Positions 1-64,000 of a stretch of 64,000 nt of DNA are shown one piece after another. The DNA lies in the NCBI GenBank assembly GCA_902531765.1, contig CACAFC010000001.1, positions 1 through 64,000 of the forward strand, read 5' to 3'. The translations under genes were made by a program, and so were the position numbers. This DNA is from an uncultured Pelagibacteraceae bacterium. GTDB lineage: Bacteria; Pseudomonadota; Alphaproteobacteria; Pelagibacterales; Pelagibacteraceae. Under the pieces are notes generated by a model. The model did not search any database and was not told the DNA's origin. It saw nothing but the letters and a program-made list of their open reading frames with translations. Each line of letters starts with the position of its first letter. Position 1 is the stretch's first letter.

Positions 1-249
1 AAGGATTATTATGAGGGAAATACTTATAAATTTTTTAAAACAAAAATAAGAAAGATAATTAAAAAAGATATTTTGCTTAAAGAAATAAAAAACTATGATG
101 AAATATTATTAATAGGAACTGGCAAAGGTGTTACTTCAGTTAAAACTATAAATGAACTTAAATGGAAAAGAAAAAACCTAAAAAAATTCAAGTTTTTATC
201 AAAACAATATGATGCAGTTATAAATAAATGTAATTCTTATAGATTTTAG
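1..249 (+). CDS. pabC: Aminodeoxychorismate lyase-like class IV aminotransferase, C-terminal fragment
   Basis: An open frame enters from the left edge and ends at a TAG, leaving about 82 residues. The segment EILLIGTGKGVTSVKTI resembles the C-terminal signature of fold-type IV PLP enzymes (aminodeoxychorismate lyase, branched-chain or D-amino acid aminotransferase), where a T-G-T/A-x-G-V-x-P/S-V stretch helps bind the cofactor phosphate. PabC converts 4-amino-4-deoxychorismate to p-aminobenzoate and pyruvate for folate synthesis. The PLP lysine is outside the window, so the exact family member cannot be fixed. The gene ends 3 bases before the HIT gene, which suggests co-transcription. Confidence 0.6.
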   Translation, partial: KDYYEGNTYKFFKTKIRKIIKKDILLKEIKNYDEILLIGTGKGVTSVKTINELKWKRKNLKKFKFLSKQYDAVINKCNSYRF

Positions 250-252
250 CAA

Positions 253-651
253 ATGAAAGACCCAAACAATCCTTGTTTATTTTGTAATGTTAAAAAAAGT
301 GGATGTGCTCATGAAAATGAATTGGCATATGCAAGTTATGATTCATATCCAGTTTCAGAACATCATTGTTTGATTATACCTAAAAGACACATAAAAGATT
401 ATTTTGATTTATCTAATGATGAATTGGTTGCCTGTAATGATCTTTTAAAAATTATAAAAAAAGAAATAATCAATAAAGATCCATTAGTTAAAGGATTTAA
501 TCTAGGCACAAATATAGGAATTGTATCTGGTCAATCTATTTTACATTGTCATTTTCATCTGATTCCCCGTAGAGAAGGTGATGTAGATAATCCTCAGGGT
601 GGAGTACGATCGGTCATTCCAAATAAACAACATTATAAAAGAAATAATTAG
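253..651 (+). CDS. HIT family protein
   Basis: This 132-residue protein carries the histidine triad HCHFHLIPR near residue 99, the nucleotide-binding active site of HIT hydrolases and transferases. A PCLFCNV motif near the N-terminus and a histidine around residue 50 are placed as in zinc-binding HIT proteins. Known family members hydrolyse phosphoramidate or dinucleoside polyphosphate bonds, for example in AMP-lysine or Ap4A. The start lies 3 bases behind the preceding aminotransferase fragment. The exact substrate cannot be told from sequence. Confidence 0.9.
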   Translation: MKDPNNPCLFCNVKKSGCAHENELAYASYDSYPVSEHHCLIIPKRHIKDYFDLSNDELVACNDLLKIIKKEIINKDPLVKGFNLGTNIGIVSGQSILHCHFHLIPRREGDVDNPQGGVRSVIPNKQHYKRNN

Positions 652-669
652 CCTGTTATAAAAGACAAA

Positions 670-704
670 TTGACCCCAGTTTGAGGTTGAACTATAAATT
701 CAAC
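670..704 (+). promoter_or_regulatory. Sigma-70-like promoter of the apr locus with inverted repeat over the -10
   Basis: TTGACC (670-675) and TATAAA (693-698) are separated by exactly 17 bases, about 54 bases before the aprM start. GTTGAA (686-691) and TTCAAC (699-704) form a perfect 6-base inverted repeat whose 7-base centre contains most of the -10 box. This is a natural position for a repressor operator. The promoter call rests on consensus match; the operator role is inference. Confidence 0.5.
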
Positions 705-751
705 TATATATAAAACTTTAAAACTAATTCAAAATTTAACAAAAGGCGGAA

Positions 752-1546
752 ATGTTAAGTAACAATCCATTTTCAATTTTATCAGAAACCATCTCACCGT
801 TTGCTATGCAATCTTTTATAATTGCAATGGTTTTGTTAATTGCAATTGGAACAATCATCCAAATGATACATCATAAGAATCTGACTTATTTTTTTAATAA
901 TGCCAAAAAGGCAAAACTTTCAGCAACGAAAGAACTAGGTGTGGGTGAAAAGGTTTCTGTTATTGCTAAAACAACCGTTGTTGATATTGGAACAACTTCT
1001 GAATTAGGTTTTGGCAAAAGAAGACTTGCACATGTTCTTGGAATGTATGGAACAATTTTGTTCTGGGTTTCCTCGGCTATGTTAGTATTTTGTTACACGG
1101 GCGCTGGTAAATCAAATTCTCAAACATGGTCAATGCTCTGGCATGTTGGAGCTATCTTAACTTGCTTAGGTGGATATTGGTTTTGGTTTTTTTTAAGGGT
1201 TGACGTATCTGCTGAAGCTCATCCTTGGTATAGAATTATTAAAGCCGATCTTTTTGTCTTAGCTTTACTTGCATGTTCAACTTTTGGGTTAGCTTGGTCT
1301 TATACTCAATTTAATGGTCAAACAGGTTTGTCTTATTTATTTTTTACTTTATTTGTTGCGTCTAATTTAATTTTATTTGGTGGGGTTTACTGGTCTAAAT
1401 TTGCCCATATGTTCTACAAACCAGGAGCAGCAATACAAAAAAATCTTGCTGAAGCTGATGGTTCAAGAGATAACTTACCTCCACCAGCTGATGCTCCTGA
1501 GCAATTTGGCTTAGGTATAAAAAGAGAAGAGCCAAAACACTATTAA
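752..1546 (+). CDS. aprM: APS reductase membrane anchor AprM
   Basis: A 264-residue protein with about five predicted membrane helices directly upstream of aprB and aprA. AprM in some sulfur oxidisers and in SAR11 is thought to anchor AprBA and pass electrons between its Fe-S subunit and the quinone pool. Histidines in the helix regions (LAHVLGMYG, WHVGA, KFAHMFYKP) could be heme ligands as in related quinone-linked b-type subunits; that is inference. The C-terminal 40 residues are soluble and proline-rich. A good ribosome site (AAGGCGG) precedes the ATG. Identity depends largely on the aprM-aprB-aprA order. Confidence 0.8.
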   Translation: MLSNNPFSILSETISPFAMQSFIIAMVLLIAIGTIIQMIHHKNLTYFFNNAKKAKLSATKELGVGEKVSVIAKTTVVDIGTTSELGFGKRRLAHVLGMYGTILFWVSSAMLVFCYTGAGKSNSQTWSMLWHVGAILTCLGGYWFWFFLRVDVSAEAHPWYRIIKADLFVLALLACSTFGLAWSYTQFNGQTGLSYLFFTLFVASNLILFGGVYWSKFAHMFYKPGAAIQKNLAEADGSRDNLPPPADAPEQFGLGIKREEPKHY

Positions 1547-1577
1547 TATGTTATTAAAAAAAGGAGAAAAATAAATT

Positions 1578-2048
1578 ATGTCAACTTTTGTATACATGAC
1601 AAGATGTGATGGTTGTGGACATTGTGTAGATATATGTCCTTCAGATATCATGCATATAGACGAAAATATTAGAAGAGCAAAGAACATTGAACCAAATTTT
1701 TGTTGGGAATGTTATTCATGCGTTAAAGCATGTCCCAATCATGCAATCGATGTAAGAGGATATGCTGATTTTGCTCCTATGGGACATAGCGTAAGAGTAA
1801 GAAGGGAAGAGGAAAAAGGAACCATATCTTGGAAAATTAAATTTAGAAATGGAACTGAAAAAAATTTTGTATCTCCAATAACAACAAAGCCTTGGGGTAA
1901 ATTCATTCCTAAACTTGCTGAGGGCGACACGCCTAATCAAGGAGAAATTAATTCTCAAAGATTATATAGTGAACCTGAAGGTTTAAACACTAATAAAGAG
2001 TTGCCATCAGTTCCTAAAGAGTCTTTCAAAAAAGGAGTTTATTATTAA
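1578..2048 (+). CDS. aprB: Adenylylsulfate reductase beta subunit
   Basis: A 156-residue ferredoxin-like subunit with two [4Fe-4S] motifs: CDGCGHCVDICP near residues 10-21 and CWECYSCVKACP near 42-53. In APS reductase these clusters carry electrons between the FAD of AprA and the membrane partner. The rest of the protein is the beta-rich and tail region expected for AprB, and the length is normal. An AAGGAG ribosome site lies upstream. The stop and the aprA start share one base (TAATG), indicating translational coupling of the two subunits. Confidence 0.95.
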   Translation: MSTFVYMTRCDGCGHCVDICPSDIMHIDENIRRAKNIEPNFCWECYSCVKACPNHAIDVRGYADFAPMGHSVRVRREEEKGTISWKIKFRNGTEKNFVSPITTKPWGKFIPKLAEGDTPNQGEINSQRLYSEPEGLNTNKELPSVPKESFKKGVYY

Positions 2049-3907
2049 TGGCTAAACACAAAACACATTATGAAGAATGTGATGTATTAGTCGTTGGTGG
2101 TGGAATGGCTGGTACAGGAGCAACTTTTGAAGCCAGACATTGGGGAAGAGACTTAAAAATAGTTTGTGTTGAAAAAGCAAACATTGATCGAAGCGGTGCA
2201 GTTGCACAAGGTTTATATGCAATTAATTGTTATATGGGAATGCAATGGGATGAGAATCAACCTGAGGACCATGTAAGATACGCTAGAAATGATTTGATGG
2301 GAATGGTCAGAGAGGATTTAGGTTATGACATGGCTCGTCATGTAGACTCAACAGTTCACATGTTTGATGAGTGGGGTCTTCCAATGATGAAAAATGAAAA
2401 GACTGGAAGATACCTAAGAGAAGGTAAATGGCAGATAATGATTCATGGTGAAAGCTATAAACCAATTGTTGCAGAGGCTGCAAAAAAATCAGCAGATAAA
2501 ATTTATAATAGAATAATGGTTACTCATTTATTAATGGATGAGTCCCAAGAAAATAGAATTGGCGGTGCAGTTGGATTTAATATGAGAACAGGAGACTTTC
2601 ATGTATTTAGATCTAAAACAGTAATAGTAGCTGCTGGTGGAGCATCACATATTTTCAAACCAAGAGCTGTAGGAGAAGGCATGGGAAGAACTTGGTATGC
2701 ACCATGGAGTAATGGATCAGCTTACGCATTACCTATAGCTGCAGGTGCTAAGATGACACAAATGGAAAACAGAATTGTGTTGTGTAGATTTAAAGATGGT
2801 TATGGACCTGTTGGAGCATATTTTTTACACTTAAAAACATATACACAAAACGCTAATGGCGAAAATTATGAAAAAAAATGGTATGATCAAACTAAAGAAT
2901 TAGTTGGAGAATATATTGATCATCACCCAACTCCTACCTGCTTAAGAAATCATGCATTTATTCAAGAAGTTGCATCAGGTAATGGACCAATTCACATGGT
3001 AACAACAGAAGCTTTTCAAGATCCACATTTAGAAACTGTTGGATGGGAAAACTTTTTAGGAATGACAGTTGGTCAAGCCGTTGTTTGGGCATCACAAAAT
3101 ATCGATCCTAAGTATACAAATCCTGAGTTAACCACATCTGAACCTTACGTAATGGGATCTCATGCAACATGTTCTGGAGCATGGGTAAGTGGGCCAGAGG
3201 ATTTGTCTCCTCCAGAATACTTCTGGGGTTATAATAGAATGTTAACTATTGATGGACTTTTTGGTGCAGGAGATACAGTAGGTGGTAGTGCGCATAAATT
3301 TTCATCAGGTTCTTTTACCGAGGGTAGATTAGCAGCAAAAGCAGCAGTTAAGTATATTGAAGACAAAAAGGCTGAAAGAATTAATGTTACAGATAAACAA
3401 TGTGATGATTTTAAAAAGACTGTTTACAAACCTCTTGATAATTACACAGTTGCTCAAAATGAGATCACTGGAGGAACTGTTTCACCAAGTTATATTTCTC
3501 CAATACAGGGATTGCAAAGACTTCAAAAAATTATGGATGAATACGTCGGGGGTATTACATCAAATTATATGACCAACGGAAATTTACTTAAAAAAGCCTT
3601 AGAACTTTTAAACTGGCTACAAGAAGATTTAGAGTATGTCGGTGCGGAGGATTATCATCAGTTAATGAGAGCATGGGAGTTAAAACATAGAGCTTTAACC
3701 TCACAATGTGTCACTGAACATACTTTATTTAGGGAGGAAACTCGTTGGCCAGGCTATTATTATAGAGGAGATCATATGAAGTTAGATGATGAAAATTGGC
3801 ATTGTTTAACAGTTTCAAGAAGAGATCCTAAAACTGGTAAATTTTCATTAGAAAAAGTTCCGGTTTATCACATAGTTGATGAAAAAGAAAAAAAGAAAGC
3901 CTCATAA
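2048..3907 (+). CDS. aprA: Adenylylsulfate reductase alpha subunit
   Basis: A 619-residue flavoprotein that interconverts APS with sulfite and AMP. The N-terminal FAD fold shows VLVVGGGMAGTGA, followed by an acidic strand end (CVEKANIDRSGA). The segment GLFGAGDTVGGSAHKFSSGS matches the later FAD-binding region of the fumarate reductase/AprA family. Length is close to that of characterised AprA proteins. With xsc and suyAB nearby, the oxidative direction (sulfite plus AMP to APS) is likely; this is inferred from context. No ATP sulfurylase to use the APS is present in the window. Confidence 0.95.
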   Translation: MAKHKTHYEECDVLVVGGGMAGTGATFEARHWGRDLKIVCVEKANIDRSGAVAQGLYAINCYMGMQWDENQPEDHVRYARNDLMGMVREDLGYDMARHVDSTVHMFDEWGLPMMKNEKTGRYLREGKWQIMIHGESYKPIVAEAAKKSADKIYNRIMVTHLLMDESQENRIGGAVGFNMRTGDFHVFRSKTVIVAAGGASHIFKPRAVGEGMGRTWYAPWSNGSAYALPIAAGAKMTQMENRIVLCRFKDGYGPVGAYFLHLKTYTQNANGENYEKKWYDQTKELVGEYIDHHPTPTCLRNHAFIQEVASGNGPIHMVTTEAFQDPHLETVGWENFLGMTVGQAVVWASQNIDPKYTNPELTTSEPYVMGSHATCSGAWVSGPEDLSPPEYFWGYNRMLTIDGLFGAGDTVGGSAHKFSSGSFTEGRLAAKAAVKYIEDKKAERINVTDKQCDDFKKTVYKPLDNYTVAQNEITGGTVSPSYISPIQGLQRLQKIMDEYVGGITSNYMTNGNLLKKALELLNWLQEDLEYVGAEDYHQLMRAWELKHRALTSQCVTEHTLFREETRWPGYYYRGDHMKLDDENWHCLTVSRRDPKTGKFSLEKVPVYHIVDEKEKKKAS

Positions 3908-3925
3908 TTTATTTCAAGCAAATAT

Positions 3926-4276
3926 ATGGATCTTTTATCAAAGTCAGATGAAGAGATTTTTACGATTGGCAAACCTTTTTGGGAAAATTTAGTTCGAGCG
4001 TCTAATATGAAGGATTATGGCGGTTTTACTAAAGATTTTTCTACTCAAATGTTGTTTGGAGCCAATGAAGTAGAGCTTGGTAAACAATGGGCGAACAATA
4101 AAATAATCACAAATTTAAATGAAACTTATGAACCCTTTGGGACTTTAAGACGAGGTGACCACATTACAGTATTAATCAAACAGACTAATAAAGAGATACC
4201 TGGGGAGTTTTTAGGAAGATTGGTCTTAGGGGTTGAGGATGGTGAGATCAAGATTTTTGGAGCTACAATTTATTAA
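3926..4276 (+). CDS. Uncharacterised 116-residue protein downstream of aprA
   Basis: A soluble, mixed-charge protein with no signal peptide, membrane helix or cysteine. It begins 18 bases after aprA on the same strand, so it is probably in the apr transcript. The first half is helical-looking (SKSDEEIFTIGKPFWENL, KDFSTQMLFGANEVELGKQW). The second half looks like beta strands (HITVLIKQTNKEIPGEF, RLVLGVEDGEIKIFGATI) with repeated hydrophobic alternation. I do not recognise the family. Position suggests a role with APS reductase or in handling sulfite or APS, but this is inference only. Confidence 0.8.
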   Translation: MDLLSKSDEEIFTIGKPFWENLVRASNMKDYGGFTKDFSTQMLFGANEVELGKQWANNKIITNLNETYEPFGTLRRGDHITVLIKQTNKEIPGEFLGRLVLGVEDGEIKIFGATIY

Positions 4277-4283
4277 TTAAAGT

Positions 4284-4311
4284 TTGACAATTTTTTTACT
4301 GGGTGTATTCA
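4284..4311 (+). promoter_or_regulatory. Possible sigma-70-like promoter before the small membrane ORF and tauE
   Basis: TTGACA (4284-4289, a perfect -35) is followed after 16 bases by TATTCA (4306-4311). Transcription would start around 4318, almost at the ATG of the small ORF at 4321. The -10 overlaps an AGGG ribosome-site-like run, so promoter use would make the small ORF leaderless or serve only tauE. The two readings compete. Confidence 0.35.
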
Positions 4312-4320
4312 GGGATTTAG

Positions 4321-4455
4321 ATGCATCTTTCAAATTTAAAAATTCTAAATAACATAGCAAATAAAAAAACAACTTTTATTAAAACTGGAATTTTTTCAGC
4401 TATAGCTGCATGTTGGGGTGTTATCTTAGTTGGAACTTTTATTACTTTTAAATAA
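4321..4455 (+). CDS. 44-residue single-helix membrane peptide
   Basis: A short ORF between the unknown apr-linked gene and tauE. It has a lysine-containing N-terminus (MHLSNLKILNNIANKKTT) followed by one hydrophobic segment of about 20 residues (GIFSAIAACWGVILVGTFIT) ending in FK. AGGG lies 6 bases before the ATG. The pattern of basic N-terminus plus a clean helix is unlikely by chance, and similar short membrane proteins occur elsewhere in this window. It might assist a membrane partner such as AprM or the exporter; that is inference. Confidence 0.6.
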   Translation: MHLSNLKILNNIANKKTTFIKTGIFSAIAACWGVILVGTFITFK

Positions 4456-4481
4456 GTAATATTTTAAGTTTTTATTATTAG

Positions 4482-5576
4482 ATGGACGTTTTTTTACCTA
4501 TAGCCCAAGTTTTTATTAACCCAGTAGAAATACTTTTGATAAGTGCCATTGTCGGTGTTCTTTCAGGTTTGTTTGGAGTAGGGGGTGGATTTTTAATGAC
4601 ACCTTTTTTAATCTTTATGGGTGTTCCTCCAGCTTACGCAGTAGCCAATGAAGCAAATAATATTTTAGCAACTTCTGTATCTGGATCTACCACTCATTGG
4701 CTAAAAAATACTTTAGATTATAAAATGGGATTAATGATTGTAGTTGGTGGGACAGTAGGAACTATAATTGGTATTTTTACTTTCACTTATTTTAAAGATA
4801 TTGGAAAAATTGATACAGTTATTTCTTTGGCTTATATGTACATTCTCGCAATTATTGGGACTTTGATGCTGGTAGAGAGCTTGGGTGAGATTGATAAAGC
4901 TAAAAAAAATATTGTTGAGAGGAAAAAATTGCATGTTCATTATTGGATTCATGGTCTTCCTTTTAGAATGAGATTTCCAAAATCTAAATTATATGAAAGT
5001 ATATTTACACCTATCATAATTGGATTAGTTGTTGGTTTTATTGCAGCTATAATGGGGATTGGTGGTGCATTTATTCTAGTACCCGCAATGATTTATATTA
5101 TTAAGATGCCAACAAGGTTAGTGCCTGGAACTTCGTTATTTGTAACAATTTTTGTTAGTGTGATAGTTACTTTTCTTCATTCAATTAACTATGGTTCAAT
5201 AGATCTAATGTTGGTTTTAATGTTAGTTGTAGGATCAATAGTAGGAGTTCAAGTGGGCCAGAAACTTGGAGAACAGATTGACAGTTCGGGATTAAAGGCC
5301 TTATTAGCAATTTTATTATTAATTGTTGGGATAGTAATAGCTTATGATACTTTTTTTGCTGAAGAGATACAACGTGAAGTATCATCTATGGAATCGATAG
5401 AATTAAATTTTTTTTCAAAATTTATTAGAGAGTTTTCCGAAGATATGCCATTTTTTTACGGATTATTTTCAATTTTATTTGCTGTTATCTTAGGAATTTC
5501 TGCTGCATTTATAAGAAGATTAATTTCAAAGTTTAGAAAAAAGAATTTTAATAAACCAGTTAAACAAACTAAATAA
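4482..5576 (+). CDS. TauE/SafE family sulfite or sulfonate exporter
   Basis: A 364-residue polytopic protein with the duplicated TauE/SafE signature: the first repeat contains SGLFGVGGGFLMTPFLI near residue 30, the second AAIMGIGGAFILVPAMIY near residue 190. Glycine-rich re-entrant motifs of this type occur in proteins proposed to export sulfite, sulfoacetate or related anions. A cytosolic loop of about 40 residues lies between the repeats, and a long acidic insertion precedes the last helix. Location among sulfite-producing and sulfite-oxidising genes supports sulfite as substrate. It converges with the next gene and overlaps it by 8 bases. Confidence 0.88.
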   Translation: MDVFLPIAQVFINPVEILLISAIVGVLSGLFGVGGGFLMTPFLIFMGVPPAYAVANEANNILATSVSGSTTHWLKNTLDYKMGLMIVVGGTVGTIIGIFTFTYFKDIGKIDTVISLAYMYILAIIGTLMLVESLGEIDKAKKNIVERKKLHVHYWIHGLPFRMRFPKSKLYESIFTPIIIGLVVGFIAAIMGIGGAFILVPAMIYIIKMPTRLVPGTSLFVTIFVSVIVTFLHSINYGSIDLMLVLMLVVGSIVGVQVGQKLGEQIDSSGLKALLAILLLIVGIVIAYDTFFAEEIQREVSSMESIELNFFSKFIREFSEDMPFFYGLFSILFAVILGISAAFIRRLISKFRKKNFNKPVKQTK

Positions 5577-6636
5577 ATAATTTAAGATAGATTTCAATTG
5601 TAAAAATACTTACTATTCCTACTGTTAACATTGCCATAAATCCAACAACAAAAGGCTTATAACCCATATTTTTGATATCTTTTAAATTTGTTGATAAACC
5701 TATCGCTGCCATAGCCATAGTTAAAAAAATTTTAGAACTAGCTTTAATTAAACCTATAATTTCAGTCCAATTATTATTAGTTGAGAAAAATTCATCACCC
5801 GTATTTCTTAAGATTATCATTCCAACAAAACCTAGAACAAAATAAGGAAATATATTTAAAATAGAGTAACTTTTTTCTTTAATCTTACCTCTATTATAAA
5901 GATAAGCAAAAAGAGGGATCATAACTATCAAAAAAGTGTTTCTTAAAAGTTTTGTAACAGTTGCAACATTTAATGTTTCAGGGCTATTGAATTGTTGATC
6001 ATATATTAATCCAGCTGCTGCAACCTGTGAAGTTTCATGAATAGCAGTACCTAAAAAAAGACCAGCAAATAATGAGTTTCCTTCAAAATAAAAATTTGCA
6101 AAATAGGGGTATAATAACATCGACAATATTCCGAATAGAGTGATATTAGCAATCGCATAAGAAATTTCACTTTTGTTAGCTCTTATTACTGGTGCAGTTG
6201 CTATAATGGCTGTAGTGCCACAAACAGTGCTACCAATTGATATTAAGTAAGCCATCCTAGTTGGTATTTGAAGTTTTTTAATTACTAGCTTTATTACGAT
6301 TAAAACGCTTACTATACAAATTAGTATTAATGGAATTGCTATTTTTCCAAATTCTAAAAACTCGAAAGGTTTTAATTGTATACCTAAACAAATTATTCCA
6401 AGTTTTAAAATATAATCTTTACTAAAATCTAACCCCTTTTGAAAACTTTCACGAATTTTAAAAAAATTTCCAAAGAAAATACCTAGCAGAATAGCTATCA
6501 TTGCAGTTGAGATTGGACTTTTTGCATATCCTAAAAGCTCAATACCAATAATATTATTAAAACCTTGAGAGAGAGAATAAAGAATAAATGCGAGAATTAT
6601 ACCTGGTATAAACACCAAGTAATTTTTTAAAACCAT
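5569..6636 (-). CDS. YeiH/UPF0324 family putative sulfate exporter
   Basis: A 355-residue inner-membrane protein with about ten hydrophobic helices. Diagnostic stretches include AMIAILLGIFFGN, KLGIICLGIQLKPFEFLEFG and LISIGSTVCGTTAIIATAPV, typical of the Cons_hypoth698/YeiH family annotated as putative sulfate exporters. The gene is read from the strand opposite tauE and lies 14 bases after suyB, so it is probably co-transcribed with suyA and suyB. It could remove sulfate or a related anion produced by sulfonate breakdown. The substrate is not established for the family. Confidence 0.85.
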   Translation of the reverse strand: MVLKNYLVFIPGIILAFILYSLSQGFNNIIGIELLGYAKSPISTAMIAILLGIFFGNFFKIRESFQKGLDFSKDYILKLGIICLGIQLKPFEFLEFGKIAIPLILICIVSVLIVIKLVIKKLQIPTRMAYLISIGSTVCGTTAIIATAPVIRANKSEISYAIANITLFGILSMLLYPYFANFYFEGNSLFAGLFLGTAIHETSQVAAAGLIYDQQFNSPETLNVATVTKLLRNTFLIVMIPLFAYLYNRGKIKEKSYSILNIFPYFVLGFVGMIILRNTGDEFFSTNNNWTEIIGLIKASSKIFLTMAMAAIGLSTNLKDIKNMGYKPFVVGFMAMLTVGIVSIFTIEIYLKLFI

Positions 6637-6650
6637 CTTTTTTTAAGTGA

Positions 6651-7820
6651 TTATGCGCTTCTATAAAGTTTAGTCATAACAAATTCCTTATGACCTAAAG
6701 CTTCTGCGCAAGTTAATCTTCCATTAGCAACTCTAAGAGTTGTCTCAATAAGTTTATCTCCCGCTTCTGATAAATTCATTTCTCTTGAAAGAATTTTTGA
6801 TACATCACAATCAATATGCTCGCCCATGCTTTTAACAGTTAATGGATTAGCAGTTAATTTAACAACTGGCTCTATAGGATTTCCAACAATATTACCTTGA
6901 CCAGTAGGGAATAGATGAATATTAAACCCTGCTGCTGCTTGTAATGTTACACACTCTGCTGCAGCTGAGGAAGTATCCATAAAATATAATCCTTTACCTT
7001 TTTTTGGTTCTTCCGCTGGCTCTAAAACATCTATAAATTTACAATCACCGATTTTTTGAAAATTTCCAAATGCTTTTTCTTCAATGGTTGTCAAACCTCC
7101 AGCAATATTTCCAGCAGTTGGTTGACTCTCTGAAAGATCATCTGTTGCTTCTTTTAAGATAAAATCATTATATGCGCTCCAAGTTTTCATAAATTTATCT
7201 GAAGCTTCTTTGGTTGCACCTCTGGTTGCACAAACTTTTTCAGCTCCAGTTAGCTCTGAAGTTTCACCGAAACATAAATGAACACCAAGTGGCTCAAGTT
7301 TATCCATTAAATTTCCAACTGTTGGATTTGATGCAAGACCTGAAGTAGTATCTGACTCTCCACATTTCACAGAAATCCATAAATCACTTATTGGACATTC
7401 CTCTCTTTGTTTTTCTGATGCCCACATTACAAATTCTTGTGCCTTTTTAGATGCTTTCATAACAGTTCCAATGTCACCTGTTCGTTCAATATGAAAACCT
7501 TCCACTGGCTTTCCAGTTTTTGCTATTCCATCAACAATTCTTTTTGTCCATTTTGGCTCAATACCAATTACAATCACAGCAGCAACATTTGGATTGCTTC
7601 CTGTACCTATCATTGTTCTAAAATGTAGCTCTAAATCTGCTCCAAACTGTAAACGTCCATATGAATGAGGTAATGCGATAGTTCCTTTTATATTATTTGC
7701 AACTGCTTCTGCACACGCGTTTGAAATATCATCCACTGGTAAAATAATTACGTGATTTCTAGTTCCAGCTCTTCCATTTTCTCTTTTGTAACCTAAAAAA
7801 CTTTTTGGAATTTCCATCAA
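6651..7820 (-). CDS. suyB: (2R)-sulfolactate sulfo-lyase subunit beta
   Basis: A 389-residue UxaA/altronate-dehydratase-like subunit. The segments [37 protein letters not shown] and [20 protein letters not shown] are typical of SuyB, and the length matches. SuyAB splits 3-sulfolactate into pyruvate and sulfite. Conserved cysteines ([15 protein letters not shown]) fit the Fe-dependent dehydratase fold. It lies directly behind suyA with one base between them and opposite xsc, which supports sulfolactate rather than altronate as substrate. Generic annotation would call it altronate dehydratase. Confidence 0.88.
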
Positions 7821-7821
7821 T

Positions 7822-8106
7822 TTACCACTTTTTTGTTTTTACATTATGAACATGTACATGTTCACCTTTTTTAATGGATTTAACAACTTTTCCTATGTCG
7901 TGACCATATTTTAAAATTGTGTCTCCCTCTTTTAAGTCCGTCATAGCAATTTTATGACCCAATGGTATTTCATCCATTGATTGAATATCTGTTGAGCTAT
8001 CATCCTCCATAATCCAGCATTTACAGTCTTGTTTCGGTGTAATTTTTTCGATTACTACAACCCCTACATTATCCTTTTTATCGTGAATTATGATGTCAGT
8101 AGCCAT
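7822..8106 (-). CDS. suyA: (2R)-sulfolactate sulfo-lyase subunit alpha
   Basis: A 94-residue SAF-domain protein, the normal size for SuyA. It has [15 protein letters not shown] at the start and [22 protein letters not shown] in the middle; the latter matches the SAF domain of UxaA-type small subunits, where H-K-I/V-A is a hallmark. It is translated just before suyB with one base between stop and start. The two subunits together form the sulfo-lyase. It is divergent from xsc across a 116-base control region. Confidence 0.88.
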
Positions 8107-8222
8107 TTTATCGTGTCGATTTGTTTGTTTGAATTTTTAAAAATCTTATATATTAATCGCGACAATTAAGAAATAGTTTTATAAAAAATTATTACATTTG
8201 CTAGATTAGAAAGGTTCTATTA
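8107..8222 (+). promoter_or_regulatory. Divergent suyA/xsc control region with CG-centred inverted repeats
   Basis: This gap must hold the starts of both suyA (leftward) and xsc (rightward). TTAATCGCGACAATTAA (8153-8169) has 5-base inverted arms around a CG-rich centre. TGTCGATT (8114-8121) is complementary in inverted order to AATCG..ACA (8155-8164), apart from two extra bases. CG-rich islets stand out in this AT-rich spacer and could be regulator sites. An AGAAAGG ribosome site serves xsc. The operator role is inference. Confidence 0.4.
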
Positions 8223-10007
8223 ATGACTAAAATGACAACAGAAGAAGCTTTTGTAAAAGTTTTACAAATGCACGGCATAGAACATGCTTTTGGAATAATA
8301 GGTTCAGCATTCATGCCTATCTCTGATATTTTTCCTGATGCAGGTATTACTTTTTGGGACGTTGCTCATGAGACAAATGGTGGACTAATAGCTGATGGTT
8401 ATACAAGATCTACAGGAAAAATGTCTATGGTCATTGCACAAAACGGACCAGGTATAACTGGATTAGTAACCCCAATTAAAACTGCTTACTGGAACCATAC
8501 ACCATTATTATTAGTAACACCTCAGGCAGCAAATAAAACTATGGGCCAAGGAGGTTTTCAAGAAGTAGAGCAAATGAACTTATTTAAAGATATGGTTTGT
8601 TACCAAGAAGAAGTTAGAGACCCATCAAGAATGGCAGAAGTTTTAAATAGAGTAATAGAAAAAGCAATAAGAGGCTCAGCACCTGCTCAAATTAATGTTC
8701 CAAGAGATTATTGGACGCAAGTTATAGATATTGAATTACCACCAATAGTAAGATTAGAAAGACAAGGTGGAGGAGCAGAGGCTATAGATAAAGCTGCAAA
8801 ACTTTTATCAAATGCAAAGTTTCCAGTTATTTTATCTGGTGCAGGAGTTGTAATTGGTGGTGCCATTGAAGAGACAAAAAAACTTGCAGAAAAATTAGAC
8901 TCTCCAGTTTGTTCTGGTTATCAGCACAATGATAGTTTTCCAGGAAGTCATCCTTTGGCTGTAGGACCTTTAGGATATAATGGGTCAAAAGCTGCTATGG
9001 AATTAATCTCAAAAGCAGATGTTGTTTTGGCTTTAGGAACTAGATTAAATCCATTTTCGACACTTCCAGGATATGGCATAGATTATTGGCCTAAGAAAGC
9101 TAGCATAATCCAAGTTGATATCAATCCCGATAGAATTGGTTTAACTAAAAAAGTTACTGTTGGAATAAGTGGAGATGCTAAATTAGTTGCTCAGCAAATA
9201 TTTGATAAATTATCATCTAATGCAGGTGATACAGACAGACAAAAAAGAAAAGATTTAATTCACCAAACAAAATCAGCTTGGTTACAAAAATTATCAAGTT
9301 TAGATCATGAAGATGATGATGAGGGAACAGTTTGGAATAAAGAAGCAAGAGAAAGAGATAAAGATAGGATGTCACCAAGACAAGCTTGGAGAGCAATTCA
9401 AGCGGGAATGCCTGAAGACGTAATTATCTCAAGTGATATCGGTAATAATTGTGCGATCGGAAATGCTTATCCAACTTTTGAAAAACCAAGAAAATATTTA
9501 GCACCAGGTTTGTTTGGCCCATGTGGATACGGTTTCCCATCAATATTAGGAGCAAAAATTGGATGTCCTGATACACCAGTAATTGGTTTTGCTGGAGATG
9601 GCGCATTTGGAATTAGCATGAATGAGATGAGTTCTTGTGCTCGTGAGGAGTGGCCAGCAATTACAATGGTTATTTTTAGAAATTATCAATGGGGTGCAGA
9701 AAAAAGAAACACAACTCTTTGGTTTGATAATAATTTTGTTGGAACAGAATTAGATCCCGAATTAAGTTATGCCAAAGTAGCTGATGCTTGTGGTTTAAAA
9801 GGTGTAACTGTTAAAACAATGGAAGAGACAACTGCTGCAATTAAACAATCTTGCGAGGATCAAAAAAAAGGTATCACCACATTTATTGAAGTAATTCTCA
9901 ATCAGGAACTCGGTGAACCATTTAGAAGAGATGCTATGAAAAAACCAGTTAAAGTAGCTGGTATTAAAAAAGAAGACATGAAGAAGCAACCCTCTTTAAC
10001 TTCTTAA
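8223..10007 (+). CDS. xsc: Sulfoacetaldehyde acetyltransferase
   Basis: A 594-residue thiamine diphosphate enzyme that converts sulfoacetaldehyde and phosphate to acetyl phosphate and sulfite. Segments MTTEEAFVKVLQMHGIEHAF, MSMVIAQNGPGITG, KTAYWNHTPLLLVTPQAANK and GQGGFQEVEQMNLFKDMV closely follow characterised Xsc sequences. The C-terminal ThDP and metal motif is visible as GFAGDGAFGISMNE. Length is normal. Taurine, isethionate or sulfoacetate catabolism feeds this step, but none of those upstream genes lies in the window. It is divergent from suyAB and close to apr and exporter genes that can deal with the sulfite. Confidence 0.95.
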   Translation: MTKMTTEEAFVKVLQMHGIEHAFGIIGSAFMPISDIFPDAGITFWDVAHETNGGLIADGYTRSTGKMSMVIAQNGPGITGLVTPIKTAYWNHTPLLLVTPQAANKTMGQGGFQEVEQMNLFKDMVCYQEEVRDPSRMAEVLNRVIEKAIRGSAPAQINVPRDYWTQVIDIELPPIVRLERQGGGAEAIDKAAKLLSNAKFPVILSGAGVVIGGAIEETKKLAEKLDSPVCSGYQHNDSFPGSHPLAVGPLGYNGSKAAMELISKADVVLALGTRLNPFSTLPGYGIDYWPKKASIIQVDINPDRIGLTKKVTVGISGDAKLVAQQIFDKLSSNAGDTDRQKRKDLIHQTKSAWLQKLSSLDHEDDDEGTVWNKEARERDKDRMSPRQAWRAIQAGMPEDVIISSDIGNNCAIGNAYPTFEKPRKYLAPGLFGPCGYGFPSILGAKIGCPDTPVIGFAGDGAFGISMNEMSSCAREEWPAITMVIFRNYQWGAEKRNTTLWFDNNFVGTELDPELSYAKVADACGLKGVTVKTMEETTAAIKQSCEDQKKGITTFIEVILNQELGEPFRRDAMKKPVKVAGIKKEDMKKQPSLTS

Positions 10008-10039
10008 GTTAAATTTTAGGATTGAGGTTAATTTGCTAG

Positions 10040-10056
10040 ATGCCTCCATTAGGCAT
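10040..10056 (+). terminator. Short hairpin after xsc
   Basis: ATGCCT (10040-10045) and AGGCAT (10051-10056) form a 6-base stem with a 5-base loop, 33 bases after the xsc stop. No real T-run follows, so it is at best a weak terminator or an mRNA 3' end stabiliser. Confidence 0.3.
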
Positions 10057-10139
10057 AATTTATAACTTTTCTCCATATTATAAATATTTGCGTCATTATA
10101 ATCATTTATAAAAGATAATTATAAATTATATGTATATAT

Positions 10140-10733
10140 ATGTCATTTGAACTACCTAAATTAGACTACTCTAAAACTGCTTTATCTCCAATAATGTCTG
10201 AAGAGACTCTCGATCTTCATCATGGAAAACACCACCAAACTTACATAACTAATCTTAATAATCTAATTAAAGATACTGATATGTCCAAAATGTCCTTAGA
10301 AGAAATTATTATTAACTCTTCAAAAGATGAATCTAAAATTGGAATTTTTAATAATGCTAGTCAACATTGGAACCATATATTGTTCTGGAAATGTATGAAA
10401 CCAAATGGCGGGGGTTCAATGCCTGATAAGCTAAAAAAAAGAATTGAAACAGATTTTGGTAGTACAAATGAATTTAAAAAAAAATTTACACAAGCAGGTA
10501 TTACCCAATTCGGATCTGGGTGGTGTTGGTTATCAATTAACAGTGGTAAATTAGTGATAAGTAAAACACCTAATGCTGAGAATACATTAATTCAAAATAT
10601 GAAACCTATTTTGGCATGTGATGTGTGGGAACATTCTTATTATGTAGATTACAAAAATAAAAGACCTGAGTACTTAGAGAACTTTTACGAGAAATTGATT
10701 AATTGGGAATTTGTTGAATCTCAACTAGATTAA
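10140..10733 (+). CDS. sodB: Superoxide dismutase, iron type
   Basis: A 197-residue Fe/Mn superoxide dismutase that converts superoxide to hydrogen peroxide and oxygen. Metal-binding histidines are seen in HHGKHHQTYI near residue 27 and in NNASQHWNHILFW near residue 76; the final aspartate and histidine are in ACDVWEHSYYVDY near residue 160. The ASQ-x-WNH and GSGWCWL segments fit the Fe branch better than the Mn branch, but metal choice cannot be proved by eye. It follows xsc by 132 bases and is closed by its own hairpin terminator. Confidence 0.95.
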   Translation: MSFELPKLDYSKTALSPIMSEETLDLHHGKHHQTYITNLNNLIKDTDMSKMSLEEIIINSSKDESKIGIFNNASQHWNHILFWKCMKPNGGGSMPDKLKKRIETDFGSTNEFKKKFTQAGITQFGSGWCWLSINSGKLVISKTPNAENTLIQNMKPILACDVWEHSYYVDYKNKRPEYLENFYEKLINWEFVESQLD

Positions 10734-10734
10734 T

Positions 10735-10772
10735 GGGGGCGTTCTGTTGTCACGTCCCCAGACCTTTTTTTT
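10735..10772 (+). terminator. Rho-independent terminator of sodB
   Basis: GGGGGCGT (10735-10742) pairs with ACGTCCCC (10752-10759) in an 8-base stem with one G-T wobble and a 9-base loop. A run of eight T residues follows at 10765-10772. The stem starts right after the sodB stop. Its left arm and loop contain the 14-base sequence that recurs at 11577. Confidence 0.8.
10736..10749 (+). repeat. Direct repeat copy 1 (GGGGCGTTCTGTTG)
   Basis: An exact 14-base copy is found again 841 bases downstream, and similarity continues for a few bases (TCA versus CCA). The sequence is GC-rich compared with its surroundings. The pair brackets the outer-membrane barrel gene. Confidence 0.7.
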
Positions 10773-10869
10773 ATAACCCTTATTTAGCAACAAAATTGAT
10801 ATAATTTTATCTAGAAACTTTAGAAAATTAGGAATGATTCCTGTGTATTTTCCGTGTAAGGATTTTCTT

Positions 10870-11478
10870 GTGAAAAAAATTTTAACAATAAGCCTTTTAA
10901 GTTTAATTTTTACTTTAAACGCTCATAGTGAAAGTTATAGATATGGTTCACTAGGTTTAACCAAAAACATTGCTGACAATCCGCATGATCTTGGTGGGTT
11001 CACATATGGTGATGCAGACGCAGATGACGAAGGCTCGGTTATCTCGTATGGATTTGGAACTAGATCAGGCAACCTTGCTTTAGAAACAGAGTTTTCTTAT
11101 TATGAAGAAGTTACTCTAAAATTAGAACGTAGAATAAGTGTTGATGTTACAACTTTTTCAATAATGGAAAATATTATGTACACATCTGAATTTGGTTCTA
11201 ATGGATATATATTAGCCGGTCTTGGATTAGGCTTGGGTCATACAAATGTAGACACAAGCGCTAGATTTAGTACTCCATTTGACAAGGATAATGATAATAC
11301 AGACTTTGCTCACCAAATAATTTTAGGTTACGGAATGGAAAACTATGAAATAGTTTTTAAACAATCTGAATTTGGTATAGTAAAGGGAGGAAGTGGAACA
11401 ACATCAGCAGGTAGCAGATATAATCCCGAATTGTTTGATAATAGAATCAAATCTATATCGTTAAGATATAAATTTTAG
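10870..11478 (+). CDS. Outer-membrane beta-barrel protein
   Basis: I place the start at the GTG at 10870, 36 bases inside the longest frame, because AAGGA lies about 8 bases upstream and the product then opens with a textbook signal peptide (MKKILTISLLSLIFTLNAHS). The mature part of about 180 residues alternates hydrophobic and polar residues in many short strands with glycines (GFGTRSGNLALETEFSYY, GYILAGLGLGLGH, HQIILGYGMENYEIVF). It ends in ISLRYKF, with the C-terminal phenylalanine used by the barrel-insertion machinery. Its function, perhaps pore or surface antigen, is unknown. It stands alone, with the sodB terminator before it and a repeat-bearing GC-richer stretch behind it. Confidence 0.75.
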   Translation: MKKILTISLLSLIFTLNAHSESYRYGSLGLTKNIADNPHDLGGFTYGDADADDEGSVISYGFGTRSGNLALETEFSYYEEVTLKLERRISVDVTTFSIMENIMYTSEFGSNGYILAGLGLGLGHTNVDTSARFSTPFDKDNDNTDFAHQIILGYGMENYEIVFKQSEFGIVKGGSGTTSAGSRYNPELFDNRIKSISLRYKF

Positions 11479-11500
11479 ATAATAAAAATTATCTCTTTCT
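11477..11500 (+). terminator. Weak terminator of the barrel gene
   Basis: AGATAAT (11477-11483) and ATTATCT (11488-11494) form a 7-base AT-rich stem with a 4-base loop. It overlaps the stop codon and is followed by CTTTCT. Its stability is low, so the call is tentative. Confidence 0.35.
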
Positions 11501-11576
11501 AGTCGTCCTTTAGTCGTCAAAACTATTTAGAACTTTAAATTAATGTTGCTATGATCAGAGAAACACGAAATAGGAA

Positions 11577-11601
11577 GGGGCGTTCTGTTGCCAGGTGCCC
11601 C
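11577..11601. repeat. Direct repeat copy 2 within a GC-rich hairpin
   Basis: GGGGCGTTCTGTTG (11577-11590) repeats the sodB terminator arm and loop exactly. Here it sits in its own hairpin: GGGGC (11577-11581) pairs with GCCCC (11597-11601), and an inner CTG/CAG stem is possible. No T-run follows on the plus strand. On the minus strand it lies about 16 bases past the stop of the candidate small ORF, so it may serve as that gene's weak terminator. Confidence 0.55.
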
Positions 11602-11616
11602 CATACCCCAGTGTAC

Positions 11617-11808
11617 TTAAATAACTTTAGACCGACTTCTTATGTGTCCCAGGACTTTTCCACTATTTTTTCCTGTCTTCACTAAATAACCACTAGTGCC
11701 ATTATCGTTAGCACTTACGGTTTTTGCATTTCGAAACATAAGTTGATTTAGCCTTGCATTTTTTGAGCCTCGGCTAAACAAACTCAGTATTCTGTGCATT
11801 CTTTTCAT
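11617..11808 (-). CDS. Candidate 63-residue basic protein
   Basis: The ORF is preceded by AAGGAAA about 4 bases before the ATG, a good ribosome site. The product is highly basic and polar (MKRMHRILSLFSRGSKNARL, then KTGKNSGKVLGHIRSRSKVI) with no membrane helix or cysteine. I do not recognise it. Such a charge pattern could suit nucleic-acid or ribosome binding, but that is speculation. The codon mix is GC-richer than that of neighbouring genes. A non-coding alternative cannot be excluded. Confidence 0.45.
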   Translation of the reverse strand: MKRMHRILSLFSRGSKNARLNQLMFRNAKTVSANDNGTSGYLVKTGKNSGKVLGHIRSRSKVI

Positions 11809-11929
11809 ACACTTTCCTTGTTAGTTTTCCAAAACTCGCTTTTAACCGATGCGATATCGGCCTCTTTTTCACCATGAGATATGGTTTAAAGAATCTACTT
11901 TAAAAAAAAATGTTAAGCAATCGATTTTG

Positions 11930-12052
11930 TTATAAATCTAAGTTTGGTCTATTGTCTTTGTTATTATATCTATCAATTTCTTTTTTAGTAATAGGTCTGA
12001 ACAATACCCATACAACAACAAACATCAAAACCAAAAGTATAAATGTTTTCAC
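11930..12052 (-). CDS. 40-residue single-helix membrane protein
   Basis: It begins with GTG three bases after the stop of the upstream hydratase-family gene on the same strand. The product has one N-terminal hydrophobic helix (MKTFILLVLMFVVVWVLF) and a charged tail (RPITKKEIDRYNNKDNRPNL). AGGT about 6 bases upstream of the GTG may act in initiation. The helix-plus-charged-tail pattern and tight spacing argue for a real gene. Function unknown. Confidence 0.6.
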   Translation of the reverse strand: MKTFILLVLMFVVVWVLFRPITKKEIDRYNNKDNRPNLDL

Positions 12053-12055
12053 TTT

Positions 12056-12826
12056 TTACCTAATTATAGTTTTAACAGACCCTAATTTATCTATCTTACC
12101 TGTATAAAGGCCTTTACCAATTGGAACAACTCCTACAGTAGATCCTGTAAATACATAAAAATTTTTATTTAAATTTAATTTATCTTTTTTAATTTTATTC
12201 AAAACAAATCTTAATGAGTTTAATGGATTAATAAAAACTGCACTAGTATTACCATTTATATTTTGTTTTGTTTTTTTGTTTGAAATATTAGTTTTTAAAT
12301 TTCCGATATTTATTTTTTTATACTTTTTCTTTTGACCGATCAAAAACTTAACATTAGCTCCAAAATCGCTACTTAAATCTCCAAATGAGGTAATTCCTTT
12401 TTTTCTCTGTCTATAACCCACAATCTCAATACAAGGAGCCATATGAGATATAAATTTTGCGATATTTCTCATTGTGACCACTGATTTAGAATTAAAAAAA
12501 GATTTTTTAATTAAATAGCAAACTTCCAGCTCAATGCCAAAAGTGGTTTTACTAATCTTTACACTTCTACCGCTTTTTAAAAAATTATCTTTATAAACAG
12601 ATGCGTAAAATGGTTCTTTTTCTTTTAATTTTTTCATCACTGGAATTCCGGTTCCTCCAGCTTTGTAACCTATAATTGGTTTTTTAACTTTACTCTCACA
12701 AAGCATTCTAAATTTATTTGCCTCAGTTAGCTTTTTTGTAAACTTTCTAGGCAATGGTGCAATAATCTTGTTTTTAAGAAAAGCTTTAACCAACTTATTT
12801 GATGTTTTTTCTATTAATGAACTCAT
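12056..12826 (-). CDS. 2-keto-4-pentenoate hydratase family protein
   Basis: A 256-residue protein of the fumarylacetoacetate-hydrolase-fold hydratase/decarboxylase group (MhpD-like). Recognisable elements are the GYKAGGTG segment near residue 53, the metal-binding FGIELEVCYLI near residue 97, APCIEIVGYR near residue 131, and FYVFTGSTVGVVPIG near the C-terminus. Known members act on 2-hydroxy-dienoates or 2-oxo acids with a divalent metal. The sequence is lysine-rich and divergent, with an acidic residue apparently missing from the usual I-E-L-V-D segment, so activity is uncertain. It lies in a leftward run with two small membrane proteins and an M23 peptidase. Confidence 0.65.
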   Translation of the reverse strand: MSSLIEKTSNKLVKAFLKNKIIAPLPRKFTKKLTEANKFRMLCESKVKKPIIGYKAGGTGIPVMKKLKEKEPFYASVYKDNFLKSGRSVKISKTTFGIELEVCYLIKKSFFNSKSVVTMRNIAKFISHMAPCIEIVGYRQRKKGITSFGDLSSDFGANVKFLIGQKKKYKKINIGNLKTNISNKKTKQNINGNTSAVFINPLNSLRFVLNKIKKDKLNLNKNFYVFTGSTVGVVPIGKGLYTGKIDKLGSVKTIIR

Positions 12827-12860
12827 AATATTTAATATAATATTTTTTATAAACTATATT

Positions 12861-13010
12861 TTACGATCCAAGATTTATCAAACTAAAACCAGCGATAAGG
12901 AAAACTATTAACCAAACTAAACCTTTTATCAAAAAAAAAGTAAATCCCCCAACCAGAATATATTTACCCCATTTACTTTCTGATAATAAATTTTTAAACT
13001 TTTTTATCAT
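12861..13010 (-). CDS. 49-residue single-helix membrane protein
   Basis: The product starts with a basic amphipathic stretch (MIKKFKNLLSESKWGKY) and continues with one long hydrophobic region (LVGGFTFFLIKGLVWLIVFL) that may be one or two helices. It starts 14 bases after the M23 peptidase stop and is probably in the same transcript. Function unknown; a co-occurrence search in SAR11 genomes would test it. Confidence 0.6.
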   Translation of the reverse strand: MIKKFKNLLSESKWGKYILVGGFTFFLIKGLVWLIVFLIAGFSLINLGS

Positions 13011-13024
13011 CTTAATATACTCTG

Positions 13025-13828
13025 TCAGTTTAACAAAGACATTGGATCAAGCCTAGTTTGAAACCAATTTACTCTGAAATCTAGGTGTGGACCAGTTGAT
13101 CTACCAGTAGATCCAACTGTTCCAATGATATCTCCTTGATTAATTTTATCACCAACAGACACCATCACGTTTTCAAGATGTGAATAAATTGTAGAAATTC
13201 CATGTCCATGATCCATAATAATTGTACCACCAGTATAATAAAGATCATCCTCTGCCATTGTTACAACACCAGTTGCTGATGACTTAATCATTGTTCCTTT
13301 TTTTGCAGCAATATCAATTCCATAGTGGGGCCATTTTGGTTTACCATTTAAAATTCTCTGGCTTCCATAAACTCCACTTATTATTCCCTTAACAGGCATA
13401 ACGAATTGATTTTTAAAGAAGGGTAAATCAGAGTTTATTGCTCTTGCTTTTCCAATTCTATTATTTTCCTCTTTTATTCTTTTATAAACTGACTCAGGTG
13501 GTGTTACTTTACTTTCCTCTAAGCCATCTATTCTTTGAATATTGTATTTTCTTTTAAGGACTTTTTTTATAATCTTTTCAATTTTTCCATTTGTAATTTT
13601 AGTTATAGTTAAATCAAATTTTCTATCTCTATCGATACCAAAAACAAAATAACCATCCTTAGAAACTTTCACTTTTTTTTTATCAATAATTATTTGAGAT
13701 GAAGGATCTGTTATTCCTATAATATAATGACCCTGTAAAAATTTTCCTTTAAACTCAATAGCATTTATATGTGTTGATATAAAAAAAATTGTTAAAAAAA
13801 ATAATCTTGGTATTATTTTGCAGTCCAT
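13025..13828 (-). CDS. M23 family metallopeptidase
   Basis: A 267-residue secreted or periplasmic LytM-type protein with an N-terminal signal segment (RLFFLTIFFISTHINA). The catalytic domain covers residues 140-267: VKGIISGVYGSQR, HYGIDIAAKKGT (H-x3-D zinc ligands), HGHGISTIYSHL, and GPHLDFRVNWFQTRLDP. The last motif has Asp where classical M23 enzymes have the final His of H-x-H. Such a GPHLDW/F variant is familiar from a proteobacterial subgroup. It probably trims or regulates peptidoglycan. The start overlaps the end of the preceding SDR gene by 16 bases. Confidence 0.88.
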   Translation of the reverse strand: MDCKIIPRLFFLTIFFISTHINAIEFKGKFLQGHYIIGITDPSSQIIIDKKKVKVSKDGYFVFGIDRDRKFDLTITKITNGKIEKIIKKVLKRKYNIQRIDGLEESKVTPPESVYKRIKEENNRIGKARAINSDLPFFKNQFVMPVKGIISGVYGSQRILNGKPKWPHYGIDIAAKKGTMIKSSATGVVTMAEDDLYYTGGTIIMDHGHGISTIYSHLENVMVSVGDKINQGDIIGTVGSTGRSTGPHLDFRVNWFQTRLDPMSLLN

Positions 13829-14583
13829 CCGCCATCAACTAGTAAAGAAGTTCCTGTAATCATCGATGCTGCATCAGAGGCAAGAAATACAGCAGCACTC
13901 GCCACATCTGAAAGTTCAGCAAATTTTCCTAAGGGAATATTGCCCAAAACCTCTTTTTTAAACTTTTTACTTTTCAAAAATTTACTTGTCATTGGAGTAA
14001 CAACAAAAGTTGGGCAAACAGTATTTACTCTTATGTTATATTTAGCTAGATCAATCGACATTCCTTTGGTTAAGCCTTCTAGGCCAAATTTTGTCATATT
14101 ATAAACACTTCTAATAGGACCACCAACGTGACCCATTTGAGAGGACATATTTACAATCGCTCCTCCAATTTTTTTTCTATTTTTAGTCTTAATCATTTTT
14201 AAAGCACATAATTGTGCAAGATTGAAAGTTGCCATCGTGTTTATCTTTACCAAATACTCCATATTTTTAGTTTTAACTTTTGTAAAATGTTCAGGAATAT
14301 TATTGCCTGCATTGTTAATCAGTATATCTATTTTAGATTGTCTATTAATTATTTCTTTGATTTGATTATAATTTGTGATGTCACATACATAAGATTTACA
14401 TTTTGACTTGGTCTTTTTTATTTTTTTTGAGACTTCATCCAAGTCTTTTTTTGTCCTACTTATAATGATTAAATTTGCACCACTTTCAGCAAGTGCTATG
14501 GCACAAGCTCTACCAAGTCCTTTTCCAGCTCCAGTCACTACTGCAGTTTTATTCTTTAAATTGTAGTTTTTAAGATACATCAT
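13813..14583 (-). CDS. SDR family oxidoreductase
   Basis: A 256-residue classical short-chain dehydrogenase. It shows the NAD(P)-binding TGAGKGLGRA near residue 18, NNAGNN near residue 90, the catalytic serine in IVNMSSQMGH and the catalytic YNMTK. The C-terminal SLLVDGGWTAK is typical. Substrate unknown. Four bases at its start overlap the end of terC, and its end overlaps the M23 gene, so these genes are translationally coupled in a leftward operon that begins with the GMC oxidoreductase. Confidence 0.9.
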   Translation of the reverse strand: MMYLKNYNLKNKTAVVTGAGKGLGRACAIALAESGANLIIISRTKKDLDEVSKKIKKTKSKCKSYVCDITNYNQIKEIINRQSKIDILINNAGNNIPEHFTKVKTKNMEYLVKINTMATFNLAQLCALKMIKTKNRKKIGGAIVNMSSQMGHVGGPIRSVYNMTKFGLEGLTKGMSIDLAKYNIRVNTVCPTFVVTPMTSKFLKSKKFKKEVLGNIPLGKFAELSDVASAAVFLASDAASMITGTSLLVDGGWTAK

Positions 14584-15173
14584 AAAAATAATATTTTAAT
14601 ATCAGTATAAATCAATTCAATAGCAACAATTAAAATTGCCAATAATCCTGCCCAAGCAATCCATTTATATTTTTTTATCCAATTTGATATTAATGTTGCT
14701 GCTGTTGCCATTAGTATAATTGATAAAACAAGACCAAAAATTAATAGATAATAATGGTCTCCAGCTGCTCCAGCAACTCCTAAAACATTATCTAAACTCA
14801 TAGTAAAATCTGCCAATAAGATTGTCCAAATAGCTTTTAAGAAACTTGAATTATCAACTTTAATATCACTTTGATGATCCGAACCTTTTATCACATCAAC
14901 ATATAGTTTATAGACAATGTAGAGCAGAAGAAGACCACCAATTAATCTTAAACCTGTAGTCTGTAATAAATAAGCAGTTAATAAAGTTAAAATTATTCGT
15001 AAGACAACTGCTCCACCTATTCCCCAAAAAATGATTTTTTTTCTTTGTTCTAAAGGAAATTTCGATGCAACCATTCCAATTATGATCGCATTATCACCTG
15101 CTAAAACAAGATCGATCAAGATGATTTGCGTTAAAATGGTAATTTGTTCTGGAGAAATAAAATCAGCAAACAT
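14580..15173 (-). CDS. TerC family integral membrane protein, YjbE-like
   Basis: A 197-residue membrane protein with about six or seven helices. The family motif with acidic residues in the membrane appears twice: LIDLVLAGDNAIIIG near residue 20 and LLADFTMSLDNVLGVAG near residue 118. These aspartates probably bind metal; relatives of the YjbE/Alx group move manganese. A metal-export role is therefore reasonable but not shown here. Start and stop overlap or touch both neighbours in the leftward operon. Confidence 0.88.
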   Translation of the reverse strand: MFADFISPEQITILTQIILIDLVLAGDNAIIIGMVASKFPLEQRKKIIFWGIGGAVVLRIILTLLTAYLLQTTGLRLIGGLLLLYIVYKLYVDVIKGSDHQSDIKVDNSSFLKAIWTILLADFTMSLDNVLGVAGAAGDHYYLLIFGLVLSIILMATAATLISNWIKKYKWIAWAGLLAILIVAIELIYTDIKILFL

Positions 15174-16783
15174 TAACTTCTAAGTATCATATCAGCACCT
15201 TTTTCTGCAATCATTATTGTCGGTGCATTCGTATTACCCGAAGTGATGTTTGGCATAATTGAAGCATCTATTACTCTTAGGTTTTGAATACCTTTGACTC
15301 TAAGTTTTTCATCAACAACTGCCATATTATCCTGTCCCATTTTACAAGTACCAACAGGATGAAAAATTGTTTGAGTAAAATCTGAACCAGCTTTAACCAA
15401 TTCTTCATCGTCGGTTATATGAACTCCAGGCCTATATTCCTCTGGCTCATATTGTTTGAATGTTTCAGTTTCTAACATTATTTTTCTTACAATTTTTAAT
15501 CCTTGAGCTGCAACTTTTCTATCTTCATCAGTAGATAAATAGTTCATCTTTATTTTGGGATAAATTCGACTATCATTACTCACTATATTTATTTCACCTC
15601 TACTTGTAGGTCTAACATTTGCAACAGTTGGAGTAATTCCTTCAAAATCATGCATCGGAGTTACACCTAATATATCTGTACTAACAGGAGATACATGGAA
15701 TTGTAAATTAGGAGTAGCTCTTGAGGGATCACTTTTAACAAACCCACAAACTTGACTAGCTCCCATAGTGACAGGACCACTTTGATTAAGCAAATATTCA
15801 AGTCCCATTAAAAATCTTCCAAATAAACTTTCAACTTTTCTATTTAGAGATTTTAAATTTTTGACTTTATAGACTGGTCTAAACATTAAGTGATCTTGTA
15901 AATTTTTACCAACCCCATTTAACTCATGAACAATCTTTATACCTAAGTTTTTCAGTTTATTAACTTCTCCAATTCCAGATACTTGTAAAATATGAGGAGA
16001 TCCAATTGATCCTGCCGATAAAATTACTTCTTTACTGGCATCAACAGTATTAATTTTTTCTCCAGTAAAATAATTAACACCTATAGCTTTCTTACCTTCG
16101 AAATTTATTTTTTGAACATGTGCATTGGTTACAATTTTTAAATTAGATCTTTTTTTTACAGGATTTAAATATCCTTTAGCAGCACTGCATCTAAGTTTTA
16201 GTCCTGCTTTATTAAAGCTTGTAGTGAATTGAAAAAAACCTACACCAAAGTTATCTCCAGTATTAAAGTCATTTGTTTTAGGTATCCCATATTCTTCAGC
16301 TGCATTTTGAAATTCATCAAGTAACTTTAAATTAATTTTTTTATTTGCTACAGTAATTGGACCACTATCATTATGAAATTCACTTTTTCCTAATTCATTA
16401 TTTTCTGATTTAAGAAAATAGGGCAAAACATTTTCCCAGCTCCAACCAGTATTACCCAGTTGTCGCCATACATCATAATCTTCTTTTTGACCTCTAATCC
16501 ATAAAAGTCCATTAATCGAGGAGCTTCCACCTAAAGTTTTCCCCCTAGGATATCTAATTGATCTATTATTCATTGTTTCATCAGGTTCAGTTTTAAAACA
16601 CCAATCAACTTTTGGATTATGCATAGTTTTAAAATATCCAACTGGAATATGTATCCATGGGTAATTATCTTTACCACCAGCTTCAATTAACAAAACTTTA
16701 TTTGATGGATTTGCAGAAAGTCTATTAGCAAGAACGCAACCAGCAGATCCTGCACCAATAATAATGTAATCGAATTTTTCCAT
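15173..16783 (-). CDS. GMC family FAD oxidoreductase (choline or alcohol dehydrogenase-like)
   Basis: A 536-residue flavoprotein of the glucose-methanol-choline family. FAD motif IIGAGSAGCVLANRLS lies near residue 9, the GMC signature RGKTLGGSSSINGLLWIRG near residue 80, a second signature in ILSAGSIGSPHILQVSGIG near 255, and the catalytic His in FHPVGTCKMG near 475 with NAPTIMIAEKGAD at the end. Members oxidise primary alcohols, choline or polyols. It is divergent from the TRAP transporter at 16914, which may bring in its substrate or a product; this link is inference. Confidence 0.92.
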   Translation of the reverse strand: MEKFDYIIIGAGSAGCVLANRLSANPSNKVLLIEAGGKDNYPWIHIPVGYFKTMHNPKVDWCFKTEPDETMNNRSIRYPRGKTLGGSSSINGLLWIRGQKEDYDVWRQLGNTGWSWENVLPYFLKSENNELGKSEFHNDSGPITVANKKINLKLLDEFQNAAEEYGIPKTNDFNTGDNFGVGFFQFTTSFNKAGLKLRCSAAKGYLNPVKKRSNLKIVTNAHVQKINFEGKKAIGVNYFTGEKINTVDASKEVILSAGSIGSPHILQVSGIGEVNKLKNLGIKIVHELNGVGKNLQDHLMFRPVYKVKNLKSLNRKVESLFGRFLMGLEYLLNQSGPVTMGASQVCGFVKSDPSRATPNLQFHVSPVSTDILGVTPMHDFEGITPTVANVRPTSRGEINIVSNDSRIYPKIKMNYLSTDEDRKVAAQGLKIVRKIMLETETFKQYEPEEYRPGVHITDDEELVKAGSDFTQTIFHPVGTCKMGQDNMAVVDEKLRVKGIQNLRVIDASIMPNITSGNTNAPTIMIAEKGADMILRS

Positions 16784-16875
16784 TAAAAGTTGAATCGTTT
16801 TTAGTTTAAGTTATTTAAAGCTTTTACACTCATATTTATCAATTGTCACTTGTATGAGCTTTGTTTTTCTGATTG

Positions 16876-16907
16876 TATACTCAAGTTAAATTTAACTAAC
16901 AAGAGGA
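16876..16907 (+). promoter_or_regulatory. Putative -10, palindrome and ribosome site of the first TRAP operon
   Basis: TATACT (16876-16881) is a fair -10 box; no -35 lies at standard spacing. GTTAAATTTAAC (16885-16896), a perfect 12-base palindrome, lies where transcription would begin and could bind a repressor. AAGAGGA at about 16901-16907 is the ribosome site for dctP. The operator role is inference, and AT-rich palindromes also arise by chance here. Confidence 0.35.
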
Positions 16908-16913
16908 ATAATA

Positions 16914-18008
16914 ATGAAAAAAATCATTTCAATGTTGTTTGCAACTATTTTAGTACTTGGATTTGTTTCTAATGCTAATGCTGCAAAAACACTAAAATGT
17001 CAGACAGTTCTTAACACTAAAGCTGATGAAGTTAAAATGTTAAAGGACTTTACTGACACAGTAACAGAACTAACATCTGGATCGTTAAAATTTGAAATTT
17101 TACCAGCAGGTGCAGTTGTGGGAGTTAAAGAAACTCTTGATGCTGTTGACAAAGGTTTGATTGATTGTGGATTCGCATGGACTCACTATTGGTCAGGTGA
17201 TCACCCTGCTGCTATGTTATTTGGTTCGCCAGTAGCTGGTGGTGGAGTTGGTATTGACAACTTAGCGTTTCTATCATGGTTTCAATATGGTGGTGGTAAA
17301 GAATTATACGACCAGCTTTGGAAAGAAATGGGAAGAGATATCAAAGGATTTATGCTTCAACCAGTTGGCCCAGAAGCTTTAGGTTGGTTTCCAAAACCAA
17401 TTAAAGATATGGCTGACTTTAGAAAATATAAATTCAGAACTCCTCCAGGAATTCCAGGACAAACTTATAAAGACATTGGTATAGCATCTGTTGCAATGGG
17501 TGGTGGAGATATTCTACCAGCTCTTGAAGCAGGAACTATTGATGCTGCAGAATGGTGTTGTCCTAAACCAGACTTAACATTTGGTTTCCAAAAAGTATTA
17601 AAGCACTATTACCTACAAGGTCTACACCAAGTAGTAGTAAATGCTGACTTTTATATTACTGGAAAAACTTATAATGCGATGAGTGCTCATGAGAAAAAGT
17701 CTCTTGAAGTTGCAGCTAATGCTTCATTAGCTAAATCTTTAAGTTACAGAATCTATGAAAATGGAAAAGCATTACAAGAACTAACTACTAAGCATGGAGT
17801 AAAATTAGAAGATACTCCATCAGACTACTTTACAGAGTACATGGCAGCTGCAAAAGCTACATTGAATAAAAACGCTGAGAAGAATAAATTCTTCAATGAA
17901 GTTTATACTTCAATGAAAAACTTTGCTGACGTTGCTGTTCCTTTCTGGAGTGGTGCCCAAATGTCTAATGCGAAGCTAGGAATGGCTCACGCTGCAACAT
18001 TAAAGTAA
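16914..18008 (+). CDS. TRAP transporter substrate-binding protein, TakP-like
   Basis: A 364-residue periplasmic binding protein with a signal peptide (MKKIISMLFATILVLGFVSNANA). Its length and segments such as FRTPPGIPGQTYKDIG and LEAGTIDAAEWCCPKPDLTFGF are typical of the TakP/FcbT1 branch of DctP proteins. Characterised TakP binds 2-oxo acids; related proteins take other organic acids, so the ligand stays open. It delivers its ligand to the DctQM permease encoded next. A strong hairpin separates it from dctQ and probably lets this gene be expressed more than the permease. Confidence 0.92.
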   Translation: MKKIISMLFATILVLGFVSNANAAKTLKCQTVLNTKADEVKMLKDFTDTVTELTSGSLKFEILPAGAVVGVKETLDAVDKGLIDCGFAWTHYWSGDHPAAMLFGSPVAGGGVGIDNLAFLSWFQYGGGKELYDQLWKEMGRDIKGFMLQPVGPEALGWFPKPIKDMADFRKYKFRTPPGIPGQTYKDIGIASVAMGGGDILPALEAGTIDAAEWCCPKPDLTFGFQKVLKHYYLQGLHQVVVNADFYITGKTYNAMSAHEKKSLEVAANASLAKSLSYRIYENGKALQELTTKHGVKLEDTPSDYFTEYMAAAKATLNKNAEKNKFFNEVYTSMKNFADVAVPFWSGAQMSNAKLGMAHAATLK

Positions 18009-18031
18009 TCAGTAATTAATCTTGATTTTTT

Positions 18032-18064
18032 AGAGCGGACTTTTACAGTCCGCTCTAATTTTTT
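18032..18064 (+). terminator. Intercistronic terminator-like hairpin between dctP and dctQ
   Basis: AGAGCGGACT (18032-18041) pairs perfectly with AGTCCGCTCT (18047-18056) around a 5-base loop, and AATTTTTTT follows. This is a strong intrinsic terminator shape placed inside the operon, 21 bases before dctQ. Partial read-through would give more binding protein than permease. Confidence 0.85.
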
Positions 18065-18077
18065 TAACTAGAATTTT

Positions 18078-18692
18078 ATGGCAGAAGAACCAGATAAACT
18101 AGATATATCAGATGAAATGATTGCCGAAAGACGAGGCGGTTTGGGAAAAATGCCTGACGATATGCCATTCTGGATGGCTAAATCTATTACAAGTATTGAT
18201 AAATTCAGTAAATGGATTGGCAATATAGTTTGCTGGATATTGATGCCATTAATTTTTGCAATGACTTATGAAGTTTTTGCAAGAAAATTATTTTTAGCAC
18301 CAACAATTTGGGCTTACGACATAAGTCGTTTTTTATATGGAGCACTTTTTATGTTGGGTGCTGGTTATGCTCTTTCTAGAGGAGTCCATATAAGAGCAGA
18401 TTTTTTATACAGAAATTTTAAAACTAAAAATCAAGGTTTAATAGATTTTTGGTTATATTTATTATTTTATTTTCCAGGTTTAATTGTTTTTCTTTATATG
18501 ACTATCGGATTTGTTGGAGAATCAATTCAAAGAGGTGAAAGAGGTATGGATACCACATGGATGCCTTACATGTGGCCAATCAAAACTTGCTTACTTGTTG
18601 GTATAATATTTTTACTAGTTCAAGGATTTTCTGAGTTACTTAAAAGTTATTGGGCAGCAAAAAAGGGTGAGTGGCCTGGAGAGACTAAATGA
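18078..18692 (+). CDS. TRAP transporter small permease (DctQ)
   Basis: A 204-residue inner-membrane protein with four predicted helices, the usual DctQ layout, after a polar N-terminus of about 45 residues. Segments IVCWILMPLIFAMTYEVFAR, ISRFLYGALFMLGAGYALSR and HIRADFLYRNF are typical. It partners with the large DctM subunit in Na+-driven uptake. Its end overlaps the start of dctM by 4 bases (ATGA), indicating coupled translation. Confidence 0.9.
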   Translation: MAEEPDKLDISDEMIAERRGGLGKMPDDMPFWMAKSITSIDKFSKWIGNIVCWILMPLIFAMTYEVFARKLFLAPTIWAYDISRFLYGALFMLGAGYALSRGVHIRADFLYRNFKTKNQGLIDFWLYLLFYFPGLIVFLYMTIGFVGESIQRGERGMDTTWMPYMWPIKTCLLVGIIFLLVQGFSELLKSYWAAKKGEWPGETK

Positions 18693-20023
18693 TTGCTGAG
18701 TTTATAGACCCAGCCATCTTAGGTTTTATTCTTGTTGGTGTAATGCTATTTGCAATATTTGTAGGTTTCCCGATTTCATTTACATTAATTTTCTTAGGTT
18801 TCGTATTTGGTTATTTAGGATTTGGAAAACTAGTTTTTTATTTAATGACTCTCCAATTTTCTATGGTAATGACGGAGCAGACCCTTGCCGCCGTTCCACT
18901 CTTTGTCTTTATGGGAATTATGATGGAACAAGCTGGATTAATGGAAAGATTATTTTCAGCGTTTCAAATGATGTTAGCAAAAGTTAAAGGATCTTTATAT
19001 TATGCAGTTTTATTTGTCTCTGTAATATTTGCTGCTGCAACAGGAATTGTTGGTGCCTCTGTAACAATACTTGGAATTATGGCTGCAAAATCTATGAATA
19101 GATCTGGGTATGATGTGAGACTTGCAGCTGGAACTATCACAGCTGGAGGAACTTTAGGAATATTAATTCCGCCAAGTATTATGTTAGTTGTAATGGGGCC
19201 TATAATGGAAATTCCAGTAATAGATTTATTTGCTGCTGCAATTATACCAGGAATTCTACTTGCAAGTTTATACGCTGGCTACACAACAATCAGATGTATG
19301 ATTAATCCAAAATTAGGACCAGTGATACCTGAAGATATGAGAGCTGCAAGCATGAAAGATGTGTGGATTGAATTTTTCTTGGGTTTAGTTCCGCCAGCAG
19401 CTTTAGTATTTGCAGCATTAGGAAGTATTTTATTTGGTTTTGCAACACCAACTGAAGCTGCAGGATGTGGAGCGATGGGTGCTTTACTTCTTTCATTAGC
19501 TTATAAAAAATTAACTCTTCCAAAATTACAAGATGCATTAGTAAAAACACTAGAGATTACAGCATTGATAATGGTTTTAGTTGCTGCTTCAAATTTTTTT
19601 GGCGCTGTTTTCGCAAGACTAGGAACTCCAACTTTATTAACTGAATTTTTATTAGGTCTTGAAATGAATAAATATCTAATTCTAGCAATGGTTATGGTAA
19701 TGATATTTTTATTGGGATGGCCTTTAGAATGGGTGCCTATAGTAATGATTATCGTTCCAATTATATTACCATTGATCGAAGCATTAGGATTTAATTTGAC
19801 TTGGTTTGCTATTCTAGTAGCTGTAAATTTACAAACCGCCTGGCTTTCACCTCCAGTCGCATTATCTGCGTATTTTTTAAAAGGAGTAGTACCAGAATGG
19901 GATTTAAAGGATATTTACTATGGTATGATGCAGTTTATGGTCTTACAGATTTTTGGTTTAATTTTAATAATTATATTTCCCAAAATTGCTTTATGGTTAC
20001 CAACTCTCTTATATGGACAGTAG
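18689..20023 (+). CDS. TRAP transporter large permease (DctM)
   Basis: A 444-residue protein with about 12 hydrophobic helices of the DctM (IT) superfamily. Signature pieces include LAAVPLFVFMGIMMEQAGL near residue 66, GIVGASVTILGIMAAKSM, and GGTLGILIPPSIMLVVMGPI near residue 152. The later helices (GWPLEWVPIVMIIVPIILP, LQTAWLSPPVALSAYFL) are also typical. It forms the transport channel with DctQ. The NCS1 permease gene follows after 25 bases, which suggests one transcript. Confidence 0.93.
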   Translation: MIAEFIDPAILGFILVGVMLFAIFVGFPISFTLIFLGFVFGYLGFGKLVFYLMTLQFSMVMTEQTLAAVPLFVFMGIMMEQAGLMERLFSAFQMMLAKVKGSLYYAVLFVSVIFAAATGIVGASVTILGIMAAKSMNRSGYDVRLAAGTITAGGTLGILIPPSIMLVVMGPIMEIPVIDLFAAAIIPGILLASLYAGYTTIRCMINPKLGPVIPEDMRAASMKDVWIEFFLGLVPPAALVFAALGSILFGFATPTEAAGCGAMGALLLSLAYKKLTLPKLQDALVKTLEITALIMVLVAASNFFGAVFARLGTPTLLTEFLLGLEMNKYLILAMVMVMIFLLGWPLEWVPIVMIIVPIILPLIEALGFNLTWFAILVAVNLQTAWLSPPVALSAYFLKGVVPEWDLKDIYYGMMQFMVLQIFGLILIIIFPKIALWLPTLLYGQ

Positions 20024-20048
20024 AAAGTTAAAGTTTTATATTAGTTGA

Positions 20049-21506
20049 GTGAGTCCTCAAAATATAAAAAAAAATCTTACTAATTGGGATTTAGTTTCAG
20101 TAAATCCCATTGATAAAAATTGGGATTGGAAAATTCTATTTTGCTTTTGGGGTGTAAATATACAAAGTGTTATTGGCTTTTCATTGATTGTATCTCTTTA
20201 TCTAATTTATGATCTTAATACTTTCGTTGTGTTTACTGGTACAATAATTGGAACATTATTAATTTACATCTTTTCAAATTTAATAGGAAAACCATCTCAA
20301 AAAAATGGATTACCTTTTATTGTTTTACTAAGATCATCATTAGGAGTTATTGGTGCAAAATACTTTGGATTGATTAGATTTTTTGTTGGTATTTTTTTAT
20401 TTGGTATTCAAACATATTTTTTATCAAAAGCATTTAGTTATCTTATAAGAATATCAGTTTTTTCAATAGAACCTACAATACTTGATAAAGAAATATTTTT
20501 AATATTCTTTCTAGGAATGAATTTAATCGATTGGACCGCAATTATTATTGCAATAATTTTGCAAGGTTTTTTATTTAGTGCAGGAATGAATATAAACAAA
20601 AAAATTATTATTTTTTCAGCTATAACAGTATATTTTGGGATGTTATTGTTTTTTTTATCAGTTTTGCTTAGCGATGTTAAATTTACTTCTCAAGCTTTTT
20701 TAAATATTTTAAATACTGAAAATTTTCTTAATAAAGATAATTTTGGGCCATTAATAACAGTCTCTAGCACAGTGTTTGCTTATTTCTCAGTTGTAATTTT
20801 GAGTTTCGGTGATTTTTCTAGATATGTCAAAGATGAAAGTCAGCTTAAAAAAGGAAACTTTAGCTTAATTTTAAATTTATTAATCTTTTCTTTTTTTGCG
20901 CTGTTTATCGTTTCTGGCATGGATGCTTTTTTGAAGCAAGATCCAGAAAATTTAAACAGAATTTTAACCAATCCAACAGATATTCTTGGAAAATTAGATA
21001 ATTTATTCCTGGTTGTTTTAGCTCTAATTTTAATAATTATTGCTTCTGCTTCAACAAATTTAATAGTTAATTTTATTCCGTCTCAATACACTTTGGTAAA
21101 TTTTTTACCTTTCTCTTTATCTATAAGGAGTGCAGGTTTAATAATTTCAATTCTAGGTTTCATAATTGGAATATTTTGGTTAACTTTTTTAAGTCAAGTT
21201 GGAGCCTTATCTTTCATTGATACTTTTGGAGCTTTTTTTGGACCACTTTTTGGAATTATGATTTCTGACTTTTATTTTATTCAAAAGAGTAAGATAAATA
21301 ATAGAGATATATATTCTTTAGAGAATAATGGAATTTATTATTATACTGGGGGTTGGCATATAAAAGCAGTTTATTCTGTAATTATAGGTTTTATTTTTTC
21401 TGCTTCAACAATTTGGAATGCTAATTTGATGTTTCTTCAATCATTTTCTTGGATTATAGGAGCCGCTATAGCTGCTTTTACATATTATTTATTAGCCAGA
21501 GAATAA
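20049..21506 (+). CDS. NCS1 family nucleobase/hydantoin-type permease
   Basis: A 485-residue membrane protein with about 12 helices, starting at GTG. The N-terminus has NWDLVSVNPIDKNWDWKIL before the first helix and WGVNIQSVIGFSL in it. Segment PFIVLLRSSLGVIGAKY matches the NCS1 family position that helps form the substrate site, and SFGDFSRYVKDESQLKKGN is a family loop. Known NCS1 proteins import purines, pyrimidines, allantoin, hydantoins or thiamine precursors. Substrate is unknown. It lies between dctM and an SDR gene, 4 bases before the latter. Confidence 0.82.
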   Translation: MSPQNIKKNLTNWDLVSVNPIDKNWDWKILFCFWGVNIQSVIGFSLIVSLYLIYDLNTFVVFTGTIIGTLLIYIFSNLIGKPSQKNGLPFIVLLRSSLGVIGAKYFGLIRFFVGIFLFGIQTYFLSKAFSYLIRISVFSIEPTILDKEIFLIFFLGMNLIDWTAIIIAIILQGFLFSAGMNINKKIIIFSAITVYFGMLLFFLSVLLSDVKFTSQAFLNILNTENFLNKDNFGPLITVSSTVFAYFSVVILSFGDFSRYVKDESQLKKGNFSLILNLLIFSFFALFIVSGMDAFLKQDPENLNRILTNPTDILGKLDNLFLVVLALILIIIASASTNLIVNFIPSQYTLVNFLPFSLSIRSAGLIISILGFIIGIFWLTFLSQVGALSFIDTFGAFFGPLFGIMISDFYFIQKSKINNRDIYSLENNGIYYYTGGWHIKAVYSVIIGFIFSASTIWNANLMFLQSFSWIIGAAIAAFTYYLLARE

Positions 21507-21510
21507 AACA

Positions 21511-22263
21511 ATGAAAAAAATTAATTATGATTTTAAAAAAAGAACTGCCATCGTAACTGGGGGCGCCCAAGGATTTGGATTTGATATTTCTAAAAGACTT
21601 TTAGAGTCTGGTGCTAGTGTGATAATATGGGATAACGACTCTAAGGCTACTGAGAAAGCTATTAAAGATTTAAACAATCCTAATTTAAGTTCCCATGTTG
21701 TAGATGTATCTAATTATGAGGAAGTTGATAAAACTGTAAATGAAATTACAAAAAACTCAAACATTGACATTTTAATAAATAATGCAGGAATAACTGGCCC
21801 TACAGCTACATTATGGGAGTACGACATTGAAATGTGGAAAAAGGTTGTAGAAATCAATCTAATGGGAACGTTTAATTGTTGCAGGTCAATCGTGCCAAAC
21901 ATGATCAAAAATAATTATGGTAGAATTGTAAATGTAGCCTCTGTAGCTGGAAAAGATGGAAATGCTAATGCTAGTGCATACAGTGTAGGAAAAGCAGGAG
22001 CGATAGGTTTAACTAAATCATTAGGTAAAGAGCTTGCAGATAAGAATATTGCTGTAAATGCAGTGACTCCAGCAGGAGCAAAAACTAGAATTTTGGATCA
22101 AATGACTAAAGAACATGTTCAAAGAATGCTATCAAAGGTGCCAAGAGGAAGATTTTTAGAAGTTGAAGAGTTTACCTCATTAATTTGTTGGCTCTCTTCT
22201 GAGGAGAATACTTTTTCAACAGCAGCTGTCTTTGATATTAGTGGTGGTCGTTCCACTTATTAA
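21511..22263 (+). CDS. SDR family oxidoreductase
   Basis: A 250-residue short-chain dehydrogenase with TGGAQGFGFDI near residue 16, INNAGITGP near 90, VNVASVAGKDG with the catalytic serine, and YSVGKAG with the catalytic tyrosine and lysine. It resembles 3-oxoacyl reductase or sugar/hydroxy-acid dehydrogenases, but the C-terminal substrate region is not diagnostic. As the last gene after a TRAP transporter and an NCS1 permease, it may oxidise or reduce an imported compound. Confidence 0.9.
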   Translation: MKKINYDFKKRTAIVTGGAQGFGFDISKRLLESGASVIIWDNDSKATEKAIKDLNNPNLSSHVVDVSNYEEVDKTVNEITKNSNIDILINNAGITGPTATLWEYDIEMWKKVVEINLMGTFNCCRSIVPNMIKNNYGRIVNVASVAGKDGNANASAYSVGKAGAIGLTKSLGKELADKNIAVNAVTPAGAKTRILDQMTKEHVQRMLSKVPRGRFLEVEEFTSLICWLSSEENTFSTAAVFDISGGRSTY

Positions 22264-22397
22264 CTTCTGGGTTTTTGCTCAACTATTTTGATATTATTCA
22301 TTTTAGCTCTACTAAACTTGATATCTTTAGACAAAACTGGTGCAAAAATCATTATAGACCAGTAAATTATGAGTATAAAAGCGGATATTGTCTTCAT
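22260..22397 (-). CDS. 45-residue small membrane or secreted protein
   Basis: A leftward ORF converging on the SDR gene with a 4-base overlap of their ends. It opens with a hydrophobic segment (MKTISAFILIIYWSIMIFAP) and ends in a basic polar tail (KFSRAKMNNIKIVEQKPRS). It could be a short membrane peptide or a secreted peptide; the VLSK after the helix is compatible with signal cleavage. Function unknown. Confidence 0.5.
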   Translation of the reverse strand: MKTISAFILIIYWSIMIFAPVLSKDIKFSRAKMNNIKIVEQKPRS

Positions 22398-22479
22398 ATT
22401 ATTTATATAGAACTAAATATTGAGTTTTGAATGTTTAAATTTTGTCTAAATAATGTATTAAGAATCTTTTTTATCTTTT

Positions 22480-23130
22480 ATGAAAATTTTTTTTAATATT
22501 TTAATCATCACAATTTTATCCATCAACTTGTCTTCAGCAGATGAATTACAAGTCTTTGATTTTACTGAAACAGAGCTCACAGAACTTAAAGTTAGAAAGG
22601 TAAGAGGGGCTGACAATAAAACACTTTATACTGTTGGATCAAATGATAATGGGAATTATTTGAAATCAGTTGCTGATAATGCTGCCTCTGGCCTAGGAAA
22701 AGAAATCAAGATAAACCTCAATAAGACTCCATTTATAAATATTACGTGGAAAATTGAGAAGGATCTGTCAGGAATTAAAGAAAACACAAAAAAAGGGCAC
22801 GATTTTGCTGCAAGAGTTTTTGTGATTAAAAAAACTGGCGCCACACCATTATCAAATAGAGCTATTAATTATGTTTTCTCAAGTAATAAAGAAGTTGGGG
22901 CAAATTTTCCAAGTCCATATACAAAGAAATCGATAGATAATGTTTTAGCTAGCACAAAAAATAACTTAAATGAATGGGTAACAGTCAAAGCTAATGTTAA
23001 GGAGGATTTTAAAAGATTGCACGATCTTGATGTTAATGAGCTTGATGGACTTGCTATTATGTCAGATACAGATAATTCAAAAATGAAATCTATCGCATAT
23101 TTTCAAAATATTTATTTTTCAGCAAATTAA
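22480..23130 (+). CDS. DUF3047 domain protein, exported
   Basis: A 216-residue protein with a signal peptide (MKIFFNILIITILSINLSSA). The body fits DUF3047: LKSVADNAASGLGKEIKINL, INITWKIEKDL, GHDFAARVFVIKK and ELDGLAIMSDTDNS. The predicted fold is a beta-rich carbohydrate-binding-like domain in the periplasm. The family has no established function. It is monocistronic as far as can be seen, with ybgC following after 23 bases but from its own promoter-like element. Confidence 0.78.
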   Translation: MKIFFNILIITILSINLSSADELQVFDFTETELTELKVRKVRGADNKTLYTVGSNDNGNYLKSVADNAASGLGKEIKINLNKTPFINITWKIEKDLSGIKENTKKGHDFAARVFVIKKTGATPLSNRAINYVFSSNKEVGANFPSPYTKKSIDNVLASTKNNLNEWVTVKANVKEDFKRLHDLDVNELDGLAIMSDTDNSKMKSIAYFQNIYFSAN

Positions 23131-23139
23131 TTTATTTTT

Positions 23140-23148
23140 TGCTATAAT
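23140..23148 (+). promoter_or_regulatory. Extended -10 promoter for a likely leaderless ybgC mRNA
   Basis: TGCTATAAT is a perfect extended -10 (TG-N-TATAAT). Transcription would start about 6-7 bases later, at or within the ATG at 23154, and no ribosome site is visible. This suggests a leaderless transcript, although read-through from the gene before is possible. Confidence 0.45.
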
Positions 23149-23153
23149 TTTGT

Positions 23154-23576
23154 ATGCATGAGAATTTTTTTCACACTTTAAAGGTTTATTATGAGGATAC
23201 TGATGCTGGTGGTGTCGTATATTATGCTAATTATTTAAAGTTTTTAGAAAGAGCAAGAACAGAAGCTCTACATTCAATTGGATACAGTAACCAAAAAGTG
23301 AAAAAAGATTTCGGTTCATTAATCATAGTTAAAGCTTGCAATATTGAATATAAAAAACCTGCAAATCTCGAGGATCAACTAATAATAAGATCTTTTGTTA
23401 AATCTATTACTAAAACATCTTTTTTTATGAATCAAATAATTACCAAAGGTGATGACATTATAGTTGAGGCACAAGTTCATCTAGTTTTTGTTAATGATTT
23501 AGGTAAACCAGTAAAGATACCTGATGAAATTTACTCGAAATTTAAACCTTATTTTTGTGACACTATTAAAACTTAG
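23154..23576 (+). CDS. ybgC: YbgC-type acyl-CoA thioesterase
   Basis: A 140-residue hot-dog fold thioesterase. The motif VYYEDTDAGGVVYYANYLKF near residue 10 carries the catalytic aspartate, and ERARTEALHSIG follows it as in YbgC/FadM proteins. These enzymes hydrolyse short- or medium-chain acyl-CoA and are often encoded with tol-pal, which is not present in this window. It converges on the uracil-DNA glycosylase gene with an 11-base overlap. Confidence 0.9.
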   Translation: MHENFFHTLKVYYEDTDAGGVVYYANYLKFLERARTEALHSIGYSNQKVKKDFGSLIIVKACNIEYKKPANLEDQLIIRSFVKSITKTSFFMNQIITKGDDIIVEAQVHLVFVNDLGKPVKIPDEIYSKFKPYFCDTIKT

Positions 23577-24246
23577 CTATTTTCTTTGCTTTAATAAACA
23601 ATTGGTTAATCATAGTAGTCGTTACTAATTTTGTATTTACATTTCTTGGACTTGGGTGGTAACAGGCAATCAAAACTTTATTATCTGGTAATAAATATTT
23701 ATTTCCGTGTTTAAATTCAAATTTTTTGTGAAGCATAAACTTTTTTTTATAAATTTTTAAACAATTATCAAATGCAACTTTTCCCAGAGTAACAATCACT
23801 TTAAGATTTTTCAAATTTTCAATTTCGTTTTCAAAATAATTTGAACAGCGATTTAATTCTTCATTTTCTGGTTTATCCCCTGGAGGAACACATTTAAGAA
23901 TATTAGTTATGTAAGTATTTTTCAATCTTAAATTATCATTTGCTTTTTCTGAAAAATCTTGATTTGAAATTCCTGTTAAAAATAAACTCTTAAATAAAAA
24001 ATTTCCTGATTTATCTCCTGTGAATGCTCTTCCAGTTCTTGTTCCACCATGAGCAGCAGGTGCAAGACCTAAGATCATCAATTTTGCTTTGTTATCTCCA
24101 AAGCCTGGGACTGGCTTTCCCCAGTATTTCTCATTCTTATTTTGTTTTCTTTTTTGTATTGAAATTTTTTTGATAAAACTAATAAGTCTTGGACATTTTT
24201 TACATTTAATAATTGTATTATTTATTTTTTTTAATTTAATAGTCAT
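23566..24246 (-). CDS. Family 5 uracil-DNA glycosylase (UDGb type)
   Basis: A 226-residue Fe-S uracil-DNA glycosylase. Motif A reads MILGLAPAAHGGTRTGRAF, the hallmark of family 5 (UDGb), which lacks the usual catalytic Asp or Asn and acts on uracil, hypoxanthine and related lesions. Motif B is CYHPSPRNVNT near the C-terminus. Four cysteines suited to a [4Fe-4S] cluster lie in CKKCP, KCVPPG and NRCSN. It removes damaged bases during base-excision repair. It is divergent from the histidine phosphatase gene, with only 2 bases between their starts. Confidence 0.9.
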   Translation of the reverse strand: MTIKLKKINNTIIKCKKCPRLISFIKKISIQKRKQNKNEKYWGKPVPGFGDNKAKLMILGLAPAAHGGTRTGRAFTGDKSGNFLFKSLFLTGISNQDFSEKANDNLRLKNTYITNILKCVPPGDKPENEELNRCSNYFENEIENLKNLKVIVTLGKVAFDNCLKIYKKKFMLHKKFEFKHGNKYLLPDNKVLIACYHPSPRNVNTKLVTTTMINQLFIKAKKIAKF

Positions 24247-24248
24247 TT

Positions 24249-24806
24249 ATGAAACTTATAAAATTTTTTTTTATTATTTTTATAACTTTACCTTCAACGA
24301 TTAAAGCAGATTTAAATCAAGAATTATATTTAGAATTAAAAAAAGGCGATAAACTTATATTTATTAGACATGCATATGCACCAGGTGGTGGAGATCCTGA
24401 AAATTTTGATATTAATAATTGTGGTACACAAAGAAATTTGAGTGAGGAAGGAAGAGAACAAGCTAAAGAAATTGGAAATTTTTTTTTAAAAAATGATATT
24501 CCCATTTTCAAAGTTTTTTCAAGTGAATGGTGTCGCTGCAAAGAGACTGCTAAATTAGCTTTTACAAATTTTGAAACAAAGGATTTCTTAAATTCCTTTT
24601 TTAGCGCAGAGTTTGCAAAAAATAGAGATAAACAAATGTTTGATTTGAAAAATTTTGTTGTAAAATTCAAAGGTAATAAAAACTTAATTTTTGTGACACA
24701 TTATGTAGTAATATCTGAAGCTTTAGATTATGCTCCTTCATCGGGCGAAATAGTTATTGCAGATAAAAATTTTAATAAAATTGGTAGTATAGAAATAGAT
24801 TTTTAA
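24249..24806 (+). CDS. Histidine phosphatase family protein, exported
   Basis: A 185-residue protein with a signal peptide (MKLIKFFFIIFITLPSTIKA). The phosphatase signature is LIFIRHAYAPGG, in which RHA replaces the more common RHG. SSEWCRCKETAKLAF supplies the conserved arginine region, and FVTHYVVISEAL holds the second catalytic histidine. The catalytic residues are therefore present, and a periplasmic phosphatase is likely. Substrate unknown. Its start is nearly back to back with the UDG gene. Confidence 0.83.
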   Translation: MKLIKFFFIIFITLPSTIKADLNQELYLELKKGDKLIFIRHAYAPGGGDPENFDINNCGTQRNLSEEGREQAKEIGNFFLKNDIPIFKVFSSEWCRCKETAKLAFTNFETKDFLNSFFSAEFAKNRDKQMFDLKNFVVKFKGNKNLIFVTHYVVISEALDYAPSSGEIVIADKNFNKIGSIEIDF

Positions 24807-24810
24807 CATT

Positions 24811-24936
24811 ATGTCATCAAAGCGAGCAATGAAACAAGCACAAAAGCAAGCTTACGCTAAACATAGAAGCAATATTACTAATAATAGATTTGGAAATAGA
24901 AAAAAAAATTCTTCTAAGATGAATAAAAAAAGTTAA
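24811..24936 (+). CDS. 41-residue strongly basic protein
   Basis: A small ORF 4 bases after the phosphatase gene: MSSKRAMKQAQKQAYAKHRS, followed by an Asn/Lys/Arg-rich tail. About a third of the residues are Lys or Arg and there is no hydrophobic core, so it is probably disordered or bound to nucleic acid or ribosome. Its end overlaps the end of the converging gene by 4 bases. Function unknown. Confidence 0.5.
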   Translation: MSSKRAMKQAQKQAYAKHRSNITNNRFGNRKKNSSKMNKKS

Positions 24937-25355
24937 CTTTCATTTTTAAATTTTTCAATTTTTTTACAAGTAGAAATTTTTGATATTCCTTCTTCATCAT
25001 TAAGAACAGTTTTCATGAAAATTTCTTGTTTGTCTTTTTCAAAAAGAATTTGAGTGTAAAATTGAGGATAACCATGTTTATGAGTAAGTATTTTACCATT
25101 TTCTTCATATATATTTCGCACATATGAATTTGATTTTTTAATACTTAAATCAGTAAGTCGATATTTTTGATATGTTTTTTCCTTATATACATAATTTCGA
25201 GTCATGATTAATTCGTCTAAATTTAAGATATATTCATTCTTTAAAAATTCATCTTGTTTATCATTACATTTACTCATAATGATTATTTCTGATTTAAGAT
25301 GCTGGAAGGGTAAAATTACAAATAAAAGAGAGATTAAATATTTAATTGCTCTCAT
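24933..25355 (-). CDS. Uncharacterised exported protein
   Basis: I choose the ATG at 25355 rather than the longer start at 25379, because the product then begins with a clean signal peptide (MRAIKYLISLLFVILPFQHL). The mature part is about 120 residues with two cysteines (MSKCNDK and STCKKIEK) that could form a disulfide. It is rich in charged residues with beta-like stretches. I do not recognise it. The start lies inside the end region of the next small gene, so the two are probably co-transcribed leftward. Confidence 0.6.
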   Translation of the reverse strand: MRAIKYLISLLFVILPFQHLKSEIIIMSKCNDKQDEFLKNEYILNLDELIMTRNYVYKEKTYQKYRLTDLSIKKSNSYVRNIYEENGKILTHKHGYPQFYTQILFEKDKQEIFMKTVLNDEEGISKISTCKKIEKFKNES

Positions 25356-25515
25356 TTTTTTCAGCAAAAAATAAACCAACTAAAAGTAAAGCTGTCCAAC
25401 CAAGTCCCACCAACCCTTTAACAATATTAGTGTCAGCACTCCATAAATCAAGAAATAGAGCCCCAAAAATAAGACCTAGTACATATACAATAATTACAAT
25501 TGTAGTTTTACTCAT
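25342..25515 (-). CDS. 57-residue two-helix membrane protein
   Basis: A short leftward ORF with two hydrophobic segments, IVIIVYVLGLIFGALFLDLW and VGLGWTALLLVGLFFAEK, joined by a short polar turn. Its start overlaps the end of the DUF1289 gene by 8 bases and its end overlaps the start of the next gene, so three small genes form a tight leftward unit. The pattern of clean helices and couplings supports a real gene. Function unknown. Confidence 0.65.
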   Translation of the reverse strand: MSKTTIVIIVYVLGLIFGALFLDLWSADTNIVKGLVGLGWTALLLVGLFFAEKNESN

Positions 25516-25759
25516 TTAATAATTTTTTTTTAAAAAGAGAGATACCATTTTCAATTTTATAAGTATAGGACTCTTTAAAACTTTCTAGTTGCCAACCAGT
25601 CAATCTTTTTTGAATAGTTTCAAGATTTCCTTTTTTCCACTCGGCAGTTGTATCTTCAAGTTTCCAAATTTTTTTTTCTTCATTGCTTCTTCCACACCCA
25701 TAACAATAGCCTGTTTTTGGATCGGTTTTGCAGATACTTATACATGGAGAAACAATCAT
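25508..25759 (-). CDS. DUF1289 family protein
   Basis: An 83-residue protein with the N-terminal cysteine motif SPCISICKTDPKTGYCYGCG, then EEKKIWKLEDTTAEWKKG. This C-x3-C...C-x2-C pattern followed by a tryptophan helix defines DUF1289, a small proteobacterial family that may bind a metal or Fe-S cluster. Family function is not established. It leads a leftward trio of small genes and is divergent from tRNA-Leu. Confidence 0.85.
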   Translation of the reverse strand: MIVSPCISICKTDPKTGYCYGCGRSNEEKKIWKLEDTTAEWKKGNLETIQKRLTGWQLESFKESYTYKIENGISLFKKKLLNE

Positions 25760-25804
25760 AATAATATTATAAAGTAAAAATTATAAAATTTACAATAATT
25801 GTCG

Positions 25805-25833
25805 TTGGACAAATAGTTTCAATCATATATAAA
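25805..25833 (+). promoter_or_regulatory. Promoter of tRNA-Leu
   Basis: TTGGAC (25805-25810) and TATAAA (25828-25833) are spaced by 17 bases. Predicted transcription starts near 25840, about 8 bases before the mature tRNA end. Good match to the sigma-70 consensus. Confidence 0.65.
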
Positions 25834-25847
25834 CCATTTGAATTTGT

Positions 25848-25932
25848 GGGGCGATGGCGGAATTGGTAGACGCGTCGGTCTTAGGAACCGATAGAGCAAT
25901 CTGTGAAGGTTCGAGTCCTTTTCGCCCTACCA
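25848..25932 (+). tRNA. tRNA-Leu (anticodon UAG)
   Basis: The acceptor arm GGGGCGA pairs with TCGCCCT (one G-U pair) and is followed by A and an encoded CCA. The D arm is GCG...CGC, the anticodon stem TCGGT/ACCGA has loop CTTAGGA (anticodon TAG), a long variable arm typical of class II tRNAs is present, and the T arm contains GGTTCGAGTCC. It reads CUN-type leucine codons, chiefly CUA. The trigger factor gene begins 11 bases later. Confidence 0.95.
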
Positions 25933-25942
25933 TTAATATATT

Positions 25943-27343
25943 ATGAAAGTTACAGTAGAAAATAAAAAGGGTCTTAATAAAGATATAAAAGTTTTCATCG
26001 ATAAAAAAACTATGAATTCTTATATGGATGAAAAATATGAGGAAATTAAAGGCACTGTAAATCTAAAAGGTTTTAGACCAGGAAAAGTTCCAGTAGAAGT
26101 TTTAAAAAGACAGTTTGGTAAAGCAGTGTTTAGCGAAGTATTAGACAAAGTTTTAAAAGACTCAACCACAAAAGCTTTAGAGGAAAACAAGATAAAACCA
26201 GCAGGACAACCAAAGTTGGATCTTAAAACTTATGGTGAGGATAAGGATCTTGAATATATTATTTCTGTTACAGAGTTTCCTAAAGTTGAATTAAAATCTA
26301 TAGAAAGTATTAAATTTGATGAATACACAGTTAAAATCGGTGAGAGCGAAACCGATAAAAGAATTAAAGAGATAGCTAAAAATACACCTAGCTTCAAAGA
26401 TGCTCCACCTGAAACAAAAGCAAAAGAGGGTGATTTAGTATCTTTTGATTACACAGCTACAGTTGATGAAAAATCATTTAAAGGAGGGGATGGAAAAAAT
26501 ACTCAATTAACTTTAGGTAAAGATTTATTTTTAAAAGGTTTTGATAAACAATTGGTAGGCGTTAAAAAAGATGATCAAAAAATTGTTGAAGCTACTCTAC
26601 CTGAAAATTTTCCTGAAAAAGAGTTGGTAAATAAAAAAGCAAAATTTAATTGTAAAATTTTATCAGTCAAAATTTCAGAGGAAGTAAAAATTGATGATCA
26701 ATTTGCAAAAAATCTAGGGGCTAAAGATTTAAAAGATTTAAAAACTCTTATTACAAAACAAATTAACGATGAATATAAGAACTCACTAGACAGATTATCT
26801 AAAAACCAAATTCTTAAAGAATTAGAGAAATTTAAAGTAGATGAGATTCCTCAAAATTTAGTTGATGAAGAAGTAAAAGTTCTCTCTCAAGGAATGACAG
26901 ATGAAGATAAAAAAAAGAGTAAAGATAATTTTGAAGAGATAGCAAAAAAAAGAATTAAAGTTGGTTTAATATTAAATGAATTTGGTGAGCAAAATCAGAT
27001 AAAAGTATCAGAACAAGAATTACAGGCTGAAGTTCAAAAACAAATAAGAATGATGCCTGGTCAAGAAAAAATGGTAATGGATTTTTATCAAAAGAATCAA
27101 TCAGCTCTTGCTAGCTTAAGAGGAACAGTCTATGAAGAAAAAATTTTAAATCTTGTGAAACAGAAAGCTAAGTCTAATAAAAAAGAGGTTTCAAAAGATG
27201 AGGCTGAAAAAATATTAAAACAATCTCAAAATCAAGATAAAGGAACAGAACAAGCCTCAAAGAAAAAAGTTGAGACTAAAAAAAAAGAGGTAAAAAAAAC
27301 CACGCCAAAAACTAAGTCTCCAGCCAAAAATAAAAAAAGTTAG
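25943..27343 (+). CDS. tig: Trigger factor
   Basis: A 466-residue ribosome-bound chaperone and peptidyl-prolyl isomerase. The N-terminal ribosome-binding signature is visible as GFRPGKVPVEVLKRQFG near residue 41. The FKBP domain covers about 160-245 (GDLVSFDYTATVDEKSFKGG), followed by a helical substrate-binding region. The last 50 residues are a lysine-rich, probably disordered tail. It assists folding of nascent chains. It sits ahead of clpP, clpX and lon, the common proteostasis order. Confidence 0.95.
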   Translation: MKVTVENKKGLNKDIKVFIDKKTMNSYMDEKYEEIKGTVNLKGFRPGKVPVEVLKRQFGKAVFSEVLDKVLKDSTTKALEENKIKPAGQPKLDLKTYGEDKDLEYIISVTEFPKVELKSIESIKFDEYTVKIGESETDKRIKEIAKNTPSFKDAPPETKAKEGDLVSFDYTATVDEKSFKGGDGKNTQLTLGKDLFLKGFDKQLVGVKKDDQKIVEATLPENFPEKELVNKKAKFNCKILSVKISEEVKIDDQFAKNLGAKDLKDLKTLITKQINDEYKNSLDRLSKNQILKELEKFKVDEIPQNLVDEEVKVLSQGMTDEDKKKSKDNFEEIAKKRIKVGLILNEFGEQNQIKVSEQELQAEVQKQIRMMPGQEKMVMDFYQKNQSALASLRGTVYEEKILNLVKQKAKSNKKEVSKDEAEKILKQSQNQDKGTEQASKKKVETKKKEVKKTTPKTKSPAKNKKS

Positions 27344-27386
27344 CAAAAAGTAATCTCAAGTTGTATAAGTAATACGAATCAACTTT

Positions 27387-27998
27387 ATGAATAATAAACT
27401 GTCAGAACATATGAGTAGTTTAATACCCATGGTTGTTGAGCAATCAAACAAAGGGGAAAGAGCTTACGATATTTATTCAAGACTTTTAAAAGAAAGAATT
27501 ATTTTTTTGACAGGTCAAATAAATGATAATGTTGCTTCATTAGTTACAGCTCAATTATTATTTTTAGAAGCAGAAGATCCTAAAAAAGAAATTTTTTTAT
27601 ATATTAATAGTCCAGGCGGACTTGTTACCGCAGGACTAGGTATTTACGATACCATGCAATATGTAAAACCAGATATTTCAACTTTATGCATTGGACAAGC
27701 AGCCTCAATGGGATCTTTCTTATTATCTGCAGGAACAAAAGGAAAAAGATTTTCACTTCCAAATTCAAGAATTATGGTTCACCAACCATCTGCTGGCTTC
27801 CAAGGACAAGCTACCGATATTGAAATTCATGCTAATGAAGTGCTTTCTTTAAAAAAAAGATTGAACGAAATTTACTCAAAACACACTGGTAAATCGGTGG
27901 ATGAAATTAAATCCGCATTGGAAAGAGATAATTTTATGACTGCGGATACAGCCAAATCTTTTGGTCTAATAGACTCTGTGGTAGAAAAAAGATCTTAG
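27387..27998 (+). CDS. clpP: ATP-dependent Clp protease proteolytic subunit
   Basis: A 203-residue serine protease subunit that forms a tetradecameric chamber with ClpX. The nucleophile serine lies in [14 protein letters not shown] near residue 107, the catalytic histidine in [10 protein letters not shown] near 132, and the aspartate further on. The length is normal. No clear ribosome site precedes the ATG. It stands between tig and clpX with 43- and 87-base gaps. Confidence 0.97.
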
Positions 27999-28085
27999 AA
28001 CACCATATATAGATTATACAATCCAAAACTTGATTATTGGGAGTCACTTATAATAAAGTATTGATATAGATTCGTTTAAAATTTT

Positions 28086-29354
28086 ATGAACACAAATAAT
28101 AAAAATATTCTTTATTGCTCTTTCTGCGGCAAAAGCCAACACGAAGTCAGAAAATTAATTGCAGGCCCAACTGTTTTCATCTGTGATGAATGTGTTGAGC
28201 TTTGTATGGATATTATAAAAGAGGAAAGCAAAGATACATTTGTCAAACATCAAGATGGTTTACCGTCTCCAAAAGAAATTTGTACTGTTTTAGATGACTA
28301 TGTAATTGGTCAGTCTCATGCAAAAAAAGTTTTATCAGTAGCGGTTCATAATCATTATAAAAGATTAAATTATGAAAATAAGACAAGTAAAAATGTAGAG
28401 CTTGCAAAATCTAATATACTTCTGGTTGGTCCAACTGGATGTGGAAAAACTTTATTAGCACAAACTTTGGCTAGAATTTTAGATGTTCCGTTTACAATGG
28501 CTGACGCAACAACTTTAACTGAAGCAGGTTACGTAGGAGAGGATGTAGAAAATATTATTTTAAAATTGTTACAAGCAGCAGATTATAATGTTGAAAAAGC
28601 CCAAAGGGGAATTGTGTACATTGATGAGGTAGATAAAATTAGTAGAAAATCGGAAAACCCATCTATTACAAGAGATGTTTCTGGTGAAGGTGTTCAACAA
28701 GCTTTATTAAAAATAATGGAAGGGACAATTGCAAGTGTACCTCCTCAAGGTGGTAGAAAACACCCCCAACAAGAATTCTTACAAGTTGATACTACAAATA
28801 TTTTATTTATTTGTGGTGGAGCTTTTGCGGGACTTGATAAAATTATTTCTCAGAGAGATAAAGGAACATCTATCGGTTTTGGAGCAGATGTTAAGAATAT
28901 ACAAGATAAAAAGACTGGTGAGTGGATGAAAAACTTAGAACCCGAGGATTTGCTTAAGTATGGATTAATACCAGAGTTTATTGGTAGATTACCTATGATT
29001 GCCACTTTAGAAGATTTAGATGAAAAATCTTTAATTAAAATACTGCAAGAACCAAAAAATTCGTTAACAAAACAATATCAGGAGTTATTTAAACTAGATG
29101 GTGCAAAATTAATATTTAAAGAATCTGCCCTTAAAGAAATTGCAATTAAGGCAATTAGCAAAAAAACAGGAGCAAGAGGTTTAAGATCTATTTTAGAAAA
29201 TATACTTCTTAAAACTATGTATGATTTACCAAGTCAAGAAAATATTGAAGAGGTAATAGTAGACTCATCAGCGGCTAAAGGTCTGTCGCAGCCTATTATT
29301 GTTCATTCCAAAAAAGATGGTAAATCGAAAACGACTAAGACAACAGCGGCTTAA
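28086..29354 (+). CDS. clpX: ATP-dependent Clp protease ATP-binding subunit ClpX
   Basis: A 422-residue AAA+ unfoldase. The N-terminal zinc domain has the four cysteines in YCSFCGK and [10 protein letters not shown]. Walker A is [13 protein letters not shown] near residue 118, Walker [11 protein letters not shown], and the substrate pore loop GYVGED follows the first motif. The C-terminal [18 protein letters not shown] contains the sensor-2 arginine. It feeds unfolded proteins to ClpP. A TATAAT at 28049-28054 could be a separate -10 box for this gene. Confidence 0.97.
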
Positions 29355-29379
29355 TAACCCTAATAACTTGTAAAAAGGT

Positions 29380-29418
29380 ATTGCAAAAATAATTTTAATA
29401 TCCATATTTGCAATATGG
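29380..29418 (+). promoter_or_regulatory. Two mutually exclusive hairpins at the lon translation start
   Basis: CCATATT (29402-29408) pairs with AATATGG (29412-29418) around loop TGC, and the second arm contains the lon ATG (29415-29417). Alternatively ATTGCAAA (29380-29387) pairs with TTTGCAAT (29407-29414), which frees the ATG. No ribosome site is visible. This could be temperature- or factor-sensitive control of lon translation; the function is inferred. Confidence 0.45.
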
Positions 29419-31793
29419 ACGTAAAAACTTCTTCACCGTTATTACCACTTAGAGATATTGTGGTTTTTCCTAGCATGGTAATTCCACTTTTTGTTGGAAG
29501 AGATAAATCAATCTCTGCTCTAAATGAGGTGATGAAAAAAGAGAAAAAAATAATTTTAGTAACTCAAAAAAATTCTGAAATCGATGATCCTAAGAAAACA
29601 GACATATTTTTGTATGGATGCGAAGGTAGCATCTTACAACTTTTGAAACTTCCAGATGGAACAGTCAAGGTTTTGGTTGAAGGTATTCGAAGAGTAAAAA
29701 TTATTGATTTTAAAGATAACGAAAAATTTATAACTTGTGATTTTACACCTCATAATGATGTGATCGATGGAGATGAAGATTTGTACCCATTAGCTGTAAC
29801 AGCAATCAGAAGAATGGAAAAGTTAACTTCTATAAATAAAAAAGTTTCTAGTGAGACTATTAATACAATTAAACAATTAAAAGACCCATCTCAGATTGCA
29901 GATAACATCGCTTCACACATCACAGCAACAATTTCAGAAAAACAACAAATCTTTGAGACCATAGATGTAAAGAAAAGATTAAATGCAATCATAAAGATAA
30001 TGGAAAATGAAACAAGTATTATTGGAGTTGAAAAAAGAATTAGAGGAAGAGTTAAAACTCAAATGGAAAAAACTCAACGAGAGTATTATTTAAATGAACA
30101 GTTAAAAGCTATCCAAAAAGAGTTAGGTGAAATAGAGGATGGCAAAGATGAAAATACAAGTTTAAATAAAGCAATTCTTAAATCTAAAATGCCAAAAGAT
30201 GTTGAAAAAAAGTGCCTTCAAGAATTGAAAAAATTAAAAAACATGAGTCCAATGTCAGCTGAAGCAACAGTTGTAAGAAATTATCTAGACTGGATGGTAG
30301 ATCTTCCTTGGCATAAAAAAAGTGATGTTGTTATAGATCTAAAAAAGGCACTTGAAGTTTTAGATAAAGATCATTTTGGTTTGGAAAAAGTAAAAGAGAG
30401 AATTATTGAATTTTTGGCAGTTCAAAAAAGAATGGATAAAATTAAAGGACCTATTTTATGCTTAGTAGGACCGCCTGGTGTTGGAAAAACATCTTTAGGA
30501 AAATCAATTGCTAAAGCTACAAATAGAGAATTTGTAAGAATGTCAGTAGGTGGGATGCGAGATGAAGCTGAGATTAGAGGTCATAGAAGAACTTATATTG
30601 GTTCTTTACCAGGTAAAATTATCCAAATGATGAAAAAAGCTGGAACTAAAAATCCATTAATACTTTTGGATGAAATTGATAAAGTTGGAAATGACTATAG
30701 AGGAGATCCTTCTTCAGCTTTATTAGAGGCTCTAGATCCAGAACAAAATACAACATTTAATGATCATTATCTTGAAGTTGATTATGATTTATCTGATGTG
30801 ATGTTTGTAACAACAGCTAATACATTAAATATTTTACCTCCATTATTAGATAGAATGGAAGTTATTAGATTAGCAGGCTACACCGAAGATGAAAAAATAA
30901 ATATTGCAAACAAATATCTTCTTCCAAAACAAATAAAAGATAATGGCGTGAAAGAAAAAGAAATGAATTTGGGTAACGATATTATAAAAGAAGTTATTAG
31001 AAGCTACACAAAAGAGTCCGGAGTAAGAAATCTTGAGAGAGAAATTTCTAAAATTGCAAGAAAAGTAGTTAAGAAAGTTGTTGCTGGAGAAGAAAAAGAA
31101 GTCAATATTGACTCAAAAAATTTACCAGACTTTTTAGGTGTTCCTAAATTTAAATCAGGTGAGCTAGAGTCTGAAAATAGAGTTGGTATTGTAACTGGCT
31201 TAGCATGGACAGAGTATGGTGGAGAAATTTTAAAGATAGAGACAGTAACAATGCCAGGTAAAGGTCGTATGCAAATTACCGGTAAGCTTGGGGATGTTAT
31301 GCAAGAGTCAGTTAAAGCTGCAAAATCATTTGTTAGATCAAAATGTTTAGAATATGGAATAATTCCTCCATTATTCGAGAAAAAAGATTTTCATATTCAT
31401 GTACCTGAGGGAGCAACTCCAAAAGATGGACCTTCTGCAGGAATAGGAATGGTTACATCAATAGTTTCATCAATTACAAACATTCCGGTAAAAAGAGATG
31501 TGGCTATGACAGGTGAAGTAACATTGACTGGTCAAGTATTACCTATTGGTGGGTTAAAAGAAAAGCTATTAGCAGCTCATAGAGCTGGTATTAAAGAGGT
31601 TTTAATCCCAAGAGAAAATGAAAAAGACCTAGTAGATATGCCAAAAAAGATTATTGATGAGATTAAAATTACTCCAGTTGAGTTTGCTGATGAAGTTTTA
31701 AAAATTGCTCTAACTAAAGAACTTAAGAAGACAGAATGGGTTGAGGTTGATATGTCTAAAAAGGATGACAAATCTCAAGCTAGCATTCAATAA
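29415..31793 (+). CDS. lon: ATP-dependent Lon protease
   Basis: A 792-residue AAA+ protease that degrades misfolded and regulatory proteins. The N-terminal substrate domain begins with LLPLRDIVVFPSMVIPLFVG. Walker A is VGPPGVGKTSLGKS near residue 353 and Walker B LILLDEIDKVG. The protease domain carries the catalytic serine in PKDGPSAGIGM near residue 675 and the lysine in GGLKEKLLAAHRAG. Length is normal for LonA. Its start codon lies inside a potential hairpin. Confidence 0.97.
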   Translation: MDVKTSSPLLPLRDIVVFPSMVIPLFVGRDKSISALNEVMKKEKKIILVTQKNSEIDDPKKTDIFLYGCEGSILQLLKLPDGTVKVLVEGIRRVKIIDFKDNEKFITCDFTPHNDVIDGDEDLYPLAVTAIRRMEKLTSINKKVSSETINTIKQLKDPSQIADNIASHITATISEKQQIFETIDVKKRLNAIIKIMENETSIIGVEKRIRGRVKTQMEKTQREYYLNEQLKAIQKELGEIEDGKDENTSLNKAILKSKMPKDVEKKCLQELKKLKNMSPMSAEATVVRNYLDWMVDLPWHKKSDVVIDLKKALEVLDKDHFGLEKVKERIIEFLAVQKRMDKIKGPILCLVGPPGVGKTSLGKSIAKATNREFVRMSVGGMRDEAEIRGHRRTYIGSLPGKIIQMMKKAGTKNPLILLDEIDKVGNDYRGDPSSALLEALDPEQNTTFNDHYLEVDYDLSDVMFVTTANTLNILPPLLDRMEVIRLAGYTEDEKINIANKYLLPKQIKDNGVKEKEMNLGNDIIKEVIRSYTKESGVRNLEREISKIARKVVKKVVAGEEKEVNIDSKNLPDFLGVPKFKSGELESENRVGIVTGLAWTEYGGEILKIETVTMPGKGRMQITGKLGDVMQESVKAAKSFVRSKCLEYGIIPPLFEKKDFHIHVPEGATPKDGPSAGIGMVTSIVSSITNIPVKRDVAMTGEVTLTGQVLPIGGLKEKLLAAHRAGIKEVLIPRENEKDLVDMPKKIIDEIKITPVEFADEVLKIALTKELKKTEWVEVDMSKKDDKSQASIQ

Positions 31794-31816
31794 ACACAGA
31801 TTTCCTTTAATTTTTC

Positions 31817-31908
31817 TATAATTACCCTCTATAAACTAAGCTAATTTATTCACTAGAACTATTTTCATATTTTAGGTAACCTATTTTAAATAAATAATAA
31901 CTAGAGGG
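31817..31908 (+). promoter_or_regulatory. Leader of the second TRAP operon with possible masking of the ribosome site
   Basis: TATAAT (31817-31822) is a good -10 without a clear -35. CCCTCTA (31825-31831), near the expected mRNA start, is fully complementary to TAGAGGG (31902-31908), which contains the ribosome site of dctP. TAGGT-A-ACCTA (31873-31883) is a further inverted repeat between them. Long-range pairing could hide the ribosome site; this is inference from 7 bases of complementarity. Confidence 0.3.
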
Positions 31909-31915
31909 AAATAAT

Positions 31916-32890
31916 ATGAATAAATTAAGTAAAATAATCGTTGTATTGTTCTCATCTTTATTTTTAAGTTTTGCTGCAAATTCAGTAGAAGTAAAATTTG
32001 GACACGTAGGTAAACCAGGGTCTTTATTTTCTGCTTCTGTTGACGAATTTGCTAAACTTGCAAATAAAAGATTAGGAAACAAAGGTAAAGTAACTGTTTT
32101 TGGTTCATCGCAACTTGGAAAAGATAAACAAGGAATGCAAAAACTAAAATTAGGTACAGTTAATATGTGGTTACCTTCATCAGTAATGGCTTCTATCCAT
32201 GATGAGTTTGGTGTTTTTGATATGCCTTTCATTATTAAAGACAGAAAACATATGGCTAAAGTTGAGAAGAATGTTTTACCAGGAATGTTTAAAAATCTTG
32301 AAGATAAAACAGGTTACAAAGTTATTGCTGTATGGGAAAATGGTTTTAGACATATAACAAATAATACTAGACCAATTAATACTCCAGGTGATTTAAAAGG
32401 AATTAAGTTAAGAACTCCTAAATCAAAATGGAGAGTTAAAATGTTCCAATCATATGGTGCAAACCCAACTCCAATGTCTTTTTCTGAAGTATTTACTGCT
32501 TTAAAAACTGGTACGATGGATGGGCAAGAAAACCCATATGCTCAAATAGCTAGTGCTAAATTTCAAGAAGTTCAAAAATACTTATCAATCACAGGTCATG
32601 TTTATACTCCTGCTTATGTAACTGTTCATAAGGATCACTGGAATAAACTCCCTGCAGATGTTCAAGATATTTTAGAAAAAGCTGCTAAAGACACACAAAA
32701 ATTTGTCTACAAAGAAGCTGCTAAACTTGAAAAATCTTTATTAAAAGTAATTAAAGATGCTGGCGTCCAAGTAAATGAAGCGGACAAAGGTGCTTTTATT
32801 GCAGCTAGTAAAGGGATTTACGATCAATTTGGATCAGAAGTTCCTACTGGTGGTGCTTTAGTTAAAAAAGTATCATCTTTAGCTAAGTAA
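31916..32890 (+). CDS. TRAP transporter substrate-binding protein (DctP)
   Basis: A 324-residue periplasmic binding protein with a signal peptide (KIIVVLFSSLFLSFAANS). DctP features include the FRHITNNTRPINTPGDLKG region near residue 141, followed by KLRTPKSKWRVKMFQSYGAN with the arginine that binds the ligand carboxylate. EVFTALKTGTMDGQENPYAQ near residue 193 is the other family hallmark. The ligand is probably an organic acid. TAGAGGG lies before the start. The downstream CoA and oxidoreductase genes suggest import of a carbon source. Confidence 0.93.
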   Translation: MNKLSKIIVVLFSSLFLSFAANSVEVKFGHVGKPGSLFSASVDEFAKLANKRLGNKGKVTVFGSSQLGKDKQGMQKLKLGTVNMWLPSSVMASIHDEFGVFDMPFIIKDRKHMAKVEKNVLPGMFKNLEDKTGYKVIAVWENGFRHITNNTRPINTPGDLKGIKLRTPKSKWRVKMFQSYGANPTPMSFSEVFTALKTGTMDGQENPYAQIASAKFQEVQKYLSITGHVYTPAYVTVHKDHWNKLPADVQDILEKAAKDTQKFVYKEAAKLEKSLLKVIKDAGVQVNEADKGAFIAASKGIYDQFGSEVPTGGALVKKVSSLAK

Positions 32891-32909
32891 TATAACTCAA
32901 ATTATTTTA

Positions 32910-32934
32910 TCAGGCCCTCCTTCAGAGGGCCTGA
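32910..32934 (+). other. Intercistronic hairpin between dctP and dctQ, no T-run
   Basis: TCAGGCCCTC (32910-32919) pairs perfectly with GAGGGCCTGA (32925-32934) around a 5-base loop. Because no T-run follows, it is more likely an mRNA 3'-end protector or translation damper than a terminator. It ends 7 bases before the dctQ ATG, so it covers the place where a ribosome site would lie. Confidence 0.8.
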
Positions 32935-32941
32935 ATATAAT

Positions 32942-33451
32942 ATGAAATTACAAAATTTTATTAATTCGTACGAAAAAATATTAAAACTAATACTGTTTAT
33001 AATGATGGTGGCATTAGCAGTAACGGTTTTACTTGGAGTTACTTTTCGTTTTGCAGGCAGTGCTTTAGTTTGGTATGACGAAGTCGCTGCAGTCCAACTT
33101 GCATGGATAACATATTATGGATCAGCCTATGCTGCATTAAAAGGCTCACATATAAGTGTTCCAAGTATTTTTAAAGCTTTTCCACTAGCTCTTAGAAAAA
33201 TCTTCTTTGTAGTTTCCAAAATTGTTGTTTATGGTTTTTTAATATTATTGGCTTATTATGGATATTTAGTCTTAACTCTGATTACTGGAGAAACATTAGT
33301 TACATTGGAATGGGTTCCTCAAACATTTGTACAATCGGTTATTCCAATTGCAGCATGTCTATTTATTCTTTCTGAAACTTTAAGAATTCCAGAAGATTAT
33401 AGAAATTTAGTACTTCAAAATACAGGCGAAGAGCAAACAGGGGATATTTAA
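32942..33451 (+). CDS. TRAP transporter small permease (DctQ)
   Basis: A 169-residue inner-membrane protein with four predicted helices. VTFRFAGSALVWYDEVAAVQ near residue 36 and LAWITYYGSAYAALKGSHIS near 54 follow the DctQ pattern. It works with the following DctM. The stop and the dctM start share one base (TAATG). Confidence 0.9.
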   Translation: MKLQNFINSYEKILKLILFIMMVALAVTVLLGVTFRFAGSALVWYDEVAAVQLAWITYYGSAYAALKGSHISVPSIFKAFPLALRKIFFVVSKIVVYGFLILLAYYGYLVLTLITGETLVTLEWVPQTFVQSVIPIAACLFILSETLRIPEDYRNLVLQNTGEEQTGDI

Positions 33452-34734
33452 TGATAATTCTTACAATGTTTATGGTCTTGTTGCTTCTTTTGTCAATAAA
33501 CGTGCCTATAGCAATTGGACTTGCGGTGACAACTATTATTGCAATGGTAATGAAGACAGGTACTAGTTTTCTAATTGATACCGCTATTGTAATGTTTGAT
33601 GGATCCATGAAGTTCCCATTGATTGCAATACCACTATTTATTTTAGCAGGATCTATTATGAACAGCGCCGGCATTTCTAGAAGATTAATAGCTTTTGCTT
33701 CTGCTCTTGTTGGATTTATTAAAGGTGGTTTGAGCATGATCAATATTGCAACTTCCATGTTTTTTGCTGAAATTTCTGGATCAGCTGTAGCAGATGTAGC
33801 TGCATTAGGTTCTATTTTAATTCCAGCAATGAAGAAAAAAGGATATCCAGGAGCTTTTGCTGCTGCTGTCACTTCGTCCTCAGCATCTCTAGCAATTATT
33901 ATTCCACCATCGATACCAATGATTGTTTATGCAGTTATGTCACAAAGTTCAGTTGTTCAATTGTTTGTAGCTGGAATTGTTCCAGGAGTAATAGGTGGAT
34001 TTTTTTTGATGTTAGCTGCTTATATAACAGCAAGAAGGAAAAACTTCCCTGTAGAGGAAACATTTAATATTCCAAATGTTAAGAAGACTGCAAAAGATGC
34101 AGCATTAGCATTTCTTTTACCAGTAATAATTTTAGGAGGTATTTTTGGTGGAGTTGTAACTGCAACAGAAGGAGCTGGCTTGGCAGTTGTAGCTTCGCTA
34201 ATAATTGGTTTTATTTACAAGGAGATAGATTTTAAAAGATTATATGAATCAGCTTGCGAGGGAGCAATACAGACAGCATCCGTAATGTTATTAGTGGCAG
34301 CTTCAGTTTTATTAGGTGAATTTTTAACTATTGAACAAATTCCTCAGAAAGTTGCTGGGTCAATTATTGAATTTACAAATAATAAATATGCTGTTTTGGG
34401 AATATTGAATGTATTTCTATTAATAATTGGTTTCTTTCTGCATTCAGTAGCAGCAATTATTTTAACTGTGCCAATCGTTATGCCATTAGTTAATGCAGTA
34501 GGTATTGATCCGGTTCACTTTGGAATAATTGTAACTTTGAATTTAGCAATTGGACAACAAACACCTCCGGTAGCAAGTGTATTAGTTACAGCTTGCTCTG
34601 TCGCCAAAGCAGATATTTGGGATGTTACAAGATCTAATATATCTTTTATATGTGTGTTATTGATATTATTGCTTTTGGTAACATACGTCCCGGCTATACC
34701 GATGACATTAGTTGAATATTTTTATAGGAGCTAA
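33451..34734 (+). CDS. TRAP transporter large permease (DctM)
   Basis: A 427-residue polytopic protein of the DctM family. Typical segments are PLIAIPLFILAGSIMNSAGI near residue 55, EISGSAVADVAALGSILIPA near 110 and SLAIIIPPSIPMIVYAVMSQ near 150. FFLHSVAAIILTVPIVMP and IGQQTPPVASVLVTACSVAK occur in the C-terminal half. It forms the sodium-coupled transport path. AGGAG near its end is the ribosome site of the next gene, so all five genes from dctP to the CoA-transferase probably share a transcript. Confidence 0.93.
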   Translation: MIILTMFMVLLLLLSINVPIAIGLAVTTIIAMVMKTGTSFLIDTAIVMFDGSMKFPLIAIPLFILAGSIMNSAGISRRLIAFASALVGFIKGGLSMINIATSMFFAEISGSAVADVAALGSILIPAMKKKGYPGAFAAAVTSSSASLAIIIPPSIPMIVYAVMSQSSVVQLFVAGIVPGVIGGFFLMLAAYITARRKNFPVEETFNIPNVKKTAKDAALAFLLPVIILGGIFGGVVTATEGAGLAVVASLIIGFIYKEIDFKRLYESACEGAIQTASVMLLVAASVLLGEFLTIEQIPQKVAGSIIEFTNNKYAVLGILNVFLLIIGFFLHSVAAIILTVPIVMPLVNAVGIDPVHFGIIVTLNLAIGQQTPPVASVLVTACSVAKADIWDVTRSNISFICVLLILLLLVTYVPAIPMTLVEYFYRS

Positions 34735-34735
34735 A

Positions 34736-35518
34736 TTGAGTAATTTAATTAAACTAAATAAAATAAATAATCATTTATCAGAGGTAATTATTAATAGACC
34801 CGAAAAGTTAAATGCTATGACAAAACCTATGTGGATTAAATTGGGTAAGATTTTTAAAAAGATATCAAAAGAAAAAAATTTAAGATGTGTCATCATTCGA
34901 GGTGAAGGCGGTAAATCATTTTCACCTGGAAATGACATTGGTGAATTTAAAAAGGAAAGGTCCTCATCGAAACTAGCAAAATCTTATGGTAAATTTTTAC
35001 ATGGAACTTTAGGTGCAATTTTTAATTGTCCAATACCTACTATAGCAATGATTGAAGGAATTTGTGTAGGTGGTGGTTTAGAAATAGCTGCCTGCTGTGA
35101 CATTAGAATTTGTGGGAAAAGTTCTAGGTTTGGAATTCCAATTAAAAGACTTGGTTTAACTATGGCTGCAAAAGAACTAGAAGTACTTTTGAACGCAACT
35201 ACCTACTCAACAGCTATGGAAATTTTATTTGAGGGAAGGATTTTTAGTGCAGATGAAGCATTAGAAAAAAGATTAATTAATAGAGTTGTAAATGATGACG
35301 ATGTAAAAAAAGAAACATATAAATCAGCTGAATTGATATGCGAGGGAGCACCTAAAGTTACTAGATGGCATAAGCAATTTGCTAGAAATATTTTAAAAGA
35401 AGGTAAAGTGACTGAAAAAATAAATAACTTAGGTTATAAATGTTATGATACTAAGGATTTCAAAATTGGTTATCAATCATTCCTGAATAAAACTAAGCCA
35501 AAATTTAAAAATAAATAA
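34736..35518 (+). CDS. Enoyl-CoA hydratase/isomerase family protein
   Basis: I choose the TTG at 34736 over an upstream TTG at 34712, because AGGAG (34726-34730) lies 5 bases before it and the longer form would run into dctM. The product has 260 residues of crotonase fold: VIIRGEGGKSFSPGNDIGEF forms the first part of the oxyanion hole, and TIAMIEGICVGGGLEIAACC the second. The usual hydratase glutamates are not obvious, so it could be a hydratase, isomerase or hydrolase. It is followed after 7 bases by a CoA-transferase, so a CoA thioester substrate is likely. Confidence 0.87.
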   Translation: MSNLIKLNKINNHLSEVIINRPEKLNAMTKPMWIKLGKIFKKISKEKNLRCVIIRGEGGKSFSPGNDIGEFKKERSSSKLAKSYGKFLHGTLGAIFNCPIPTIAMIEGICVGGGLEIAACCDIRICGKSSRFGIPIKRLGLTMAAKELEVLLNATTYSTAMEILFEGRIFSADEALEKRLINRVVNDDDVKKETYKSAELICEGAPKVTRWHKQFARNILKEGKVTEKINNLGYKCYDTKDFKIGYQSFLNKTKPKFKNK

Positions 35519-35525
35519 ATATTAA

Positions 35526-36719
35526 ATGTCATCATCATTAAAAGGCGTTCGGGTTTTAGAGATGGCTCAAATAATGGCTGGGCCAACATGTGGACTTTTA
35601 TTAGCTGATCTTGGTGCAGAGGTTATAAAAATTGAAAAGACACTAGGAGGAGATGACACAAGAAATTTCCTTCCCCCTGATGTAAATGGTGTGTCAGCAG
35701 CTTATTTGATGATGAATAGAAACAAAAAAGGCATTGCCTTGAATTTAAAAGACAAGGAAGGAATTGAGATCTTTAAGACCATGGTTAAAAATTCTGATGT
35801 AGTTTTAGAAAATTTTAGAAAAGGAACATTGGAAAAATTAGGTATTGGTTATGATGTAATATCTAAAATTAATCCTAAAATTATTTTATGCGAAATTTCT
35901 GGGTATGGTAGAACGGGACCTTATGCGGATAAAGGTGGATTTGATCTAGTTGCTCAAGGAATGAGTGGTTTGATGAGTATAACTGGTGAGGATAAAAATA
36001 AACCTCCAATGAAAGTAGGAGCGCCACTTACAGATATCACTGCAGGATTACTTGCTGCAAGCGGTATTTTAGCTGCTTTAATTCATAGAGATAAAACTGG
36101 TGAAGGTCAAAAAGTTGATACATCTTTGTATGAAGCAGGAATAGTTCATACTTATTGGCAATCTGCAATTGCCGGTGCAACTGGTGTATCACCAGGTCCT
36201 CTTGGATCAGCTCATCCATTAACTGCACCTTATCAAGCGTTTAAAACAAAAGATAAATGGATAACTATTGGTGCATCAAATCAAAATACATGGCTTATGT
36301 TATTAAAGGCAATCAATCGTCTAGATCTTAATGAGGATGAAAAGTTTTCAACTAACTCAAGTAGAAAAGAAAATTTGAATGAACTTGTAGAAATACTCAA
36401 TAAAGAATTTATAAAAAAACCTTCTCAAGAATGGTTAAAAATATTTGATGAGAATGGTTTGCCATGTGGTCCTATAAATTCAATTACTGACATGTTTAAA
36501 GACCCTCAAACTATTGAGAGAGAGATGATTATTGAGGTAAATAACAAAAAAGCTGGAGCAAGCAAAGCTGTTGGAATGCCAATTAAATTTTCTAAAAGCA
36601 AAACTGAAAAATCTAAAGGTGCACCAGATTTAGGTGAGCATACAAGAGAAGTAATGAAAACTTTTGGTTATAAAGATGAAGATATAGATGAGTTTTATAA
36701 CAAAAAAATAATTCTTTAA
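35526..36719 (+). CDS. CaiB/BaiF family (class III) CoA-transferase
   Basis: A 397-residue CoA-transferase. The N-terminus GVRVLEMAQIMAGPTCGLLL and ADLGAEVIKIEK are classic, YLMMNRNKKGIALNLKDKEG and VLENFRKGTLEKLGIGYD follow, and the catalytic aspartate lies in QKVDTSLYEAG near residue 200. The family moves CoA between carboxylic acids such as formyl, oxalyl, succinyl, mesaconyl or carnitine derivatives. With the crotonase and the TRAP system it probably activates an imported acid. It converges with the FAD/Fe-S gene, with a 4-base overlap. Confidence 0.92.
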   Translation: MSSSLKGVRVLEMAQIMAGPTCGLLLADLGAEVIKIEKTLGGDDTRNFLPPDVNGVSAAYLMMNRNKKGIALNLKDKEGIEIFKTMVKNSDVVLENFRKGTLEKLGIGYDVISKINPKIILCEISGYGRTGPYADKGGFDLVAQGMSGLMSITGEDKNKPPMKVGAPLTDITAGLLAASGILAALIHRDKTGEGQKVDTSLYEAGIVHTYWQSAIAGATGVSPGPLGSAHPLTAPYQAFKTKDKWITIGASNQNTWLMLLKAINRLDLNEDEKFSTNSSRKENLNELVEILNKEFIKKPSQEWLKIFDENGLPCGPINSITDMFKDPQTIEREMIIEVNNKKAGASKAVGMPIKFSKSKTEKSKGAPDLGEHTREVMKTFGYKDEDIDEFYNKKIIL

Positions 36720-39619
36720 TTTACAGTCTCAAAAATTTTAAATAATAACTCTGAAACATGCTTACCTTTTTTTTTCGATAAATCTGATATTTGATGTCTG
36801 CAGCTTGTACCATTTGCAACAATGAAATCATTTTCATCACTACTATTAATCGCAGGTATTAAAGATAGATTAGCCATTTTTTTTGAAGTTTCATAAGTTT
36901 TACTGTCATATCCAAATGAACCCGCCATTCCACAGCAGCTAGAATCTATCATCTTATTATTAATATTTAATTCAGATAAAAGATTTTTAAGACCTTTCAT
37001 TCTATCCTGAGACTTTTGATGACAATGTCCATGAATTAAAACATTTTGATTAAAACTATTTGATTTAACATTTTTATCTTTTTTAATTTGTTCTAAAATA
37101 AACTCCTCTAGTAAATAAAATTTGTTTTTTATTTTATCTTTATTTTTTATGCCTTTTAGCGATTGATACTCATCACTAAAAGTAAGCAAACAAGATGGTT
37201 CAATACCTACCACAGGTAACTCAAAGTAGTTATTTTTTATAATGTAATCATTAAATCTGTTTAATTCTTCTGCAGCCCTATCTAGTTGACCGTACGATAT
37301 ATAAGTTCTTCCACAACAAAGTGGTCTATCAAGTTTATCACTACCAAAACTCGGGATTACCGCTTGATACCCAAATTTATTTAATACTTTAATTGTATAG
37401 ACCAAATTTTCATTCTCAAAATTTATATTAAAGGTATCTGCAAATAAAATAACTTTATTTTCTGAAATTTCTTGACTGTTATATATATCTTTCAAAACTT
37501 TTTGATTTTGGACTATCGGTAGACTTCTTTTAGTTGCAAAACCAAATTTTTCAATAATGTTTGAGATAATTGGAAAATTTTTAATTTTATTAATTATTGG
37601 ATTTACAATTTTATATAACCAGATCAGTCTAGGCATATCAGAGATAATCTTATCTTTAATTCTCATACTAAATTTTTTGTAATAATGAGAGAGAAATTCA
37701 CTTTTCATCTTAGCCATATCTACAGACATTGGACATTCTCTTTGGCAAGCTTTACAGCTCACACAAAGCTCCATTGTTTCATACATTTCTTTAGATGCAA
37801 ATGACCCTTCTGGTAATTGATTAGAAAGTGCAAGTCTTAATGTGTTTGCTCTTCCTCTAACTAAATCTTTCTCTTCTTTCGTTACTCTGTATGAAGGGCA
37901 CATCACTCCTGAATCTAATTTTCTGCATGCACCATTGTTATTACACATTTCAATAGCATCTGAAAATTGACCCCAATTAGACCAATCATAATGAGTGTTT
38001 ATATTCTCTGTTTGATAATCTGATTTATATCTCATCAACGATCTATCGTTTGATTTAAAAGGTCTTACGATTTTACCTGGATTTAATAAATTTTTGTTAT
38101 CAAAAGTATCCTTAATTTTTTCGAATGCATTTGTAATATTCTTTCCAAACATCATCTCATGAAACTCTGATCTAACTATCCCATCTCCGTGTTCACCGGA
38201 ATGAGAACCTTTGTAATCTTTAACCATTTCAAAAGCCTCTTCGGAAATAGATCTCATATTTTTAATGTCCTGATCAGACTTCATGTTCAAAACTGGTCTT
38301 ACGTGAAGTGTTCCAACTGATGCATGAGCGTAAAACATTCCACTTGTATTATATTTTTTGAATATTTCATTTAATCTCGCTGTGTATTCTGCTAAGTGAT
38401 CTAAAGAAACTGCACAATCTTCAATAAATGCAACTGGTTTTTTATCTCCCTTCATCGACATCAAGATATTTAATCCAGCTTTTCTGATCTCAAAAACTTC
38501 TTTTTGCTCTGATAAGTCTGTAAAAAAAGAAAATTGATTTTTCTTATTTTGATTAAGAACTAAATATTCAAGGTCTTTTATTTTTTTCTCATATATATTC
38601 TGATCTGTGTCAATAAATTCAACCATCAAAACTGCCTCTGGATTACCTTTTATATATTTCTTAATACCACCAGCATACATTGGAATTTCTTTTGCTAGAT
38701 TTAATAAATTTTGATCCATTAATTCGACACAAGTTGGTTTTAATTTAACAATTTCTTTTGTTAATTCCATAGCTTGATGAAAGTTATCAAAATAACAAAC
38801 ACCTAAAATTTTGTTTCTTGGTATCTCAGATAATTTTAATTTTATTTTATTAAAAAGTGATAATGTTCCTTCAGAACCAACTAATAGGTTTGATGAATTA
38901 AACCCATTTGGATCTATTAAATCAATGTTATATCCACCAACTCTTCTTTGAGTAGTCGGCCAATTTTCATCGATGTCCTTACTAACTTTTTGTCTTAAAT
39001 GTAAAAACTTATCAATAATCTTATAAAAACGATCTTGATTATTAGTCGTTGCTAGATAGTTTTTACTAATTTGATCGAAAGTATGTATTGAACCATCATC
39101 TAAAATTGCTTCTATAGCTAGTACATTGTGAACCATATTTCCATAATACAAAGATCTTGATCCACATGAATTATTGGCAGACATACCCCCAATTGTTGCT
39201 CTGCTACTTGTAGATACATCTACAGGAAACCATAGACCATGCGGTCTAAGAAATGAATTTAAATGATCCAATACAACGCCTGGCTGAACCCAGACATATT
39301 TTTCTTCTACATTGAGTTCTAATATTTTGTTTTGATGTTTTGAGTAATCGAGAACTACACTTTCACCTACAGTTTGACCACATTGAGAACTTCCTCCGCC
39401 TCTAGCTAGAAGAGGAATAGAATTTTTTTGAGAATATTCCATTAAGTTTAAAACATCATTTGTATCTTTTGGAAGAACTACACCAAGAGGTTTGATTTGA
39501 TAAACTGATGCATCTGTACTATATCGACCTCGAGAAAATTCATCAAATAAAGTCTTTCCGTCAACTTTATTACTAATTTCTTTTTCTATTTTTTGTATCT
39601 GATCTGCACTAAACCGCAT
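36716..39619 (-). CDS. FAD-binding and Fe-S oxidoreductase, fused D-2-hydroxyacid dehydrogenase type
   Basis: A 967-residue fusion. Residues 45-260 are a PCMH-type FAD domain (PLLARGGGSSQCGQTVG, SRATIGGMSANNSCGSRSLY). Residues 265-520 are an FAD-oxidase C-terminal domain (HASVGTLHVRPVLNMK, GEHGDGIVRSE). Around 570-640 are Fe-S cysteines (CNNNGACRK, CVSCKACQRECPMS). The end has two CCG-type segments (RPLCCGRTY and DSSCCGMAGSFGYD). This layout matches the YdiJ-like group of D-lactate or D-2-hydroxyglutarate dehydrogenases that pass electrons to quinone. The substrate is unknown; context suggests a hydroxy acid. An enolase-superfamily gene lies just upstream on the same strand. Confidence 0.9.
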   Translation of the reverse strand: MRFSADQIQKIEKEISNKVDGKTLFDEFSRGRYSTDASVYQIKPLGVVLPKDTNDVLNLMEYSQKNSIPLLARGGGSSQCGQTVGESVVLDYSKHQNKILELNVEEKYVWVQPGVVLDHLNSFLRPHGLWFPVDVSTSSRATIGGMSANNSCGSRSLYYGNMVHNVLAIEAILDDGSIHTFDQISKNYLATTNNQDRFYKIIDKFLHLRQKVSKDIDENWPTTQRRVGGYNIDLIDPNGFNSSNLLVGSEGTLSLFNKIKLKLSEIPRNKILGVCYFDNFHQAMELTKEIVKLKPTCVELMDQNLLNLAKEIPMYAGGIKKYIKGNPEAVLMVEFIDTDQNIYEKKIKDLEYLVLNQNKKNQFSFFTDLSEQKEVFEIRKAGLNILMSMKGDKKPVAFIEDCAVSLDHLAEYTARLNEIFKKYNTSGMFYAHASVGTLHVRPVLNMKSDQDIKNMRSISEEAFEMVKDYKGSHSGEHGDGIVRSEFHEMMFGKNITNAFEKIKDTFDNKNLLNPGKIVRPFKSNDRSLMRYKSDYQTENINTHYDWSNWGQFSDAIEMCNNNGACRKLDSGVMCPSYRVTKEEKDLVRGRANTLRLALSNQLPEGSFASKEMYETMELCVSCKACQRECPMSVDMAKMKSEFLSHYYKKFSMRIKDKIISDMPRLIWLYKIVNPIINKIKNFPIISNIIEKFGFATKRSLPIVQNQKVLKDIYNSQEISENKVILFADTFNINFENENLVYTIKVLNKFGYQAVIPSFGSDKLDRPLCCGRTYISYGQLDRAAEELNRFNDYIIKNNYFELPVVGIEPSCLLTFSDEYQSLKGIKNKDKIKNKFYLLEEFILEQIKKDKNVKSNSFNQNVLIHGHCHQKSQDRMKGLKNLLSELNINNKMIDSSCCGMAGSFGYDSKTYETSKKMANLSLIPAINSSDENDFIVANGTSCRHQISDLSKKKGKHVSELLFKIFETVN

Positions 39620-39636
39620 AAAACTTAATTAAAGGT

Positions 39637-40791
39637 TTATTTATTTTTGTAAACTAGTTTACCGAACTTTTTTAACGCGGTTTCTGAAATTTCTAATCCT
39701 AAACCAGGATTTTCATTTAGATGTATCCAACCATTACTCATTTTATGGGGATTTTCAAATAATTGAGCTTGAAGAGGATCTCTTTCATCATCAAATGACT
39801 CAACTATTCTTCCTGATGGTGATGATGCAACCAAAGGAGCATGTATATAACAATCATGATGTGGAGCTATATCTAAATGATTTAATTCACATAAAGCAGA
39901 TAGTTTTTTACCATTTGTAAAACCACCAAACATAGTGCAATCGAATTGTAAAATTTGTATAGCATTTTCCTCGACCATAGATCTGCAACCATAAATCGTA
40001 ATTTCACTTTCTCCTCCAGATAATGGAATTTTTGTTTGTTGGGATAAAAGTTTTAAATTTCTTTTGTCATCTTCCCATCTTACTGGTTCTTCTATCCAAG
40101 TTGGATTAAATCTTTCAAATTCTTTTACACCTTCAATAGCTGTTTTTAGGTCCCATGCTCTATTAACGTCTATCATTAGATCTTTATCGTCACCAATTTC
40201 TTGTCGAATTATCTCTAATCTTTTTGCGTCTTCTTCAATACTTAATCCACCCACTTTTACTTTAAAGCTTTGATGACCAATTTTAATTAATTTTTGTAAT
40301 TCTTTTCTAAGTTCTTTTTCATCTTTACCATCTCTGTAATAGGCACATGTTACATATACTGGAATTTTATTTCTGTAACCTCCAAACAACTTATATAATG
40401 GAATTTTAGAGGCTTTACCTATCAGGTCCCAGCAGGCAATATCCAAAGCTGCGGAAATTCTGATCAAAGCTTCTCTGCTCCAACCTTTTTCATTACTTTG
40501 ACGTGTATCAGTTAATTTAAAAATTTTTTCATATATTTTTTCTGGACAAAAAGGATCTCCCCCAATTATCAAATCTTGCAATCCATTAGAGAAAGGTTTG
40601 ATAATTGGTTTGATATCTGTATAACTTGTTGCAAGACCAAAACCAGAATTACCATCTTTTGTTTTAATTTTTATCAACAATTCATTTGCAGTTGGAACTA
40701 TAAAATGACTTACCCAGTGAGGATTAACTTCATCAGGATTATTTAAAACATAAACTTCTAAAGACTCAATTAAATTACTACTATTTGTCAT
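39637..40791 (-). CDS. Enolase superfamily enzyme (mandelate racemase/muconate lactonizing type)
   Basis: A 384-residue enzyme with an N-terminal capping domain and a modified TIM barrel. Catalytic groups are visible: the KVKVG lysines near residue 174, the metal ligands in DVNRAW, WIEEPV and GGESE, and HHD near residue 315 as the other-face base. Members remove a proton next to a carboxylate and then racemise, dehydrate or cycloisomerise. A sugar-acid or hydroxy-acid dehydratase is a fair guess, but the substrate is open. It leads a leftward pair with the FAD/Fe-S enzyme and is divergent from the aminotransferase. Confidence 0.9.
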   Translation of the reverse strand: MTNSSNLIESLEVYVLNNPDEVNPHWVSHFIVPTANELLIKIKTKDGNSGFGLATSYTDIKPIIKPFSNGLQDLIIGGDPFCPEKIYEKIFKLTDTRQSNEKGWSREALIRISAALDIACWDLIGKASKIPLYKLFGGYRNKIPVYVTCAYYRDGKDEKELRKELQKLIKIGHQSFKVKVGGLSIEEDAKRLEIIRQEIGDDKDLMIDVNRAWDLKTAIEGVKEFERFNPTWIEEPVRWEDDKRNLKLLSQQTKIPLSGGESEITIYGCRSMVEENAIQILQFDCTMFGGFTNGKKLSALCELNHLDIAPHHDCYIHAPLVASSPSGRIVESFDDERDPLQAQLFENPHKMSNGWIHLNENPGLGLEISETALKKFGKLVYKNK

Positions 40792-40815
40792 ACATTATAA
40801 GTTTGATTATATAAT
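40785..40815 (+). promoter_or_regulatory. Possible promoter of the glyoxylate aminotransferase
   Basis: TTGTCA (40785-40790) and TATAAT (40810-40815) are 19 bases apart, slightly longer than ideal. Transcription would start about 15 bases before the ATG. The -35 falls inside the divergent gene's first codons. Confidence 0.35.
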
Positions 40816-40836
40816 TTCTTTAGCATATACAGCAGA

Positions 40837-42009
40837 ATGGCAATTTCAAACAATATAAGACCGGGTCGACATTTTTTGCAGATACCAGGTCCAACTAACG
40901 TTCCTGATAGAGTTTTAAGAGCAATGGACTATCCAACAATAGACCATAGAGGTCCAGATTTTGCAGAACTTGGTTTAAGAGTTTTAGATAGAATAAAGTT
41001 AATTTTTAAAACTTCAGAGCCTGTAATAATATTTCCCGCTTCAGGTACAGGTGCTTGGGAAGCAGCAATAGTAAACACTTTAAGTGCTGGTGATAAAATT
41101 CTAATGTTCGAAACAGGACATTTTTCTACTCTCTGGTATGATATTGCAGAAAAATTTAAATTAGAAATTGATTTTGTAAAAGGTGACTGGAGAACAGGAG
41201 TTGACCCAAATATTGTTGAACAAAAATTAAAGGAGGATAAAGAAAAAAAAATTAAAGCTGTTTGTGCAGTTCATAATGAAACATCTACAGGAGTAACAAG
41301 TAGAATTGGAAAAATAAGAAAAGCAATGGATAACGCTGAACATCCTGCTTTATTATTTGTTGATACAATTTCTTCACTTGGTTCAATAGATTATAGACAT
41401 GAAGAGTGGAAAGTAGATGTTACAGTTGGTGGCTCTCAAAAAGGATTATTATTACCTCCAGGACTTTCTTTTAACGCAATAAGTTCAAAAGCTTTAAAAG
41501 CATATGAAAGTTCAGATCTACCAAAATCATATTGGGATTGGAAACCAATGTTAGAAAATAATAAAAAAGGGTATTTCCCTTATACACCAGCAACGAATTT
41601 ATTATATGGATTAGATGAAGCAATTAATATGTTAACTGATGAAGGTTTAGAAAACGTTTTTATAAGACACAAAAGATTTGCAGAAGCTACTAGAGTTGCT
41701 GTAAAAGCTTGGGGTTTGGAAATTCTTTGTAAAAATCCAGAAGAATACTCTGATTCATTAACAGCCGTTATGGTTCCAGATGGACATGATGCAGACTTTT
41801 TGAGAAAAATAATTTTAGATCATTACAACATGTCTTTAGGAACAGGATTAGCAAAGGTTGCAGGTAAAATTTTTAGAATTGGACACTTAGGAGACTTTAA
41901 CGAATTAATGTTAGCTGGAACTTTAGCTGGTGTTGAAATGGGATTAATGAAGTCAAAGATACCATATAAAAAAGGTGGAATACTTAAGGCACTTGATTAT
42001 CTTTGTTAA
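40837..42009 (+). CDS. Serine-glyoxylate or aspartate-glyoxylate type aminotransferase
   Basis: A 390-residue class V PLP aminotransferase. The start GRHFLQIPGPTNVPDRVLRA, the segment MDYPTIDHRGPDFAELGLR and FPASGTGAWEAAIVNTL are hallmarks of the glyoxylate aminotransferase group. The PLP lysine is in VGGSQKGLLLPPGLSFN near residue 201. Both serine-glyoxylate aminotransferase (serine cycle, photorespiratory-like routes) and BhcA of the beta-hydroxyaspartate cycle have this look; sequence alone does not decide. It could supply glycine from glyoxylate made by the neighbouring catabolic genes. Confidence 0.9.
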   Translation: MAISNNIRPGRHFLQIPGPTNVPDRVLRAMDYPTIDHRGPDFAELGLRVLDRIKLIFKTSEPVIIFPASGTGAWEAAIVNTLSAGDKILMFETGHFSTLWYDIAEKFKLEIDFVKGDWRTGVDPNIVEQKLKEDKEKKIKAVCAVHNETSTGVTSRIGKIRKAMDNAEHPALLFVDTISSLGSIDYRHEEWKVDVTVGGSQKGLLLPPGLSFNAISSKALKAYESSDLPKSYWDWKPMLENNKKGYFPYTPATNLLYGLDEAINMLTDEGLENVFIRHKRFAEATRVAVKAWGLEILCKNPEEYSDSLTAVMVPDGHDADFLRKIILDHYNMSLGTGLAKVAGKIFRIGHLGDFNELMLAGTLAGVEMGLMKSKIPYKKGGILKALDYLC

Positions 42010-42070
42010 CTTACAAAAGATTTTTCTAATAAAAATTATTTTTAAGCCATTTTTTCTATAGTAATAGAAC

Positions 42071-42098
42071 TTGACGTTATTTTTTCAAAAGATATAAA
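42071..42098 (+). promoter_or_regulatory. Promoter of the tRNA-Val/tRNA-Asp unit
   Basis: TTGACG (42071-42076) and TATAAA (42093-42098) are 16 bases apart. Predicted start is about 12 bases before tRNA-Val. Good fit to the sigma-70 consensus. Confidence 0.6.
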
Positions 42099-42116
42099 TC
42101 AGTCTATTTTGGTTAT

Positions 42117-42192
42117 GGGCGGTTAGCTCAGTTGGTAGAGCATCTCGTTTACACCGAGGGGGTCAAAGGTTCGAGTCCTTTACTGCCCACCA
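42117..42192 (+). tRNA. tRNA-Val (anticodon UAC)
   Basis: Acceptor GGGCGGT pairs with ACTGCCC (one G-U), then A and encoded CCA. D arm GCTC/GAGC, anticodon stem TCTCG/CGAGG (last pair T-G) with loop TTTACAC (anticodon TAC), and T arm AAAGG TTCGAGT CCTTT are all in place. It is followed after 14 bases by tRNA-Asp. Confidence 0.96.
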
Positions 42193-42206
42193 AAAGAATC
42201 AAAAGT

Positions 42207-42283
42207 GGGGGTGTAGCTCAGTTGGTTAGAGCGATCGCCTGTCACGCGATAGGTCGAGGGTTCGAGTCCCTTCACTCCCGCCA
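42207..42283 (+). tRNA. tRNA-Asp (anticodon GUC)
   Basis: Acceptor GGGGGTG pairs with CACTCCC (one G-U), with discriminator G and encoded CCA. The anticodon stem ATCGC/GCGAT has loop CTGTCAC (anticodon GTC), and the T arm is GAGGG TTCGAGT CCCTT. G as discriminator and GTC identify aspartate. Confidence 0.97.
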
Positions 42284-42301
42284 CTTTGCATGTTTACCAA
42301 C

Positions 42302-42330
42302 GATAATCATTATCAAATATGCTGTATAAT
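42302..42330 (+). promoter_or_regulatory. Fur-box-like inverted repeat and -10 upstream of nuoA
   Basis: GATAAT-C-ATTATC (42302-42314) is a perfect 6-1-6 inverted repeat identical to the last 13 bases of the classical 19-base Fur box GATAATGATAATCATTATC. TATAAT (42325-42330) follows 10 bases later as a perfect -10, so the repeat covers the -35 zone. Iron-responsive control of the Fe-S-rich complex I operon would make sense; this is inference. Confidence 0.45.
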
Positions 42331-42389
42331 TTGAATAATGTGACCTAACACCACTTCATCTAGCTTTAAAAAATGATATATATTCCACC

Positions 42390-42758
42390 ATGACTGCGGA
42401 ATTTTTAAACGATTATTTACCTATAATATTGTTTCTAATTATTGCACTGGGATTGAGTTGTGCATTTATAGTAATAAATTTTATCCTATCTCCAAAAAAT
42501 CCAGATCCAGAAAAGTTATCAGCTTATGAATGTGGATTTGAACCATTTCAAGACTCAAGAATGGAATTTGATGTTCGTTTTTATTTGGTTGCAATTCTTT
42601 TTATAATTTTTGATCTTGAAATTGCATTTTTATTTCCGTGGGCAATTTCTTTAGGAAATATTGGAATTTTGGGTTTTTCCTCAATGATGATTTTCTTATT
42701 CATACTTACAATTGGATTTATTTATGAATGGAAAAAAGGCGCTTTAGACTGGGAATAA
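42390..42758 (+). CDS. nuoA: NADH-quinone oxidoreductase subunit A
   Basis: A 122-residue membrane subunit with three helices. [20 protein letters not shown] near residue 49 is the conserved loop with the cysteine near the quinone site. [20 protein letters not shown] follows as expected. First gene of the complete complex I operon, which moves electrons from NADH to ubiquinone and pumps protons. Confidence 0.97.
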
Positions 42759-42769
42759 AATTTTTTTAA

Positions 42770-43285
42770 ATGAATAATAAGATAGATCAGGTTCCAGAAG
42801 AGTTTAAACAACTTGCTGAAGATTTTAGTAAGAATGGTTTTATTACTACATCATTAGACAATTTAATAAACTGGTCAAGGTCAGGGTCATTACACTGGAT
42901 GACTTTTGGTCTTGCTTGTTGTGCGGTTGAAATGATGCAAACTGCAATGCCTAGATATGATTTAGAAAGATTTGGCGCTGCACCTCGTGGATCACCAAGA
43001 CAATCTGATGTAATGATTGTTGCTGGCACTTTAACTAACAAAATGGCACCAGCTCTGAGAAAAGTTTATGATCAGATGCCTGAACCAAGATATGTTATAT
43101 CAATGGGTAGTTGTGCTAATGGTGGAGGATATTATCACTATTCTTATTCTGTTGTGAGAGGTTGTGATCGTATTGTTCCAGTTGATATTTATGTTCCTGG
43201 ATGTCCTCCCTCTGCAGAAGCTTTATTGTATGGAATTATGCAATTACAAAAAAAAATAAGAAATAAAGGATCTATCAGTAGATAA
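42770..43285 (+). CDS. nuoB: NADH-quinone oxidoreductase subunit B
   Basis: A 171-residue peripheral subunit that carries Fe-S cluster N2. The tandem cysteines are in [11 protein letters not shown], with further ligands in MGSCANGGG and [11 protein letters not shown]. The conserved [16 protein letters not shown] lies next to the quinone pocket. It is separated from nuoA by 11 bases. Confidence 0.98.
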
Positions 43286-43286
43286 T

Positions 43287-43892
43287 ATGAATAACTTAGT
43301 TGATCTAGAAAAAAAAATTAATTCAGAGCTTGGCACCAAAATAAATAGTTCTAAAATAAAACATAATCAAATTTATCTTGAGATAGATAGTGAAGATTTA
43401 ATTGATGTAGTTCTATTTGTTAAAACTAATAAAGATACAAAATTTAGACAACTTATAGATATTACAGTAGTTGATTATCCTGAAAGGTCCAAAAGATTTA
43501 AAATTGTATATTTATTTCTTAGTCATGAGTTTAATCAAAGAATGATCTTAAGCTATGACATAAGTGAAAATGAAGTTATTTCATCATTAACCTCAATTTT
43601 TCCATCAGCTAACTGGATGGAAAGAGAAGTTTTTGACATGTATGGAGTGAGTTTCAAAGATCATCCTGATTTAAGAAGAATTTTAACAGATTATGGTTTT
43701 GAGGGTCATCCATTAAGAAAAGATTTTCCTTTAACTGGTCATACCGAAGTTAGATACAGCGAAGATCAAAAAAAAGTAGTTAATGAACCTGTAAAACTAG
43801 AACAAAATTATAGGAATTTTGATTATGAAAGTCCGTGGGAAGGTACAAGATATATTAAAGAATTAGCAGATATTAATGACAAAAAAAATTAA
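43287..43892 (+). CDS. nuoC: NADH-quinone oxidoreductase subunit C
   Basis: A 201-residue 30-kDa-type subunit. The family signature is seen as [20 protein letters not shown], then [20 protein letters not shown]. It is not fused to NuoD, unlike in gammaproteobacteria. Its end overlaps the start of nuoD by 17 bases, giving coupled translation. Confidence 0.97.
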
Positions 43893-45051
43893 AAACCTAA
43901 ACTTAAATTTTGGACCTCAACATCCAGCAGCTCACGGGGTTCTTAGACTTATTTTAGAATTAGATGGTGAAGTTGTTGAAAAAGCAGATCCACATATTGG
44001 CTTACTACACCGTGGTACTGAAAAATTAATAGAAAATAAAACTTATATGCAAGCAGTTCCATATTTTGATCGATTGGATTATGTAGCTCCAATGAACCAA
44101 GAACATGCTTTCGCATTGGCTGTTGAAAAAATTTTAAACATTGATGTTCCTATAAGAGCCCAATTTATAAGAGTGATGTTTTGTGAAATTGGAAGGATTT
44201 TAAGTCATATTTTAAACGTTACAACACAAGCATTAGATGTTGGAGCTTTAACACCATCTTTATGGGGTTTTGAAGAAAGAGAGACTTTAATGACTTTTTA
44301 TGAAAGAGCCTCTGGATCAAGATTGCATGCAAATTATTTTAGGGCAGGAGGTGTACATCAAGATTTACCAGCAGGTTTAGAGACAGATATTGCAAAATTT
44401 TGTGAAACTTTTCCAAAAATAATTAATGATTTAGAAAACTTATTGACTGATAATAGAATATTCAAACAAAGAAATGTAGATATTGGAGTTGTCACAAAAG
44501 AAGATGCTCTCGATTATTCTTTTAGTGGTGTTATGATCAGAGGTTCTGGTGTTCCATGGGATCTAAGAAAATCACAACCATACGATTGTTATGATCAACT
44601 AGAATTTAAAATTCCCGTAGGAAAAAATGGAGATTGTTACGATAGATATTTATGTAGAATTGAAGAAATGAAAGAAAGTATCAAAATAATTAAACAATGT
44701 TTATCAAAAATGGAAAAAGGTCCAATAAAAACTTTTGATGGAAAAATAACGCCTCCATCAAAAAAAGATATTAAACAATCTATGGAAGCTTTAATACATC
44801 ACTTTAAATTATTTACTGAAGGATATCGTGTACCCAAAGACGAAATTTATATAGCAGTTGAAGCACCTAAAGGAGAATTTGGAGTTTATTTGATTTCAGA
44901 TGGATCAAGCAAACCTTATAAGTGTAAAATTCGTGCACCTGGATTTTCACATTTACAATCAATGGATTATTTAATTAAAGGACATATGTTGGCTGATGTT
45001 CCTGCAGTACTTGGTTCTTTAGATATAGTTTTTGGTGAGGTCGATAGATGA
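43876..45051 (+). CDS. nuoD: NADH-quinone oxidoreductase subunit D
   Basis: A 391-residue 49-kDa subunit that forms the quinone cavity with NuoB. It begins [20 protein letters not shown], which holds the conserved histidine near the quinone head, and continues [20 protein letters not shown]. The last residues [13 protein letters not shown] are the typical C-terminus. The nuoE start overlaps by 4 bases (ATGA). Confidence 0.98.
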
Positions 45052-45656
45052 GTTTAAAGAGACCAGCCAAAGATCAACCAGAGAACTTTGAATTTAATTC
45101 ATCCTCTTTAGAAGCTGTCAATAAGATTATTTCAAAATATCCTAAGGGAAAACAACAAAGTGCAGTCATGGCATTGTTGTATATAGCCCAAAAACAAAAT
45201 AATAATTGGATACCTTTAGTTGCAATGAAATATATAGCCAAACTTTTAGATATGCCTTACATAAAAGTTTATGAGGTAGCGACTTTTTATAGTATGTTTA
45301 ACTTATCACCAGTTGGAAAATATTTCATCCAAGTTTGTACTACAACACCTTGTATGATAAGGGGAGCAGGTAAATTAGTTGAGGCCTGCAAAGAAAAAAT
45401 ATCTGAAAATGAATCTGAATTATTACCAGATAAAAATTGTTCATGGATGGAAGTAGAGTGTTTAGGTGCATGTGTCACTGCTCCAATGATGCAAATTAAT
45501 AATGATTATTATGAAGATTTAGACAAAGAAAAAACTTTAGAAATTTTAGATAAAATTTTAAAAGATGAAAAACCTAAACCAGGTTCATACAGAGGACGCA
45601 TAAACAATGAACCAGAAAATGGAAGAAAAACATTAATGGAATTAAAAAATGCTTAA
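45048..45656 (+). CDS. nuoE: NADH-quinone oxidoreductase subunit E
   Basis: A 202-residue thioredoxin-like [2Fe-2S] subunit. The four cysteine ligands are in [11 protein letters not shown] and [30 protein letters not shown] precedes them as in the family. It overlaps nuoF by 8 bases. Together with NuoF and NuoG it forms the NADH-oxidising module. Confidence 0.97.
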
Positions 45657-46977
45657 GGATCAAGATAGAATTTTTAAAAATTTATATAATGATTTGGGTT
45701 CAGATTTAACTTCAGCTCAAAAAAGAGGTGATTGGGTAAATACAAAAGAAATTACTGAAAAAGGTAGAGATTGGATCATAAATGAAATCAAAGACTCTCA
45801 ATTAAGAGGAAGAGGAGGGGCAGGTTTTCCTACAGGTCTAAAATGGTCATTTGCACCTAAAGAAGTTGGATCTAGACCTCACTACCTTGTTATTAACGGT
45901 GATGAGTCGGAGCCAGGTACGTGTAAAGATAGAGATATCTTAAGGTTTGAACCACATAAACTCATTGAGGGTTGTTTAATAGCTTCATATGCAATTCAAG
46001 CACATGTTTGTTATATTTATATAAGAGGTGAGTATTTTGTTGATGGACAAAAGCTTCAAGCTGCAATTGACGAAGCTTATGAAAAAAAATTAATTGGAAA
46101 AAACGCGGCTGGAACTGGATGGGATTTAGATATTTATATACATTACGGTGCAGGAGCTTATATTTGCGGAGAGGAGACAGCATTACTTGAGAGCATTGAA
46201 GGTAACAAAGGTCAACCAAGATTAAAACCACCTTTCCCAGCATTAATTGGTTTGTATGGATGTCCAACAATAATTAACAATGTTGAGACCATAGCTGTTG
46301 TTCCAACAATTCTAAGAAGAAGTGGTAAATGGTTTGCTTCTTTGGGTAGAGAAAAAAATACTGGAACTAAAATATTTTGTATTTCTGGAAATGTAAATAA
46401 TCCATGTAATGTTGAAGAGGAAATGAACATACCTTTAAAAGAATTAATAGAAGTTCACGCAGGAGGTGTTATAGGTGGTTGGGATAATCTACAAGCTGTC
46501 ATTCCTGGAGGGTCCTCAATGCCACTTATTCCTAAAGAAAAGTGTGAGACACTCACTATGGATTTTGATTCATTAGTTGCTGAAAAAAGTGGGTTAGGCA
46601 CAGCAGGGGTGGTCGTAATAAATAAAGATCAAGACATAATTAAATGTATGGCAAGAATTGCTAGATTTTATAAGCATGAAAGCTGTGGTCAATGTACACC
46701 ATGTAGAGAAGGATCAGGGTGGATGTGGAGAATGCTTGAGAGAATGGCTAAAGGCGAGGCTTCAAAAGATGAAATTGAGATGTTAGGTGATGTAACTAAA
46801 CAAATTGAAGGTCACACAATATGCGCATTTGGTGAAGGATCATCCTGGCCTGTCCAAGGTTTATTAAGACATTTTAAAGATGAAATTAAAAAAAGAAATA
46901 ATTTTGATCCAATAGTAAAAGAAACACAAAATATCCCTTACTTGGTGGATCAGCACTTATTAGATAAGAATGCTTAA
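45649..46977 (+). CDS. nuoF: NADH-quinone oxidoreductase subunit F
   Basis: A 442-residue flavoprotein that binds NADH, FMN and cluster N3. [17 protein letters not shown] near residue 52 is the nucleotide motif, [19 protein letters not shown] near 170 the FMN region, and [12 protein letters not shown] near 345 supplies three N3 cysteines, with the fourth in HTICAFGEG. Length is normal. It overlaps nuoG by 8 bases. Confidence 0.98.
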
Positions 46978-49003
46978 ATTAAAAGTAAATGATATAGAAG
47001 TTGAAGTGGACGAGGGCTTAACTGTTCTACAAGCTTGTGAAAAAGCTGGAGTAGAAATTCCAAGATTTTGCTACCATGAGAAATTATCAATTGCTGGAAA
47101 TTGTAGAATGTGTCTTGTTGAGATGGAAAAATCCCCAAAACCTATAGCTTCTTGTGCAATGCCTGCTGCTGAGGGCATGGTTATAAAAACAAATACTCCT
47201 AAAATAGAAAAATCTAGAAAGGGTGTAATGGAATTTTTATTAGCCAACCATCCTTTAGATTGTCCTGTTTGTGACCAAGGTGGGGAATGTGATCTACAAG
47301 ATCAGTCAATGTTCTATGGTATCGATAAATCTAGATTTAAAGAGAACAAAAGAGCAGTTCCTGACAAAAACATGGGTCCGCTGATAAAGACTCAAATGAC
47401 TAGATGCATTCATTGTACTAGATGTATTAGATTTGCAACAGAGATTGCTGGTGTGCCTGAACTAGGTGCAATAGGCAGAGGTGAAGATATGCAAATAACA
47501 ACATATTTAGAAAAATCAATTCAGTCAGAATTATCAGGTAATGTAATAGATCTTTGTCCTGTAGGTGCCCTTACGTCAAAGCCTTATGTATTTGAAGCAA
47601 GACCCTGGGAGTTAAAAAAAACGGAAACTATTGACGTAATGGATGCTGTTGGATCAAATATTAGAGTAGATACATATGACTGGGAGGTAAAAAGAATACT
47701 ACCAATAATTAATGAGGATATAAATGAGGAATGGATATCAGATAAAACAAGATATGCTTGCGACGGTTTATTAAGTCAAAGATTAGATACACCTTATATA
47801 AGATATAATAACAAATTTGAAAAAGCCTCATGGGATGAAGTCTTTAAAATTATTAAATCAAAAATACAAAATACTGATAAAGCTAAAATAGCCGGATTTA
47901 TCGGCGATCTGATAAATATGGAAGCTAGCTACATATTTAAGGAATTTTTAGAGAGAACTATAGATACAAAAAATTATGAGTCTAGATCATCTGATATGTT
48001 TATTGATAGCTCTAAAAGAGAAAACTATTTATTCAACTCAACAATTAATGGTATTGAGCAGTCAGATTTAATTCTGTTAGTTGGAACTAATCCAAGATTT
48101 GAAGCTACTATGCTAAATGCAAGAATTCGAAAAGCTTATATAAAAAATAAAGTCAAAATTGTTTCTTTAAATGATGTAGGTGATCTAACCTATCCTTATA
48201 AAAGCCTTGATGGAAAAACTCAAACAATCAAAGATATTTTTGAAAATAAGAATGAACTTACAAAAGAAATTATTGAAGCTCAAAAACCAATGATCATATT
48301 TGGAGAGTCATTTCTAAAATCTAAGTCAGCTAAATTTCTATTTAGTTCCTTTAAAAATTTTCTGTTGAGTAACAATAAATTTACTGATGATTGGAGTCCT
48401 TTGAATTTTTTACCTTCCGATGCAGCTACAGTTGGAAGTTTAGATCTTGATATAATTGATAAAAAAAATGAATTAATAAAGAGTCTGAATGAACATAAAT
48501 TTGATTTAGTTTTTTTAATGGGTCAAGATAATTTAAAATTTAATAAAAAAAATGAGTTTATAATATATGTAGGAAGCCATGGTGATAATGGTGCGGAACT
48601 TGCAGATATTATATTACCAGGAGCAGCTTACACAGAGCAATCAGGTCATTACACCAATTTAGAAGGCAAAGTACAAAAAGCTTATAAGGCATCATATCCA
48701 CCAGGAGATGCTAAAGAAGATTGGGAAATTATAAATAATCTTGCTGAGTTTATGAATAATAGAAAACTTTTTAATGATAGAGATGAATTAGAGAGTAGTA
48801 TGTTTAACTATATAAATTTAAAAAAAGAAAAACAAGAAAGCCCCTCTAACAGCAAAGTAGACTTAAGTGACTTTGAGGATGAAATCCTTAAAATAACATA
48901 CAAGGACTATTATTTTTCAAACGTAATTGCACGATCATCAAAAACAATGTTGAATTGTAATAATTCTAAATTAGAAGTTAAACGAACTGGTACCGAAGGG
49001 TAA
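46970..49003 (+). CDS. nuoG: NADH-quinone oxidoreductase subunit G
   Basis: A 677-residue subunit that carries several Fe-S clusters. N1b ligands are in [20 protein letters not shown] and IASCAMP, N5 in [18 protein letters not shown], and N4 in [11 protein letters not shown] with a later [10 protein letters not shown]. The C-terminal 450 residues form a molybdopterin-type domain without apparent cofactor function. The C-terminal half is divergent and lysine/asparagine-rich, and the length matches the alphaproteobacterial and mitochondrial form. Confidence 0.97.
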
Positions 49004-49006
49004 ATA

Positions 49007-50005
49007 ATGGAATATGTAAATTTAGTTTTTGAAGAAGTCTACAAAATCCTTTTTCTTCTTATCCCAGTTTTAGTTTCAGTTGCAATGATTGTTTGGTTAG
49101 ATAGAAGAGTTTGGGCTTTTGTTCAAAAAAGACAGGGTCCTAATGTTGTTGGTCCATTTGGTTTATTACAATCGTTAGCTGATGCATTAAAATATATTTT
49201 TAAAGAAATCATAATTCCAGCAAGTTCTAATAAGATTATTTTTATTTTAGCTCCTATTATTACAATGACTTTAGCTTTAATAGCATGGGCAGTCATACCT
49301 TTTGGAGAAGATCAGGTTTTAGCCAATATAAATGTTGGAATACTTTATATTTTTGCTATCTCATCTCTTGGGGTTTATGGAATTATCATGGGAGGCTGGG
49401 CATCCAATTCCAAATATCCTTTTTTAGGTTCAATAAGATCTGCTGCACAAATGGTTTCTTATGAAGTCTCAATTGGTATAATCATTATTAATGTTCTTTT
49501 GTGTGTAGGATCATTGAATTTAAGTGATATCGTTTTAGCTCAACAAAACATCTGGTTCGTAATTCCATTATTTCCAATGTTTGTAATATTTTTTATATCC
49601 GCTTTAGCAGAAACAAATCGACCTCCTTTTGATTTACCTGAGGCAGAAGCAGAATTAGTTGCTGGGTATCAAACTGAATATTCTGGCATGATGTATGCAA
49701 TGTTCTGGTTAGGTGAGTACGCAAATATTTTATTAATGTGTGCTTTAGGATCGATTTTATTCTTAGGAGGCTGGCTTTCGCCTATTGATTTATATCCATT
49801 TAATTTGATTCCAGGAGCTATTTGGTTAATTTTAAAGATATTACTTTTATTTGTTTTATTTGCATTAGTTAAAGCAGTTGTGCCAAGATATAGATATGAT
49901 CAATTAATGAGATTGGGTTGGAAAATATTTCTTCCCTTGTCTCTAATTTATGTTGTTTTGACTGCGAGTTATTTATTCTATTTTAACCTTTTACCCACAA
50001 TCTAG
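49007..50005 (+). CDS. nuoH: NADH-quinone oxidoreductase subunit H
   Basis: A 332-residue membrane subunit with eight helices that links the quinone site to the proton-pumping arm. [20 protein letters not shown] near residue 33 and [20 protein letters not shown] near 200 are invariant family segments containing the acidic E-channel residues. Starts 3 bases after nuoG. Confidence 0.98.
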
Positions 50006-50491
50006 ATGAAAATTACAAGATTTTTTAAAACAATATTTATGGTTGATTTTATAACTGGGTTACTAATTGCCTTAAGAGAAATGTTTAAAACAAAAAAAAC
50101 AATTAATTATCCTTTTGAGAAAGGAAAAATTAGCCCAAGATTTAGAGGAGAGCATGCACTTAGAAGATATCCAAATGGCGAAGAACGATGTATCGCATGT
50201 AAACTATGTGAAGCTGTGTGTCCAGCACAAGCAATTACGATTGAGTCAGCTGAAAGATCTGATGGAAGTAGAAAAACTACCCGTTACGATATAGATATGA
50301 TGAAATGTATTTACTGTGGTCTATGTGAGGAGTCATGCCCGGTAGATGCAATAGTTCAAGGTCCAAATTTTGAGTTTTCTACGGAAACAAGAGAAGAACT
50401 TTATTACACTAAAGAAAAATTATTAGACAATGGTGATAGATGGGAAAATGTTTTAGCGGCAAATATTAAATCTGATAATCCATATAGATAA
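50006..50491 (+). CDS. nuoI: NADH-quinone oxidoreductase subunit I
   Basis: A 161-residue subunit with two [4Fe-4S] clusters (N6a and N6b): [16 protein letters not shown] near residue 60 and [16 protein letters not shown] near 100. [20 protein letters not shown] precedes the first cluster as in all NuoI. The start follows the nuoH stop immediately. Confidence 0.98.
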
Positions 50492-50495
50492 ATTT

Positions 50496-51128
50496 ATGAT
50501 AGCTCATGCAGTATTTTTTTATGTATTTTCAATTATTGCAGTCATTTCAGCTATCATGGTCACTGTTTCAAAAAATACCGTACACTCAGTTTTTTTTTTA
50601 ATATTAGATTTTATTAGCATTTCATGTCTTTTTATAATGATTGGGGCAGAGTTTTTAGGAATGATAATGTTAATAGTATATGTTGGTGCTGTAGCTGTTT
50701 TATTCTTATTTGTTGTAATGATGTTAAATGTAGCTCAACAAAAAAATCAATGGTTCTATTCTGAAGCAACTTCTGGCCATATTCCAATCGGCTTAATTAT
50801 AAGTACAATTATTTTTTTTGAATTAATTATTGTTGTAGGTGGTTGGAAATATAAACCCGAATTGTTAAATCCAAATACTACAAAAATTTCTAATGAAATA
50901 AGTAACACACACTCTTTAGGCCAAATCCTGTATACAGATTATATTCATGTTTTTCAAATAAGTGGAATGATTTTATTAATTGCGATGATTGGTGCAATCG
51001 TTCTTACTTTTAGAAAAAGAGAGGGTGTTAAAACACAAAGTTATTTGAAACAAATTTCTAGAGAGAGATCTGAAGGTATTGAAGTTTTAGAGGTTCCATC
51101 AAATAAAGGAGTTAAGATAGATGACTGA
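50496..51128 (+). CDS. nuoJ: NADH-quinone oxidoreductase subunit J
   Basis: A 210-residue five-helix subunit. The third-helix motif [20 protein letters not shown] with the conserved tyrosine and glycine is present, as is the early [14 protein letters not shown]. It overlaps nuoK by 8 bases. The C-terminal tail of about 40 residues is charged. Confidence 0.96.
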
Positions 51129-51432
51129 AATAGGATTAGGACATTATCTTACTTTAGGAGCAGTTATTTTCAGTATTGGTGTAATTGGTATCTTTTTAAA
51201 TAGAAAAAATATTATTGTGATTTTGATGAGTATTGAACTTATATTGTTAGCTGTAAACATTAACTTAGTATCGTTTTCTATTTATCTTAATGATTTGACT
51301 GGTCAGGTTTTCACATTATTCATTTTAACTGTTGCTGCTGCTGAGGCAGCAATTGGTCTAGCGATAATAGTAGTTTATTACCGAAATGCAGGAACCATAC
51401 GGGTTGAAGAAATAGATAAATTAAAAGGATAA
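51121..51432 (+). CDS. nuoK: NADH-quinone oxidoreductase subunit K
   Basis: A 103-residue three-helix subunit. The intramembrane glutamates that carry protons are in [19 protein letters not shown] and [18 protein letters not shown]. Length and motifs are standard. nuoL begins one base after the stop. Confidence 0.97.
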
Positions 51433-51433
51433 A

Positions 51434-53347
51434 ATGGAAATTTCAATTTTAGCATTACCATTAATTGCTTCAATTATATCAGGATTTTTCGGTAAATTTA
51501 TAGGGGACAGAAACTCAGAGATAGTTACAAGTTTATTAGTATCTATATCAGCAGTCCTTTCAGCAATTGTTTTTTATGAAGTAATTTTTAATCAATACGA
51601 GGAAAATATCAAAATTGCTACATGGATTAATTCTGGATCATTAGAGGTAAACTGGTCAATGAAAATTGATGCATTATCATCAGTAATGCTAGTAGTTGTA
51701 ACTTTTATTTCTGCATTGGTACATATCTACTCAATTGGATACATGTCCCATGACCCTCATAAACCAAGATTTATGGCCTACTTATCGCTATTTACATTTG
51801 CTATGTTAATGTTGGTAACAGCTGATAATTTTATTCAATTATTTTTTGGATGGGAGGGGGTTGGTCTTTGCTCGTATTTTTTAATTGGTTTTTGGTTTAA
51901 AAAGGAAACTGCGAATGCAGCAGCAATCAAAGCATTTGTTGTAAACAGAGTAGGAGATTTTGGTTTTGCTCTTGGTATATTTTTAATTTTTTATTTGTTT
52001 GGTACAGTTAACTACACAGAAGTTTTTGATCAAATCCCAACAGTTGTAGATGAAAAACTAAATTTTTTAGGGATCCAAATTAATGCGATAGATTTAATTT
52101 GTATACTATTGTTCATTGGCGCTATGGGTAAATCGGCTCAAATTTTTTTACATACTTGGTTACCAGATGCAATGGAAGGTCCAACACCTGTTTCAGCTTT
52201 GATCCATGCAGCCACTATGGTTACCGCTGGAGTTTTTTTAGTCGTAAGGTGTTCTCCTATATATGAATATTCAGAGTTGGCTTTAAACATAGTTACTATA
52301 ATTGGCATGAGCACTGCTTTTTTTGCAGCCAGTGTAGCTTTAGTTCAAACAGATATAAAAAAAATAATTGCTTATTCCACATGTAGCCAATTAGGTTATA
52401 TGTTTTTTGCAGCTGGAGTAGGTGCATATAATGTTGCAATGTTTCATTTATTCACTCATGCATTTTTTAAAGCATTATTATTTTTAGGTTCAGGATCTGT
52501 TATTCATGCTTTTAAAGATGAACAAAATATAAATAATATGGGAGGAGTATGGAGAAAATTACCTTACACTTACTCTTTGATGATAATAGGAACTTTAGCT
52601 TTAACAGGCTTTCCTTTGCTATCAGGTTTTTATTCTAAGGATGCGATCATAGAATTTGCATATTTAAGTGGCACAACTACTGGCTACTATGCGGCTGGAA
52701 TAGGAATATTTACAGCTTTTTTAACCTCAATTTATTCTTGGAGACTGATGTTTAAAACTTTTCACGGACAATATAACAACAAGGAAATTAAAATTGAGGA
52801 GACACATGAGTCACCACTAATTATGTTATTACCTTTGATAATATTATCTATCGGGGCAATTTTTGCTGGATTTATTTTTAAAGATTTATTTGTAGGTTAT
52901 GAAGGAATTAATAATTTTTGGAATGAGTCAATTTTCTTCTTAGAACCTTTAAGCACTGATCATCCACCATTATGGTTTTTAATTTTAACTCCAACGCTTG
53001 TAACTTTATCAATACCATTTACTTATTATTTATTTGTAAAAAATAAAAATTTTCCAACTCAACTAGTAAATATAAATAAACCATTATATGATTTTTTGTT
53101 TAATAAATGGTATTTCGATGAAATTTACGACATTTTGTTTGTTAAATCTTCGAAAAGATTTGGATTATTTCTGTGGAAATTTTTTGATGTTAAAGTTATC
53201 GATGGTTTTGGACCTGATGGAATCTCAGGGTTGATTAAAAAATTTTCTATCAAAGCCAATAAATTTCAAAGTGGTTATATTTATCAATATGCATTTGTAA
53301 TGCTTCTTGGTTTTTCCGCTTTCTTAACCTTCTTAATTGTTAAATAA
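51434..53347 (+). CDS. nuoL: NADH-quinone oxidoreductase subunit L
   Basis: A 637-residue antiporter-like proton-pumping subunit with about 16 helices. LFFGWEGVGLCSYFLIGFWF near residue 136 carries the conserved glutamate, and TWLPDAMEGPTPVSALIHAA near 238 and CSQLGYMFFAAG near 318 are family signatures. The C-terminal part forms the long lateral helix and final membrane helix. It shares one base with nuoM (TAATG). Confidence 0.97.
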   Translation: MEISILALPLIASIISGFFGKFIGDRNSEIVTSLLVSISAVLSAIVFYEVIFNQYEENIKIATWINSGSLEVNWSMKIDALSSVMLVVVTFISALVHIYSIGYMSHDPHKPRFMAYLSLFTFAMLMLVTADNFIQLFFGWEGVGLCSYFLIGFWFKKETANAAAIKAFVVNRVGDFGFALGIFLIFYLFGTVNYTEVFDQIPTVVDEKLNFLGIQINAIDLICILLFIGAMGKSAQIFLHTWLPDAMEGPTPVSALIHAATMVTAGVFLVVRCSPIYEYSELALNIVTIIGMSTAFFAASVALVQTDIKKIIAYSTCSQLGYMFFAAGVGAYNVAMFHLFTHAFFKALLFLGSGSVIHAFKDEQNINNMGGVWRKLPYTYSLMIIGTLALTGFPLLSGFYSKDAIIEFAYLSGTTTGYYAAGIGIFTAFLTSIYSWRLMFKTFHGQYNNKEIKIEETHESPLIMLLPLIILSIGAIFAGFIFKDLFVGYEGINNFWNESIFFLEPLSTDHPPLWFLILTPTLVTLSIPFTYYLFVKNKNFPTQLVNINKPLYDFLFNKWYFDEIYDILFVKSSKRFGLFLWKFFDVKVIDGFGPDGISGLIKKFSIKANKFQSGYIYQYAFVMLLGFSAFLTFLIVK

Positions 53348-54828
53348 TGAACTTTCCTATTCTTTCTTCATTAATACTTTTACCTTCAATTGGAGCACTC
53401 TTTTTATTTTTCACAAGAAGTAAAAGTGAAAATAAAATTACTGTAAAATATGTTGCATTATTTACATCTCTAGTTAACTTTTTTTTATCTATTTATTTGT
53501 GGTTTTTATTTGATCAAACAACATCGGTATTTCAATTTGTTGAAGATAGAGTTTGGATTGAAGGTTTAATTAATTATAAAGTAGGAGTTGATGGAATATC
53601 AATACTTTTTATAATCCTTACAACATTTATTACACCTCTATGTATAATTTCAGTTAATAACTCTGTTACAAAAAGATTAAATGAATTTTTAATAGCTATT
53701 CTTGTCATGGAAACTTTCATGATAGGAGTTTTTTGTTCTCTAGATCTTGTAGTTTTTTACTTATTTTTTGAGGCTGGATTAATTCCAATGTTTTTAATTA
53801 TTGGAATATGGGGTGGGGCTAGAAGAGTTTATTCTGCTTTTAAGTTTTTTTTATTCACTCTTTTAGGTTCAGTCCTAATGTTAGTGGCGATAATTTCAAT
53901 TTACTGGATCACTGGCACTACAGATGTTGTTCAACTTTATGAACTAGGTATAGACACAAAATATCAAAATTTATTGTGGCTAGCTTTTTTTAGCTCATTT
54001 GCTGTAAAAACTCCGATGTGGCCAGTTCATACCTGGCTTCCAGATGCTCACGTTGAAGCTCCAACGGCAGGATCAGTTTTACTAGCAGCAATTCTACTTA
54101 AAATGGCAGGATATGGATTTATAAGATTTTCTTTAGGACTTTTCCCATCTGCCTCAGAGGTGTTTACTCCTTTAATTTATGCGTTAAGTGTTATAGCAAT
54201 TATTTTCACCTCATTAATTGCTTTAATGCAAGAGGATATGAAAAAATTAATTGCATATTCTTCAGTAGCTCATATGGGATTTGTTACTTTAGGAATTTTT
54301 ACAATTCAACAACAGGGAATTGAAGGAAGTATTATTCAAATGATTAGCCATGGTCTAGTATCTGCAGCTTTATTTTTATGTGTTGGTGTTGTTTATGATC
54401 GAATGCATTCAAGATTAATCAATACTTATGGAGGTATTGTAACCATCATACCTAAATATGCAGTTTTATTTATGGTATTTACTTTAGCTGCTTTAGGATT
54501 ACCTGGTACAAGCGGATTTGTTGGTGAGTTTTTAATTCTTATGGCTGCTTTCAAAGATAATTTTTTAGTAGCAGTATTAGCTAGTTTAGGAGTTATTATC
54601 GGAGCAGCATATATGCTGTGGTTATATAAAAGAGTTATCTTTGGAAAGTTAATTAACTCTGAATTAAAAAAGATGATTGATTTAAATAAATCAGAGGCAT
54701 TTACTCTTACTTGTTTAGCTATTCCAACATTATACTTTGGTTTTTATCCAGAGCCATTAATAAACACTATTGAAGTTTCAATAACTGATTTAATCAATAC
54801 ATATAACTATAGTGTAGCAAGTAAATGA
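53347..54828 (+). CDS. nuoM: NADH-quinone oxidoreductase subunit M
   Basis: A 493-residue antiporter-like subunit. FYLFFEAGLIPMFLIIGIWG near residue 138 and VHTWLPDAHVEAPTAGSVLL near 227 are the hallmark motifs with the key glutamate and lysine environment. AYSSVAHMGFVTLGIF follows. It overlaps nuoN by 4 bases (ATGA). Confidence 0.97.
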   Translation: MNFPILSSLILLPSIGALFLFFTRSKSENKITVKYVALFTSLVNFFLSIYLWFLFDQTTSVFQFVEDRVWIEGLINYKVGVDGISILFIILTTFITPLCIISVNNSVTKRLNEFLIAILVMETFMIGVFCSLDLVVFYLFFEAGLIPMFLIIGIWGGARRVYSAFKFFLFTLLGSVLMLVAIISIYWITGTTDVVQLYELGIDTKYQNLLWLAFFSSFAVKTPMWPVHTWLPDAHVEAPTAGSVLLAAILLKMAGYGFIRFSLGLFPSASEVFTPLIYALSVIAIIFTSLIALMQEDMKKLIAYSSVAHMGFVTLGIFTIQQQGIEGSIIQMISHGLVSAALFLCVGVVYDRMHSRLINTYGGIVTIIPKYAVLFMVFTLAALGLPGTSGFVGEFLILMAAFKDNFLVAVLASLGVIIGAAYMLWLYKRVIFGKLINSELKKMIDLNKSEAFTLTCLAIPTLYFGFYPEPLINTIEVSITDLINTYNYSVASK

Positions 54829-56246
54829 TAAATAATATTGAATTAATATTTCCAGAAATTTTTATTTCATTATCAATAATGTTTTTATTAATTTTAGGAG
54901 TTTTCAAAAAAAATAGTTCAAAAATAATTCATAATATTTCATTGTTAGTTTTAATTATTGCTGCGGTAATTACGTTTAATGAAACAATTGGTATAAGCAG
55001 AACAATTCTTTTTAATGAAAGTATTGTTGTGGATTATTTGTCATCATTTATGAAAATTATTACATTAATATCTGCATTTGTAGTTTTGTTAATTTCATCA
55101 AGTTATTTAAAAACTTTTAAAATTTTTAAAATTGAATATCCAATTTTAATCTTAAGTTCTGTATTGGGAATGATGATTATGATCAGTTCTAATGATTTAA
55201 TTGTTTTCTACATGGGTTTAGAGCTACAATCATTAGCTTTATACGTTTTGGCAACATTCAATCGAGATCAATTAAAATCATCTGAGGCAGGACTAAAATA
55301 TTTTGTCTTAAGTGCACTATCTTCAGGTTTGTTATTGTACGGTTGTTCTTTAATTTATGGTTTTACAGGTTCGACAAACTTTAATTTTATTGCAACTCAA
55401 TTCAACACGAATGAATATGCCCTTACTTTTGGAATAGTGTTTGTTTTAGTGGGTTTAGCGTTCAAAATTTCTGCTGTACCTTTTCATATGTGGGCGCCAG
55501 ATGTATATGAAGGTTCACCAACATCTGTAACATTATTTTTTACAATGGTTCCTAAAATTGCAGCATTAACTGTGTTTATAAGATTTTTGTATGTTCCTTT
55601 TTTAAATCTTATTGATCAGTGGCAAATGATTTTAGTTTTTCTATCAATCGCATCTATGCTTTTTGGTGCGATAGCGGCGATAGGTCAAAAAAATCTTAAG
55701 CGTCTAATAGCTTATAGCTCGATAAGTCATATTGGATACGCTTTAGCTGGTTTGGCAACAGGTTCAAATGATGGAATACAAAGTTCGGTAATTTATATGA
55801 CTATTTATATTATTATGAACTTAGGCTTTTTTTCATGCCTGTTAATGATGAAGAGAAATAATGTATATTATGAGCAAATAGATGATTTATCAGGATTATC
55901 AAAAAATCATCCACTACTTTCAATTTCATTATTAATAATTTTATTTTCTTTAGCTGGAATTCCACCACTTGCTGGCTTCTTTGCAAAATTTTATATCTTT
56001 AAATCTGTTATAGAACAGTCAATGTATTTTTTAGCTATTGTTGGACTATTATCAACAGTGGTTGCAGCGTTTTACTATTTAAGAATTATCAAGATAATGT
56101 ATTTTGATGAAGAGAAAGATAGTTATGACAAAGATCATAGCCTTTGGTTGAAGTTATCCTTAACAGTTTCTACAGTGCTAATTTTGATGTATTTTGTTTT
56201 CCCAAGTGAATTGATTGATGCAGTTTCAAAAATTAATATAATTTAA
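54825..56246 (+). CDS. nuoN: NADH-quinone oxidoreductase subunit N
   Basis: A 473-residue antiporter-like subunit. FYMGLELQSLALYVLATFNR near residue 128, KISAVPFHMWAPDVYEGSPT near 212 and RLIAYSSISHIGYALAGLAT near 293 define the family. It completes the 14-gene operon with no foreign genes inserted. Its stop shares one base with the birA start, so birA and the genes after it are coupled to complex I expression. Confidence 0.96.
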   Translation: MINNIELIFPEIFISLSIMFLLILGVFKKNSSKIIHNISLLVLIIAAVITFNETIGISRTILFNESIVVDYLSSFMKIITLISAFVVLLISSSYLKTFKIFKIEYPILILSSVLGMMIMISSNDLIVFYMGLELQSLALYVLATFNRDQLKSSEAGLKYFVLSALSSGLLLYGCSLIYGFTGSTNFNFIATQFNTNEYALTFGIVFVLVGLAFKISAVPFHMWAPDVYEGSPTSVTLFFTMVPKIAALTVFIRFLYVPFLNLIDQWQMILVFLSIASMLFGAIAAIGQKNLKRLIAYSSISHIGYALAGLATGSNDGIQSSVIYMTIYIIMNLGFFSCLLMMKRNNVYYEQIDDLSGLSKNHPLLSISLLIILFSLAGIPPLAGFFAKFYIFKSVIEQSMYFLAIVGLLSTVVAAFYYLRIIKIMYFDEEKDSYDKDHSLWLKLSLTVSTVLILMYFVFPSELIDAVSKINII

Positions 56247-56785
56247 TGAAGTTTAAAATATTTAGATTTAATAAAGTAAAAAGTACCAATAACACTGCCA
56301 TAAGAATAATCAAAAATTATAATTATGATTTTGGTATGATCTCATCTGATTTGCAAGTTAATGGTAGAGGACAATATGGAAAAAAATGGGTTTCATACAA
56401 AGGAAATTTATTCGTTAGTTTTTTTTATAATTTAAAAAACTTTAAGATATCTTTAAACAAATTAACTAAAATTAATTGTTTAATGGTTAAAAAATGTATT
56501 TCAGAATATTATAAAAAAAAGATTTATTTCAAAAAACCTAATGATCTTTTAATTCAAAAAAAAAAGATAAGTGGGATTTTACAAGAAAAAATGAATAAAT
56601 TTAATCATACTTATTTAATTGTTGGTATTGGTGTAAATTTAATAAAAAGTCCCTTTATAAAAAATTATCCAACTACTCATCTAAGAGAACTTTTAAACAA
56701 AGATGTATCAAAAAAAAAATTTGAATTAAAATTAAAGAAGATTTTTGAAAACAATTTAAAGAGATTAATTAAAAAAAGAGTATAA
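56246..56785 (+). CDS. birA: Biotin-protein ligase, catalytic domain only
   Basis: A 179-residue protein that attaches biotin to carboxylase carrier domains through biotinyl-AMP. GRGQYGKKWVSYKGNLFVSF near residue 41 is the biotin- and ATP-binding loop in a variant form of GRGRxGRxW. KKPNDLLIQKKKISGIL near residue 92 matches the KWPNDI motif, with lysine in place of tryptophan. The N-terminal DNA-binding domain and the usual C-terminal SH3-like part are missing, so it cannot act as the biotin-operon repressor. A position just after nuoN is common in alphaproteobacteria. Confidence 0.88.
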   Translation: MKFKIFRFNKVKSTNNTAIRIIKNYNYDFGMISSDLQVNGRGQYGKKWVSYKGNLFVSFFYNLKNFKISLNKLTKINCLMVKKCISEYYKKKIYFKKPNDLLIQKKKISGILQEKMNKFNHTYLIVGIGVNLIKSPFIKNYPTTHLRELLNKDVSKKKFELKLKKIFENNLKRLIKKRV

Positions 56786-56793
56786 ATATAGAT

Positions 56794-57543
56794 ATGCTAA
56801 TTTTAGGAGATATTGGAAATTCAGTAACTAAATTATTTTTAGTAAATTCAAAAGATAAGATTTTAAAAAAAATAAGTTTACCGTCAAAATCAATTACAAA
56901 CTCAATTTTAGATAGAAAATTTAATATTTTAACAAAAGATTTTAAGAATATTGAAAAGATATTATTTTGTAGCGTTGTCCCAAAAACTTTTAATTCTATT
57001 AAAAGATTTATATCAAAAAAAACTAAAGTTAAGTGTTATGAAATAAAAGATCTCAATTTAAGATCTATTTTAAATATAAAAGCAAACTTTAAACAAGTTG
57101 GCTCTGATAGACTGGCAAATGCAATAAGTTTAATGAGTCCTAAGAAAAATTTTATCATTTTAGATTTTGGCACAGCTACAACGTTCGATGTATTAGCAAA
57201 TAATACTTACCGAGGAGGTGTTATTGCTCCCGGTATAAGTATTTCATTAAATACTTTAACTGATAAGGCTTCTCTAATACCAAAAATTAATCTTAAAAAA
57301 ATAAAAAAAGTAATTGGAATTGATACGAATTCAGCTGTTAGATCAGGTTTTTTTTGGGGCTATACGGGCTTAATTGACAATATTATTAATTTGATTAAGA
57401 AAGAAACAGGGAAATCTTATAAGGTTGTTATTACGGGTGGCTTTTCTGATTTATTTAAAAATTCAATTAAAACAAAAGTTATTGAAAACAAAGATATCAC
57501 TGTTAAGGGTCTTATAAAAATTTCTAAATCATTAAATATATGA
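56794..57543 (+). CDS. coaX: Type III pantothenate kinase
   Basis: A 249-residue ASKHA-fold kinase that phosphorylates pantothenate in the first step of CoA synthesis. GDIGNSVTKLFLV at the N-terminus binds phosphate, QVGSDRLANAISLM near residue 104 holds the catalytic aspartate, and FIILDFGTATTFDVL near 121 and VVITGGFSDLF near the end complete the ATP site. The end overlaps the start of the RNase J gene by 4 bases. Confidence 0.92.
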   Translation: MLILGDIGNSVTKLFLVNSKDKILKKISLPSKSITNSILDRKFNILTKDFKNIEKILFCSVVPKTFNSIKRFISKKTKVKCYEIKDLNLRSILNIKANFKQVGSDRLANAISLMSPKKNFIILDFGTATTFDVLANNTYRGGVIAPGISISLNTLTDKASLIPKINLKKIKKVIGIDTNSAVRSGFFWGYTGLIDNIINLIKKETGKSYKVVITGGFSDLFKNSIKTKVIENKDITVKGLIKISKSLNI

Positions 57544-59198
57544 AAGAAGAATTATTATTTTGTCCACTAGGTGGATCTGGTGAAATTGGAATGAACATGA
57601 ATCTGTTTGGTTATGGTTTACCAGGCGACCACAAATGGATTATGGTTGATATTGGCGTTACTTTTGCAGATGATACTCTTCCTGGAATAGATTTAATTTA
57701 TCCAGATCCAGGATTTATTGTTGAAAAGAAAGATAATTTATTAGGTATAGTTCTTACCCATGCCCATGAAGATCACATTGGAGCAATCGCTCATTTATGG
57801 CCAAAACTACAATGCAAGATATACGCAACACCGTTCACAGCTGTTTTGATAAAGGAAAAATTTAAAGAAAAACATATTGATATTACTAAAGATCTAAAAA
57901 TTGTTGAATTAAATGGAAATATTTCATTAGAAAAGTTTGAGATTGAATACATCACTTTAACACATTCAATACTAGAGCCAAATGGTTTGAGAATTAAAAC
58001 TCCAGCAGGCGTAATTCTACATACTGGAGACTGGAAAGTTGATCCAAATCCATTAATTGGAGATGAAATTAATTCTAAAAGATTAAAAGAGATAGGTGAT
58101 GAGGGTGTTTTAGCAATGGTTTGTGACTCAACAAATGTTTTTAGTGCTGGAAGATCAGGATCAGAGTTAGATGTAAGAAAAAATATGTTAAATATAGTTA
58201 ACCGATTAAAAAAAAGAGTTATCATTACTTCTTTTGCGTCAAATGTTGCAAGAATGGAAACAGCTTTTTACTGTGCTGAAAAATCTGGAAGACAGATATC
58301 TTTAGTAGGAAGATCAATGCACAGAATTTATAAGGCTGCAAGACAATGTGGATATTTAAAAAATACAATTGAACCTATTGATCCTAGGGATGCAAAAAAT
58401 TTCTCTAGAGAAAAAATTCTCTATTTATGCACAGGTAGTCAAGGTGAACCAATGGGAGCAATGATGCGAATAGCAAATTATATTCATCCAGATGTATTTA
58501 TTGAAAAAGATGACGCTGTTATTTTTTCATCAAAAATTATTCCAGGTAATGAAAAAAAACTTTATAAGCTCCATAATCAATTAGTGAAAGATGGTATCGA
58601 GGTGATCTCTGAAGAAACTGAATTTATTCATGTATCAGGTCATCCAAATCGAGAAGATCTTAAAGATATGTATCAATGGGTTAAACCACAATGTGTTATC
58701 CCAGTTCACGGAGAGCACAGACATATGATAGAACATATCAATTTTGCAAAAGAAATGCAGGTTCCTCATCCTGTTCAAGTTGAAAATGGAGATATTGTAA
58801 AATTATCACCTGGAGATAAACCAGAAGTTTATGATAAAGCACCGAGTGGTAGATTATATTTAGATGGAAATATTAGCGTTGAAGAAGATTCTCAGTCAAT
58901 AAAAGACAGAAGAAATTTGAGTAGTAATGGATATTTGGAAATAACAATTTTAATTACTCCAAAGGGAAATATCCACAATAGTCCCATAATCACTTTCAGG
59001 GGATTGCCTGTTTATGAGAAAGAAGAGTTTTTATATGGACTAGAAGATGAAATTGAAAAAACATCAAGAACATTTAAACTTGGTAACAAACAGCAAGAGC
59101 ACAATTTAATAGATGCACTAAAAATTGCTTGTCGTAAATTTACAAAAGAAAAAACTGGAAAAAAACCTTTTGCTAATATTAACTTAGTGAAGATTTAA
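57540..59198 (+). CDS. rnj: Ribonuclease J
   Basis: A 552-residue beta-CASP metallo-hydrolase with 5'-exonuclease and endonuclease activity on RNA. The zinc motif is LTHAHEDHIGAI near residue 72, HTGDWKVDP and VCDSTN follow, and the beta-CASP part shows FASNVARMETAF and LCTGSQGEPMGAM. The last conserved histidines are in VSGHPNREDL and VIPVHGEHRHM. The C-terminal 100 residues are the normal dimer domain. It begins inside the end of coaX. Confidence 0.95.
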   Translation: MKEELLFCPLGGSGEIGMNMNLFGYGLPGDHKWIMVDIGVTFADDTLPGIDLIYPDPGFIVEKKDNLLGIVLTHAHEDHIGAIAHLWPKLQCKIYATPFTAVLIKEKFKEKHIDITKDLKIVELNGNISLEKFEIEYITLTHSILEPNGLRIKTPAGVILHTGDWKVDPNPLIGDEINSKRLKEIGDEGVLAMVCDSTNVFSAGRSGSELDVRKNMLNIVNRLKKRVIITSFASNVARMETAFYCAEKSGRQISLVGRSMHRIYKAARQCGYLKNTIEPIDPRDAKNFSREKILYLCTGSQGEPMGAMMRIANYIHPDVFIEKDDAVIFSSKIIPGNEKKLYKLHNQLVKDGIEVISEETEFIHVSGHPNREDLKDMYQWVKPQCVIPVHGEHRHMIEHINFAKEMQVPHPVQVENGDIVKLSPGDKPEVYDKAPSGRLYLDGNISVEEDSQSIKDRRNLSSNGYLEITILITPKGNIHNSPIITFRGLPVYEKEEFLYGLEDEIEKTSRTFKLGNKQQEHNLIDALKIACRKFTKEKTGKKPFANINLVKI

Positions 59199-59443
59199 TG
59201 AGCCCTACAGGATTAGCAATTATTTATATAATTATTTGGTGGATAGTTTTTTTTGCAATTCTACCAATAGATGTAGAAAGAAATAAAGTGATTAAAATTG
59301 AAGGTGAGGATCCAGGCTCCCCAGAAAATCCAAAAATGTTAAAGAAATTTGTTTATTGTACTGGAATTACAACAGTTTTGTTTATAATTATTTACTTACT
59401 TATGAAATTTGAATATTTAAATTTAAGAAATATAATCACTTAA
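59198..59443 (+). CDS. DUF1467 family small membrane protein
   Basis: An 81-residue protein with two helices: IIYIIIWWIVFFAILPI at the N-terminus and KKFVYCTGITTVLFIIIYLL near the C-terminus. The loop with EDPGSPENPKM links them, as in alphaproteobacterial DUF1467 proteins. Function unknown. It is translationally coupled to the RNase J gene (shared base TAATG) and lies 1 base before proS. Confidence 0.85.
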   Translation: MSPTGLAIIYIIIWWIVFFAILPIDVERNKVIKIEGEDPGSPENPKMLKKFVYCTGITTVLFIIIYLLMKFEYLNLRNIIT

Positions 59444-59444
59444 A

Positions 59445-60779
59445 ATGTATATTTCACAATCATTTATTCCAATTTTAAAAAACAATCCTTCAGAAGCCAA
59501 AATAAAATCACATCAATTAATGCTACGTGTGGGAATGATTAAACAATCATCAGCAGGAATTTACTCTTGGTTGCCATTAGGTTTCAAGGTAATGAAAAAG
59601 ATTGAACAAATTGTTAGAGAAGAACAAAACAAAATTGGAGCTCAAGAAATTTTAATGCCAACCATACAATCAAGTGAAATATGGAAAGAGAGTGGTCGCT
59701 ACGAGGACTACGGTGAAGAAATGCTAAGAATAAAAGATCGTCAAAATCGTGAAATGCTTTACGGCCCAACCAATGAGGAACTTGTAACAGATATATTTAG
59801 AGCATCAGTTAAATCTTATAAATCTCTTCCGCAACTTTTATATCATATTCAATGGAAATTTAGAGATGAAATTAGACCCCGTTTTGGAATAATGAGATGT
59901 AGAGAGTTTTATATGAAAGATGCTTACTCATTTGATATCTCTGATGAGGAAGCTTTGTTCTCTTATAATAAATTTTTCTTATCTTATTTAAAAACTTTTA
60001 AAAGATTAGATCTAACAGCTATACCAATGGCTGCTGATACTGGTCCGATAGGTGGTAATCTTTCTCATGAGTTTATTATTTTAGCTGAAACTGGTGAAAG
60101 TAAAATTTTTACAGATAAAAGAATTTTTGATTTGAATAGTGACGGTACAAAATTAGAAAAAAAATCTTTAGATGATTTGAGAAAAAAATACGAAGAATTT
60201 TATTCAGTAACTGATGAAAAATTTAATAAAGATGAGTTTGAAAAAAAAGTTTCAGAAACTAATAGATTAAAAACAAAAGGTATTGAAGTTGGTCATATAT
60301 TTTATTTTGGTGATAAATACTCAAAACCAATGGGAGCAGCAGTTGATCTTCCTGGCGGCAAAAAAGATTTTGTAAAAATGGGTTCTTATGGAATAGGAGT
60401 TTCAAGGTTAGTAGGAGCGATAATTGAAGCAAAATATGATGAAAAAAATGAAATCATGAAATGGCCAATTTCTGTTGCTCCATATGATATAGGGATAATA
60501 CCGATGATAAACAAAAATGATAATTCAGCTTTAGAAAAAGCAAATAAGATTAATTCTGAATTAGAAAAAAACTACATAGATGCGATAATTGACGATACTG
60601 ATGAAAATTTTTCATCAAAAATAAAAAAGATGAATTTAATAGGTTCTCCATTTCAAATAATAATCGGTAAACAAACTGATGGTGATTTAATAGAATTTAA
60701 AGAGATTGGAAAAGAAACTCAAAAATTAAAGATAGCCGAAATAATAAAAAAAATTAAAGAACAAAAAGAAAAAAATTGA
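59445..60779 (+). CDS. proS: Prolyl-tRNA synthetase, short alphaproteobacterial form
   Basis: A 444-residue class II synthetase. Motif 2 is seen in QWKFRDEIRPRFGIMRCREF near residue 145, MKDAYSFDISDEEA follows it, and motif 3 lies in GIGVSRLVGAI near residue 325. The anticodon-binding domain occupies the last 100 residues. The editing insertion of the 570-residue bacterial type is absent, which is normal for alphaproteobacteria. The stop overlaps the TTG start of lolC. Confidence 0.95.
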   Translation: MYISQSFIPILKNNPSEAKIKSHQLMLRVGMIKQSSAGIYSWLPLGFKVMKKIEQIVREEQNKIGAQEILMPTIQSSEIWKESGRYEDYGEEMLRIKDRQNREMLYGPTNEELVTDIFRASVKSYKSLPQLLYHIQWKFRDEIRPRFGIMRCREFYMKDAYSFDISDEEALFSYNKFFLSYLKTFKRLDLTAIPMAADTGPIGGNLSHEFIILAETGESKIFTDKRIFDLNSDGTKLEKKSLDDLRKKYEEFYSVTDEKFNKDEFEKKVSETNRLKTKGIEVGHIFYFGDKYSKPMGAAVDLPGGKKDFVKMGSYGIGVSRLVGAIIEAKYDEKNEIMKWPISVAPYDIGIIPMINKNDNSALEKANKINSELEKNYIDAIIDDTDENFSSKIKKMNLIGSPFQIIIGKQTDGDLIEFKEIGKETQKLKIAEIIKKIKEQKEKN

Positions 60780-62008
60780 TTTCTACTTTAGAAAAAGAAA
60801 TTACATTTAGATTTTTGAAAGCCAGAAAAAAAGATGGTTTTCTAAATGTTATTTCAATCTTTTCATTTATTGGCATTAGCCTTGGTGTTGCTGTTTTAAT
60901 CATTGTTATGTCTGTTATGAATGGTTTTCGGACAGAATTGATTAACAAGATTGTTGGTTTCAATGCACACATTACTGTTAAACCGTATGAAAATATTATT
61001 GAAATTGAAAAATTAAAACAAAAAGATTTAAAACTTATTTCTAATGAATTGATTTTAAGCAATTCAGGTGAGGCTATAATGATTCAAAGTGAGACCTCAA
61101 AAGGAATATTACTAAGAGGTTATGCAAATGACGATTTCTCTAAATTAGAATTAGTAAAAAATAAAAATTTTTTAGGCAATAGAAACAATTTAAGTAAAAA
61201 TTTTATTTCAATTGGAAAAGAGCTTAGTTTTACTCTAAATCTTGATATAGGGGATGATATTACAATAATGTCCTCAAGTGGAATTGAAACAATAATAGGC
61301 AATATACCTAAACAAAAAACTTTTACAGTTATATCGATTTTTGAAAGTGGACTTGTAGATTTCGATAACAATATAGCATTTATTAATTTATCAACGCTAG
61401 AAGAATTCTTTAATTTAGATAAAGACGACAGAAATTTAGAAATTTATCTTAAAAATCCTCAAAAAATTGAAGATCAAAAAGAAATAGTACAGAAAATTTT
61501 TAAAAATGATTTTGTATATTCCTGGTCAGATATGAATAGCGCTCTTTTTTCAGCTCTTAAAGTTGAGAGAAATGTAATGTTTATAATATTGTCTTTAATT
61601 ATTATAGTAGCTGCTTTTAATATAATTTCTGGTTTGACAATTTTAGTTAAAAACAAAACTAAAGATATTGCAATTTTAAAATCTATTGGTGTCCTTAACA
61701 AGTCAATTGTAAAGATATTCTTTCTAGTTGGAGTAATAATAGGAACCTCAGCAACAATTTTTGGAATTATTCTTGGAGTAACTTTTTCAATATACGTTGA
61801 AAATTTAAGACAATTTTTAAGTACATTATTTAATATAAGTTTGTTTCCAGAGGAAATTTATTTTTTAAGCACAATGCCTTCTGAGATAAACCCACCATCA
61901 ATTTTATTAATATCTCTAAGCTCAATAATTATTACAATTATTGTTTCAATTTTCCCTGCTTTAAAAGCAGCAAAATTAGATCCTGTAAAAGCATTAAAAT
62001 ATGAATAA
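60776..62008 (+). CDS. lolC: Lipoprotein-releasing system permease LolC/LolE
   Basis: A 410-residue FtsX/MacB-type permease of the LolCDE complex, which extracts lipoproteins from the inner membrane. It starts at TTG overlapping the proS stop. One helix lies near residues 24-48 (ISIFSFIGISLGVAVLIIVM), then a periplasmic domain of about 200 residues begins VMNGFRTELINKIVGFNAHI, and three helices form the C-terminus (IISGLTILVKNKTKDIAIL). A single permease gene suggests a LolF-like homodimer rather than separate LolC and LolE; this is inference. The end overlaps lolD by 8 bases. Confidence 0.9.
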   Translation: MISTLEKEITFRFLKARKKDGFLNVISIFSFIGISLGVAVLIIVMSVMNGFRTELINKIVGFNAHITVKPYENIIEIEKLKQKDLKLISNELILSNSGEAIMIQSETSKGILLRGYANDDFSKLELVKNKNFLGNRNNLSKNFISIGKELSFTLNLDIGDDITIMSSSGIETIIGNIPKQKTFTVISIFESGLVDFDNNIAFINLSTLEEFFNLDKDDRNLEIYLKNPQKIEDQKEIVQKIFKNDFVYSWSDMNSALFSALKVERNVMFIILSLIIIVAAFNIISGLTILVKNKTKDIAILKSIGVLNKSIVKIFFLVGVIIGTSATIFGIILGVTFSIYVENLRQFLSTLFNISLFPEEIYFLSTMPSEINPPSILLISLSSIIITIIVSIFPALKAAKLDPVKALKYE

Positions 62009-62684
62009 TTTTATTAAACTCTCAAATATTTCCAAGTCTTTTACTCACCAAAAAAATCTAAGAGTTTTAAAAAAATTGACATATGATTTTAAACTTGGAA
62101 AAATTTATTCTCTAATGGGACCCTCTGGCTCTGGAAAATCAACATTATTAAACTTGTTGTCATTAATCGATAGACCATCTGGTGGTATAATGAAATATGG
62201 AAATAAACAAATTGATTTTGAAAATTCTAACTATAATGACATTTTAAGAGCTAATAAAATTGGAATTATTTACCAACAAGATAATTTACTTCCAGATTTC
62301 ACAGCTTTAGAAAATGTATATTTAGCCAATCTATCAATAGAAAAAAATAAAGAAGTTTCTGTATCAAAATCAAAACAATTATTGAGAAAAGTCGGTTTAT
62401 CAAATCGAATTTACCATTATCCTTCAGAACTTTCTGGTGGTGAAAAACAAAGAGTATCAATAGCTAGAGCTTTGATTAACGATCCTCAAGTTATCCTAGC
62501 CGATGAGCCAACAGGAAGTTTAGATCTAAAAACAGCAAAAAGTGTTTTTGATATTTTAAAAAAACAAATAAATTCAAACCGATTGATAATCTTTGCAACT
62601 CATAATAGATTTTTTGCTAAAAAGTCAGATTGCATGTTGGAAATAGTTAATGGTAGTATAAAAACCATTAATGCAAGAGTCTAA
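62001..62684 (+). CDS. lolD: Lipoprotein-releasing system ATP-binding protein LolD
   Basis: A 227-residue ABC ATPase. Walker [14 protein letters not shown] near residue 40, Q-loop [16 protein letters not shown], signature [15 protein letters not shown] near residue 141 and Walker [13 protein letters not shown] are all intact. It powers the LolC-type permease encoded just before. The dnaE start lies 14 bases inside its end. Confidence 0.94.
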
Positions 62685-64000
62685 TTCTGAAAATTTTAAT
62701 CATCTAAAAATACATACTCAGTTTTCTATTTGCGAAGGAGCTATTAAGATAGATGATTTAAAAGATATTTCTAAAGATAAAAAGTTAAAAGCTTTAGGTT
62801 TGTGCGATACTTCCAATTTATGTGGTGCATTAGAGTTTGCTGAAAAATTATCTAAATCTGGGTCTCAACCAATAATTGGAACGCAAATCAATTTTAAATT
62901 AAATGATACAACTGGTCTATTACCTTTATTTGCTTTAAATGAGGATGGGTACAAAACAATAATAAAGTTATCATCATTGTCTTTTCTAAAAAATGATGAC
63001 CTTTCTGATCCTCATTTAAATATAAATGAATTATTAAATAACACTGAAGGTGTAGCAATATTCTCCGGAACAATTAACGGTTTATTCGGACAATTATTTA
63101 ATAAGGGCAAATTTTCGGAAATTAGTGAAATTTTTTCAAAACTTAAAGCTAATTATGGAGATAGATTTTATATTGAAATTCAACGTCATGGTGATCAAAA
63201 TGAAAAAGAATTCGAAAAATTTAATTTAATAAGTTCAAAAAAATTAGATATTCCTTTAATCGCAACTAACGAGGTGTTTTACATAAATAAAGATATGCAT
63301 GAAGCACATGATGCATTGATTTGTATAAAAAATAAGACCTATGTTAATGAAAAAAATAGAGTTAGATTTAGTAACCATCATTACCTTAAAAGTAGTTCAG
63401 AAATGGTTGATTTATTCTTTGATTTGCCAGAGGCATTAGAAAATAATTATAATTTTCCGTTTCGATGCAACTTTAGACCTTTATCCTCTAAACCTATTTT
63501 ACCTAATATAAGTTCCGACAAAGGTATTAGTGCAGATGAAATCTTAAAAAAAGACTCATTAGATGGTTTTAATGAAAAATTTATAAAGATATTTAACTTA
63601 GAAAATAAAGATTTTGCATCTGACAAAAATTATTTGAAATATAAAGATAGATTAGATCATGAGTTAGAAATTATAATTAAAATGAATTATGCAAGTTATT
63701 TTTTAATTGTATCTGACTATATAAAATGGGCAAAAGAAAATGATATTCCAGTCGGGCCTGGTAGAGGATCTGGTGCTGGTTCTTTAGTCGCTTGGTGTCT
63801 TTCAATAACAGATGTTGACCCAATAAGATTTAACTTAATTTTTGAGAGATTTTTAAACCCAGATAGAATTTCAATGCCTGATTTCGATATAGACTTCTGC
63901 GAAGAAAAAAGAGATTTAGTTTTTGAATATTTAAAAAAAAAATATGAAAATAGCGTTGCTCATATAATTACATTTGGAAAATTAAAAGCTAGAATGGTTA
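62671..64000 (+). CDS. dnaE: DNA polymerase III alpha subunit, N-terminal 443 residues
   Basis: The gene is cut by the right edge. It opens with the PHP domain ([20 protein letters not shown]; family members start similarly with H-L-x-x-H-x-x-Y/F-S). Around residues 365-385 the polymerase palm begins with [25 protein letters not shown] near residue 408 carries two of the catalytic aspartates. It is the replicative polymerase of the cell. The ATG at 62671 lies within the lolD tail; no other in-frame start nearby gives the full PHP domain. Confidence 0.95.

Follow-up and report, generated by a model that had tools for sequence, protein, structure and literature searches.

Sequence comparison points to a family-wide system of exchangeable gene cassettes at copies of the tmRNA 3′ hairpin in Pelagibacteraceae

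The barrel gene locus and its repeated element

The window, i.e., the whole stretch of 64,000 nucleotides analysed here, carries sodB, the gene of an Fe/Mn superoxide dismutase (10140..10733, + strand; Pfam Sod_Fe_C and Sod_Fe_N), followed on the same strand by a gene for a secreted outer-membrane beta-barrel protein of 214 aa (10834..11478), whose match to Pfam OMP_b-brl (E 2.7e-4) lies below the family's cut-off. The barrel gene more likely starts at the GTG at 10870, from which the reading frame leads straight into the signal peptide. The 14-mer GGGGCGTTCTGTTG occurs at 10736-10749 and again at 11577-11590, on the + strand in both cases; the duplication described in the initial annotation is confirmed in position, identity and direct orientation, with the two identical copies 841 bases apart. 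When extended, the repeat covers 24 nt at 88% identity. Two exact copies are present in the window and three in the 1.05-Mb genome, compared with 3e-5 and 5e-4 expected, respectively, from a zero-order model; the shuffle mean of 1.09 refers to matches with up to 3 mismatches and has no bearing on exact copies. Both copies can fold, in agreement with the proposal that each lies within a hairpin, but the stability of the second is ordinary (z -1.1 on the + strand and -1.65 on the - strand), while the copy at 10736 forms a good hairpin with a T run behind it (z -2.6, with 1 of 200 shuffles as stable).

The meaningful strand of the repeat is the minus strand, on which the 14-mer reads CAACAGAACGCCCC and makes up the right-hand half of GGGGCACCTGGCAACAGAACGCCCC, an element of 25 nt. 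This element is the hairpin at the 3′ end of the permuted alphaproteobacterial tmRNA (ssrA). The third genomic copy of the 14-mer (G000:C13:8033) is the 3′ end of ssrA itself: ARAGORN finds a permuted tmRNA there, with the tag ANESYALAA, and the Rfam alpha_tmRNA model matches with 227 bits, its consensus finishing in the same ACCuGGCAACAGAA hairpin. Site A (11577..11601, - strand), a putative recombination site, is the canonical 25-nt form, equal to GGGGCACCTGGCAACAGAACGCCCC, and reaches the maximum matrix score of 58.8. Site B (10736..10759, - strand) scores 35.4, with the right half CAACAGAACGCCCC intact and the left arm diverged; on the + strand, it plausibly serves also as the sodB terminator, with its hairpin and T run. 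No match to the site matrix reached 8 bits in 295 kb of control loci, both strands counted. Because the sites used to build the matrix had been picked by their right half, the constancy of this half is partly a matter of selection, and right-side site variants exist.

The barrel cassette comprises 841 bp (10750..11590, + strand), from the end of the site B core to the end of the site A core, and its gene runs against the tmRNA strand. To its left, as seen on the tmRNA strand, a conserved ORF of 63 aa (11617..11808, - strand) abuts site A with its 3′ end, and a 256-aa gene (12056..12826, - strand) is the chromosomal neighbour of the array, outside the cassettes. The latter adjoins site A also in G061, AG-333-P14 and AG-337-M06. 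A barrel gene stably present in all relatives, which was named at the outset as evidence against a cassette, is not what is found: among 101 genus genomes, one other carries a homologue at 93% identity and three more at 43-44%. Around the barrel cassette, empty, filled, double-filled and replaced states are all observed. In G061, both sides of the window are present at 93-94% identity and the barrel cassette at 96%, with an extra 1598-bp cassette inserted between exact cores on the 63-aa side; its counterpart of site B is mutated to CAACTGAACGCCCC. The comparison with related genomes that the initial annotation called for is provided by AG-333-P14 (L268), where a 350-bp cassette replaces the barrel cassette between the same chromosomal neighbours on both sides. 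In AG-337-M06 (L311), the 350-bp cassette stands at site A with the barrel cassette next to it, of which the sequence covers the first bases.

The precise joint that was to be searched for is found in G032 and G016, where the 63-aa module is joined to the sodB module by one core, without the barrel gene. A different cassette lies between these two modules in G035, and G069 has the 63-aa module and one site, without sodB. In all four genomes, the junction lies between pnp and fabI (the names pnp, fabI, rnhA and thyX are read from protein sequences alone), which rules it out as the window's own chromosomal locus; these genomes therefore test the junction, while the locus itself is tested by AG-333-P14 and G061. 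Furthermore, sodB is probably older cassette cargo, as judged from its placement: its position between pnp and fabI in G016, G032 and G035, where G069 has no copy, makes it look like a cassette. It is present in 23 of the 101 genus genomes, and its homology to relatives at other loci spans 10077-10764. The 63-aa module is probably an older cassette itself; it occurs as a 369-bp cassette at ssrA in AG-359-P18 and beside pnp in G016, G032, G035 and G069. Its ORF is opposite in strand to the barrel gene and adjoins a site at three different chromosomal places. The initial suggestion that the bracketing repeats mark a gained or exchanged cassette is thus supported by exact joints and replacement alleles, on a larger scale than proposed. 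The ssrA copy, the minus-strand reading, the tmRNA origin of the repeat, the same junction at many loci across the family and the cassette-like behaviour of sodB go beyond that suggestion.

Flank exchange and cargo across the family

The exact 14-mer is present in 79 of 101 same-genus genomes, compared with 0 of 101 for the reversed control, and copies of the element often follow one another on one strand at distances of 0.2-3 kb. It is not the common genome-wide terminator considered in the initial annotation, as the genome of the window holds three exact copies, one of them at ssrA. Of the 141 sites in the first set (78 genomes), 69 share one left-flank cluster, that of ssrA; the other recurrent clusters, as identified from the listed neighbour genes, lie after rnhA, after pnp and after the 63-aa module of the window. 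Duplicated loci and sites with identical flanks were removed before counting, and the numbers for the larger set (358 sites and 128 cassettes) count distinct sequences rather than genomes. In 5048 site pairs, the left flanks agree to at least 90% over 150 nt, and in only 390 of them are the right flanks alike as well. In 138 pairs, it is the right flanks that agree to at least 90%, with left flanks alike in 81 and different in 57. From these counts, left and right flanks are seen to combine rather freely at the core, as far as sequence comparison can tell.

Variation in the left flanks reaches the bases immediately preceding CAACAG, and in the right flanks it lies after CAGAAC; the left arm of the hairpin follows the left neighbour, and the right half is nearly constant. 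A canonical left arm is found at 26 of 27 first array sites vs 23 of 46 later ones (P 6e-4), as if new cassettes entered at the anchored end of the array. Since the loci of the larger set had partly been fetched with the canonical 25-mer, this polarity test was redone on the 14-mer set alone. Sites are present in 87 of 94 Pelagibacteraceae (f1) vs 1 of 53 sister-family (f2) genomes. The exact 25-mer occurs in at least 120 stretches of named genomes, 119 of which are titled Pelagibacteraceae, Pelagibacterales or Ca. Pelagibacter. The remaining one among the matches listed, L320, is titled Rhodobiaceae bacterium MED766 and may be a misassigned SAR11 stretch. At the class level, CCTGGCAACAGAA is found in 32 of 142 genomes, mostly as a single copy each, and by this copy number there is no sign of arrays outside the family.

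The larger set comprises 128 distinct cassettes of 124-2783 bp (median 789), and the first set 45 cassettes from 25 genomes (167-2783 bp, median 841). In the latter, 53 of the 71 cassette ORFs of at least 55 aa run against the tmRNA strand (two-sided binomial P 4e-5). One cassette of 675 bp recurs, by sequence match, in six contexts at 96.4-99.7% identity over at least 670 bp: in the ssrA array of G025, after rnhA in G066, and in L162 (G019), L173 (G087), L241 (at ssrA) and L343. A cassette at ssrA is present also in the single-contig genome G103, and the tmRNA hairpin is whole beside inserted cassettes. Collectively, these comparisons show the gain, loss or replacement of whole cassettes exactly at CAACAGAACGCCCC, both at ssrA and at several other loci, as read from aligned genomes.

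The cargo is varied. Among 25 of the 35 Pfam families of 61 cassette proteins are two trypsin-like proteases, two GIY-YIG proteins, a polysaccharide lyase, an M23 peptidase, a DUF4268 protein, an inverse-autotransporter beta-domain, a methyltransferase and a cold-shock protein. The GIY-YIG cassettes are L189 (G092) and L165 (G097), one of them with a NUMOD1 domain, as in homing endonucleases. In L040, L042, L043, L045, L046, L047 and L050, near-identical signal peptides (e.g., MKKLLGIVVLGLM) are fused to unrelated mature parts, and the cassettes have end modules of 70-200 bp in common.

Candidate recombinase and alternative explanations

A 317-aa orphan tyrosine recombinase is encoded once each in 85 of 94 Pelagibacteraceae genomes and in none of the 53 sister-family genomes. 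This distribution parallels that of the sites (87/94 vs 1/53), the parallel being a single phylogenetic contrast. PF00589 is matched in 20 of the 26 site-bearing genomes searched, nearly always by one protein. In a second set of 30 genomes, tyrosine recombinase matches are present in 21 of 23 f1 and 7 of 7 f2 genomes; the f1 matches are weak and of the orphan type (60-84 bits), usually one per genome, and those of f2 are of the XerC/XerD type (133-159 bits), two in six of the seven genomes and one in the remaining genome. In the loci listed, the f1 recombinase is an ortholog in conserved surroundings. The residues R, K, H-x-x-R, H and Y, which form the catalytic set of tyrosine recombinases, are intact in all 34 f1 sequences aligned, and these are 54-92% identical to the recombinase of the window's genome. 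Homologues at 30-37% identity occur in 5 of 140 other class members. The NCBIfam integron-integrase model integrase_gron gives 28.3 bits (cut-off 265), and the best match is XerD with 71.5 bits (cut-off 329.6).

No site lies beside the recombinase gene in the recombinase loci read, the arrays being on other stretches or contigs. PF00589 has no match inside the arrays of the 26 genomes, no integrase is found among the 25 of 35 Pfam families of the 61 cassette proteins, and no serine recombinase was detected in any of the 26 genomes, with 10 of 14 control genomes positive. Eight f1 genomes have sites and no recombinase match, and six show the reverse; these mismatches may arise from draft assemblies and diverged sites. 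The orphan recombinase, acting in trans, is likely the best candidate for the enzyme, being well placed by its sequence and distribution rather than demonstrated. In the complete genome G012, its gene (G012:C1:616685, L177) lies at 0.617 Mb, near the likely terminus as placed by sampled GC skew (near 0.60-0.67 Mb, with coarse sampling), and ssrA at 0.956 Mb. The enzyme might have a second role in dimer resolution. Pelagibacter ubique is described as being without a dif/Xer system in an earlier study (PMC2731167), and a probable phage integrase, SAR11_0551, is mentioned in SAR11 hypervariable region 2 in a 2007 survey (PMC2217521).

We consider it quite probable that sites A and B are recombination sites of a Pelagibacteraceae cassette-exchange system based on circles, on the orphan tyrosine recombinase in trans and on DNA from relatives. 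More broadly, as far as sequence can establish it, the cassettes belong to an exchange system that spans the family and has copies of the tmRNA 3′ end as its sites. A cassette would excise as a circle with one site and re-insert via a conservative tyrosine-recombinase exchange within or next to CAACAGAACG, with the 317-aa recombinase as the candidate catalyst in trans; cassettes would reach new cells as DNA from relatives. Because the left neighbour keeps its arm and the right half hardly varies, an insertion at ssrA would rebuild the hairpin and leave the tmRNA whole. In the window, the barrel gene would be the cargo moved in this way, probably preceded in time by sodB and the 63-aa gene. Folding of the site, as in attC, may not be required, since the arms pair poorly at 35 of 358 sites.

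Among the alternatives, an unlikely reading, and the one that survives best, keeps the same sites and assigns them to another enzyme: the integrase of a visiting phage or element would recognise the tmRNA end, the cassettes would be its satellites, and the orphan recombinase would perform a task such as dimer resolution. Integrases that use the ends of tRNA and tmRNA genes are common, the near-terminal position of the G012 recombinase gene fits an Xer-like job, and the six genomes with the recombinase and without a site point in the same direction. Against this, the G012 ssrA site lies away from the terminus suggested by the sampled GC skew, and the nearest viral recombinases are either 23-29% identical or a fragment of 41 residues. 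Phage carriage finds no support, as no viral record with a cassette was found in IMG/VR or among the GenBank phages, the latter yielding no match to the exact 16-mer. In IMG/VR, the exact 16-mer has 14 matches, of which 6 look like chance and 8 resemble phage tmRNA ends. These eight contigs (L061, L062, L063, L064, L067, L068, L070 and L073) have a tmRNA-like left flank and the hairpin, and probably carry phage-encoded permuted tmRNAs.

It is very improbable that the element is simply a common terminator or RNA 3′ end, with flank differences reflecting ordinary gene turnover between conserved terminators. Such a reading draws on its identity with the conserved end of the alphaproteobacterial tmRNA, on the terminator-like T run of site B and on the 260 of 358 sites at which all five outer arm pairs can form. 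However, the 35 sites with two or fewer outer pairs still bound cassettes, the T run is absent after most sites, and exact joints are found both with and without cassettes. As a full account, a terminator family fails on the tmRNA-end identity, the swapped flanks and the presence of the same cassette, whole, at several loci. An equally improbable origin lies in homologous or illegitimate recombination at short GC-rich repeats without a dedicated enzyme, or in single-cell amplification chimeras: high homologous recombination rates are reported for SAR11 (PMC12374537) and most named source records look like single-cell amplified genomes, in which chimeras arise at short repeats, but the junction shares only about 14-25 nt and is constant among unrelated cassettes, the same cassette occurs at unrelated loci of different genomes with up to 99.7% identity, and an array is present in a single-contig genome.

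Relation to known systems and significance

The preferred reading, cassette exchange at tmRNA-derived sites, was compared with known systems. As in integrons, small cassettes holding about one gene apiece are strung in arrays, mostly in a single orientation; each has a short, GC-rich and imperfectly palindromic site, and a chromosomal tyrosine recombinase apparently serves them in trans. The polarity of the arrays, whose first sites are canonical and later ones variable, is a further resemblance. Mobile cassette arrays exchanged at the site are likewise observed, in the form of the 128 cassettes, the six contexts of a single cassette and the exchange of flanks. In contrast, the orphan recombinase scores far below the integron-integrase cut-off, and the site is a tmRNA hairpin, the consensus GGGGCACCTGGCAACAGAACGCCCC being, as judged by eye, without the attC core motifs (RYYYAAC/GTTRRRY). 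Furthermore, SAR11 has several anchors, the recombinase gene is not beside the array, with no adjoining attI and integrase, and the pairing of the arms is not always kept. A canonical integron is ruled out by the integrase score and, by eye, by the site. For the SAR11 hypervariable regions, the 2007 survey reports an absence of attC sites (PMC2217521).

Xer/dif systems and the pdif modules of Acinetobacter offer a parallel in that small modules with short sites at their ends use a tyrosine recombinase of the chromosome. In contrast, the sites found here are not dif-like, the ssrA anchor lies, by the coarsely sampled GC skew, apart from the likely terminus of G012, and Pelagibacteraceae are without strong XerC/XerD hits, the orphan recombinase being far below the XerC and XerD cut-offs. 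An Xer/dif system is not supported, in view of the weak Xer matches and the apparent position of ssrA in G012, and in keeping with PMC2731167. Prophages, islands and tycheposons that target tRNA or tmRNA genes share with the SAR11 cassettes a target at the end of a structural RNA gene, which is restored by the insertion. The SAR11 cassettes differ from them in carrying no recombinase, PF00589 lying elsewhere in the array-bearing genomes, and in forming units of 0.1-2.8 kb in arrays at several loci. Membership of integrons, of Xer/pdif modules or of self-integrating elements thus fails on the tested features, and the integron-like behaviour stands.

These findings suggest that gene exchange in SAR11 works much like an integron with different parts. 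We lean, somewhat beyond an even balance, towards the view that Pelagibacteraceae, which are without XerC/XerD, use the orphan recombinase for an independently evolved integron-like system, with tmRNA-hairpin sites, ssrA as the main anchor and tiny circulating cassettes. No description of a tmRNA-anchored cassette system was found in open-licence PMC full text. SAR11 cells are among the most abundant in the sea and have streamlined genomes, and to our knowledge few mobile elements are known in them. Such a system would give the orphan recombinase a testable job in a lineage said to lack Xer, and the 25-nt element would be a marker for the discovery of cassettes in metagenomes and may offer a natural tool for DNA insertion into SAR11. 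It would also account for the exact edges at which single genes, e.g., those of surface proteins, come and go, and the circulating cargo would include secreted proteins, proteases, a superoxide dismutase and nucleases. If this holds true, the cassettes would form a gene-cassette system of a new class and a principal driver of the SAR11 flexible genome.
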